Assembly (NCBI RefSeq): GCF_011059105.1 | Contig: NZ_JAALLS010000013.1 | Span: forward strand, 1-36,891 | Direction of reading: 5' to 3' | Origin: Fodinibius halophilus | GTDB lineage: Bacteria; Bacteroidota; Rhodothermia; Balneolales; Balneolaceae | DNA: 36,891 nucleotides | Shown here: in pieces, positions 1 to 36,891 of the stretch | How the letters are laid out: every line of letters starts with the position of its first letter | How positions within the stretch are numbered: position 1 is the stretch's first letter | The notes under the pieces: generated by a model | Told to the model about the DNA's origin: nothing | The model's input: the letters and a program-made list of their open reading frames with translations, nothing else | Database searches by the model: none | Made by a program: the position numbers and the translations under genes

Positions 1-35
1 CTCACACTGGCGCAAGTTTGCAACTTGTGCCAAAA
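1..35. repeat. REP-like palindromic repeat, copy 1
   Basis: This 35-base unit is identical to bases 678-712. It contains an imperfect hairpin at 8-32 whose 10-base arms read GGCGCAAGTT and AACTTGTGCC, with one G-T wobble. The second copy lies next to the REP-associated transposase gene at 730-1278, so this copy is probably a mobilised satellite of that transposase. The two copies bracket the RlpA-like gene in the same orientation. The window starts at the first base of the repeat, so it may extend further left. Confidence 0.75.
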
Positions 36-79
36 CCATCGTCTGAATTAGCCTAGATTTGGATAAAGGAAAGTATCTA

Positions 80-511
80 TCACTCACATTCCAGATCTTC
101 TATCGGCTTGTCCCCTTCTTTGATCAGATAAAGCTCCACCTCGGCAAGCCCATCTTCAATGATATCAATTTTGCGGGCTGCCTTGCGGGAGAGGTCAATG
201 ATGCGATCTCCTGTAAATGGTCCCCGATTGTTAATGCGTACCTCTATGGTTTTATCTTTTTCGATATTCACGACGCGGACTACGGTATTGAATGGGAGAC
301 TTTTATGGGCCGCCGTAAGCGTTTCTGTATCATACTTTTCTCCACTTGCAGTCAGTTTACCATGGAAACGCTCTCCATACCAACTTGCAGTGCCAGCACC
401 TATAAAACAGTCCTCCGGCAGCCCGTCACTTCCCGGAATAAAACGGGATGCAGCGACAAGACTTAAAAACAGTATAAAATAGATTGGGAGGTATAATGAC
501 TTACTAATCAT
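80..511 (-). CDS. RlpA-like double-psi beta-barrel protein
   Basis: The 143-residue product has an N-terminal hydrophobic segment (about residues 5-22) that looks like a signal peptide or membrane anchor; no lipobox cysteine is visible. It is followed by an RlpA/DPBB domain: GTASWYGERFHG near residue 40, then LTAAHKSLPFNT, then a VRINNRGPF motif and RIIDLSRKAA. RlpA proteins are septal or periplasmic lytic transglycosylases that cleave peptidoglycan strands lacking stem peptides. The SPOR domain of larger homologues is absent, so this is the short, one-domain form. The family call is firm; enzymatic activity is inferred. The gene stands alone between two copies of a palindromic repeat and starts at an ATG at 511. 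It is about 200 bp from the transposase downstream of its start. Confidence 0.85.
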   Translation of the reverse strand: MISKSLYLPIYFILFLSLVAASRFIPGSDGLPEDCFIGAGTASWYGERFHGKLTASGEKYDTETLTAAHKSLPFNTVVRVVNIEKDKTIEVRINNRGPFTGDRIIDLSRKAARKIDIIEDGLAEVELYLIKEGDKPIEDLECE

Positions 512-626
512 AGATATTACTGGTATTGCTATAGTAGTACCTTTGTTTCATAAAAAACGAATAACTTTTCACCTGCCGCCCTAGATTATAAGGCCAACTC
601 CTACCAAAACAGTCAAACAGATTAGT

Positions 627-668
627 CTGGTCCAAGTTACAACCTTGAACCAGTCAGTTGTTGTGTGC
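627..668. repeat. REP-like hairpin plus conserved tail (transposase-associated)
   Basis: An imperfect palindrome at 627-653 (CTGGTCCAAGTT / ACCTTGAACCAG) is followed by GTTGTTGTGTG. The same hairpin-plus-tail occurs in the same orientation at 1362-1400, on the other side of the transposase gene. It forms a head-to-head pair with the oppositely oriented hairpin at 678-712, an arrangement like bacterial BIMEs. Confidence 0.65.
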
Positions 669-677
669 AAAATTTAC

Positions 678-712
678 CTCACACTGGCGCAAGTTTGCAA
701 CTTGTGCCAAAA
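678..712. repeat. REP-like palindromic repeat, copy 2
   Basis: Exact 35-base copy of bases 1-35, with the hairpin at 685-709. The core CAAGTTTGCAACTTG closely resembles the reverse complement of the core of the hairpins at 627-653 and 1362-1390. It sits immediately downstream of the stop codon of the transposase gene at 730-1278 and could also end its transcript. Confidence 0.75.
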
Positions 713-729
713 ACCCCTTCATACTTTTG

Positions 730-1278
730 TTACAGGGCTAACTCTAAATTCAACAATCCCTGTAACCCTGCATAATTCTTGGCACTGCTGAATAACCAAT
801 CCTGCGGTCGTTTTACAAAACCTGCTTTTACCGGATTCATATGCAGATAGTCTAAACGCTGATTCATCATATTATTCGTAGAAAGCTCTATTGGATGGTT
901 ATGTTGTTGCCAAAGCTGATAATAGCTATTGTTTTTATTTTCCTGTCCGGCTTGTTCAAATATACGCAATAACCTTTCCTTTCTACTCTCTTTTGGATGT
1001 TCCTGTATGGTCTTAATGAGCTCTTTTGAAGTAAACTTTTTCATATCACGCATTATGCCGGAGAGCGATTTATCCTCAGATCTTATTATTAAATGGACAT
1101 GATTAGTCATAATACACCATGCGTTGAGAATAAGACCTTTATGCTTGATACAATATGAAAAACTATCAGTTATTACTTCGAAATATATCCGCCGAGTAAA
1201 CAGGTCAACCCAGCCCACAGTAGCCAAACTTACAAAATGTACTTTCTTATTATCATAAAATTTATATTTGCGACTCAT
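730..1278 (-). CDS. REP-associated tyrosine transposase (RAYT, Y1/HUH family)
   Basis: The 182-residue product is a single-domain Y1 transposase (Transposase_17/IS200-like fold). The HUH metal-binding pair is H60 and H62 in MTNHVHLII, and the expected catalytic tyrosine is Y144 in DYLHMNPVKAG, followed by the typical W-x-SSA-x-NY ending. This group (TnpA_REP/RAYT) is known to bind and cleave single-stranded REP hairpins and is usually not flanked by classical IS ends. Here hairpins sit on both sides (627-712 and 1362-1390), which fits that role. The length is usual for the family and the reading frame is intact, so activity is plausible. It starts at an ATG at 1278. Confidence 0.9.
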   Translation of the reverse strand: MSRKYKFYDNKKVHFVSLATVGWVDLFTRRIYFEVITDSFSYCIKHKGLILNAWCIMTNHVHLIIRSEDKSLSGIMRDMKKFTSKELIKTIQEHPKESRKERLLRIFEQAGQENKNNSYYQLWQQHNHPIELSTNNMMNQRLDYLHMNPVKAGFVKRPQDWLFSSAKNYAGLQGLLNLELAL

Positions 1279-1361
1279 AAACTATAATATTGATGAATTA
1301 GAAATCTGCTAAATAGCAGTAGAAATTACAAGTTATGATCGGTAGATCAGAAGGGAACATC

Positions 1362-1400
1362 ACTAGTCCAAGTTACAAACTTGAACTAGTTGTTGTGTGG
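1362..1400. repeat. REP-like hairpin plus conserved tail, upstream of the transposase
   Basis: The palindrome at 1362-1390 (ACTAGTCCAAGTT / AACTTGAACTAGT, one wobble) is followed by TGTTGTGTGG. It matches the element at 627-668 in sequence and orientation, so the two are direct repeats flanking the RAYT gene. Confidence 0.65.
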
Positions 1401-1528
1401 AAATGCCCATATGAGCCCTCCTTTCGGTAATCACCAGAATAGGTATTTGTTGTCAATCTAGTTTTGGATTTGAGAATAGGCTTATCTAATATTTCTGACA
1501 AAGACTAATAATAACTCAACGAAAGATT

Positions 1529-1738
1529 ATGCGACATCAGAATTGGCAGTGTCCAAAGTGTAAAAACAGGGAGTTTGAAACGGGAGAGGTTTCCGGTACG
1601 GGTGGATTCTTTTCCAAATTCTTCAATATCCAAACCCAAACATTTACCACTATTACCTGTACAAAGTGTACCTATACGGAGATGTACAAAGGTGAAACCA
1701 GCATGCTGAGCAATATCCTCGATTTCTTTGGTAACTAA
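1529..1738 (+). CDS. Small Zn-ribbon nucleic-acid-binding-like protein (DUF2082/PF09855 type)
   Basis: The 69-residue protein has two CxxC knuckles, CPKC near residue 8 and CTKC near residue 44, that would form one zinc ribbon. Between them lie a GTGGFFSKFFNIQ stretch and FTTITC, ending with YTEMYKGETS. This spacing and the G-x-SKFF-x-IQ and C-x-KC-x-YTE-x-Y pattern match the family described as predicted nucleic-acid-binding Zn-ribbon proteins; the cellular role is unknown. The ATG at 1529 is chosen because it directly precedes the first knuckle. A two-hairpin repeat starts 8 bases after the stop codon and may serve as its transcript end. It is a single gene with no operon partner. Confidence 0.8.
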   Translation: MRHQNWQCPKCKNREFETGEVSGTGGFFSKFFNIQTQTFTTITCTKCTYTEMYKGETSMLSNILDFFGN

Positions 1739-1745
1739 AGGAGAT

Positions 1746-1840
1746 CCCATCGGACGGCTGAGTTTGCCGTCCTGTGGGTACTGCAGGGCAATCCATTTCA
1801 CTCGTCCCACGGCACGCCCAGCCGCGGGACGAGGGTATCA
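1746..1840. repeat. BIME-like double-hairpin repeat, copy A (transposase 2 associated)
   Basis: This unit of about 95 bases holds two hairpins: ATCGGACGGC...GCCGTCCTGT, and CTCGTCCCACGGC (1801-1813) pairing with GCCGCGGGACGAG (1821-1833). It ends in GGTATCA. It is repeated in the same orientation at 2482-2572 on the other side of the second Y1 transposase. Outer sequences are conserved and the middle has diverged. Confidence 0.8.
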
Positions 1841-1865
1841 ACCAAAAATAGATTAGTCCCTCGTT

Positions 1866-2408
1866 CTAAAAATCAAGATCCTTTTTCGATTTATTGGTCA
1901 CGGAATCTGAATCAAGATCTAACAGTGAATAGGCACATTCTTTATTAACCAATGTTCCTCTTCTCTTGCCCATATAGTCGGGAACGGATGAATAAGGCCA
2001 ATCTGCCATCTCTCCTACCAATTGCGCACGAATGGGATTTTGGTGAATATAGAAAAATGTTGTTATGGCTTGTTTTTTAGAATCTATATGAATCGATTTG
2101 GTTTTTTGTTGAAATAATGATCCAGTTCGATCATATCTTTTATTTATGGATTGTGTATAGGAGCTAAATAATGTACCTATCTTCTGGTTTAAGGGATGCC
2201 TGCTGTTAGAGTCTTCAGTATCATTAACAAATAGTAACCAGTGAAAGTGATTAGGCATCAAACAATAAGCTAAAACTTCAGAACAATTTGTCAGATGTCG
2301 CCTCATCTTTTTTATGAAGAAGAGGTAATTTTCTCTTTCGTAAAATATGGGTTGCTGATTATTGCCCCGATTATAAACATGGTAAAGTTCATGTGATGTA
2401 AACTCCAT
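1866..2408 (-). CDS. Second Y1/HUH transposase (RAYT-like), distinct group
   Basis: The 180-residue product is an IS200-like Y1 transposase. It has the N-terminal YHVYNRGNN motif typical of RAYTs, the HUH pair H54 and H56 in MPNHFHWLL, and the likely catalytic tyrosine Y120 in FFYIHQNPIRAQLV, followed by WPYSSVPDY. Its motif wording differs clearly from the neighbour at 730-1278 (VYNRG and PNHFHWL against TNHVHLI), so the two come from different RAYT groups. It is flanked by its own GC-rich double-hairpin repeats at 1746-1840 and 2482-2572. The frame is intact and it starts at an ATG at 2408. Confidence 0.88.
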   Translation of the reverse strand: MEFTSHELYHVYNRGNNQQPIFYERENYLFFIKKMRRHLTNCSEVLAYCLMPNHFHWLLFVNDTEDSNSRHPLNQKIGTLFSSYTQSINKRYDRTGSLFQQKTKSIHIDSKKQAITTFFYIHQNPIRAQLVGEMADWPYSSVPDYMGKRRGTLVNKECAYSLLDLDSDSVTNKSKKDLDF

Positions 2409-2481
2409 AGCTCAACTCAATTTTATAAGTAAGATCCCCGGGACAGTAAACCCTTACATATTTTTCCTATCGTACCCCCCC

Positions 2482-2572
2482 CCCATCGGGCGGCTGGGCT
2501 TGCCGTCCGATGGATAGTATAGCCCTCTCCCACTCGCCCCACGGCAAACCCAGCCGCGGGACGAGGGTATCA
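2482..2572. repeat. BIME-like double-hairpin repeat, copy B
   Basis: Second copy of the element at 1746-1840, same orientation, sharing CATCGGGCGGCTG, TTGCCGTCC and CAGCCGCGGGACGAGGGTATC. A run of nine C precedes it and a run of seven T follows, just before the stop codon of the exchanger gene on the opposite strand. The C run may be a slippage-prone tract. Confidence 0.8.
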
Positions 2573-2581
2573 GTTTTTTTA

Positions 2582-3613
2582 TTAAGCAGGCAAAGATGGA
2601 ATGGAATCAATAATGGCCAAATTCTCAAGCGCCATCCAGATTAAGAAAAGCAGATAAAGTATAATTAATACTACCGATTCTTTTCGCCCCAAGATCATAT
2701 TGGTACGCATGAAGCTAAACAGAACAAGTGTTGCCAACGTAAGTGCTCCCATCAGCGGAGCTGCCATACTAAAATTGATGACTGTAGCCCCGGCTATGAG
2801 CACGCCCATCGGAATACAAACCAATAGATCGAAAATATTGCTACCCAGCACATTGGCCAGTGAGGTCACAGCATCTCCTTTACGAGCTTTCCGTACACTT
2901 ATAAAGGCATCGGGGATACTGGTCCCGGCAGCAACAACCGAAATCCCCCAAAGGAATGAAGGGGTCCCCAGCAAATCCCCAAACTTAATAGCCGATTGCA
3001 CCAGCAGTTCTACTCCTATTAAAATAACAACCAAACTGCCAACTAATCGTCCCCATTCTTTCCATGGATTGATATGCTCAATAGTAATTTCAGGTACAAA
3101 ATCCATAGTATCCTGATATTGAACAAAAATATAGAAACCATAAAGCAACAGGGGCATTAGGGCCAGCGTACGATCCATTTCTCCCAAAATAGCTTGTCCC
3201 TCTGATGGAACTGGATTAAAAATAGCTGCAAAAGAAAAGGTAATAATTAGCACCGCTACAGAAATCATGTAGAACTGGGCTTCTTTGTAAACCAAATCCC
3301 GGTTGGCTTGCAGTGGATTTTTAGATACCAAACCGGCCGCCGCCGGTATAATTAAAATATTAAAGATAGCTGATCCCACAATTGCTGCAACTCCAAGCTC
3401 AAACTCTCCATGTAACAACGTAGAAATAACAACAGTTGAAAGCTCCGGGAAACTGGATCCTATTGCCACTACCAGTGCTCCTTGTACGATATCAGGAAGC
3501 TCATAATAGGTAGATAACCTTTCGCTGGCCCTTTCCAGCCAATCGCTACCTTTCCACAGAATAGCAGTAGAAACTAAGGCTACCAGAGTCCAAAGCAACA
3601 AAGAAAGTATCAT
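2582..3613 (-). CDS. Sodium/calcium exchanger, CaCA family (YrbG-like)
   Basis: The 343-residue integral membrane protein has the two inverted alpha repeats that define CaCA antiporters. Repeat 1 (about residues 40-95) has AIGSSFPELSTV and GSAIFNILI; repeat 2 (about 225-280) has AAGTSIPDAFISV and LGSNIFDLLV. The acidic residue after P in each repeat (E, D) is the expected cation-binding position. About ten membrane spans can be seen, with a central cytoplasmic linker (QDTMDFVPEI region). Its likely role is cation (Ca2+ or K+) export driven by Na+ or H+ entry; the actual ions cannot be read from sequence. Single gene, ATG start at 3613. Confidence 0.9.
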   Translation of the reverse strand: MILSLLLWTLVALVSTAILWKGSDWLERASERLSTYYELPDIVQGALVVAIGSSFPELSTVVISTLLHGEFELGVAAIVGSAIFNILIIPAAAGLVSKNPLQANRDLVYKEAQFYMISVAVLIITFSFAAIFNPVPSEGQAILGEMDRTLALMPLLLYGFYIFVQYQDTMDFVPEITIEHINPWKEWGRLVGSLVVILIGVELLVQSAIKFGDLLGTPSFLWGISVVAAGTSIPDAFISVRKARKGDAVTSLANVLGSNIFDLLVCIPMGVLIAGATVINFSMAAPLMGALTLATLVLFSFMRTNMILGRKESVVLIILYLLFLIWMALENLAIIDSIPSLPA

Positions 3614-3824
3614 AAGAGGCAGATATAATTAAGGGGAATCATCTCCAATAAATGAAGTTTATATCTTTGAACAAAGTTTGTTTATGACCACTAATTATAG
3701 AGTTTCCCAATTATTCAAAACCACATATAATAGTATTCCTTACCTACCAAAAATTGGGAGTGAGTGCTCATCTGGTTATTTTATGTGAACAAGCATTCAA
3801 TTCTATCCAGATAAATAAACCAGT

Positions 3825-4529
3825 ATGAAAGTAGAAATATGGTCTGATGTAATGTGTCCTTTCTGTTATATCGGGAAACATCGATTCGACCAAGCTCTTG
3901 AACAATTTGAATACAGCGATCGCATTGATATTGAGTGGCGCAGCTTCCTGCTCAACCCTGATATGGAAACTGATACAGAGGCAACAATCACAGAGCACCT
4001 GGCTGAATCAAAAGGCATTTCTGTGGCCAAAGCCAAACAGATGGGAGAAGGTGTAACAAAGATGGCGGCCGAAGAGGGATTGGAATTTAATATGGATACG
4101 ATTGTAGTTGCCAACTCTTTTAATGCTCATCGTCTTGTCCAGTGGGCTAAAACACATGACCTTGGGCACGATGCAGAAGAACTGCTATTTAAGAACTACT
4201 TTACAGAAGGTGCGAATATTGATGATCTTGGTACCCTGGTTGAAATCGCCGGACAACTGGACCTCGACACCAATGAAGCCCGAAACATATTGGATGGCGA
4301 CAAGTTTTCGAATATTGTAAAACATGACTACCAAACAGCGCAGGGTATGAATATTCAAGGTGTTCCTCTGTTCTTATTTGATCGAAAGTTTGTGGTTTCC
4401 GGTGCTCAGGAAACCTCCACCTTTTTAAGTGCCCTAAAACAAGGCTGGAACAACTGGCTCGAAAAACAGCAAGAAATTCAAGATGCTGATATTGAGGGAG
4501 TCATTTGTGGCCCCAATGGAAGTTGTTGA
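3825..4529 (+). CDS. DsbA-family oxidoreductase, FrnE-like
   Basis: The 234-residue cytoplasmic protein has a thioredoxin fold with an inserted helical domain. The active site CPFC is at residues 11-14 (VMCPFCYIGKHRF), and the family's cis-Pro loop is GVPLFLFDRKFVVSGAQ near residue 180. There is no signal peptide. It belongs to the group often annotated as FrnE or 2-hydroxychromene-2-carboxylate isomerase-like; the CxxC favours a disulfide oxidoreductase or isomerase role. An extra cysteine pair near the C-terminus (VICGPNGSC) occurs in FrnE proteins and may take part in redox cycling. ATG start at 3825. A strong hairpin follows 61 bases after the stop codon. Confidence 0.88.
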   Translation: MKVEIWSDVMCPFCYIGKHRFDQALEQFEYSDRIDIEWRSFLLNPDMETDTEATITEHLAESKGISVAKAKQMGEGVTKMAAEEGLEFNMDTIVVANSFNAHRLVQWAKTHDLGHDAEELLFKNYFTEGANIDDLGTLVEIAGQLDLDTNEARNILDGDKFSNIVKHDYQTAQGMNIQGVPLFLFDRKFVVSGAQETSTFLSALKQGWNNWLEKQQEIQDADIEGVICGPNGSC

Positions 4530-4972
4530 CAGATAACTAACATCAAGCGTAGCACAAAACCTCATCCCACTTTTTCGTTAAAGTTTTTAAAACTGAAACC
4601 CTCTGCTTTTAATAGAGCAGAGGGTTTCAGTTATTGTCATGTAGTAAGATTGTTCCCGTTGAGGACATCTAATAGTATGTGCCTTGGGATTTCTAGAATA
4701 GGTTTTTACAGTTAAACGGAAAATTTTACTGTAGCTGCAGGTTTAAAACAGACGCAAAGTACAAAATCATCGCAACTACTTAACTCTTTGGCTATTATCC
4801 CGATAACTAATATATAACCAATATTAGAAACCGTTATACGTTATACAGATAGCAGATATCTTATGCAGACACTTTTAGCTTAACCGAAACCCGTAGCATT
4901 GGATCAGTTGTACATCTACAGAGATCGGTAGTGGCTCATAATAAAAAAAGAACTTTTAAACCGGGGTGCCCT
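4530..4972. other. Gene-free stretch with one terminator-like hairpin
   Basis: No coding sequence is supported on either strand. Apart from the hairpin at 4591-4632 the stretch is AT-rich and contains no recognisable RNA gene. It probably holds the promoter of the transglycosylase gene, but no -33/-7 pair stands out. Confidence 0.5.
4591..4632 (+). terminator. Terminator-like hairpin after the FrnE-like gene
   Basis: Perfect 17-bp stem (AACTGAAACCCTCTGCT / AGCAGAGGGTTTCAGTT) with an 8-base loop. No long T run follows (only TTATTGT), so it is either an intrinsic terminator of weak type or an mRNA 3'-end stabilising hairpin. Confidence 0.6.
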
Positions 4973-5827
4973 ATGAGACTCTCATCCAAACAGTCTTCAT
5001 TACTAACAATTATACTCCTCATCTTTTTGTGGATCATATTGTTTGTCTTTAGTGCTGCGGCAGGTAACAACTACTCCACGAATACCGAAAACAGTAAGTT
5101 TGTTTCCCCTTATCATTCCCTTGAAGATCCGACTGAGGAAAAAGAGAGCCTTCAACCACTGATCGCTTTCCTCAAAAAAGAAGGATATGAAATAGAAGAA
5201 CTACTGGCTGATTCTCGCTTTGAACTCTATGACGGAATCGCCGACCGTTTTCGTAAATCTGCTGAACGAAAATCGCATACCCTGGAATCATATAAACGAA
5301 TACTCGGATTCGATGCCAAAGCCCGGGAGATTCGTAATTTTATTAACAAACATTCTGACCAACTCGATAAAGCTTCTCAAGAATATGGTATCTCAAAATA
5401 TGTGATTTCCGCTATTATTGGTATCGAATCAGACTTCGGACAAAATATCGGCAGCTATAATCCCTTCAATGCATATGTTTCGATGTATGCCGAAAATTAC
5501 CGCCGTGATTTTGCTAAAGCGCAGCTCAAAGAGCTCATGGAATTTGTAGCCCGCAATAATATTGATGTTTTTGAATTAAAGTCCAGCTATGCCGGGGCAA
5601 TGACTTTTGCACAATTCATCCCCTACTCTTTAAATAAGTGGTTTGTGGGAAAAGATCTCTTTGATATGGACAATAATATCATGTCGGTGGCTAACTACCT
5701 GGCCTACTTCAAAAAAAGAACTAATAGTATTAGAACAGCCGTTCTGCGATACAATCCCAGCAGCCTGTATACCAAAGCCGTACTGGACTTGGCAGATACC
5801 GCTGAAAAACGTTATGGAACGCGCTAA
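4973..5827 (+). CDS. Membrane-anchored lytic transglycosylase, MltB-like (SLT_2)
   Basis: Counting from the ATG at 4973 gives 284 residues, with an N-terminal hydrophobic span (about 10-31). The SLT_2/MltB-type catalytic core follows: AIIGIESDFG with the catalytic glutamate near residue 152, then SYAGAMTFAQFIPYS near 215 and a SVANYLAYF segment. This family cleaves the MurNAc-GlcNAc bond in peptidoglycan to give 1,6-anhydro ends. A GTG at 4931 would add 14 residues rich in Lys and Arg. I prefer the ATG because it places a normal short charged region before the signal-anchor. There is no lipobox, so the protein is probably anchored by the N-terminal helix. It is a single gene; a protease gene lies 256 bases downstream. 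Confidence 0.85.
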   Translation: MRLSSKQSSLLTIILLIFLWIILFVFSAAAGNNYSTNTENSKFVSPYHSLEDPTEEKESLQPLIAFLKKEGYEIEELLADSRFELYDGIADRFRKSAERKSHTLESYKRILGFDAKAREIRNFINKHSDQLDKASQEYGISKYVISAIIGIESDFGQNIGSYNPFNAYVSMYAENYRRDFAKAQLKELMEFVARNNIDVFELKSSYAGAMTFAQFIPYSLNKWFVGKDLFDMDNNIMSVANYLAYFKKRTNSIRTAVLRYNPSSLYTKAVLDLADTAEKRYGTR

Positions 5828-6083
5828 TCGTTCATAGAGAGCTTTGCAAAACCTTAGTGTCATCGCAAATGAAATACGGTGATCTTCTTTTGCAACTTCT
5901 AATAGGAGATCGCTTCAGTCGAAATGACAAGCTGAAAATTAGAGGTTTTACGAAGCTCTACCATATTAATGGTACGCTGAAATCGGGTGTTGATCATTTC
6001 CTAATTATGCAACCAATACCTCGAGTGGGATTTTTAACACCAGTTTATTAGGTTACTTTTTTATAACCTTTATTCGTAAAACT

Positions 6084-7037
6084 GTGCAACTGCGATCTGT
6101 TGGTACATTTGTTTTCTTTTTTCTGATAGGGCTGATCTACTTCCTCTATTTCAGTATCGGTCAACCCATTACACAGAACAACAGCACAGAAACAACCCTT
6201 CTAAAAACGGCTCCCTGTGAAGGAGTTCTCACCTATCGAATTGGGACTATTGACGACCAGTATGATATTAGTAAAAGTGAATTAACACAGGTAATGAAAA
6301 AGGTTGAATCGCTTTGGGAGAAATCCATTGATAAAAATTTACTCCAGTATAAAAAGGACGGCAGTATCACTATCCATCTTATATATGGCGAAGAACAACA
6401 GCGTTCGGAAAATGAACGACAGCTTTCACAACGGATACAGACGCTAAAAGACCGTACTGAAATGACGAGAAAAGCATTCAAACGCCTTTCAAAATCGTAC
6501 AAAGAACGAGTAGAACAGATGGAAAAAGCTTTGTCTAAGTACAATGAAGCCGCATCAGAATTCAATAAAAAAATTAAAGAGTGGGAAAAAAATGGAGGCA
6601 TTCCACGCAGTAAAAAATCGCAAATTGAAAAGATGCAGAGAGAGCTCAAGCAATTACAGCATAAAGCGAAAAGGATTAAGAGTAATACAGAATCGCTACG
6701 AAAACAGGCAAATGCTAAATCGCGACAACTTAATCGTTTAGTAGAACGACAAAACGAAATGATTGCGGAGTATAATAGCCGATTTAGTAAAGTAGAACGA
6801 TTCGACCAGGGGCAGTACCGTGTTGTAGATAATGAAAAACGTATTAATATTTATCAATTTGGCAACAAGGCCGAACTGACAACCGTTTTAGCCCACGAAA
6901 CGGGCCATGCCCTGGGGCTTGATCATGTCGATAATCCAAAGTCCATAATGCATGCCGTAATGGATAAACAGAATATCTTTGACCTAAGGCTTACCAAAGA
7001 AGATATAGCTGCACTGCAAAAAAACTGCCATAACTAA
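6084..7037 (+). CDS. Matrixin-type zinc metalloprotease with inserted coiled coil
   Basis: The 317-residue protein has a membrane span or signal anchor at residues 7-25, then the start of a protease-like fold (CEGVLTYRIG with a following VESLWEK helix). A strongly charged coiled coil fills about residues 105-235. The zinc motif HETGHALGLDH is at 271-281, followed by a Met-turn (SIMH, 287-290). The HExxHxxGxxH motif plus Met-turn defines metzincins, and the ALGLDH wording fits matrixins (peptidase M10A-like). The coiled coil is inserted between the N-terminal beta strands and the active-site helix, which is unusual. The start is a GTG at 6084, the only start that keeps the hydrophobic segment. 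The substrate is unknown. Confidence 0.8.
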   Translation: MQLRSVGTFVFFFLIGLIYFLYFSIGQPITQNNSTETTLLKTAPCEGVLTYRIGTIDDQYDISKSELTQVMKKVESLWEKSIDKNLLQYKKDGSITIHLIYGEEQQRSENERQLSQRIQTLKDRTEMTRKAFKRLSKSYKERVEQMEKALSKYNEAASEFNKKIKEWEKNGGIPRSKKSQIEKMQRELKQLQHKAKRIKSNTESLRKQANAKSRQLNRLVERQNEMIAEYNSRFSKVERFDQGQYRVVDNEKRINIYQFGNKAELTTVLAHETGHALGLDHVDNPKSIMHAVMDKQNIFDLRLTKEDIAALQKNCHN

Positions 7038-7125
7038 TACTCTCTTCTCCCAATTTACTTTTTAAAAAACTATTTTTAACTATAGTCTGTAATAAAACTA
7101 TTGCATCGAACTAATCTATTATGTC

Positions 7126-8136
7126 ATGAGATACCTTAATAGTACCATCCTGATAACCATATTCTTATTGTGCTCTTTTCAGCTTAAAGCCCAAAAAGCG
7201 ACCGAGGTAGATTCTTCCTTTCAATCAAAGATAGACGAAGCATGGGCTGAAATACGTGATAACAATTCTGACAGCCTTCAAAATAAATATGCTAATCAGT
7301 TTTATAACTATTACAAAGAGCATCCCCAAACAAAAACAGGCAAAGAAGCGATTAAAAGTGCCTTTATGATGTGGGGCAATACCGGAGCAGCTGTAAAAGC
7401 TGATCAAGCCTTGCAACATATCAGTTACGATTCAAAACTGTGGTCAGCTATTATCAATAGTGTCAGTAATGCCTATCATAGAAGTGATGAACGAGAATGG
7501 GAAACAGATTTTGTTGACCTGGCTCATAAGTTAATCAACAATATCCCAGATCCTAAGAGTAAATCAGCGATTTTAATGAAACTGGCTGATTTTCATCTAT
7601 ATAAAAAGCATCATGAAAAAGCGGAAAAGCTATATAAAAAAATTATAAATCTGGAAGGCAGTGAATTTTATGTCAACAACGCCAAAGGAAACCTACATGA
7701 AATTAACAACCTTGGCGTGGAAAAAAAAGCTCCAGATTTCACTGCTAGCACACTCAATGGTGATAAATTTACCCTTTCCGAAGAAACTGAGAAAGTGGTA
7801 CTACTCGAGTTTTGGGCCACATGGTGTGGACCATGCAAACCCCAAATACCTCATCTTAAGAAATTACACAAAAAATATCCGGAAGAAGAGCTTCAAATTG
7901 TTGGTATTGCACTAAATAAAAACACAGATACGCTGCAAGAATTTATTGACAATGAAAGTATGAACTGGCCCCAGATTCAGCAAGAGAAAAAATGGAAAGG
8001 CAAAGTAGCTAAACTATACAATGCCAATCGCATTCCACGCACATTTATTATAGACGAGAATGGAAATATTGTAGCTAAAGATTTGCGTAGTGAAAAGCTC
8101 GAAGAAAAAATATCAGCTGTCATCAAAGCCAAATAG
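7126..8136 (+). CDS. TlpA-like thioredoxin-fold protein, exported
   Basis: The 336-residue protein starts with a signal peptide (residues 1-22, cleavage plausible after LKAQ). A helical region of about 170 residues, possibly TPR-like (ADFHLYKKHHEKAEKLYKKII), follows. The C-terminal domain is AhpC/TSA-Redoxin type: KAPDFTASTLNGDKFTLSE, then WCGPC at 233-237 and a cis-Pro loop RIPRTFIID. TlpA/ResA-type proteins keep periplasmic thiols reduced, for example during cytochrome c maturation; long versions with helical N-terminal domains are common in Bacteroidota. It has an ATG start at 7126 and no operon partner. The specific partner is unknown. Confidence 0.88.
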   Translation: MRYLNSTILITIFLLCSFQLKAQKATEVDSSFQSKIDEAWAEIRDNNSDSLQNKYANQFYNYYKEHPQTKTGKEAIKSAFMMWGNTGAAVKADQALQHISYDSKLWSAIINSVSNAYHRSDEREWETDFVDLAHKLINNIPDPKSKSAILMKLADFHLYKKHHEKAEKLYKKIINLEGSEFYVNNAKGNLHEINNLGVEKKAPDFTASTLNGDKFTLSEETEKVVLLEFWATWCGPCKPQIPHLKKLHKKYPEEELQIVGIALNKNTDTLQEFIDNESMNWPQIQQEKKWKGKVAKLYNANRIPRTFIIDENGNIVAKDLRSEKLEEKISAVIKAK

Positions 8137-8254
8137 TATTTGCTGTAGAGTTGTACTGCCTAACGAAACGGGTCGGTTATACCCAGAAGTTTGCCCCTGT
8201 TAACACCCCAAAAATAGATAAATATATAACTGCCACTCAATCTAAATGTAATAA

Positions 8255-8770
8255 ATGAATAACATAATAACGGAAAGTGACAGACTTAAAATCAGCGAGT
8301 TAAATATCGCAGACGCTAATTTTATTCTTCAACTAGTAAATGAACCGGCATTCCTGGAATATATTGGAGATAAGGAAATTCAAAGCCGCGAAGAGGCAAA
8401 AAAATTCATAGAACTTGGTCCTATTTCAAGTTATCGGGAAAATGGATTTGGGTTTTATCGGGTATCTCTAAAAGAAAATGATATTTCTGTTGGTATTTGT
8501 GGTCTAAAGCAACGCAAATCTCTGACCGTACCTGACCTGGGATATGCCTTCCTTAAAAATTACCGGGGCAAAGGATATGCTACAGAAGCTGGGCTTGCCG
8601 TATTACAATATGCCAAGAAAGACCTCGATATAGATACTTTGGCAGCTATTACCGCCACACATAATGAAGCTTCAATACATCTGTTACAAAAATTAGGATT
8701 CGATTTTGAAAAAAGAGTTCACTTGCCCGAATTTGATTCGGTAAGCAATCTCTATATGACAAATCTGTAA
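8255..8770 (+). CDS. GNAT acetyltransferase, RimJ/RimL-like
   Basis: The 171-residue protein has a single GNAT domain (Acetyltransf_3 type). It opens with ITESDRLKISELNIADANFILQLVNEP; motif A follows as DLGYAFLKNYRGKGYATEAGLAVLQYA (acetyl-CoA pyrophosphate loop RGKGYA); then come AITATHNEASIHLLQKLGF and FEKR. This is the standard pattern of proteins that acetylate N-termini or small molecules using acetyl-CoA. The substrate cannot be predicted. ATG start at 8255; single gene. Confidence 0.88.
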   Translation: MNNIITESDRLKISELNIADANFILQLVNEPAFLEYIGDKEIQSREEAKKFIELGPISSYRENGFGFYRVSLKENDISVGICGLKQRKSLTVPDLGYAFLKNYRGKGYATEAGLAVLQYAKKDLDIDTLAAITATHNEASIHLLQKLGFDFEKRVHLPEFDSVSNLYMTNL

Positions 8771-8838
8771 AGGAAATTTGTAGTTCTGCCCCAGTATTTT
8801 AATTTGTAAATACAAACTAACAAATATGGAGAGAACTT

Positions 8839-9186
8839 ATGGCTCAAAAAAAGCTACAGCCCGGTGAAGTCGTTAATCTGTATTCTTTAAAAACGGGAAT
8901 GCCCGAAGATGCTACCCTTGCCCTGATGAAAACCTCAGATATGGAAGCCATTCGTATGGTTCTTCCGAAAGGGAAAGAAATTACGGAGCACAGCGTAGAT
9001 GGAGAAGTATCGGTACAGTGCCTGGAAGGAAAAACAGAATTTAGTATCGAGGGAGAAACTAACGTTTTAACCAGCGGCGACTGGTTATACCTGGCACGTA
9101 ATCAACCCCATTCCCTGCACGTTCTTAGAGATACTATATTGCTGGTAACCATCCTTTTTGTGGGGCCCTCTTCTGAAGAAGAGTGA
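8839..9186 (+). CDS. Small cupin-domain protein
   Basis: The 115-residue protein has a cupin-like beta barrel: ITEHSVDGEVSVQCLEGKTEFSIEGE corresponds to motif 1, and LTSGDWLYLARNQPHSLHVL to motif 2 with its conserved P-H. Only some of the usual metal-binding histidines are kept (EHS and PHSLH), so metal binding is uncertain. The ATG at 8839 has GGAGAGA a few bases upstream (8827-8833). The gene follows the acetyltransferase on the same strand, 68 bases later. Function unknown. Confidence 0.8.
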   Translation: MAQKKLQPGEVVNLYSLKTGMPEDATLALMKTSDMEAIRMVLPKGKEITEHSVDGEVSVQCLEGKTEFSIEGETNVLTSGDWLYLARNQPHSLHVLRDTILLVTILFVGPSSEEE

Positions 9187-9301
9187 AAGTACGCTTTTAA
9201 CAAGTGTTGCCTTAAAATATAAGTAGCATAAGTCTCTTTCGCCGGGAGTATTACAATTGCTATATTATCGGGCCATCAAATTTTGAATTATTTTAGCAAC
9301 T

Positions 9302-10303
9302 ATGGATCCCGTTACACACGGTTTGATAGGAGCCTCAGCTACCCAGTCAATAAGCTCCAAAAAAGAACATCGCTATGCAGCAATCTCGGGCCTTCTTGCC
9401 GCAATGCTGGCAGACCTCGATATTTTAATCAGTGACAGCAGTGATCCCTTATTGAATATTGAGTTGCACCGACAATTTTCACACTCTATTATTTTTATTC
9501 CCTTTGGTGCACTCATAACAGCGGGGCTACTATGGTGGTTTATGCGGGATAAACTTCCTTTCAAAAGATTATATCTTTTTAGCCTGCTCGGATACGCAAC
9601 CAGCGGTATCACCGACTCGCTTACCAGTTATGGTACAAAGCTGCTGTGGCCTTTTCTGGATGAGCGGTTCTCATGGAACATTATATCGGTCTTTGATCCC
9701 CTGTTTTCTATTGGCGTTTTAACAGCTGTTGGTCTGGCCTTCTATTATCGAAATCGGAAATCAGCGCAATTAGCCTGGGCCTGGATTTTTATCTACCTGC
9801 TTTTTGGGATGCTACAACATGAGCGCGGGCAGAGTATAGCCCAAGAACTCTCATCCAAAAGAAATCACAAAATTGAACGGTTGGTTGTAAAGCCTACAAT
9901 CGCAAATACCCTGCTGTGGAGTATTCGATATGAAGCTAATGATACGCTTTATGCAGACGGCGTTCATCTTATGCCCTTTACTAAAGCCACCATTTATGAA
10001 GGAAATGCTGCACCCATGTTAGATTGGCAAGAAAAATATGACTCGTATCGGGGAACGACCCTTTATAAAGATATTAAACGCTTTAACACCCTTTCTGATG
10101 GATATCTTATTCAACATCCCCGGCACTCAAATATCATCGGTGATGGACGTTATGCATTACTCCCTACGGCTATAAACCCGCTATGGGGTATTGAGGTTGA
10201 TACCACCAACACCGCTGAACATACCCCCTTTAAAACATTTCGCAATCCAACCCCCAAAGTCCGCACCACTTTTATTGATATGCTGCTCGGGCGGTCCCTT
10301 TAA
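9302..10303 (+). CDS. YdjM-like metal-dependent membrane hydrolase
   Basis: The 333-residue protein begins with MDPVTHGLIGA, followed by GLLAAMLADLDIL and HRQFSHSIIFIPFGALI. This H...D...HR-x-x-HS pattern and the surrounding membrane spans define the YdjM/LexA-regulated inner-membrane hydrolase family (PF04307). At least four membrane spans occupy about residues 55-180. The C-terminal half (from about 185) is soluble, with a beta-rich segment. Phospholipase-like activity has been suggested for relatives, but the substrate here is unknown. ATG start at 9302; single gene. Confidence 0.85.
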   Translation: MDPVTHGLIGASATQSISSKKEHRYAAISGLLAAMLADLDILISDSSDPLLNIELHRQFSHSIIFIPFGALITAGLLWWFMRDKLPFKRLYLFSLLGYATSGITDSLTSYGTKLLWPFLDERFSWNIISVFDPLFSIGVLTAVGLAFYYRNRKSAQLAWAWIFIYLLFGMLQHERGQSIAQELSSKRNHKIERLVVKPTIANTLLWSIRYEANDTLYADGVHLMPFTKATIYEGNAAPMLDWQEKYDSYRGTTLYKDIKRFNTLSDGYLIQHPRHSNIIGDGRYALLPTAINPLWGIEVDTTNTAEHTPFKTFRNPTPKVRTTFIDMLLGRSL

Positions 10304-10403
10304 GAATCAAAAATAAACCCTCCGGGAAATTATTGGGGAATCAAATAAAAGGCCCTTATTTTAAAGGTTCATTTTTCACCTATCTATTTATTCCACTTTT
10401 TAC

Positions 10404-11243
10404 ATGTTCAAACTCGGTACCTACCAAACGCTCAACGTAGCTCGCATTACAGAATACGGCTACTTTCTTCAGAACACATCCAGTAAAACAGATGGTGAGG
10501 TTTTACTTCCCAACAAATTAGCCCTTCGGGAACTGCAAGAAGGAGAAAATGTGCGGGTATTTCTCTATAAAGATGGCGAAGAGCGTGTAACTGCTACCAT
10601 GCAAGACCCTGATGTCACGCTAAACGAAGTAGCTTTTCTAAAGGTGAAAGATGCGAATGATTTTGGAGCCTACCTGGACTGGGGCCTTGACAAAGATCTT
10701 TTCGTACCTCACAGTGAACAAATCGACACAATGCGAGAAGGTCAGCAGTACCTGGTGTATATGTACCTCGATGAACAGACCAACAGGTTAGCTGCTACAA
10801 CACGACTCGATCGTTTTATGGAGAGTGAGAATATAACAGTAGAAGAGGGCGAGAAAGTTGATCTCTGGATCTGGAAAGAAACCGATCTTGGTTATAAAGT
10901 TGTTATCAATAATACCCATGAAGGATTGGTTTATCATAATGAGTTTTTTGAAGATATCTTCTATGGAGATAAAACGGTGGGCTGGATCAAACAAGTACGA
11001 GACGATAACAAAATTGATGTCACCTTGCGCCCCATTGGATATGATAAAGTAGAACCTAATGCCCAACACATTTTGGAACGCCTGAGACACAAAGATGGCT
11101 ACCTGGACCTACATGATAAAAGTGATCCTGAAAAAATTCATAACCGGTTAGAGATGAGCAAAAAAACGTTTAAAAAAGCCATTGGTCGACTCTATAAAAA
11201 AGAGATTATTCGAATTGAAGATGATGGTATCTATCTCCGATAA
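10404..11243 (+). CDS. CvfB-like S1-domain RNA-binding protein
   Basis: The 279-residue protein matches the CvfB/YitL architecture: tandem S1-like beta barrels, then a C-terminal winged helix. The first S1-like segment is LGTYQTLNVARITEYGYFLQ with GEVLLPNKLA. The second is NEVAFLKVKDANDFGAYLDWGLDKDLFVP, and a third runs around GYKVVINNTHEGLVYHNEFF. The winged helix is at about 225-279 (MSKKTFKKAIGRLYKKEIIRIEDDGIYL). The name comes from Staphylococcus, where it affects virulence gene expression; the general role is RNA binding. ATG start at 10404. A hairpin with long A/T arms follows the stop codon. Confidence 0.9.
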   Translation: MFKLGTYQTLNVARITEYGYFLQNTSSKTDGEVLLPNKLALRELQEGENVRVFLYKDGEERVTATMQDPDVTLNEVAFLKVKDANDFGAYLDWGLDKDLFVPHSEQIDTMREGQQYLVYMYLDEQTNRLAATTRLDRFMESENITVEEGEKVDLWIWKETDLGYKVVINNTHEGLVYHNEFFEDIFYGDKTVGWIKQVRDDNKIDVTLRPIGYDKVEPNAQHILERLRHKDGYLDLHDKSDPEKIHNRLEMSKKTFKKAIGRLYKKEIIRIEDDGIYLR

Positions 11244-11267
11244 TTGAGGTGATCTCAGCCTCGTCAT

Positions 11268-11322
11268 GAATTCTTTTTTTAGCTCTTTGCCCTCCCCCAT
11301 ATCAGGAGCTAAAAAAGAATTC
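11268..11322. terminator. Bidirectional terminator-like hairpin after the CvfB-like gene
   Basis: Arms GAATTC-T7-AGCTC and GAGCT-A6-GAATTC form a stem of about 17 bp with one bulged T and a loop of about 20 bases. The T run lies in the stem, not after it, so it is an atypical terminator. It is the only structure between the gene ending at 11243 and the next one. Confidence 0.5.
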
Positions 11323-11591
11323 GCATTCAGTTGTATCTCCCCTCTGATTAGCTCCATTTCAACAGCTATAAATGTACCCTAACTAACACTCATTCATTGA
11401 GTATTTAAGAGTAAAAGTATGGGCCCTTTTGTTGGCTCAACTTTTTTTATAGAGAATTAATAATTAGCTCATAATTATATAAAAATTCCCCACCTATCAG
11501 CTATCAAAAAAAATGACTCTAATTGGGAACTTTGAGTATCAAACAGACTATAAACGAGCACACAAAAAACTTATTTTCGGAGGTACTCAAA

Positions 11592-11741
11592 ATGATTCAA
11601 CATTATATAAATCTCGCACTGGCCTATTTAGAAAAAGGAATTGAAATCGCAGGTTCCCAGTTGCTTACATACGAAGGTATGATTGGCTTATTCTTTGGTC
11701 TTTTCCTGGTAGGATTAGTCTCAAAAATTCGATCACATTAA
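11592..11741 (+). CDS. Small single-span membrane protein (49 residues)
   Basis: The ATG at 11592 lies 7 bases after a full GGAGGT (11579-11584), which is rare in this window and fixes the start. The frame also opens further upstream from a TTG at 11523, but that lacks such a site. The product is an amphipathic helix (IQHYINLALAYLEKGIEIAGS) followed by a membrane span (GMIGLFFGLFLVGLVSKI) and a short basic tail. I do not recognise a family. It could be a small membrane regulator or a type I toxin-like peptide; neither is shown. No antisense RNA or partner gene can be named. Confidence 0.6.
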   Translation: MIQHYINLALAYLEKGIEIAGSQLLTYEGMIGLFFGLFLVGLVSKIRSH

Positions 11742-12081
11742 GCGGTATTTTTACGGCAAACTCATTCTCATATTCTATCATTTCCCTCGCGTCCAGCCTC
11801 CTCTGTACTAGGTATGTAAGACGTATATTGAGTTCATCTAGAACCGGCGGACCCTGAAAATCATATCGTCTATCGTTTCAACTCAACTAAAATAGGCATT
11901 ATCTAGAACTACTATTAATACAACAACTATAAACCACTGCGCCTCTTATAATTACTTGCCTTTACCTAAAAAAATGGTCAGCGTGCTATTTCACTACTAC
12001 CTTATTCTTATATCCAATAAAATCAATGACTTATGTAAATTTAACCGAATCGGCTCATTTCTCAATATTACTGGCGCTTCT
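11742..12081. other. Gene-free stretch, no clear content
   Basis: AT-rich sequence between the small membrane protein and the decayed membrane-protein gene. I see no reliable gene, RNA or repeat. It may contain the eroded 3' end of the minus-strand gene ending at 12082. Confidence 0.4.
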
Positions 12082-12711
12082 TTAACAACTTATCTTCCCC
12101 TGCACTCCTGCCCTGTGAATGAAATTGCCCTTTGCTGCAAGGATGAATCCGATGGCAGTAAACTCTCCCAACAGAACAAAAATGAATACAAATATGCGCT
12201 CCAACAAACCGATAACTCTCCCCGTACTATATTCATCATCATCTACCTGTTTTGTATCATCACCCAGAAATTTGACGCCCAGCAATTTTAGCCAATAACG
12301 GAGTAGAATATTCATCTCATTGAGCACCAGAAGAAAGCCTAAAAGAACCCCCTGAACAACCACCCATTCCGTAGTTGCGAGACGCCCCTCTGCCAACAAA
12401 ACCTGATCCATAAAAGCCCCAACATTTCCCGCCAAATTATTTGCTTCCAAAGAAGTAATCGGACTACAAATAAGGGCTGCAAAAATAATCTAAAATACCA
12501 ACAACGGACCACGATTCTGTTGGAGTATCCAGACCTCTTTTTCTAGCCCTTTCAACAAAAACAACATTCCAATAAGATAAGCTGCCAGCAAAAACCATCC
12601 CGCATTAAACTGCAAAAATGGGAGCACTAAAAATGGTAGCGATCCAACCTTAAAGACCTCTTTCCATTCCAAGGGTTCATCTTGCAAAACAAAATATAAT
12701 CGGCCCAGCAC
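12082..12711 (-). pseudogene. Decayed multi-span membrane protein gene, third gene of the SatD/PycTM locus
   Basis: One minus-strand frame runs from about 12749 to 12082 but is broken by a TAG at 12490-12492. The 5' part codes for membrane segments (VGSLPFLVLPFLQFNAGWF, LLAAYLIGMLFLL). After the stop the same frame continues with more hydrophobic segments and ends with GRVIGLLERIFVFIFVLLGE and TAIGFILAAKG. That last part resembles the C-terminal module of DUF3307-type proteins, which are often found beside SatD genes. In those proteins the AAK is normally followed by more sequence, missing here. No ATG exists near the 5' end; a GTG at 12711 is the first usual start. Frame continuity across the stop argues for recent decay. 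Alternatives are two short proteins or a sequencing error at 12490-12492. Confidence 0.55.
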
Positions 12712-12739
12712 TGTGAGGTTAAGTACACACAGTAATATC

Positions 12740-13387
12740 TCAATAATAGCTCTTCAATTGATGGTTAATAATACCTGCCATATTCTCGCTTAATTCCCTG
12801 ACCACATCCAGGGAAGCTGCTTTTTTATTTTTATAAAATGCTGTTTTTGATATATCCAGCTCTTCAGTAATTGCCTTATAGTCAGCACCTTCTTTCAGCA
12901 TGTATAAAATTCGCAATCTATTTTTGTTCCATCCACGCACCTGTTTAGATAATAATTGTAAACTATTGTTTATAAGGTCAATCACCGGCAGATCCTGACC
13001 TGCAACACCGAGGTAAAACAAGAACCCACTCTCCTTAAGCACCTCAATCCCCTTTCGGGCAGCATGAAAAGCCGGTCCATCCATCCCAATAGCCTGTTCT
13101 TTATTTATGGGCGTATTTATCTCCCCTACCCCTACAGAAAAACGAACCCTGACCGGATACAATCCAGCTAGGATCTTGAGAATATCTGTGCATATTCCCT
13201 CTGCACTTTTAAACACTGCTTGGAATTCATCTCCAAGCGTGATGGTATAAGGAGATACTATCGTCCTACTTTCATTATTTAATGCTTCTAATAAAATGCT
13301 AAGATCATTCTGAAGTTTTTCTCGCTCCTTATTCGATAACTTCTTAGAATCCTCTATATCCGCTATAAGTACAATTAATTTATTCAT
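12740..13387 (-). CDS. SatD-family protein with nucleotidyl-cyclase-like motifs and C-terminal HTH
   Basis: The 215-residue soluble protein has two parts. Residues 1-120 carry the signature of the SatD family and look like a class III nucleotidyl cyclase/GGDEF fold: VLIADIEDS with D10, TLGDEFQAVF with D53, VRFSVGVGEI at 81-90, and DGPAFHAARKG at 103-113. In cyclases the two Asp, about 44 residues apart, bind the metals; the spacing here is 43. The Asn of the cyclase NxxxR motif is replaced by F107, while R111 is kept. Residues about 155-205 form a helix-turn-helix (YKAITEELDISKTAFYKNKKAA). The gene starts 14 bases after the stop of the PycTM-like gene, so the two are probably co-transcribed. 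Family call: good. Catalysis: inference only. Confidence 0.8.
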   Translation of the reverse strand: MNKLIVLIADIEDSKKLSNKEREKLQNDLSILLEALNNESRTIVSPYTITLGDEFQAVFKSAEGICTDILKILAGLYPVRVRFSVGVGEINTPINKEQAIGMDGPAFHAARKGIEVLKESGFLFYLGVAGQDLPVIDLINNSLQLLSKQVRGWNKNRLRILYMLKEGADYKAITEELDISKTAFYKNKKAASLDVVRELSENMAGIINHQLKSYY

Positions 13388-13401
13388 AAAGATGTACTTC
13401 G

Positions 13402-13878
13402 CTAAGAATGGCTATAAAGAAGATAAATTGATAACAACCATGGGACTATGGATAAAAACAAACAACCCATTGACCTTTGTACCCATTTATATTTTTTATT
13501 CGCAATTTCAGCATTCCGATGACACTGAGCCAATAAATCGTCAAGATATTCCTCATCACTCAACGCCTTAAATTCTTCAGTATACTGATCAGCTTGCTTT
13601 TTTGCTATCGCTCCAAAATAGATAAAAGAACCTGGACCTTCAGTCTCAGGTAAGATTGCAATTGCTGAAATAGCTACTGTAGTTAACAATAAAGCAAGAG
13701 TAACAATACCCAACCCCAAACCCCAACAATCAACTGAATCAGCAGTTTTTAGTAGAACAATCACAACCCCTATCATAGCTGTAGATATACTGAATATAAT
13801 TGAAATTCGAGATTCTGATGCTCTTACCCACTCCAACATTCTTGACAGACTTAGTTCCGCTTTTTCTATCTTTTCCAT
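13402..13878 (-). CDS. Pycsar-effector-type (PycTM, DUF5706-like) membrane protein
   Basis: From the ATG at 13878 the protein has 158 residues; a GTG at 13926 would add 16 residues and is less likely. The N-terminal helix (LSLSRMLEWVRASESRISII) leads into a membrane hairpin (about 25-44 and 53-76). A soluble segment with FIYFGAIAKK (85-94) and the conserved helix NAEIANKKYKWVQRS (122-136) follows, then a last span at about 137-155. This W...S-x-hairpin, YFG and NAxIAxxKYxW pattern is that of the PycTM effector of Pycsar anti-phage systems. In those systems a cCMP or cUMP signal makes the protein damage the inner membrane. The next gene codes for a cyclase-fold SatD-like protein. Binding of a nucleotide and toxicity are inferences from the family. 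Confidence 0.78.
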   Translation of the reverse strand: MEKIEKAELSLSRMLEWVRASESRISIIFSISTAMIGVVIVLLKTADSVDCWGLGLGIVTLALLLTTVAISAIAILPETEGPGSFIYFGAIAKKQADQYTEEFKALSDEEYLDDLLAQCHRNAEIANKKYKWVQRSMGCLFLSIVPWLLSIYLLYSHS

Positions 13879-13931
13879 ATCAATTTTTTTGGTGAATATT
13901 TGTATGTACGATACAAAAACTATCACAAAAC

Positions 13932-13958
13932 TTGCGAATTACAGGGTTTATATTTTTG
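13932..13958 (+). promoter_or_regulatory. Candidate promoter for the UPF0182 gene (TTG / TATTTTTG)
   Basis: TATTTTTG at 13951-13958 fits the Bacteroidota-type -7 element TAnnTTTG, with a TTG at 13932-13934, 16 bases upstream. It lies about 107 bases before the UPF0182 start codon, in the divergent gap with the PycTM-like gene. Pattern match only. Confidence 0.3.
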
Positions 13959-14065
13959 CGGTCTTATTTTGTTATACTTTTTTCTCTGTAATGCTTAATA
14001 TTTTTTGTTTCTTCTGGTATTGATGCAGTCCATAATTCATCCATTTATAACTCTATTTACTGCTT

Positions 14066-16789
14066 ATGAGTAATTCTACCCGCTCAAATAGACTTTTCAA
14101 GATTATTCTACCTCTATTGATAATCCTTGGTGTTTTAGGGTTGTTTTCTGACTGGATTATCGAATGGCTCTGGCTAGATAACCTGGGCTACGACCAAGTA
14201 TTCTGGACGATAAAACTTACCCAGGGACTCTTACTCTTTGGCGCTCTCTTTGTTGCTCTCTTGTATGTAATCCCAAATATGAAAGTGCTGGGTAAACGAT
14301 TTAGCACCATGAGTTTTGGTCAGTCTCCCCTGGCCCAACTCAATCTACATCAAATCAGCAGTAAAAAGATAAAGCGAACTTTTTACGGCCTGGGAGCTAT
14401 CATCAGCGGCTTTTTCTCCCTGGCCTTTTTTATGCGATGGGATACCTACTTCCGGTTTCACTGGAACGAAACGTTTGGGCAGGTCGATCCGATATTCGGC
14501 CATGACATCGGCTTTTATCTGTTTAGACTTCCTTTTTTCGAGCTGATCCAGAACAGCCTGAGCTCTCTGGTATTTTTTGTAACAGCTATCACTATTGTAC
14601 TCTACGTGTATTCCGGAGCACTTAGTTTTGGATCATCCAAAAACATTCTGGCTTCAGCCGGCATTAAAAAACATATCAGTATCAACCTAGGCATCTGGCT
14701 ATTACTACTCTCCTGGGGATACTACCTGCAACGCTATGCCCTGCTAAATAACTCCGGCGGTGCAGTCTACGGAGCTGGATATATCGATCTTAACGTACGA
14801 CTACCCATTATATGGATACTATGTGTACTCTCTTTAATTTTGGCAGGATTTGCCTTTTTCCAGATCTATAAAAGTAAATTTAAATGGTTAATTATTGGCG
14901 GTGTTGCCACCATTTTGATAGGTGGAATTGGCAATGGACTGCTACCCGGCCTGGTACAGCAATTCATCGTAGAACCAAGCGAACTGCAACTCGAAAAACC
15001 ATATATCAAACATAGTATTCAACAGACACGCGAGGCCTATGCACTGGATGAGATGGAAACCCAGCCCTACAGTGCCCAACCAGCCGAGCAGATGGATTGG
15101 ACTACCATTGAAGAGAATGAACAGACCATTGAGAATATACGCCTCTGGGATCCAAGATTACTGATACAAACCTATCGCCAGCTGCAAGAAATCCGCCTGT
15201 ACTACCAGTTTTACAATGTTGACGTGGACCGCTACCAAACCGATGAAGGTTATATGCAGATGATGGTTTCTGCCCGCGAACTTTCAGAGGAACTTCCCGA
15301 ACAAGCCGATACCTGGGTGAACCGCCGCTTACAATATACCCATGGTTACGGCTTGGTAATGAGTCCCGTAGCACAAGAAGGCTCTCAGGGAGATCCCCGA
15401 CTGACCATCAAGGATATTCCACCTGTCTCTGAGATGGGACTCGAAGTCGATCAGCCGGCCATCTACTACGGCGAACACAACTCCGACTATAAAATTGTGA
15501 ATACTAACGTTCGTGAGCTCGACTACCCCAGAGGAGATAAAAATGTTTATAACAATTACCAAGGCAGTAGTGGGGTTAACATTGGTAATTTCTTTTCAAA
15601 ACTGTTGTTTGCCTGGAACTTCGGGGATATGAATATTCTGCTGACTGATTATATCAATGAGGACAGTAAAATTATCTTCTGGAAAAGGACTCAAGAACGG
15701 GTTAAGAAAATTGCTCCTTTCCTACGTCTGGAAGATAACCCCTACATGGTACTCAATGAAGGCAAACTTTACTGGATTCAGGATGCCTACACTACTTCTC
15801 CCGACTATCCTTACTCAGAACCATATAACGGGCAGTACAATTACATTCGAAATTCTGTTAAGGTAGTTGTAGATGCTTATAATGGTTCTGTAGATTTCTA
15901 TGTCTCAGACGAAAAAGACCCGGTGCTCAATATATATCGGGATATCTTTCCAGATATGTTTAAGCCAATAGATGAAATGCCGGGAACGCTCCGTAATCAC
16001 GTGCGTTACCCTATCCATTACTTCAAGGCACAAATTGAAAAGTTCAATGAGTACCACATGACGGATCCCCAGGTATTTTATAATAATGAAGACTTGTGGA
16101 CGCGTCCCAACGAAAAGTATGGCGGCCAATCGATCAAGATGGAGCCATACTACGTACTCACTAAGCTTCCCGGGCAAGAAGAGCTACAATATCTGCTTAT
16201 CAGTCCCCTTACCCCCAACAACAGGGATAATATGATCGGCTGGATGGCTGCCAATTCCGACTATCCCAATTATGGAGAAGTCTCCGTGTATCAACTGCCG
16301 AAAGAACGGCTGATACTGGGGCCTGCCCAAATCGAAGCACGTATAGATCAGGATACTGAAATATCGCGGCAGCTGGCACTTTGGGATCAGCGCGGCTCCC
16401 GGGTTATCCGAGGCAACCTTATGGTGATCCCCATAGAAGATTCTTTTATATACGTAGAACCGGTCTTCCTTATAGCTGAAGGCGTAGATATCCCGCAGCT
16501 GCAACGTGTTATTGCCACCTCTGGTGACAAAATTGCCATGCAGCCCACCCTTTGGGAGTCCATAGAAGCACTTTACGGCAAAAAGGGGCAGCGAATTGCA
16601 TCTACAAAAATCGATACGGGAGCCGTACAACCACCGGCCCAACAGGTGAGTCGTGCCACATCGTCGGCAGAATTAAACAAGGCCCGGAGCCTTTGGAAAG
16701 AAGCAAGCCAAGCCTTAAAAAAGGGCGACTGGGAAACCTTTGGTAACAAGATGACGGAGATAGAAAGACTACTCAATAAAAACCAGTAG
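14066..16789 (+). CDS. UPF0182 family integral membrane protein
   Basis: The 907-residue protein has about seven membrane spans in residues 10-295, followed by a large soluble domain (about 300-850) and a short helical tail (RSLWKEASQALKKGDWETFGNKMTEIERLL). Landmarks are DWIIEWLWLDNLGYDQVFWT at the start, the VEPSELQLEKPYIKHSIQQTR segment after the last span, and WDPRLLIQTYRQLQEIRLYYQF. These match the UPF0182 (COG1615) family in order and length. No biochemical function is established. Start ATG at 14066. Its stop is only 8 bases from the stop of the convergent kinase gene, with no terminator between them, so the transcripts may overlap. Confidence 0.92.
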   Translation: MSNSTRSNRLFKIILPLLIILGVLGLFSDWIIEWLWLDNLGYDQVFWTIKLTQGLLLFGALFVALLYVIPNMKVLGKRFSTMSFGQSPLAQLNLHQISSKKIKRTFYGLGAIISGFFSLAFFMRWDTYFRFHWNETFGQVDPIFGHDIGFYLFRLPFFELIQNSLSSLVFFVTAITIVLYVYSGALSFGSSKNILASAGIKKHISINLGIWLLLLSWGYYLQRYALLNNSGGAVYGAGYIDLNVRLPIIWILCVLSLILAGFAFFQIYKSKFKWLIIGGVATILIGGIGNGLLPGLVQQFIVEPSELQLEKPYIKHSIQQTREAYALDEMETQPYSAQPAEQMDWTTIEENEQTIENIRLWDPRLLIQTYRQLQEIRLYYQFYNVDVDRYQTDEGYMQMMVSARELSEELPEQADTWVNRRLQYTHGYGLVMSPVAQEGSQGDPRLTIKDIPPVSEMGLEVDQPAIYYGEHNSDYKIVNTNVRELDYPRGDKNVYNNYQGSSGVNIGNFFSKLLFAWNFGDMNILLTDYINEDSKIIFWKRTQERVKKIAPFLRLEDNPYMVLNEGKLYWIQDAYTTSPDYPYSEPYNGQYNYIRNSVKVVVDAYNGSVDFYVSDEKDPVLNIYRDIFPDMFKPIDEMPGTLRNHVRYPIHYFKAQIEKFNEYHMTDPQVFYNNEDLWTRPNEKYGGQSIKMEPYYVLTKLPGQEELQYLLISPLTPNNRDNMIGWMAANSDYPNYGEVSVYQLPKERLILGPAQIEARIDQDTEISRQLALWDQRGSRVIRGNLMVIPIEDSFIYVEPVFLIAEGVDIPQLQRVIATSGDKIAMQPTLWESIEALYGKKGQRIASTKIDTGAVQPPAQQVSRATSSAELNKARSLWKEASQALKKGDWETFGNKMTEIERLLNKNQ

Positions 16790-16797
16790 ATCCCCGG

Positions 16798-19260
16798 TTA
16801 TTTTTTCAGTTTAAATTGGAGGGTGAATTCAGTGCCCTCTCCAGTGCGGTTAAACTCTGATTCACCTTCAAGTTGGGTTGAAAGAGTGTGTATTAACTTA
16901 ATGCCCAACGACTGGGGATTATCCAGGCTTACTTCCTCAGAAATACCGATACCATTATCTTTTACCGTCATATATATCTGCCCATCTTTATTAGATATAT
17001 TGATATTAATTTTTCCTTTCTCTTGATTGACAAATGCGTGTTTATAGGCATTTGTTATCAGCTCATTCAGGATAAGCCCACAGGGGATAGCCTGGCTTAT
17101 CGTAAAGTCAATAGGGTCCGCATCAATAGATATTGAAACATCAGTCTCTTCAGATTTCATTGAAGAAACAATAACATCGGTAAGCTCTTGTAGGTATGTA
17201 TCGAAGGAAATTTCGGATAAATTCTTATTCTGATAAAGCTTCTCATGGATCAGTGCTATAGAATTAATTCGCATCTGGCTGGCGGTGAGCACCTCCGTAG
17301 CCTCTTCCGAAGTGGTATTAAAGGCCTGCAGCTCTAATAGGCCCGTAATTACTGCCAGATTATTTTTTACACGGTGATGAATTTCGGCCAGTAACACTTC
17401 TTTCTCCTTCAGTGACTTTTTCACCTTCTCTTCCGCCTTTTTGCGATCGGTGATATCTACAAAGATGCCAAATATAGCCACTGTCTTTTCTCCCACGTTA
17501 ACAGGCACCCCATATATCAATACATCCACCAGGCTCCCGTCTTTGCATACTCTTTTACCGGTATGAAAAGCAGTTTCGCCACTAAATATTTTATTTGATA
17601 CCTTTCTTGCCGCTTCCCTTTCGTCTTCGGGCACCAAGAAATTATCAATATTTAACCCTCGCACCTCATCCGTTTGGTAACCGAATGTATTATCAAACGA
17701 ATCATTAACCTTTCTTACTTCTTGGCGTTTATCTAACAAAGCAATAGGTACCGGAGCGTTTTGGAAGAGCTGACGGAACATCTCTTCATTTTTTCGGAGT
17801 TCTTCTTCTGCCTTATAGCGTTCCGTGATATCTCGCGCGATCGTAATAACAGCATCTTCCCCGAAATAAGTACCGGGATTGACAACCACTTCCTTCGGAA
17901 AGACCTCTCCATTTTTCCGTTTTCCCCACCATTCAAAGCTCTGCGGGGTACCGTTTATGGCCTTTTGTACTTTTTTCTTTGTTTCTTCCAAATCCACCTT
18001 TCCCGGGGCTGCTAATACTTCCGGAGTTTGCCCGATAAAGAAAGACTCATCATAACCGTACATATCAACCGCGCCCTGGTTCACCTCAAGAAAACGCCCA
18101 TCTTTATCCTGGATATATATCGCATCAGATATCGAATCGAACAGATCCTGAAAGGTATTCAGGCTGGCCTCGTACTTGCGTACGGTTTCCTTATTCTCAG
18201 TAATATCTAGCAGGGTACCTACTACCGCAGGCCGCCCCATATACGTTATCCTGGCTCCATAAACACTTACATCAATAACATCGTCAGTCTTTGTTGTGCA
18301 ACGAAACTCATATTCAATAGAATCTTCCTCTCCCTCAATTCGTCTGCGCAGATTCTCCTTTACCAAATCTACATCCTCGGGATGTGTAAGGTCAAACGGC
18401 GACATCATCCCAATAATATCCTCCCTTTCATAGCCAAAAATATTCGAAAATCGAGGATTAACGTATTTAAAGACCCCATCTTGAATAAGGTAGACACCAA
18501 CGAGAGACTCCTCGGAAAGGGCTCTAAACAGATTCTCGGACTGTCGTTGATCACTAACATCCACGATCAGCGAATGGATATATTTGAGGTCTCCCTGCTT
18601 ATTATACCGTAATGAATTGTACCATTTACAGATCAGGGATTCACCTTTCCTTGTTTTAACCTTGGTTTCGAAACTAAAATGTGATTCTTTACTCTCAATC
18701 ACTTCGTGAAGATTACTCTGGATGAGATGCGCCTCCTCAATAAGGAAATCATTTATATTCATCTCCATATTTTTGATCTCCTTCTCAGACCAACCAAAAA
18801 GCTCACTAGATTGTCTAGACCAACTATCAATCTCCAGATCACTTCCCCACCTAATCTCAGCAAAAGGGAAATTTGATTTAGCCCCTACAATGTCCGGGAA
18901 ACTCAACCGTCGCTTTTCTTCCTCAATTTGATAGCTCACATCATGGGCAACCACCAGCTTCGCATCCATCTCATTACAATTGAATGAATGAGAAGTAAAC
19001 TTTACAAATCGATCTTTGCCTTGCTTTGTCTTATGAACATGAAGTTTATCCTCGGTTGTCGACCCTTTGGAAGAGATACCCAATATTTCTGCCCGGTTTT
19101 TTTCGGTCCCCAAATCGTCTATATTCATTGAGGTGAACTCTCCATGTGAATACCCATAACATTCCTCAGCTGAATCATTCACATCAAGAATATCACCCGA
19201 ACATTGATCTAGTATAAATACAGGTTGCTCATCAAAAAAAGTTATGCTATTACTATTCAT
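16798..19260 (-). CDS. Five-PAS sensor histidine kinase, HisKA_2 type
   Basis: The 820-residue protein has no clear membrane span and so is probably cytoplasmic. Five PAS domains can be counted, beginning at about residues 1, 130, 245, 365 and 490, each with the N-x-x-x-x-x-x-G[YW] pattern; several are followed by PAC segments ending in DITE or DITDRKKAEE. The kinase core is of the HisKA_2 group: phospho-acceptor His in EIHHRVKNNLAVI (HH at 628-629), N box NELITNAYKHAF, G box DNGIGIS, and SLGIKLIHTL. Such kinases often signal to stand-alone regulators; no response regulator lies nearby. The ligand is unknown. ATG at 19260; convergent with the UPF0182 gene. Confidence 0.92.
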   Translation of the reverse strand: MNSNSITFFDEQPVFILDQCSGDILDVNDSAEECYGYSHGEFTSMNIDDLGTEKNRAEILGISSKGSTTEDKLHVHKTKQGKDRFVKFTSHSFNCNEMDAKLVVAHDVSYQIEEEKRRLSFPDIVGAKSNFPFAEIRWGSDLEIDSWSRQSSELFGWSEKEIKNMEMNINDFLIEEAHLIQSNLHEVIESKESHFSFETKVKTRKGESLICKWYNSLRYNKQGDLKYIHSLIVDVSDQRQSENLFRALSEESLVGVYLIQDGVFKYVNPRFSNIFGYEREDIIGMMSPFDLTHPEDVDLVKENLRRRIEGEEDSIEYEFRCTTKTDDVIDVSVYGARITYMGRPAVVGTLLDITENKETVRKYEASLNTFQDLFDSISDAIYIQDKDGRFLEVNQGAVDMYGYDESFFIGQTPEVLAAPGKVDLEETKKKVQKAINGTPQSFEWWGKRKNGEVFPKEVVVNPGTYFGEDAVITIARDITERYKAEEELRKNEEMFRQLFQNAPVPIALLDKRQEVRKVNDSFDNTFGYQTDEVRGLNIDNFLVPEDEREAARKVSNKIFSGETAFHTGKRVCKDGSLVDVLIYGVPVNVGEKTVAIFGIFVDITDRKKAEEKVKKSLKEKEVLLAEIHHRVKNNLAVITGLLELQAFNTTSEEATEVLTASQMRINSIALIHEKLYQNKNLSEISFDTYLQELTDVIVSSMKSEETDVSISIDADPIDFTISQAIPCGLILNELITNAYKHAFVNQEKGKININISNKDGQIYMTVKDNGIGISEEVSLDNPQSLGIKLIHTLSTQLEGESEFNRTGEGTEFTLQFKLKK

Positions 19261-19395
19261 CCCGATACAATCCCGTTAAAGCCATAATTAGTTATAACCG
19301 CATTTAAACTAAAATTCTAAATGTATTTGTAAAACAATAATTCATTTTTTTTAATAAAATCCCTAAATGAGTCTGTCCCTCTTTTTTTATTTTTA

Positions 19396-19404
19396 TATCT
19401 TTAG
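19396..19404 (+). promoter_or_regulatory. Candidate -7 element upstream of thrS
   Basis: TATCTTTAG, similar to the TAnnTTTG -7 element of Bacteroidota sigma-A promoters, lies 50 bases upstream of the thrS start codon. No clear -33 TTG is visible. Similar words occur upstream of rpmI (22117) and ymdB (27035). Confidence 0.3.
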
Positions 19405-19453
19405 AGGCTAAAATTACAGTCTTAATCATATATAACCGCAGAATAGGTACTGA

Positions 19454-21400
19454 ATGGCTGAACAAATAACCATTACATTTCCCGATGGAACTGAAAAAAA
19501 ATATCCAAAAGGAACAACAGGACGTGAAATTGCCGCATCAATAGCCAAAGGATTAGCGCGCGAAGCACTAAGCATAACACTGGATGATGAAATCCTGGGT
19601 TTAGATCGCCCCATCGAAGAAGACGGTACCATAACTATTAATACCTGGGATAGTGAAGATGGGAAATATACCTTTTGGCACTCCTCTGCGCACGTTCTGG
19701 CAGAAGCTATTCAGCAGCTATACCCCAATGCCAAGTTCGGGATTGGACCACCTATAGAAAACGGTTTTTATTACGATATTGACTTTGGTGATCAAACGGT
19801 CGGCCATGATGATCTGGAAAAGATCGAAGATAAAATGATTGAGATGGCCCGAAAGAAGTCTGAATTTGACCGTGTACCGGTCTCCAAAGATAAAGCTCTC
19901 GACCATTACAAAGAAGTGGGTAATGAATACAAGGTCGACCTTATCAAGGATCTTGAAGATGGAAACATCACTTTCTATAAGCAGGGTGACTTTACGGATT
20001 TATGCCGTGGTCCCCATATCCCCCACACAGGACGTATAAAGGCAGTAAAACTAACCAGCCTGGCTGGAGCTTATTGGCGCGGCAACGAGGAAAATGAGCA
20101 ACTTACCCGTATTTACGGCATCTCGTTCCCCAAAAAGAAGTTGTTAGACCAATACATTGAACGCGTTGAAGAAGCAAAAAAACGCGATCACAAAAAGTTG
20201 GGGAAAGAGCTCGGCATTTACATGATTGACCAGATGGTGGGCCAGGGGCTTCCTGTTTGGCTACCCAATGGTACTGTTCTACGCAGAACACTTGAAGCAT
20301 TTCTGCGAGAAGAACAGAAAAAGCGGGGCTATAAAGAGGTAATAACTCCCCATATCGGGAACCTCGAATTATACCGAACCTCGGGACACTACCCTTACTA
20401 TCGCGAATCTCAGTATAACCCTATTGATATGGAGGGTGGAGAAGATGGATATCTTCTAAAACCGATGAACTGCCCGCACCATCATCGCATCTACTCGAAC
20501 GAGTTGCGCAGTTATCGCGACCTTCCGTTGCGCCTGGCAGAATTCGGTAGCGTGTACCGCTATGAACAATCCGGCGAACTCAACGGACTTTCACGGGTAC
20601 GGGGCTTCACCCAGGATGATGCTCACATCTACTGTACGCACGACCAGCTGAAAGATGAAATTAAAAACTGTATCGATCTTACCGAACTTGTATTCGGCAC
20701 TTTCGATATGCCGGTAGATATCCGTCTGTCTTTCCGTGATGACAATGAAGACAAATATGGCGGTGAGGCCGAGTTCTGGGATCGAGCCGAACAAGAGATT
20801 AAAGAAGTGGCCGACGAAATGGAGTTGGACTATACCATTGGTCGTGGAGAAGCCAGCTTTTACGGCCCTAAGATTGACTTTATTATCCGTGATGCCATCG
20901 GCCGAAAGTGGCAGTTGGGTACAGTACAGGTCGATTATGTGATGCCTGAACGATTTGACCTAACCTATGTAGGGTCAGACAACAGCAAGCATCGTCCTGT
21001 CATTATCCACCGCGCACCCTTTGGATCTATGGAGCGGTTTACCAGTATCCTGATTGAGCATTTTGCAGGGGATTTCCCAGTCTGGCTATCTCCAAAGCAG
21101 GTGCAAATTATCCCGGTATCCGACGACTTTAACGATTACGCTTTTAAGTGTGCTACTGCACTGAAAGAAGAAGATGTGCGTGTAGAAGTTGACACTCGGA
21201 GCGAACCTATTGGTGGAAAAATACGAGATGCGGAAACGAGCAAGATTCCTTATATGTTAATAGTAGGTGGCGACGAAGAATCAGAGGGAACAGTCTCAGT
21301 TCGCCGCCATAAAGAAGGTGATATTGGAACTTTTGATTTTTCTGAATTTATTTCTAATCTCACTGATGAGATTGATAATAAAGAAGTTCCCGAACACTAG
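19454..21400 (+). CDS. thrS: Threonine--tRNA ligase
   Basis: The 648-residue class II synthetase charges tRNA-Thr with threonine in the cytoplasm. An N-terminal TGS domain (residues 1-62) is followed by the editing/SAD domain with HSSAH at 76-80 and LCRGPHIPHTG. The catalytic core has RTSGHYPYYRESQY, the zinc-binding LKPMNCPHHHRIY with motif 2 nearby (SVYRYEQSGELNGLSRVRGFTQDDAHIYC), and motif 3 around HRPVIIHRAPFGSMERF. The anticodon-binding domain starts at about residue 545 (VWLSPKQVQIIPVSDDF). The length is standard. The ATG at 19454 is preceded by AATAGGTACTGA. It is the first gene of a thrS-infC unit, with the same gene order as in many bacteria. Confidence 0.97.
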   Translation: MAEQITITFPDGTEKKYPKGTTGREIAASIAKGLAREALSITLDDEILGLDRPIEEDGTITINTWDSEDGKYTFWHSSAHVLAEAIQQLYPNAKFGIGPPIENGFYYDIDFGDQTVGHDDLEKIEDKMIEMARKKSEFDRVPVSKDKALDHYKEVGNEYKVDLIKDLEDGNITFYKQGDFTDLCRGPHIPHTGRIKAVKLTSLAGAYWRGNEENEQLTRIYGISFPKKKLLDQYIERVEEAKKRDHKKLGKELGIYMIDQMVGQGLPVWLPNGTVLRRTLEAFLREEQKKRGYKEVITPHIGNLELYRTSGHYPYYRESQYNPIDMEGGEDGYLLKPMNCPHHHRIYSNELRSYRDLPLRLAEFGSVYRYEQSGELNGLSRVRGFTQDDAHIYCTHDQLKDEIKNCIDLTELVFGTFDMPVDIRLSFRDDNEDKYGGEAEFWDRAEQEIKEVADEMELDYTIGRGEASFYGPKIDFIIRDAIGRKWQLGTVQVDYVMPERFDLTYVGSDNSKHRPVIIHRAPFGSMERFTSILIEHFAGDFPVWLSPKQVQIIPVSDDFNDYAFKCATALKEEDVRVEVDTRSEPIGGKIRDAETSKIPYMLIVGGDEESEGTVSVRRHKEGDIGTFDFSEFISNLTDEIDNKEVPEH

Positions 21401-21438
21401 AATTTTATCAACAGTTTTAATTTCTAATAAAAAACAAT

Positions 21439-21452
21439 AGAGGTTACTTATC
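21439..21452 (+). promoter_or_regulatory. Shine-Dalgarno and AUC start site of infC
   Basis: AGAGGT (21439-21444), TACTT spacer, then ATC (21450-21452). The strong ribosome site at this position and the lack of any usual start codon upstream of conserved IF-3 residues point to AUC initiation. Confidence 0.65.
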
Positions 21453-22010
21453 GGAAGAACCAGAAGACGACGACCACGGGGCAATGATGATCGCCCTAAT
21501 GCTAATGAAGAGATCAGAGCATCAAAAGTGAGAGTCATTCACCCTGAAGATGTAGAAAAAGAGCACGAAGTCGTACCTATCGACCGTGCACTAGAGATCG
21601 CAGAACGTTACGGACTTGATCTCGTCGAGGTAGCACCCAACGCCAAACCACCCGTTTGTAAGGTGCTGGACTTCGGCAAGTATATGTACAAAAAGAAGAA
21701 GAAAGAGAAAGAAGCGAAAAAGAAGCAGCATACCGTACAGGTTAAAGAACTTCGCTTCCGCCCTAACACTGATGATCATGACCTTGAATTTAAGACACGT
21801 CATGCTCGTGAGTTTCTCGAAGGCGGCGATAAAGTAAAAGCCACAGTCCAATTTCGCGGACGTGACATGCTTTATACCGACCGGGGCAAAGAACTACTTC
21901 ACGACCTTGCCGAAGAGTTGGAGGATATCAGCGAGATTGAAACCAAACCGAATATGGAAGGCCGCCGCATGATTATGATGCTAGCTCCTTCCGGGAAAGG
22001 CGGTTCATAG
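21450..22010 (+). CDS. infC: Translation initiation factor IF-3, likely AUC start
   Basis: IF-3 binds the 30S subunit and checks start-codon pairing. The protein has the N-terminal domain (NANEEIRASKVRVIHPED...AIxDA-like region ALEIAERYGLDLVEVAPNAKPPVCKVLDFGKY) and a C-terminal domain (VKELRFRPNTDDHDLEFKTRHAREFL ... RGRDM). A GTG at 21528 is too late, since it would remove conserved residues NANEEIRASK. The frame is open back to a TAG at 21414-21416 area and contains no ATG, GTG or TTG before 21528. An ATC at 21450 lies 5 bases after AGAGGT (21439-21444) and gives a 186-residue protein beginning [M]GRTRRRRPRGNDDRPNANEE. Non-canonical AUU/AUC starts are known in infC and serve autoregulation. 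The start choice is inference; the gene identity is certain. Confidence 0.93.
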   Translation: MGRTRRRRPRGNDDRPNANEEIRASKVRVIHPEDVEKEHEVVPIDRALEIAERYGLDLVEVAPNAKPPVCKVLDFGKYMYKKKKKEKEAKKKQHTVQVKELRFRPNTDDHDLEFKTRHAREFLEGGDKVKATVQFRGRDMLYTDRGKELLHDLAEELEDISEIETKPNMEGRRMIMMLAPSGKGGS

Positions 22011-22033
22011 CTTCTCTCTTACATTTTATGATC

Positions 22034-22067
22034 AGTGATACCATCTATACTTATGGGTGGTATCACT
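22034..22067 (+). terminator. Hairpin between infC and rpmI (terminator or leader structure)
   Basis: AGTGATACCA pairs perfectly with TGGTATCACT, with CATACC-like inner pairing possible; TCTAAAAATTATTATT follows. The weak T-tract makes it a possible terminator of thrS-infC. It could equally be part of an autoregulated leader of rpmI-rplT, as L20 leaders sit here in other bacteria. Confidence 0.5.
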
Positions 22068-22116
22068 TCTAAAAATTATTATTCGTGTTTAAGTTTAATA
22101 TTCGAACTTAAATGCT

Positions 22117-22124
22117 TATCTTCG
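22117..22124 (+). promoter_or_regulatory. Candidate -7 element upstream of rpmI
   Basis: TATCTTCG, close to TAnnTTTG, lies 41 bases before the rpmI start and downstream of the hairpin at 22034-22067. It would allow rpmI-rplT transcription separate from thrS-infC. No clear -33 partner. Confidence 0.3.
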
Positions 22125-22164
22125 TAGCCATAATTTCCAAGAAATTTTAAATAGGTGTTTCGTT

Positions 22165-22362
22165 ATGCCAAAGATGAAGACACATAGTGGGGCCAGTAAA
22201 CGCTTCAAAAAAACCGGTACCGGTAAATACAAGCGTAAAAAAGCTGGAAAAGGACATATCCTCACCAAGAAAACCAGTAGAAAGAAGCGCAAACTCGGTA
22301 AAGCTACGACGGTCGATAAGACCCAAGAGAAAGATGTCGAACAAATGCTTCCTTACAAATAA
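22165..22362 (+). CDS. rpmI: 50S ribosomal protein L35
   Basis: The 65-residue, very basic protein has the L35 signature [20 protein letters not shown] and continues with [24 protein letters not shown]. It is a component of the large ribosomal subunit. It lies between infC and rplT as in most bacteria, 30 bases upstream of rplT, with which it is co-transcribed by position. ATG start at 22165, normal length. Confidence 0.97.
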
Positions 22363-22392
22363 CTAATTATTAACTCTTAAACATTAGACAAA

Positions 22393-22740
22393 ATGCCACG
22401 TTCAAGAAATAAGGTGGCTTCCCGTCGCCGTCGCCGTAAAATTTTAAAACAGGCGAAAGGTTACTGGGGCAAGCGAAAGAATGTTTATAAGTTTGCGAAG
22501 AATACGGTCGAAAAAGGGATGCTGTATCAGTATCGCGACCGCAAGGTTCGTAAACGTGAATTCAGAAAGCTCTGGATCACACGCATTAATGCTGCTGCCC
22601 GTCAAAATGGTACAACCTACTCGCGACTGATGGGAGCCTTAGGAAAACAAGATATTGAGATCAATCGTAAGGTTTTAGCTGACCTTGCCGTCAATGATCC
22701 GGAAACGTTCACCGCTATAGTTAACGAAGCAACCAACTAA
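22393..22740 (+). CDS. rplT: 50S ribosomal protein L20
   Basis: The 115-residue basic protein begins [31 protein letters not shown] and has the L20 motif [15 protein letters not shown] (here [15 protein letters not shown]), followed by YSRLMGAL. L20 is needed for early assembly of the 50S subunit and in other bacteria represses its own operon. Here a strong intrinsic terminator follows 20 bases after the stop codon. ATG start at 22393. Confidence 0.97.
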
Positions 22741-22760
22741 TAGCGAAGTGAAGATATTAC

Positions 22761-22798
22761 AAACCGATCTTCCCGCTTGTTGGGAGGATCGGTTTTTT
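22761..22798 (+). terminator. Intrinsic terminator after rplT
   Basis: A 14-bp stem (AAACCGATCTTCCC / GGGAGGATCGGTTT, one wobble) with a 7-base loop and a run of six T (22793-22798). A classical Rho-independent terminator that ends the rpmI-rplT unit and separates it from pheS. Confidence 0.9.
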
Positions 22799-22913
22799 AT
22801 TTTCATTGAAGGATTAGTCCTAATTAGCTAGATTCCACTCATCATTACGCCATACCCAATTCTGGATATGGTACTTTTCATAAATAGCCGATAATTACGA
22901 TCGATTAATTCTC

Positions 22914-23927
22914 ATGCTCGACGATATAGAAGCGTTAAAAAAAGAAATAGAAAATTATACTATCTCCACTGAAGAGGAACTGGAAGCGTTTCGTCTTGAA
23001 TTTCTCTCGCGAAAAGGCAAAATCCAATCTATGTTTTCTCGGATGAGCGAAGTGCCTAATGAACAAAAGGCACAGGTTGGCAAGGCCATGAATGAAGTTA
23101 AAAACTTTGCCCAAGAAACCTTTGATGCTGCTCAAAAGAAATTAGAGCGCGAAGAAACAGCAGATCTCAAAGCAACCGATGATATATCGCTTCCTGCCCC
23201 ACCCTATGCTCCGGGTTCTTTTCACCCGTTGACACAAACCATGGAAGAGATGAAAAACATTTTCTATCGTCTCGGCTTTTCCATTGCTGACGGACCGGAA
23301 GTGGAAGATGACTTCCATAATTTTACGGCACTGAACTTTCCGCCTAACCACCCGGCCCGTGATGAACAAGATACGTTCTTTGTTCGCAAAGATGATGACC
23401 CTGACGTTGATGACCTGGTGATGCGTACGCACACATCCCCGGTACAAATTCGGTTAATGCAAAAGCAGGAGCCACCAATTCGCACAATTATGCCGGGTCG
23501 AGTCTATCGAAACGAAGCTGTTTCACCAAAATCGTACTTCCTGTTTCACCAGGTAGAAGCACTCTATATTGATACCGATGTCAGCATTGCCGAACTCAAA
23601 GAAACACTGATCAGCTTTGTAAAACTCATGTTTGGCAAAGATGTCAAATACCGTCTGCGCCCCGGATTTTTCCCCTTTACCGAACCCAGCCTTGAAATGG
23701 ATATCTGGTGGGAGCCCGCGCACAAAAAAGAAGGCAAATGGCTCGAAATTCTGGGCTCCGGCATGGTAGATCCCAATGTATTAAAAGCCGTAGATATCGA
23801 CCCTGAAAAATATACCGGCTTTGCATGGGGAATGGGCGTTGAACGTATTGCTATGCTGCGTCATCAAATTGATGATATCCGTGTATTTTATGAAAATGAT
23901 GTCCGCTTTCTTAAACAATTTAATTAA
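22914..23927 (+). CDS. pheS: Phenylalanine--tRNA ligase alpha subunit
   Basis: The 337-residue class II subunit has an N-terminal coiled coil (about 1-85) that contacts tRNA-Phe. The catalytic domain follows: HPLTQTMEEMKNIFYRLGF, THTSPVQIRLM, motif 2 in IMPGRVYRNEAVSPKSYFLFHQVEAL, and motif 3 in GFAWGMGVERIAMLRHQIDDIR. It forms an alpha2-beta2 enzyme with PheT, coded 104 bases downstream. ATG start at 22914 and normal length. The gap to pheT is longer than usual for one operon, but no terminator lies in it. Confidence 0.97.
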   Translation: MLDDIEALKKEIENYTISTEEELEAFRLEFLSRKGKIQSMFSRMSEVPNEQKAQVGKAMNEVKNFAQETFDAAQKKLEREETADLKATDDISLPAPPYAPGSFHPLTQTMEEMKNIFYRLGFSIADGPEVEDDFHNFTALNFPPNHPARDEQDTFFVRKDDDPDVDDLVMRTHTSPVQIRLMQKQEPPIRTIMPGRVYRNEAVSPKSYFLFHQVEALYIDTDVSIAELKETLISFVKLMFGKDVKYRLRPGFFPFTEPSLEMDIWWEPAHKKEGKWLEILGSGMVDPNVLKAVDIDPEKYTGFAWGMGVERIAMLRHQIDDIRVFYENDVRFLKQFN

Positions 23928-24031
23928 TCGCATTCATTAGTCTGTCAGCTCGATCCGGAAAATTGGTATTAATTAAATAAACACTGCCCGGCTCTCGAGT
24001 CCGACAACCGTAAAAAAATAGTTTTATTTAA

Positions 24032-26440
24032 ATGAATATTTCATACAACTGGCTTAAGGAATTAATAGACCTGGAGTTATCACCGCAGGAGACCGCGGAA
24101 AAGCTTACCCTTATAGGATTGGAAGTCGAAGAAGTCACCTCGCATGGTAATAAGCTCGAAGGAGTGGTTGTGGGCGAAGTACTCGATGTAAATGAACACT
24201 CCAATGCCGACCGTCTGGTGGTCTGTCAGGTAGATATCGGCACTGAAGAGGTCCAAATCGTATGTGGGGCCGACAATGTCGCTGCCGGACAGAAAGTCCC
24301 TGTGGCAACAGTAGGCTCTGCCCTGCCTCCGAAGAATGAAGGCGACGATCCATTTACCATCCGTGAAGCCAAACTCCGCGGAGAAGAATCAAAAGGGATG
24401 ATTTGTGCTGAAGATGAACTTCAGCTGGGTGATGACCACAGCGGTATTATGGTGCTTGATGAGGAACTTAAAGCCGGCACCCCTCTGTACGAAGCCATTG
24501 ATCTCTACCAGGATTCTATTATTGAGATTGAAATCACACCTAACCGTCCTGATGCTACCTGCCATCTAGGTGTTGCCCGGGATTTAGCAGCAGCCTTGGA
24601 CCTTGAGCTCAACAAACCATTTTCTACAGAATTTGACGATCAAGCTCCCCTAAATGAGATCGATATTGAAATTAAGGCTCCTGAAAAATGTCATCGCTAT
24701 GTGGGTAAGATGGTTAAGGATGTAACTATTGAAGAATCCCCTGCCTGGCTCAAAAACAAGCTGGAAGCGATCGGTGTACGTCCCGTTAATAATGTAGTGG
24801 ATATCACTAACTACGTAATGTTTGAGCTGGGTCAACCCCTTCACGCCTTTGATGCCGACACCATTAAAGGCAATAAAATTGCAGTCAAAGATTTTGAAGA
24901 AGAGATTACCTTTGAAACGCTCGACCATGTGGAGCGCAAATGCTCAGCGGGTACCCTATTCATTTGTGATGCGGAAGAGCCTGTTGCTATTGCGGGTGTA
25001 ATGGGCGGTGTTGATTCTGAAGTAAGTGATAGTACTACCAATGTACTGATCGAAAGTGCCTACTTTAATCCCGGAGACATCCGTAAAACAGCCAAAGAGC
25101 AGGTCCTGCAAAGCGACTCCTCCTATCGTTTTGAGCGGGGTATAGATCCTCAACTACAGCGTATTGCAGCCGAACGTGCAGCTGAACTTATTGCTAACGT
25201 TGCCAATGGCCAGATCGTTGATGCATGCACGGATGTCCATCCCCAAAAAACAGAGGCTACAGAACTACCCCTCCGTAAATCGTACGTTAATAAGCTACTG
25301 GGCACCGATTTCACTACCGATGAAATCAACAGCATTTTAAATGGTCTGGAGTTTGAGTTACTTAACCAGGATGATGATGTATTGACGTATAAAATTCCCA
25401 CTTTTCGTCCCGACCTGGAGCGCGAAGTGGATCTTATCGAAGAGGTGGGACGACTGTTTGATTACAACAACATCCCCACCCCGGAACATGGAAAGTTTAT
25501 TTCACCGGAACCACTAACTGACTGGGAACAACTGGTATCGCAGGCTAAAGAGGTCGCAAAAGGAATGCGATTCCGTGAGATCTACTCCAACTCCCTAATG
25601 CCTGATAAAGATGCCAAACTGCTGGGTGAGTTGGATAATATGATCCACACCCTCAACCCCATCTCTACGGATATGACAACCTTACGGCCCTCCCTGCTGT
25701 ATGGCTTCCTTACTTCGGTGGCCTACAATTTTAACAGGAAAGTCAACCAAGTTCGATTTTTTGAAATTGGTAATGTATTTGAACGATCTGAGAGTGGCAC
25801 CTATCATAAAGGCATCAAGGAAGAAACCAACATCCTTTTTGGACTTGCCGGTTTCAAAACCATTGAACATTGGAAAACCGAGGCCGAACACTATGATGTT
25901 TTTGATCTAAAAGCACCGGTACGCAGTTTTTTACAACAACTGGGGGTATACCAGGCTATTACTGCCTCTGCAAACAGCAATAACAGATTGTGCTATACCT
26001 ATGACGGCACAGAATTAGGCCATCTTTATGAAGTGGATGAAGAGATGCGGGAAAAATATGACTTTGAACTCCCCGCTTTTGTTGCAGAATTTTCACTCAC
26101 GAAAATTCATAAAGCAAGACAGAAAATAACCCAAAAAGGTTATGAGGCCGTATCCAAATTTCCTTCTTTTGAATTTGATTTTGCTGTTATTGTAGATCGA
26201 TCAGTCAAAGCAGGTACCTTGCTCAAGTCCATTGAAGAAACAGCGGGCGAATCACTTAAAGAGTTAGATGTATTTGATGTTTTTGAAGGAGAGTCACTTG
26301 GTGAAAACAAAAAGAGTATTGCCTTTCGCCTCTCCTTCTTGGATAAAAATAAAACTTTGACTATCAAGGATGTAGAACCTATAATTAATAAAGTTCTAAA
26401 GGTTCTCGAAAAAGAATATTCAGCTAAATTACGGTCGTAG
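24032..26440 (+). CDS. pheT: Phenylalanine--tRNA ligase beta subunit
   Basis: The 802-residue protein shows the full bacterial domain order. The N-terminal region (MNISYNWLKELIDL) leads into an EMAP/tRNA-binding domain at about 40-150 (VVGEVLDVNEHSNADRLVVCQVD). The B3/4 editing domain is at about 210-400 (RPVNNVVDITNYVMFELGQPLHAFD). The B5 domain is at about 405-480, and the catalytic-like core (LVSQAKEVAKGMRFREIYSNSL) follows. A C-terminal FDX-ACB anticodon-binding domain begins around 710 (SKFPSFEFDFAVIVDRSVKAGTLLKSI). It is essential for charging tRNA-Phe together with PheS. ATG at 24032. Its stop is 9 bases before the next gene, so the downstream division genes are probably in the same transcript. 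Confidence 0.97.
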   Translation: MNISYNWLKELIDLELSPQETAEKLTLIGLEVEEVTSHGNKLEGVVVGEVLDVNEHSNADRLVVCQVDIGTEEVQIVCGADNVAAGQKVPVATVGSALPPKNEGDDPFTIREAKLRGEESKGMICAEDELQLGDDHSGIMVLDEELKAGTPLYEAIDLYQDSIIEIEITPNRPDATCHLGVARDLAAALDLELNKPFSTEFDDQAPLNEIDIEIKAPEKCHRYVGKMVKDVTIEESPAWLKNKLEAIGVRPVNNVVDITNYVMFELGQPLHAFDADTIKGNKIAVKDFEEEITFETLDHVERKCSAGTLFICDAEEPVAIAGVMGGVDSEVSDSTTNVLIESAYFNPGDIRKTAKEQVLQSDSSYRFERGIDPQLQRIAAERAAELIANVANGQIVDACTDVHPQKTEATELPLRKSYVNKLLGTDFTTDEINSILNGLEFELLNQDDDVLTYKIPTFRPDLEREVDLIEEVGRLFDYNNIPTPEHGKFISPEPLTDWEQLVSQAKEVAKGMRFREIYSNSLMPDKDAKLLGELDNMIHTLNPISTDMTTLRPSLLYGFLTSVAYNFNRKVNQVRFFEIGNVFERSESGTYHKGIKEETNILFGLAGFKTIEHWKTEAEHYDVFDLKAPVRSFLQQLGVYQAITASANSNNRLCYTYDGTELGHLYEVDEEMREKYDFELPAFVAEFSLTKIHKARQKITQKGYEAVSKFPSFEFDFAVIVDRSVKAGTLLKSIEETAGESLKELDVFDVFEGESLGENKKSIAFRLSFLDKNKTLTIKDVEPIINKVLKVLEKEYSAKLRS

Positions 26441-26449
26441 AGATAACTA

Positions 26450-26707
26450 GTGCTTTCAAATCAAAGCCCATATCACGAGCAGTTTCATAACTTACTGGAC
26501 CAGGTCCGGGAAGAGGTAGATTCTCTGAAAGGAGAAATAAAGAAGCTTAAAAAAGAAAACAGTAAGCTGCGTTCCAAGCTGAAAGAAATTCAGGATGGGC
26601 AAGAAGATATCTATTCTGCTATTTCTGAATCTGAACGTCTTTCTATGCGCCACCAGGTTTTAGGACTGATTTCTAAAATTGATGAGCATCTCGAGGATAA
26701 CGAATGA
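26450..26707 (+). CDS. Small coiled-coil protein upstream of zapA (ZapB-like)
   Basis: The 85-residue protein is almost entirely a heptad-type coiled coil (LLDQVREEVDSLKGEIKKLKKENSKLRSKLKEIQ), with a helical tail (MRHQVLGLISKIDEHLEDNE). It starts at a GTG at 26450, 9 bases after the pheT stop; no ATG is available in the region. It ends in an ATGA overlap with zapA. Position and shape suggest a partner of ZapA at the division ring, like ZapB, but sequence similarity to E. coli ZapB cannot be judged because coiled coils converge. Confidence 0.75.
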   Translation: MLSNQSPYHEQFHNLLDQVREEVDSLKGEIKKLKKENSKLRSKLKEIQDGQEDIYSAISESERLSMRHQVLGLISKIDEHLEDNE

Positions 26708-26997
26708 AATCGATAAAAGTAACCATACTGGGTAAACAGTATCCGCTGAAAGTTGAGGATTCGGAAGAAGAAGCCATGAGGCGCATTGCGCAGTATGTGG
26801 ATGACAAATTCCGACAGTATAAAAAGGAGCTCAACAAACAACCGGATACGACGGTAATGACTCTCGCCGCTTTAAGTATAGCCGAAGAGCTCTTTGAGGA
26901 GAGAAAACGCAACAGAGAGCTTGACAAGCAGGGCGATGAAGTATTACAGAACGTCAATAAATCTCTGGAAGAGTTTATTGAGGAGATTAAAAGCTAG
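26704..26997 (+). CDS. zapA: Cell division protein ZapA
   Basis: The 97-residue protein has the ZapA layout: an N-terminal beta-alpha domain (KSIKVTILGKQYPLKVEDSEEEAMRRIAQYVDDKFRQY) followed by MTLAALSIAEELFEERKRN and a C-terminal coiled coil. ZapA bundles FtsZ filaments at the division site. Its ATG overlaps the stop codon of the preceding coiled-coil gene (ATGA), implying translational coupling. The ymdB-like gene starts 89 bases downstream. Confidence 0.9.
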   Translation: MKSIKVTILGKQYPLKVEDSEEEAMRRIAQYVDDKFRQYKKELNKQPDTTVMTLAALSIAEELFEERKRNRELDKQGDEVLQNVNKSLEEFIEEIKS

Positions 26998-27034
26998 CCC
27001 TAAATTCCTGTTCTGAGAAACCCCTTATTTTCTT

Positions 27035-27043
27035 TACCTTTAG
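27035..27043 (+). promoter_or_regulatory. Candidate -7 element upstream of the ymdB-like gene
   Basis: TACCTTTAG lies 43 bases before the start codon and resembles the word upstream of thrS. Pattern match only; no clear -33 element. Confidence 0.25.
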
Positions 27044-27086
27044 AGCTTCAATCCAGAAGCTATTTTTGTTTAAATCCAACTGAAGC

Positions 27087-27908
27087 ATGTCAAAGAATCT
27101 GCTCAATATTCTATTTATTGGTGATATTGTCGGGGAGCCGGGCCTAAGCTTACTTGATACTTTCCTCCCAAGCCTAATTGATAAACATGAGGCCGACTTC
27201 GTTATTGCTAACGGGGAAAATTCTCACAAAGGAAAAGGTATTAACCGTTCTATTATCAAGCGCCTGTACGACTTAGGCGTCCACGTTATTACCGGCGGCA
27301 ACCACTCTTTTGCCAAGTGGAAAGTCTTTGATTATATGAAGGAAGACGGCAATGTGCTGCGGCCAATGAATTATCCCAAAGGAAATCCGGGCTATGGTTT
27401 TGGCATTTATGATATTCCTGATTTCGACCAGAAGATTGGCGTCCTCAACCTACAGGGACGTACTTTTATGCAGCCCATTGATGATCCCTTTACTACCGCC
27501 GACTGGGTTATTGAGCGGATGAAAGAAGAAACGGATATCATTTTTGTGGATTTCCACGCTGAGGCTACGGCCGAAAAACTGGCCATGGCCTGGCACTTGG
27601 ATGGAGATATCTCTGTCTTTGTAGGGACCCATACCCACGTTCCTACTCATGATGCCCGGCTCTTCCCCAACGGGATGGGGTATATCAGTGATGTTGGAAT
27701 GACCGGCTCTTTTGATTCGGTCTTGGGCATGGATAAAAATACTTCAATGAATCGATTTAAGCTGGGCACCCCTCACCGCTATCGGCTGGCCAACGGTAAT
27801 AATCACCTCTGTGGATTGCTGACTAAAGTAAATCTGGAATCTGCAAAATGTGAACATATTGAACCGATTATTTATCCCTCCTTTAATTCAAGCAATCTTG
27901 GAGACTAG
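27087..27908 (+). CDS. YmdB-like metallophosphodiesterase (TIGR00282 family)
   Basis: The 273-residue protein belongs to the YmdB group of calcineurin-like phosphodiesterases. Motifs seen in order are FIGDIVGEPG (D13), VIANGENSHKGKGI, ITGGNHSF, VDFHAEATAEKLAMAWHLDG, and FVGTHTHVPTHDARLFPNGMGYISDVGMTG. These supply the di-metal ligands. In Bacillus, YmdB hydrolyses 2',3'-cyclic nucleotides and affects biofilm and sporulation; the role here is unknown. ATG at 27087. The LolD-like gene follows after 6 bases, so the two are co-transcribed. Confidence 0.92.
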   Translation: MSKNLLNILFIGDIVGEPGLSLLDTFLPSLIDKHEADFVIANGENSHKGKGINRSIIKRLYDLGVHVITGGNHSFAKWKVFDYMKEDGNVLRPMNYPKGNPGYGFGIYDIPDFDQKIGVLNLQGRTFMQPIDDPFTTADWVIERMKEETDIIFVDFHAEATAEKLAMAWHLDGDISVFVGTHTHVPTHDARLFPNGMGYISDVGMTGSFDSVLGMDKNTSMNRFKLGTPHRYRLANGNNHLCGLLTKVNLESAKCEHIEPIIYPSFNSSNLGD

Positions 27909-27914
27909 TCTTAT

Positions 27915-28598
27915 ATGTCTACTATTTTAGAAGGACAGCATATTACCAAACAGTTTGCCAGTGAAGGCAATAATGGTCCCCTTACGGTACTTGACAATAC
28001 TTCCATTACCATTGAAAAAGGATCTGTTGTTACCGTATCAGGAGTCAGTGGCTGTGGCAAGAGCACGCTCCTGCATATTTTAGGAGGATTGGATGAACCG
28101 GACTCGGGTTCGGTATTATGGAATGGGAAATCCATCTACAAAATGGGCCAAGAAGAGTTGGCACAGTTTCGCAATACAAACCTTGGTTTTGTATTCCAGT
28201 TTCATCACCTGCTTCCTGAGTTTACGGCCCTGGAAAACATCATGATGCCCGCACTCATTAAAGGAGAAAGCCCGCAACAAGTTGAAGAACGGGCTATGTC
28301 ACTTTTAGAAGAGTTTGGTATTCCCGGACGGGCCGAACATCGCCCTACCCAACTCTCGGGCGGCGAACAGCAACGTGTGGCCATGGCTCGAGCCTTAGTA
28401 AATGATCCTGACCTTATCTTAGCTGATGAACCAACAGGAAACCTTGATGAGAAGAACAGTGATATTCTGCTGTCACTCTTATTTGATCTGCGAGAAAAGG
28501 AAGATGTCAGTATTTTATTGATCACCCATGAAAAAGATATTGCTAAACAGTCTGATATGATCTATGAACTATCAAAAGGCAAACTACACGAAGTTTAA
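27915..28598 (+). CDS. ABC transporter ATP-binding protein, LolD-like
   Basis: The 227-residue ATPase has Walker [10 protein letters not shown] at 43-51, Q-loop [18 protein letters not shown] (about 91-108), signature LSGGEQQ at 147-153, Walker B LILADEP at 167-173, and an H-loop ITHEKD. The [15 protein letters not shown] wording and the length fit the MacB/LolD group, which powers lipoprotein release from the inner membrane or MacB-type export. No permease gene lies beside it, so the partner (LolC/E) must be elsewhere. It starts 6 bases after the ymdB-like gene. Confidence 0.88.
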
Positions 28599-28668
28599 AT
28601 TTTGCTATCAAGCAAAACAATGATATTTTCACCCACTTCAAGAAACCAAGATTAATACGTTTTCAACC

Positions 28669-29355
28669 ATGAGTAAGAAACAAGTAAAAGAGGAATTAGA
28701 GCAAGACATTCTGCTAGAAACATTTTCTAAAGCGCAGAATTTATACGATAACAATAAATCGGCCCTTATAGGAGCAGCTATTGCGCTTATCGTTTTAATC
28801 GGCGGCTCGGTTGGATATTACTATTATTCAACTGCTCAAGAAAATGAGGCCCAACAGCTTATGGCCAAAGCAACACAGGCCTATTTGAACCAAGACTATC
28901 AAACTGCATTGACGGGCTCTGATACCCAATTTACGGTAGGCTTTGAACAGATTGTTAATAATTTCCCTTTGACAGATGCTGCAAACTTGGCCAGCTACTA
29001 TGCTTCTGTTTGTGAGTTTAACCTTGGTAACACACAGGAAGCACTCAATTATATCACTGAATATGAAGTACCAGAAGGCATTTTAGGGGTTGCCCCGATC
29101 GCTTTTCATGGGGTTATACACACGGAACTGGGTAACCATGAAAAGGCAGCCGATATTTATATTAAAGCAGCCGAATGGGACAAAAATGAATCCACTACCC
29201 CTTACAATTATCTTGAGGCAGCACGAGCATACCAAGATGCAGGAAATACTGATAAAGCACGTGAATATGCTCAAAAGGTTGTAGATGAACACGACCAGAG
29301 TTCACATGTTACAACAGCAGAAAAGCTGTTAGGCACACTTGCTGTTGCACAATAA
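28669..29355 (+). CDS. YfgM-like TPR membrane protein
   Basis: The 228-residue protein has a short cytoplasmic N-terminus and one membrane span (about residues 32-53, SALIGAAIALIVLIGGSVGYYYY). A periplasmic helical domain with TPR-like repeats follows (LASYYASVCEFNLGNTQEALNYI, APIAFHGVIHTELGNHEKAADIYIKAA, YLEAARAYQDAGNTDKAREYAQKVV). This matches the YfgM/TPR_21 layout; E. coli YfgM works with SecYEG and periplasmic chaperones. Here the role is inferred. ATG at 28669, 70 bases after the LolD-like gene. A clear terminator follows. Confidence 0.85.
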   Translation: MSKKQVKEELEQDILLETFSKAQNLYDNNKSALIGAAIALIVLIGGSVGYYYYSTAQENEAQQLMAKATQAYLNQDYQTALTGSDTQFTVGFEQIVNNFPLTDAANLASYYASVCEFNLGNTQEALNYITEYEVPEGILGVAPIAFHGVIHTELGNHEKAADIYIKAAEWDKNESTTPYNYLEAARAYQDAGNTDKAREYAQKVVDEHDQSSHVTTAEKLLGTLAVAQ

Positions 29356-29377
29356 GTTTTTTGATTCTCTTTATAGG

Positions 29378-29410
29378 AAAAAGCGATCAGTTCTGCTGAT
29401 CGCTTTTTTT
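29378..29410 (+). terminator. Intrinsic terminator after the YfgM-like gene
   Basis: A 13-bp perfect stem (AAAAAGCGATCAG / CTGATCGCTTTTT) with a 5-base loop and a run of seven T ending at 29410. It closes the ymdB-lolD-yfgM block and, because of the A run upstream, could act in both directions. Confidence 0.9.
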
Positions 29411-29487
29411 ATTTTGGACACCTTTCTAAGCTTAAACACTCTATGGAATAAAGAACATATCTCACAAACTATGAATCTTCACATGTG

Positions 29488-29508
29488 GATCGAGATGGCA
29501 TCTCGATC
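29488..29508. repeat. 21-base palindromic element, copy 1
   Basis: Arms GATCGAGAT and ATCTCGATC pair perfectly around GGC. Related copies begin 120 and 200 bases later. Confidence 0.7.
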
Positions 29509-29607
29509 TTCTCTTAATAGGCATCGATAGGAATCATCCTCATCGTGCAAGTGTCTCGTTTATCATATTCTAATTTAAGCCTTCTTTTAGCTAGATACGA
29601 TGCTGTA

Positions 29608-29628
29608 GATCGATATAGGACCTCGATC
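29608..29628. repeat. 21-base palindromic element, copy 2 (degenerate)
   Basis: GATCGATATAGGACCTCGATC aligns with copies 1 and 3 without gaps but has lost part of the inner pairing; the outer GATCGA/CTCGATC ends are kept. Confidence 0.5.
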
Positions 29629-29687
29629 TTTAAAAACCAATTCATTTAATTAAAGACAATAAAACCTAGTAGTTCAGTAGTCTTATG

Positions 29688-29708
29688 GATTGAGATAGCA
29701 TCTCGATC
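29688..29708. repeat. 21-base palindromic element, copy 3
   Basis: GATTGAGAT and ATCTCGATC pair around AGC with one wobble. It is nearly the same as copy 1, exactly 200 bases away. Confidence 0.7.
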
Positions 29709-29747
29709 TACAAGACCTTTTTCCCAATTCAGTATGCCATCAAATAT

Positions 29748-29775
29748 GTAGGGACACAGTGCACTGTGTCCCTAC
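29748..29775. repeat. Perfect 28-bp palindrome
   Basis: GTAGGGACACAGTG followed directly by CACTGTGTCCCTAC, its exact reverse complement, with no spacer. It lies 40 bases downstream of the SSS symporter stop codon. Similar GTAGGG...CCCTAC palindromes occur as interspersed repeats in many bacteria. It might also end or stabilise transcripts. Confidence 0.85.
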
Positions 29776-29814
29776 TATCTGAAAAACCGTTATACTGCCC
29801 GGATATTTTCTGTA

Positions 29815-31431
29815 CTAACTGAAATAAATCCAGAGGAAAGCGATGATACCAAGCAAGCCAATGGTTAACCAAATTGATCGCCTGGTAACCTCTGTATCCT
29901 CAATGGTTTTGTGATAAATCACGTCTTTGATCTGCTCTTCATCCGGCTTCTCAGTAAATAGACTCACTGTAATCAATATCACAGTACAGATCACAAACAT
30001 CAGCAATGCGAAGTGTAAGAAATTGATCGTAGCTATATCGTGCCAGAAACCGGAAAGTGAACTTTTATACAACTCAAGAAAGAAGCGAGCAAAACCAAGT
30101 ACAAATCCTGATATAAGCGATGCAAAGGCCCCGGTACTGTTGAGCCTTTTATAGAATAGTCCCACTAAAAATACTGCAGTGATGGGAGGTGCAATATAGG
30201 CCTGCACGCTTTGTAGATACAAGAACAACTGGTTTGAGAAGTACTCCATGAATGGAATCCACAACAGCCCAAGAATAACCAATATTACGGTAGACACCTG
30301 TCCTACAATCACCAGCTCATGCTCGGTTGTATCCTCTTTGAACTTCTTATAGAAATCAAGAGTAATAAGTGTTGAACAAGAGTTAAAAACGGATGACAAC
30401 GAACTCATAAGAGCGGCAAATAATCCGGCTATAACCAATCCACGCAGCCCTACCGGCAATACTGCCTGTGCAAGTACCGGCAGGGTATCATTGGGTTCTG
30501 TAATATTAAGTGCTCCCTGCTGGACCAAAGCATAAGCTACAATACCGGGCAGTACAAAAATAAACAGCGGCAACATCTTTAAATAGCCGGCAAAAATTGT
30601 TCCCTTTCGGGCATTCTCTTCATCTCGGGCCGAAAGTACCCGCTGAACGATGAACTGATCGGTACACCAGTACCAAATACCCAATATGGGAGCTCCAAAT
30701 AAGATACCTGTCCATGGATAGTTGGTGTGTTCGGCAGAACGCCACAGACTAAAAAATTCGGGGTCCACTACTTTGGTCATTTCTCCCCATCCGCCGAGCT
30801 CTTGCAGTCCGAAGAAGGTAACCGCTAGCGCTCCACCTAAAAGCACAAACATCTGCACAAGATCAGTATAGACCACAGCTTTGAGTCCACCGAAAATAGT
30901 ATAAATACCGGTGACAACAACTAGAATAAAGGCCCCAACCCAAAAATCCACACCAATAGCTTCAAAAACGATACCTCCGGCATAGATCGTTACCGAAATT
31001 TTAGTAAGCACATAACCGATAATAGAAACCACCGAAAGATACATACGAGATTTAGTATCGTAGCGTCTCTCCAAAAACTCCGGCATGGTAGAGACGTTGC
31101 TTTTTAGGTAAAATGGCACAAAAATCCATCCCAACATTAACAGGGCAATTCCGGCCAGAATCTCATATTGTGCCACAGGAACTCCTTCGGCAAACCCGCT
31201 GCCGGCCAGGCCAATTAAATGCTCGGAACCAATATTTGAGGCAAATAATGAGGCTCCAACTACAAACCATCCGACATCGCGACCCGCCAGGAAGTAATCG
31301 GTAGATTCGTTTTGTGACCGCTCACGATGTGAGGCCCACCAAGCGATAGCAAAAACGATCAGGAAGTAAACTCCAATTGTGACTATATCCAGCAGGCTAA
31401 GATCTACTGCAATAATTTCAGATCCACTCAT
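29815..31431 (-). CDS. Sodium:solute symporter, SSS family (SGLT-like)
   Basis: The 538-residue protein has the many-span layout of SSS transporters (13-14 spans by eye). Motifs include DYFLAGRDVGWFVVGASLFASNIGSEHLIGLAGSGFAEG near the N-terminus, FGGLKAVVYTDLVQMFVLLGGA (the SSS signature region), WYWCTDQFIVQRVLSARDEENARKGTIFAGYLKMLP, and FAALMSSLSSVFNSCSTLITLDFYKKF, which carries sodium-site serines. This wording is close to vSGLT-type sugar symporters, so a sugar or polyol is the likely substrate, moved with Na+. ATG at 31431. It lies 52 bases downstream of the Gfo/Idh gene and is probably co-transcribed. Confidence 0.93.
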   Translation of the reverse strand: MSGSEIIAVDLSLLDIVTIGVYFLIVFAIAWWASHRERSQNESTDYFLAGRDVGWFVVGASLFASNIGSEHLIGLAGSGFAEGVPVAQYEILAGIALLMLGWIFVPFYLKSNVSTMPEFLERRYDTKSRMYLSVVSIIGYVLTKISVTIYAGGIVFEAIGVDFWVGAFILVVVTGIYTIFGGLKAVVYTDLVQMFVLLGGALAVTFFGLQELGGWGEMTKVVDPEFFSLWRSAEHTNYPWTGILFGAPILGIWYWCTDQFIVQRVLSARDEENARKGTIFAGYLKMLPLFIFVLPGIVAYALVQQGALNITEPNDTLPVLAQAVLPVGLRGLVIAGLFAALMSSLSSVFNSCSTLITLDFYKKFKEDTTEHELVIVGQVSTVILVILGLLWIPFMEYFSNQLFLYLQSVQAYIAPPITAVFLVGLFYKRLNSTGAFASLISGFVLGFARFFLELYKSSLSGFWHDIATINFLHFALLMFVICTVILITVSLFTEKPDEEQIKDVIYHKTIEDTEVTRRSIWLTIGLLGIIAFLWIYFS

Positions 31432-31483
31432 ATAGTTTAAATATGGTTAATAGTATAATTCAGAGATATAATAAAAGAGTATC

Positions 31484-32680
31484 TTAAGAAGGAGGAGCAT
31501 ACTGCATGTCTACCCATTTACGCTCTTTACCACTTTCAATTGCTTTGTGAATAAAATGCACGCCAACAGCCCCATCCTGAACAGTCGGAAAGTCATAGCT
31601 CGAAATATCAATTTCTTCGCCCCGGAGACGATCCGCTACAGCTTCGGATACATTGGAGTAGATATTGGCAAATGCTTCAATAAATCCTTCGGGATGTCCC
31701 GGTGGAATGCGACTTGCCTTGTTTGCTGCTTCTGATAAATAAGGATTTCCTCGTTTGTATATCTCTTCAGGCTTATCCGGATATTTAATATTCAGGGTAT
31801 TGGGTGTTTCCTGGTGCCACTCTAATGCAGCTTTATCTCCGTAAATTCGGATATTAAAATCGTTTTCTTCGCCAATAGATATCTGCGAAGCATAAAGGAT
31901 ACCACGCACACCATCCTGGTAATGCACTAACATATTGGCATCATCTTCAAGAGCCCGGTCATCCACAAAAGTATGAATATCAGCATAGAGCTCTTTGAGT
32001 CGAAGTCCGGTAATATACTCTACTAAATTCTCGGCGTGCGAGCCGATATCGGCAACCACGGAGGATACCCCGGCCCGGGCAGGATCGGTCCGCCAAACGG
32101 CCTGTTTGGCCCCTTCTTCTTCCAGAGGTTCCGACAGCCACCCCTGGGGATATTCTACAACAATCTTACGCAGCTTTCCCAGCTTTCCATCTTGTACCAT
32201 CTGCCGGGCTTCTTTAACCATGGGATAGCCTGTATAGTTATGAGTAAGAGCAAAAATAACATCGTGTTCTTTCACAAGTCGGCAAAGCTCCTCTGCATTT
32301 TCCACCGTGTTGGTCATCGGCTTATCACACACCACATTAATACCGGCTTCAATAAAAGTCTTACATACATCAAAATGTAAGTGATTGGGTGTGACGACAG
32401 ACACAAAATCTATACGCTGCTCTTCAGGTAATTCGGCTTCCATTTGCGCCATCTGCTGGTAAGAATCATAAACCCGATTGTTATCCAGATTCAACTGTTT
32501 TCCCATCTCGGCCGATTTCTGCGGATCAGAAGAAAATGCCCCGCCAATCAGTTCAATTTTACCATCAAGAGCTGCAGCCTTGCGATGAACCTCACCAATA
32601 AAAGCTCCCGGGCCACCGCCTACCATCCCATATCTAATTTTTCTATTCAATTTCACAAATTTTTGTTTTGATAAACTCAC
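31484..32680 (-). CDS. Gfo/Idh/MocA family oxidoreductase
   Basis: The 398-residue protein has an N-terminal Rossmann domain with RYGMVGGGPGAFIGEVHRKAA (NAD(P)-binding glycine loop) and FVSVVTPNHLHFDVC. The catalytic CDKPMTNT follows, where the Lys corresponds to the EKP motif. The C-terminal GFO_IDH_MocA_C domain includes DIGSHAENLVEYITG (the D-x-G-x-H motif). Such enzymes oxidise or reduce sugars, inositols or keto-sugars using NAD(P). No signal peptide, so it acts in the cytoplasm. It sits with an SSS symporter downstream and opposite a GMC/gluconate-dehydrogenase-like unit, which suggests it acts on the imported product. Chosen start at 32680, the beginning of SLSKQKFVKLNRKIRYG; a start nearer the Rossmann fold is possible. 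Confidence 0.9.
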   Translation of the reverse strand: MSLSKQKFVKLNRKIRYGMVGGGPGAFIGEVHRKAAALDGKIELIGGAFSSDPQKSAEMGKQLNLDNNRVYDSYQQMAQMEAELPEEQRIDFVSVVTPNHLHFDVCKTFIEAGINVVCDKPMTNTVENAEELCRLVKEHDVIFALTHNYTGYPMVKEARQMVQDGKLGKLRKIVVEYPQGWLSEPLEEEGAKQAVWRTDPARAGVSSVVADIGSHAENLVEYITGLRLKELYADIHTFVDDRALEDDANMLVHYQDGVRGILYASQISIGEENDFNIRIYGDKAALEWHQETPNTLNIKYPDKPEEIYKRGNPYLSEAANKASRIPPGHPEGFIEAFANIYSNVSEAVADRLRGEEIDISSYDFPTVQDGAVGVHFIHKAIESGKERKWVDMQYAPPS

Positions 32681-32835
32681 ATTTCGATGCTCTTTAATAA
32701 GAAATATTCAAAACTAAATTGCAAGCAGTTTTCTGCTATATACCTTTCATTTTCCTGCAACTCAAAAGCATTTGCAAGTATCTTTCTTCTGATCTATAAT
32801 GGTTATTTCATTCAAAGAAAAGGATTTAAAAGAAT
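32681..32835. promoter_or_regulatory. Divergent intergenic region of the sugar locus
   Basis: 155 bases between the divergent Gfo/Idh and GMC genes must hold both promoters. TACCTTTC (32741-32748) and TATCTTTC (32779-32786) on the plus strand resemble TAnnTTTG -7 elements. No operator repeat or regulator gene is visible nearby. Confidence 0.35.
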
Positions 32836-34557
32836 ATGGTTGACAAACCCTTCAACATCCAATCAGAAACAAATGAATATGATGCGATTGTGGTGGGCAC
32901 CGGCATCAGCGGCGGATGGGCGGCAAAAGAGCTCACAGAAAACGGACTACAAACGTTAGTGCTTGAACGCGGGCGCATGGTCGAGCATATTGAAGACTAT
33001 CCCACCATGCATATGGATCCCTGGGATTTTGAAAACAATGGTCAACCTACCCGGGAAGAAAAAAAGCGACAGCACAAGCAAGCCCGTACCGGTTACACTA
33101 CACATAGAGCTCATAACCACTTTTTTGTGGATGATCTCAAACATCCCTACAACGAAGACAAGCGATTCGATTGGATGCGTGGATACCAGGTTGGGGGACG
33201 TTCCATTGTGTGGGGACGTCAGAGTTATCGCCTGAGTGATTATGATTTTGAAGCAAATGCCAAAGATGGCATTGCCGTAGACTGGCCTATTCGGTATAAG
33301 GATCTTAAACCATGGTATGATTACGTAGAAGAATACATAGGCGTAAGCGGAGAAAACCTCGGACTTCCACAGTTGCCGGACGGAAAGTTTTTAAAACCGA
33401 TGGAACTGAATTGTGTCGAAGAGCATCTACAACAACACCTTTCTGATAATTATTATGACCGACTGTTAACTATTGGTCGGGCAGCCCATATTACTGAAGG
33501 TACTAAAGAGGGGGCAGGACGCGTCAGCTGTAAATATCGCAACCGGTGTATGCGGGGTTGTCCCTATGGGGCTTATTTCAGCAGTAATTCCTCTACCCTG
33601 CCCGCTGCGGAACAAACCGGTAATATGACGTTGATGCCGAATTCTATCGTACATGAGATACTCTATGATCCGGAAACTCAGCGGGCCACCGGCGTTCGCG
33701 TTATCGACCGGGAATCGAAGAAGACCTATGTCTATAAGGCAAAGGTTATCTTTCTATGTGCTTCGGCCATTGGGTCAGCCAGTATTCTTATGCAATCCAC
33801 ATCTAAGCGTTTTCCCAATGGGCTGGGAAATGATTCCGGAGAACTCGGACATAATATCATGGATCACCACTTCCGAGTTGGCGCTTCAGGAAAATATGAT
33901 GGATTTCACAATAAATACTACACCGGCCGACGCCCGAATGGTATTTATATTCCACGTTTCCGTAATTTAGGCGGAAATACAGATCATGAAGATTTTCTCA
34001 GAGGATATGGTTATCAGGGGGGTGCCAGCCGAAGCGACTGGTCAGAGAATGTACGTGAATTAAAATATGGAGCCGATCTAAAAGAAGAGATTCTCAAACC
34101 CGGGGGCTGGTCTATGGGCTTAACCGGCTTTGGAGAAACCCTGCCCTATCATGAGAACCATATGTACCTGGATTACGATAATAAAGATGAGTGGGGACTG
34201 CCAACTATCACTTTTGATGTTGAGTTTAAAGAAAATGAAATGGCCATGCGTAAAGATATGGCTAACCAGGCAGCCCAAATGCTGGAAGATGCCGGATTTA
34301 AAGATGTCAGTACCTATGACTCTATTGGTGCACCTGGCCTTGGCATCCATGAAATGGGGACGGCACGAATGGGTCGCAACCCGAAAACATCCGTATTAAA
34401 TGAGCACAATCAGATCCACAGTGTACCCAACGTATACGTGACAGATGGTGCTGCCATGACTTCCTCGGCCTGCCAGAATCCCTCACTCACCTATATGGCC
34501 CTTACAGCAAGAGCAACCAACCATGCCGTTGAAGAGCTCAAAAAGATGAACTTATAA
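32836..34557 (+). CDS. GMC family FAD-dependent oxidoreductase
   Basis: The 573-residue protein has an N-terminal FAD loop GTGISGGWAAKEL at 21-33, VLERG, a GGRSIVWGRQS segment near 120, and a C-terminal half with HEMGTARMG (H505) and QNPSLTYMALTARA (N548). The 43-residue distance between these two matches the catalytic pair of GMC oxidases and dehydrogenases. Three cysteines (C232, C238, C242 in CKYRNRCMRGC) occur, as in dehydrogenase-type members, and may bind a cluster or form disulfides. It oxidises a sugar or polyol hydroxyl and probably passes electrons on. The gene for a gluconate 2-dehydrogenase subunit-3-like protein follows 10 bases later. No classical signal peptide is seen; export, if any, would be with the Tat partner. 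Confidence 0.92.
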   Translation: MVDKPFNIQSETNEYDAIVVGTGISGGWAAKELTENGLQTLVLERGRMVEHIEDYPTMHMDPWDFENNGQPTREEKKRQHKQARTGYTTHRAHNHFFVDDLKHPYNEDKRFDWMRGYQVGGRSIVWGRQSYRLSDYDFEANAKDGIAVDWPIRYKDLKPWYDYVEEYIGVSGENLGLPQLPDGKFLKPMELNCVEEHLQQHLSDNYYDRLLTIGRAAHITEGTKEGAGRVSCKYRNRCMRGCPYGAYFSSNSSTLPAAEQTGNMTLMPNSIVHEILYDPETQRATGVRVIDRESKKTYVYKAKVIFLCASAIGSASILMQSTSKRFPNGLGNDSGELGHNIMDHHFRVGASGKYDGFHNKYYTGRRPNGIYIPRFRNLGGNTDHEDFLRGYGYQGGASRSDWSENVRELKYGADLKEEILKPGGWSMGLTGFGETLPYHENHMYLDYDNKDEWGLPTITFDVEFKENEMAMRKDMANQAAQMLEDAGFKDVSTYDSIGAPGLGIHEMGTARMGRNPKTSVLNEHNQIHSVPNVYVTDGAAMTSSACQNPSLTYMALTARATNHAVEELKKMNL

Positions 34558-34567
34558 CGTTGACACT

Positions 34568-35218
34568 ATGGACAGACGAGAAGCGCTTAAAAAAATAGGA
34601 CTTTCATTTGGGATTTTAATTGGAGCCCCGACCGCAGTAAGCGTGTTACAGGGATGCGGTAGAGGCAATACAGGTTTCTCTAACCCACATTTTTTTAACC
34701 AGCCTGAAGCCGAGGTTATCACAAAAATCGTGGATATTATCCTTCCTCCTACTAAGGATACGCCCGGAGCTTCCGATGTGGGCGTGCCACAATTTATTGA
34801 TCAATATTTGGAAGAAGTTGTACCCCTGGATGAACGAGCCAGAACCAAAGAATATCTAAATAACTTCATTGAACAGATTCAGAGAGAAACAGGAAAACAG
34901 AAGGTCTCGGAGTTTACCAAATCAGATATTGAACCATTTGTGGCAAAGAGCCTCAATAAAAGCCAAGCGGAAGAGGATGCCATTTATGAACAGATCGATA
35001 ACTATGTTCAGGCAAAGCAAAACGGTGATGATCCGGAGCTTATTGAAGAAGTTGCTGCCTTTGCGCTGCTCACAAATCTTCGAAGCATGGCTATCTGGAG
35101 CTACAAAACCAGTCAAAAAATTGGTGAAAAGGTTTTAGCATATGATCCCGTTCCGGGTCGCCAGCAGGGCTGTGTTAACTTACAAGATGAAACCGGCGGC
35201 AAAGCCTGGTCTCTATAA
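34568..35218 (+). CDS. Gluconate 2-dehydrogenase subunit 3-like protein, Tat leader
   Basis: The 216-residue protein starts MDRREALKKIGLSFGILIGAPTAVSVLQGCG: a twin-arginine-type leader followed by LQGC, which could be a lipobox, so a Tat-exported lipoprotein is likely. The mature part (EAEVITKIVDIILPPTKDTPGASDVGVPQFIDQYL ... FALLTNLRSMAIWSYKTSQKIGEKVLAYDPVPGRQQGCVNL) matches the Gluconate_2-dh3 family. These small subunits pair with GMC flavoproteins and can carry their folded partner across the membrane by Tat. It lies 10 bases after the GMC gene and 15 bases before the isomerase-like gene, so it is in the same operon. Confidence 0.9.
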   Translation: MDRREALKKIGLSFGILIGAPTAVSVLQGCGRGNTGFSNPHFFNQPEAEVITKIVDIILPPTKDTPGASDVGVPQFIDQYLEEVVPLDERARTKEYLNNFIEQIQRETGKQKVSEFTKSDIEPFVAKSLNKSQAEEDAIYEQIDNYVQAKQNGDDPELIEEVAAFALLTNLRSMAIWSYKTSQKIGEKVLAYDPVPGRQQGCVNLQDETGGKAWSL

Positions 35219-35233
35219 TTAAATACTGATATT

Positions 35234-36157
35234 GTGGATAGAAGAGATTTTATAAAAAATACGCTACTCTCTACTACCTTTGCTACCTTGGGCAGCTTTT
35301 CAGTCTTTTCAGATCTTTCAGCCCCAAACTCGTCATCCCAAAGATTTACCCTCAATTATGCTCCTCACTTCGGGATGTTTGAAAAACATGCTGGCAAAGA
35401 TCCTATTAAACAACTGCAATTTATGGCTGATACAGGTTTCAAGGCCCTCGAAGACAACTCCATGCGCGATCGTTCAATTAAGGAACAAAAGCATATTGCT
35501 AAAGAAATGAAAAGACTGAATATGGATATGGGCGTGTTTGTAGCCCACTCTATCGGGTGGGAGGAACCTAACCTCACAACTGATGATAAAGATGCTCACA
35601 AGAAGTTTCTGGAGGAAATACGGGCATCTGTGGATGTAGCAAAACGTGTTAATGCAACCTGGATGACTGTGGTACCTGGACGGTTACATCCACGGCTGGA
35701 GCTCCCCTACCAAACTGCCAATGTTATTGAGGTGTTGAAAAAGGCAGCTAAAATCCTGGAGCCTCATGGCCTTGTTATGGTCCTGGAGCCACTAAATCCC
35801 CTGCGCGACCACCCCGGGCAGTTCCTGACCAAGACTTCCCAGGCCTATGAGATCTGTAAAGCTGTTGGCAGCCCCTCTTGCAAAATTCTCTATGATGTCT
35901 ATCACCAACAGATTACAGAAGGCAACTTAATACCAAATATCGAATATGCGTGGGATGAAATTGCTTATATACAAGTGGGTGATAATCCCGGCAGAAATGA
36001 ACCTACTACAGGAGAGATTAACTATAGAAATCTTTTTAAGTTTTTAGCTAAAAAGGGATATGAGGGCATCATCGGGATGGAGCACGGCAATTCAATGGCC
36101 GGCAAGAAAGGAGAACAGGCCGTGATTGAAGCTTACCGAGCGTGTGATCCGGGTTAA
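35234..36157 (+). CDS. Hydroxypyruvate-isomerase-like TIM-barrel protein with Tat leader
   Basis: The 307-residue protein begins (GTG at 35234) MDRRDFIKNTLLSTTFATLGSFSVFSDLSA, a twin-arginine-type leader, so it is probably exported. The rest is an AP-endonuclease/xylose-isomerase type TIM barrel: FGMFEKHAGKDPIKQLQFMADTGFKALEDN, TWMTVVPGRLHP, LVMVLEPLN, CKILYDVYHQQITEGN, YIQVGDNPGRNEPTTGEINYRN, GIIGMEHGNS. The DNPGRxEPxTGEINY motif is typical of hydroxypyruvate isomerase (Hyi) relatives, and the Glu, Asp and His residues are the metal ligands. A periplasmic member next to a GMC dehydrogenase suggests isomerisation of a keto-sugar; the reaction is unknown. It is the last gene of the operon, with a perfect palindrome right after it. 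Confidence 0.88.
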   Translation: MDRRDFIKNTLLSTTFATLGSFSVFSDLSAPNSSSQRFTLNYAPHFGMFEKHAGKDPIKQLQFMADTGFKALEDNSMRDRSIKEQKHIAKEMKRLNMDMGVFVAHSIGWEEPNLTTDDKDAHKKFLEEIRASVDVAKRVNATWMTVVPGRLHPRLELPYQTANVIEVLKKAAKILEPHGLVMVLEPLNPLRDHPGQFLTKTSQAYEICKAVGSPSCKILYDVYHQQITEGNLIPNIEYAWDEIAYIQVGDNPGRNEPTTGEINYRNLFKFLAKKGYEGIIGMEHGNSMAGKKGEQAVIEAYRACDPG

Positions 36158-36161
36158 TTTC

Positions 36162-36194
36162 AGACATCGGAAGTTTTCAAAACTTCCGATGTCT
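36162..36194 (+). repeat. Perfect palindrome after the sugar operon (possible terminator)
   Basis: AGACATCGGAAGTTTT and AAAACTTCCGATGTCT pair over 16 bp around a single C. It starts 4 bases after the last stop codon. There is no T run, so end-stabilisation or an interspersed repeat is as likely as termination. Confidence 0.7.
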
Positions 36195-36209
36195 ATACGC
36201 TTTATAGAT

Positions 36210-36239
36210 TCGTCGGAGGACAACCCCAGCACCCGACGA
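36210..36239. repeat. Short inverted repeat
   Basis: TCGTCGG pairs with CCGACGA around 16 bases. It is directly adjacent to the first copy of the 185-base direct repeat. Confidence 0.4.
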
Positions 36240-36424
36240 GAGATAAAAACCGAGATCCCGAAACAAGTTCGGGATGACAAGCAAGTTGTAATATGATTTT
36301 TAAACTCGGAGAGCTGAACGTCCCCTTGCCCAGCATTAGGATTGTGAGGGCTTGGGGGGATACTGTCTGAGGCTCTTGCGGAGGAGACTTTTTCCTGTCC
36401 CTTCAATGGCGGGCATGGCTTTTA
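36240..36424. repeat. 185-base direct repeat, copy 1
   Basis: Matches 36706-36891 with few differences. It contains the inverted repeat ATCCCGAA/TTCGGGAT at 36255-36275 and ends with GGGCATGGCTTTTA. Untranslated; probably an interspersed repeat or degenerate mobile remnant. Confidence 0.75.
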
Positions 36425-36705
36425 ACAAGAACGGGAATCATCCCGATCCGGCGGACAGGGTGACATGGTAGGTGAATAACATAGGGGACTATGTACTATT
36501 GTAAAAGATTTACGGTTTACTAACAGGGGGTTTGGGGGAATTGCGGGAACATCTATCGTAAAAGCAATAAGCGCCACAAAGCAGTATATTCCTTTACGGT
36601 TATAATAAGTTCAAGATCTACAATTCCCACCAATACTTTTTTGGTTCGTTTTTTGGTAACAAAAAATGAACAGCACACTCCGATCATATTGACCATCATT
36701 GCAGT

Positions 36706-36891
36706 GAGATAAAAACCGAGATCCCGAAACAAGTTCGGGATGACAAGCAAGTTGTAATATGATTTTTAAACTCGGAGAGCTGAACTTCCCATTACCCATC
36801 ATTAGGATTGTGAGGGCTTGGGGGAATACTGTCTGAGGCTCCGCAGAGAAGACTTTTCCCTGTCCCTCCAATGTAGTGGGCATGGCTTTTA
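36706..36891. repeat. 185-base direct repeat, copy 2 (cut by window edge)
   Basis: Second copy of 36240-36424, offset by 466 bases. The first 80 or so bases are almost identical, with the inverted repeat at 36721-36741. The rest differs at scattered positions. It runs to the window end and may continue. Confidence 0.75.

Follow-up and report, generated by a model that had tools for sequence, protein, structure and literature searches.

SatD of Fodinibius halophilus: a palm-fold, HTH-bearing protein of a family with phased promoter arrays, encoded behind a PycTM-type effector gene

What is the role of a small protein that carries the two metal-site aspartates of nucleotidyl cyclases and ends in a helix-turn-helix (HTH) domain, and what does it mean that its gene stands directly behind that of a Pycsar-type effector? 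The question is raised by a 36,891-nt stretch of the Fodinibius halophilus genome (contig NZ_JAALLS010000013.1, positions 1 to 36,891), referred to below as the window. A sequence-only reading had assigned an open reading frame at 12740–13387 to SatD and left two options for it: a nucleotidyl cyclase whose active site is new, or a transcription regulator of the locus that senses a nucleotide. These coordinates are right, and the gene lies on the minus strand (13387..12740), starts with ATG and encodes 215 aa that match family PF16264 with an E-value of 1e-28 and 100.9 bits (Pfam cut-off 29). The minus-strand gene order is a PycTM-type two-TM effector gene (13402..13926), satD and a broken membrane-protein gene (12082..12739). 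The effector gene, the decayed partner and the promoter arrays described below, which are the main results, go unmentioned in the sequence-only reading. Upstream of these genes and divergent from them lies a UPF0182 gene (14066 to 16789, PF03699), adjoined by a gene for a histidine kinase with several PAS domains (HisKA_2, HATPase_c; 16798–19260, minus strand). A published SatD function was not found in the open literature under SatD, DUF3307 or PF16264, and among the matches listed for the word SatD none dealt with PF16264, as judged by titles and the first lines of abstracts. The 'SatD family' and DUF3307 are named in PMC10326533 and PMC8504454, respectively.

SatD loci were collected from four sources: the best 80 of 363 relatives found with a conserved peptide in GTDB species genomes, and family searches in 296 genomes of the same phylum (66 with SatD), 350 genomes of the phylum of a Chloroflexi bin (6 with SatD) and 348 genomes of the phylum of a Clostridium (63 with SatD). 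Dropping duplicates with identical C-terminal 120 residues left 215 SatD ORFs, a sample of the family. Residue conservation was scored in 206 distinct proteins of at least 180 aa, taken from a profile search of all ORFs with shorter fragments excluded. The family occurs in Bacteroidota, Chloroflexota, relatives of Clostridium, Proteobacteria and on haloarchaeal plasmids; the plasmid-borne genes include haloarchaeal and Agrobacterium examples (L304, L306 and L307; NZ_CP019068.1, NZ_CP011248.1 and NZ_CP101160.1). No satD relatives were present in the viral contigs or phages searched, and a phage origin of the gene was rejected for this reason.

The AlphaFold model of the window protein, built from 60 sequences, has a mean pLDDT of 96.3 and a pTM of 0.92. 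By this model and its PDB matches, residues from about 1 to 153 would form a palm resembling that of class III cyclases (strands 3–11, 43–49, 54–59, 81–89 and 124–128, with helices between them), followed by a further helix and the HTH. The C-terminal HTH, claimed earlier from the sequence, is plain in the model (helices 155–165, 170–177 and 181–190); residues 155–190 are encoded at 12818..12925 on the minus strand, and their HTH_23 match (5.9e-5, 23.2 bits) falls just below the Pfam cut-off of 24.6 bits. The top Foldseek matches in the PDB are class III cyclases (1ybt, E = 2.4e-5), and the 50 matches at E ≤ 0.001 include GGDEF and type III CRISPR palm proteins. VIA-align gave Z values of 12.7 for GTP cyclohydrolase III (2qv6; 114 residues aligned, 2.4 Å), 11.8 for guanylate cyclase 3et6 (135, 3.5 Å), 11.5 for Cmr2 (3ur3; 166, 6.9 Å), 11.2 for both a mycobacterial adenylyl cyclase (4wp8) and the Panoptes protein mCpol (9pd0; 107, 2.4 Å), and about 10.9 for GGDEF domains (4urq, 10.9; 112, 2.5 Å). 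Since values no more than one Z unit apart count as ties, no single palm family is favoured: the modelled fold is that of the palm nucleotide enzymes, with no clear choice among families.

At the sequence level, a phmmer search of the PDB with the window protein returned nothing at E up to 10, and neither the PADLOC models nor Guanylate_cyc matched it at E up to 1. When the PDB was searched with a profile built from 28 SatD proteins, the hits were HTH proteins, 14-3-3 proteins and a few weak others, with no cyclase among them, and a profile comparison with an alignment of nine PycC-like proteins gave nothing. As phmmer, the profile search and the PycC-like comparison all failed to bring up a cyclase, SatD was rejected as a canonical cyclase recognisable by sequence.

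Palm enzymes hold their metal-binding aspartates at the end of strand 1 and in the turn between strands 2 and 3. In the SatD model, D10 (codon at 13358..13360, minus strand) and D53 (13229..13231, minus strand) occupy these two places, 43 residues apart, as had been pointed out from the sequence. An alignment of many homologues had been suggested as a check on the invariance of D10, D53 and R111. The two aspartates come close to it, being present in 197 and 200 of the 206 proteins, whereas R111 is found in 151; this arginine is invariant in a 60-member set (A3), but its invariance across the family was rejected. The peptide pattern by which 63 of the 206 proteins were fetched itself contains D53; among the other 143, D10 is kept in 135 and D53 in 137. 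Further conserved positions (n = 206) are S14 (198), G52 (202), Q56 (198), R82 (180), G88 (201), G104 (203) and W153 (194). Only D10, S14, G52 and D53 are invariant in a 28-member alignment of family-search loci (A1), which was hand-picked after a filter for the letters DEF, GDS, GDE or DE, so that the invariance of D53 was slightly helped; the 206-protein set was built without this filter. The aspartates neither vary freely nor lie apart in the model, the two outcomes named beforehand as contrary to the proposal, and as far as a nucleotide-site protein is concerned, both earlier readings are supported by the fold and the near-invariant aspartates. The retained metal site makes it most likely that SatD produces or binds a nucleotide; that it handles one in some way appears probable from model and conservation together.

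The segments GVGE and DGPAFHAARK, as well as F107 and R111, are present as described earlier, and residues F107 to R111 (13055..13069, minus strand) take the place of the class III NxxxR motif. The asparagine is indeed missing from the window protein, which does not make it special, as none of the 206 SatD proteins carries N107: position 107 is F in 133, Y in 35, L in 25, W in 12 and V in 1 (F, Y or W in 180). SatD is thus a family whose sequences fail one defining feature of class III cyclases, the NxxxR asparagine. In a Pycsar setting, its absence is no argument against nucleotide chemistry, because six of nine cyclase-like proteins encoded beside PycTM also have it replaced (by eye), with Lys for Arg in all nine. 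At comparable motifs these nine share invariant D, S, G and D (by eye), and the first of them has D91 and D135, 44 residues apart. One of the nine, from the window's genome, is a PADLOC-confirmed PycC (4.7e-127), while the other eight were taken by motif.

The usual setting of satD was established from its neighbours. At 180 of the 215 loci, a gene for a protein of one C-terminal membrane domain family lies within 400 nt on the same strand, downstream of satD in 172 cases and upstream in eight, and the gap is at most 20 nt in 136. The upstream position is seen at some loci of the Clostridium phylum (e.g., L184, L196 and L199). The window is counted among the partner-bearing loci, since its pseudogene fragment still matches; the 35 loci with no partner include at least four that come to within 130 nt of a contig end. 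When six partners were compared with Pfam, two were DUF3307 (L002 and L162) and four had no family over the cut-off, and the usual partner in the sample is DUF3307 (PF11750) or a related multi-TM protein. A model of one partner (pLDDT 92.6) had no PDB match (best Foldseek E 2.4; best VIA Z 6.3 over 68 residues). At both archaeal plasmid loci, the gene in the partner's slot overlaps the end of satD, and one of the two is annotated as DUF3307.

Binding sites for the HTH had been suggested at 13879–14065. None were found there; it is the relatives that carry a row of sites in the corresponding region. In nine genomes of the genus, 17-bp palindromes with the consensus TWAACYWNNNWRGTTWA stand shortly before satD, two or three per genome at 29-bp steps, amounting to 27 sites versus 2.25 in shuffled sequences, one site being off phase (G301). 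All shuffles preserved dinucleotides, with a plain shuffle as fallback, and the related sequences compared are not independent. A first test with a loose half-site gave a weak signal (25 versus 11.1); the 17-mer drawn from the genus and then applied to 200 other loci gave 81 versus 17.6. In the SatD clade of the window (82 loci), the core AACYANNNTRGTT, allowing one mismatch, occurs at least once at 57 loci, at least twice at 40 and at least three times at 24; the total is 127 boxes, versus 3.2 in shuffles, and 66 of the 70 spacings between neighbouring boxes are 28 or 29 bp. By record titles, the boxed loci include Gammaproteobacteria, Ignavibacteria, Calditrichota and Chloroflexi. The longest rows have five boxes at exact 28-bp steps upstream of satD (L007, before 1492, where satD is cut short near the contig end; L122, before 5938).

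The other SatD clades (132 loci) have direct repeats of differing sequence at the same spacing, with lag 28 at 25 loci (1.8 expected) and lag 29 at 43 (2.0 expected), and only 0 to 6 loci at each of the remaining lags. For all clades together, a 28/29 lag was found at 118 of 214 satD loci versus 18 of 563 control ORFs taken from those loci; the controls showed nine at each of the two lags and an average of 8.2 at other lags, the latter average being 3.0 for satD. The lag is present at 62 of 80 loci from the same phylum, 44 of 62 conserved-peptide loci and 10 of 68 loci from the Clostridium phylum, and absent from 96 of the 214, Firmicutes above all; regulation of satD may differ in the Clostridium phylum, where the array is mostly missing. 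Both copies are palindromic in at least five of six arm pairs at 89 of 117 array loci.

The operator sequence changes with the recognition helix. Helices of the YK[NST] class go with AACY..RGTT operators (45 of 51), AVYQ with GAAGC..GCTTC (4 of 5), RG[VI]YK with T[GT][AT]AC..GT[AT]C (6 of 6, three of which also fit the YK[NST] class), [WY][KR]R with TT[TG]CA..TG[AC][AT]A (15 of 24) and Q-x-x-V with TATCG-type and related sites (17 of 42). The 87 matches between helix and operator classes compare with 19.2 after permutation (maximum 31), while 77 loci have no helix class. The clades and the operator expressions were defined after inspection, and three of the five expressions were changed from a first set that had given 62 matches versus 17.7 (maximum 27), which makes the test a descriptive one that is also influenced by relatedness. 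Of 92 genomes of the family, 15 contain the exact tandem pattern (none in the reversed control), with satD right behind it at 14 of the 15 loci and the last one cut by a contig end. Because the operator changes with the recognition helix at constant phase, SatD very probably binds its own promoter through the phased arrays, and a regularly spaced assembly of SatD on its own array would be the simplest explanation of the pattern. Exact single operators number 22 in the 12 genus genomes, five of them at satD, and since the reversed control (43) exceeds this number, only autoregulation is claimed and not a wider regulon. The regulator envisaged by the sequence-only reading thus finds strong support across the family as a DNA-binding autoregulator; for the window locus itself it does not, since the array is gone there.

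In the window, the effector gene stands in front of satD with 14 nt between its stop codon and satD. Its product is a Pycsar-type effector by PF18967 (63.2 bits, cut-off 27.2) and matches the PADLOC models PDLC00711 (6.3e-49) and PycTM PDLC02363 (7.3e-37) over nearly its whole length. These matches begin at residue 16–17, and the ATG at 13878 is a more likely start than position 13926. The 12 genomes of the genus, that of the window included, comprise ten with a close satD, one with a distant satD and one with none; a relative of the window PycTM is present in the window's own genome alone. Its relatives were not found in the viral contigs searched, and plasmids yielded three partial matches. 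In the six genus relatives that were read, satD and an intact partner gene (245 to 249 aa) adjoin the UPF0182 gene. Homology to one relative, G298, extends in blastn through UPF0182 to window position 13973 and resumes from satD on, and the intervening stretch of G298 is about 138 nt long and carries an array at −105 to −31. The PycTM-bearing block of about 586 nt (13388..13973, minus strand) therefore takes the place of the promoter array. Neither satD nor PycTM of the window retains a 28/29-bp repeat in its upstream region, and a search of the whole genome for 29-bp tandems of the core with up to three mismatches gave two hits versus six in the reversed control. Regulation through the same sites is therefore not supported at this locus. 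The same genome has a second, distant SatD (L002, G000:C1:143717-144253), whose partner is DUF3307 and whose own 28-bp array differs in sequence.

An intact partner, which is a rule found in this sample and not a definition of the family, is likewise lacking in the window. Compared with the intact 246-aa gene of G298, the multi-TM partner gene at 12082..12739 (minus strand) has lost its start, contains an in-frame stop and is deleted at its 3' end. Its loss is recent, because the pseudogene retains a codon-position bias (0.264/0.152/0.426; 0.178/0.107/0.509 in satD). The window satD is intact and not sped up, as its dN to six outgroups (0.29 to 0.37) does not exceed that of its nearest relative G298 (0.33 to 0.37). 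With so young a pseudogene next to it, the intactness of satD proves little about later selection.

A PycTM gene adjoins satD at three of the 215 loci, namely in the window and at two loci filed under Chloroflexota, L105 and L168, all three over the Pfam cut-off and the latter two again lacking an intact usual partner. At L105 (JAEKNU010000053.1, a metagenome bin titled Chloroflexi bacterium), a 2TM/PycTM gene (PDLC00691, 4.2e-31; PF18967, 32.9 bits) comes 64 nt downstream of satD, in the position normally taken by the partner; no such partner is present in the 6 kb that follow. The region upstream of this satD has one box that satisfies the core search and two degenerate copies 30 bp apart (lag 30). 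At L168 (genome G620 of the same phylum sample), a PycTM gene (PF18967, 28.5 bits; PDLC02364, 3.6e-24) stands 19 nt in front of a satD with no array, followed by a partner that lacks the first 99 residues relative to L169. The flanks of L168, read by eye, hold a superoxide dismutase gene in front and uvrB behind. Two satD loci of the same clade, L166 and L169 (part of the L169 flank being masked), combine a lag-28 repeat with long partners (309 and 287 aa) and have no PycTM gene immediately before satD. All three PycTM-satD loci lack an intact partner and have either no array or a degenerate one, with D10, S14, G52, D53 and R111 kept (by eye). A broken partner together with retained metal-site residues would be expected if PycTM took the part of the partner and needed the nucleotide site of SatD.

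The three PycTM proteins share 34% (window), 26% (L105) and 28% (L168) identity with the nearest member of a set of 24 PycTM; L168 is 20% identical to each of the other two, and the best PADLOC models differ among the three. They therefore look like separate acquisitions. The profile used to search for PycTM was trained with these three hits included, and the independent tests are those by Pfam and PADLOC. The 350 Chloroflexota genomes contain SatD in 6, PycTM over the cut-off in 9 and two adjacent pairs, one of which (L105) was the centre of the sample and is thus not independent. In the 296 genomes of the window's phylum, with SatD in 66 and PycTM in 111, the pair occurs only in the genome of the window (coordinates compared by eye). 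Many PycTM matches of this phylum (e.g., L032–L061) lie in open frames of about 400 aa, where PycTM seems to be fused to something else.

The explanation we prefer is that SatD joins a palm-fold nucleotide site to a DNA-binding HTH. Where the locus has its normal form, SatD would control its own promoter by occupying palindromic operators spaced at 28 or 29 bp, and would act together with the membrane protein of the following gene. At D10/D53 it most likely produces, or at minimum binds, a signal nucleotide that gates this partner, while the HTH and the array would tune the level of SatD and hence the nucleotide supply. In the window, the PycTM gene has replaced the promoter array and heads the operon, and the usual partner has decayed; here and in the two other lineages PycTM may serve as the receptor of the SatD signal. 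The outcome would be a cassette of two genes, one for the effector and one for the nucleotide enzyme (SatD), whose action probably resembles that of Pycsar or Panoptes, with a signal that either opens the effector or keeps it shut. Taken as a whole, namely that SatD is an autoregulating nucleotide-site protein and probably a synthase, that it reports to a membrane partner, and that PycTM has taken this partner's place here, this explanation has in our view about an even chance of being correct. Against it stand the asparagine missing from all 206 proteins and the arginine from 55, the null comparison with PycC-like proteins, the lack of a cyclase in the PDB searches by sequence, PycTM at only 3 of the 215 loci, a single pair in 296 genomes of the phylum, and the 96 of 214 satD loci that show no 28/29 lag. 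That SatD makes the ligand of PycTM is a possibility we rate somewhat short of even, and a role of the PycTM-satD pair in phage defence is possible but a little more doubtful.

The main rival, which we consider unlikely although worth keeping in mind, is that SatD is a nucleotide-sensing repressor and nothing else, with a palm that binds nucleotide and metal without chemistry, an HTH that represses through the array, and a membrane gene, PycTM included, that is mere cargo. The phased arrays that follow the recognition helix in many clades fit such a repressor well, as do the restriction of the exact tandem pattern to satD at all loci that allowed the check (14 of 15, with one cut), the class III asparagine absent throughout and the arginine often absent. 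However, both metal-site aspartates are among the most conserved residues, more so than binding alone seems to need. The array is moreover gone from the window, with no intact one of the window-clade type found in the genome, and L168 is arrayless too; control through the array therefore does not explain why SatD has been kept together with PycTM.

The pair in the window could also be an accident, in which a stray defence gene hit the satD promoter and shut the operon, leaving the partner decaying and satD not yet so. This would agree with the restriction of the window PycTM to one of 12 genus genomes, the youth of the pseudogene and the lost array. It agrees poorly with the recurrence of the pairing in two further cases, with other PycTM sequences (20% identity), on the same strand, within 64 nt and with no intact partner, nor are two adjacent pairs readily expected among 350 Chloroflexota genomes in which SatD and PycTM are both so rare. 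We therefore regard an accident as improbable. The remaining rival is a divergent Pycsar, in which SatD would be a genuine class III cyclase that supplies PycTM with cUMP or cCMP as a 3',5'-cyclic mononucleotide. This reading can draw on the leading Foldseek matches, on the D-S and G-D motifs with 43 residues between the aspartates versus 44 in the PycC of the same genome, and on the asparagine that this PycC lacks as well, but with no PADLOC or Guanylate_cyc match, a null profile comparison, and GTP cyclohydrolase III, mCpol and GGDEF domains fitting SatD about as well, it has little probability.

Returning to the preferred explanation of SatD as a nucleotide-site protein signalling to a membrane partner, its likeness to known systems is partial. 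The SatD/DUF3307 setting involves the same family, and the window differs from it in the pseudogenised partner, the PycTM gene at the head of the operon and the missing promoter array. PycTM of Pycsar is a receptor of cyclic pyrimidines. As in Pycsar, a PycTM gene lies directly upstream of a gene for a palm-fold protein; unlike Pycsar, there is no adjacent PycC, and SatD carries an HTH. Since it has no PycC, the PycTM-satD pair is not Pycsar proper. A Pycsar pair of the usual kind is encoded elsewhere in the same genome (L075, G000:C16:70000-78378; 5149–6983, minus strand), where a 163-aa PycTM is directly upstream of a 435-aa PycC with an AGS_C domain, the PycC confirmed by PADLOC as noted above, and an apparent integrase gene is nearby (by eye). 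Panoptes offers another comparison, as a small palm protein beside a two-TM effector gene, the fold match to mCpol being one of structure only that shows no function. Panoptes effectors are two-TM proteins of the S-2TM-beta, CARF or SAVED type, OptE being an S-2TM-beta protein; the window effector matches PycTM and 2TM effector models and may differ from OptE. SatD does differ from mCpol in its HTH. With class III cyclases and GTP cyclohydrolase III, SatD shares the fold and two metal-site aspartates (43 residues apart versus about 44), and it differs from class III cyclases in the NxxxR asparagine, never present, and the fused HTH. We know of no activity for SatD. The two modes considered for the signal have precedents: in Pycsar, a nucleotide signal opens the effector (PMC11224242), and in Panoptes, the mCpol product 2',3'-c-di-AMP holds it back (PMC12657218, PMC12657230).

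In its broadest form, our proposal is tentative and rather doubtful. SatD might found an undescribed and widespread system, in which a palm synthase that is also a DNA-binding autoregulator, cooperative on a 28/29-bp array, would signal to a membrane receptor that can be exchanged, being a multi-TM or DUF3307 protein or, in three lineages at least, PycTM, and the window would then represent a conversion to a Pycsar-like defence cassette by replacement of both promoter and receptor. The presence of PycTM, a receptor whose type of ligand is known, makes the question of the SatD ligand testable: a search could go straight for the SatD product if it is what PycTM receives. For SatD, the phased arrays are a ready DNA target, and they are a rare instance of an operator sequence that can be traced across phyla together with its recognition helix and a fixed spacing. 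The PycTM swap, in turn, is of interest for the possible origin of Pycsar-like defence systems in genes of chromosomal signalling.
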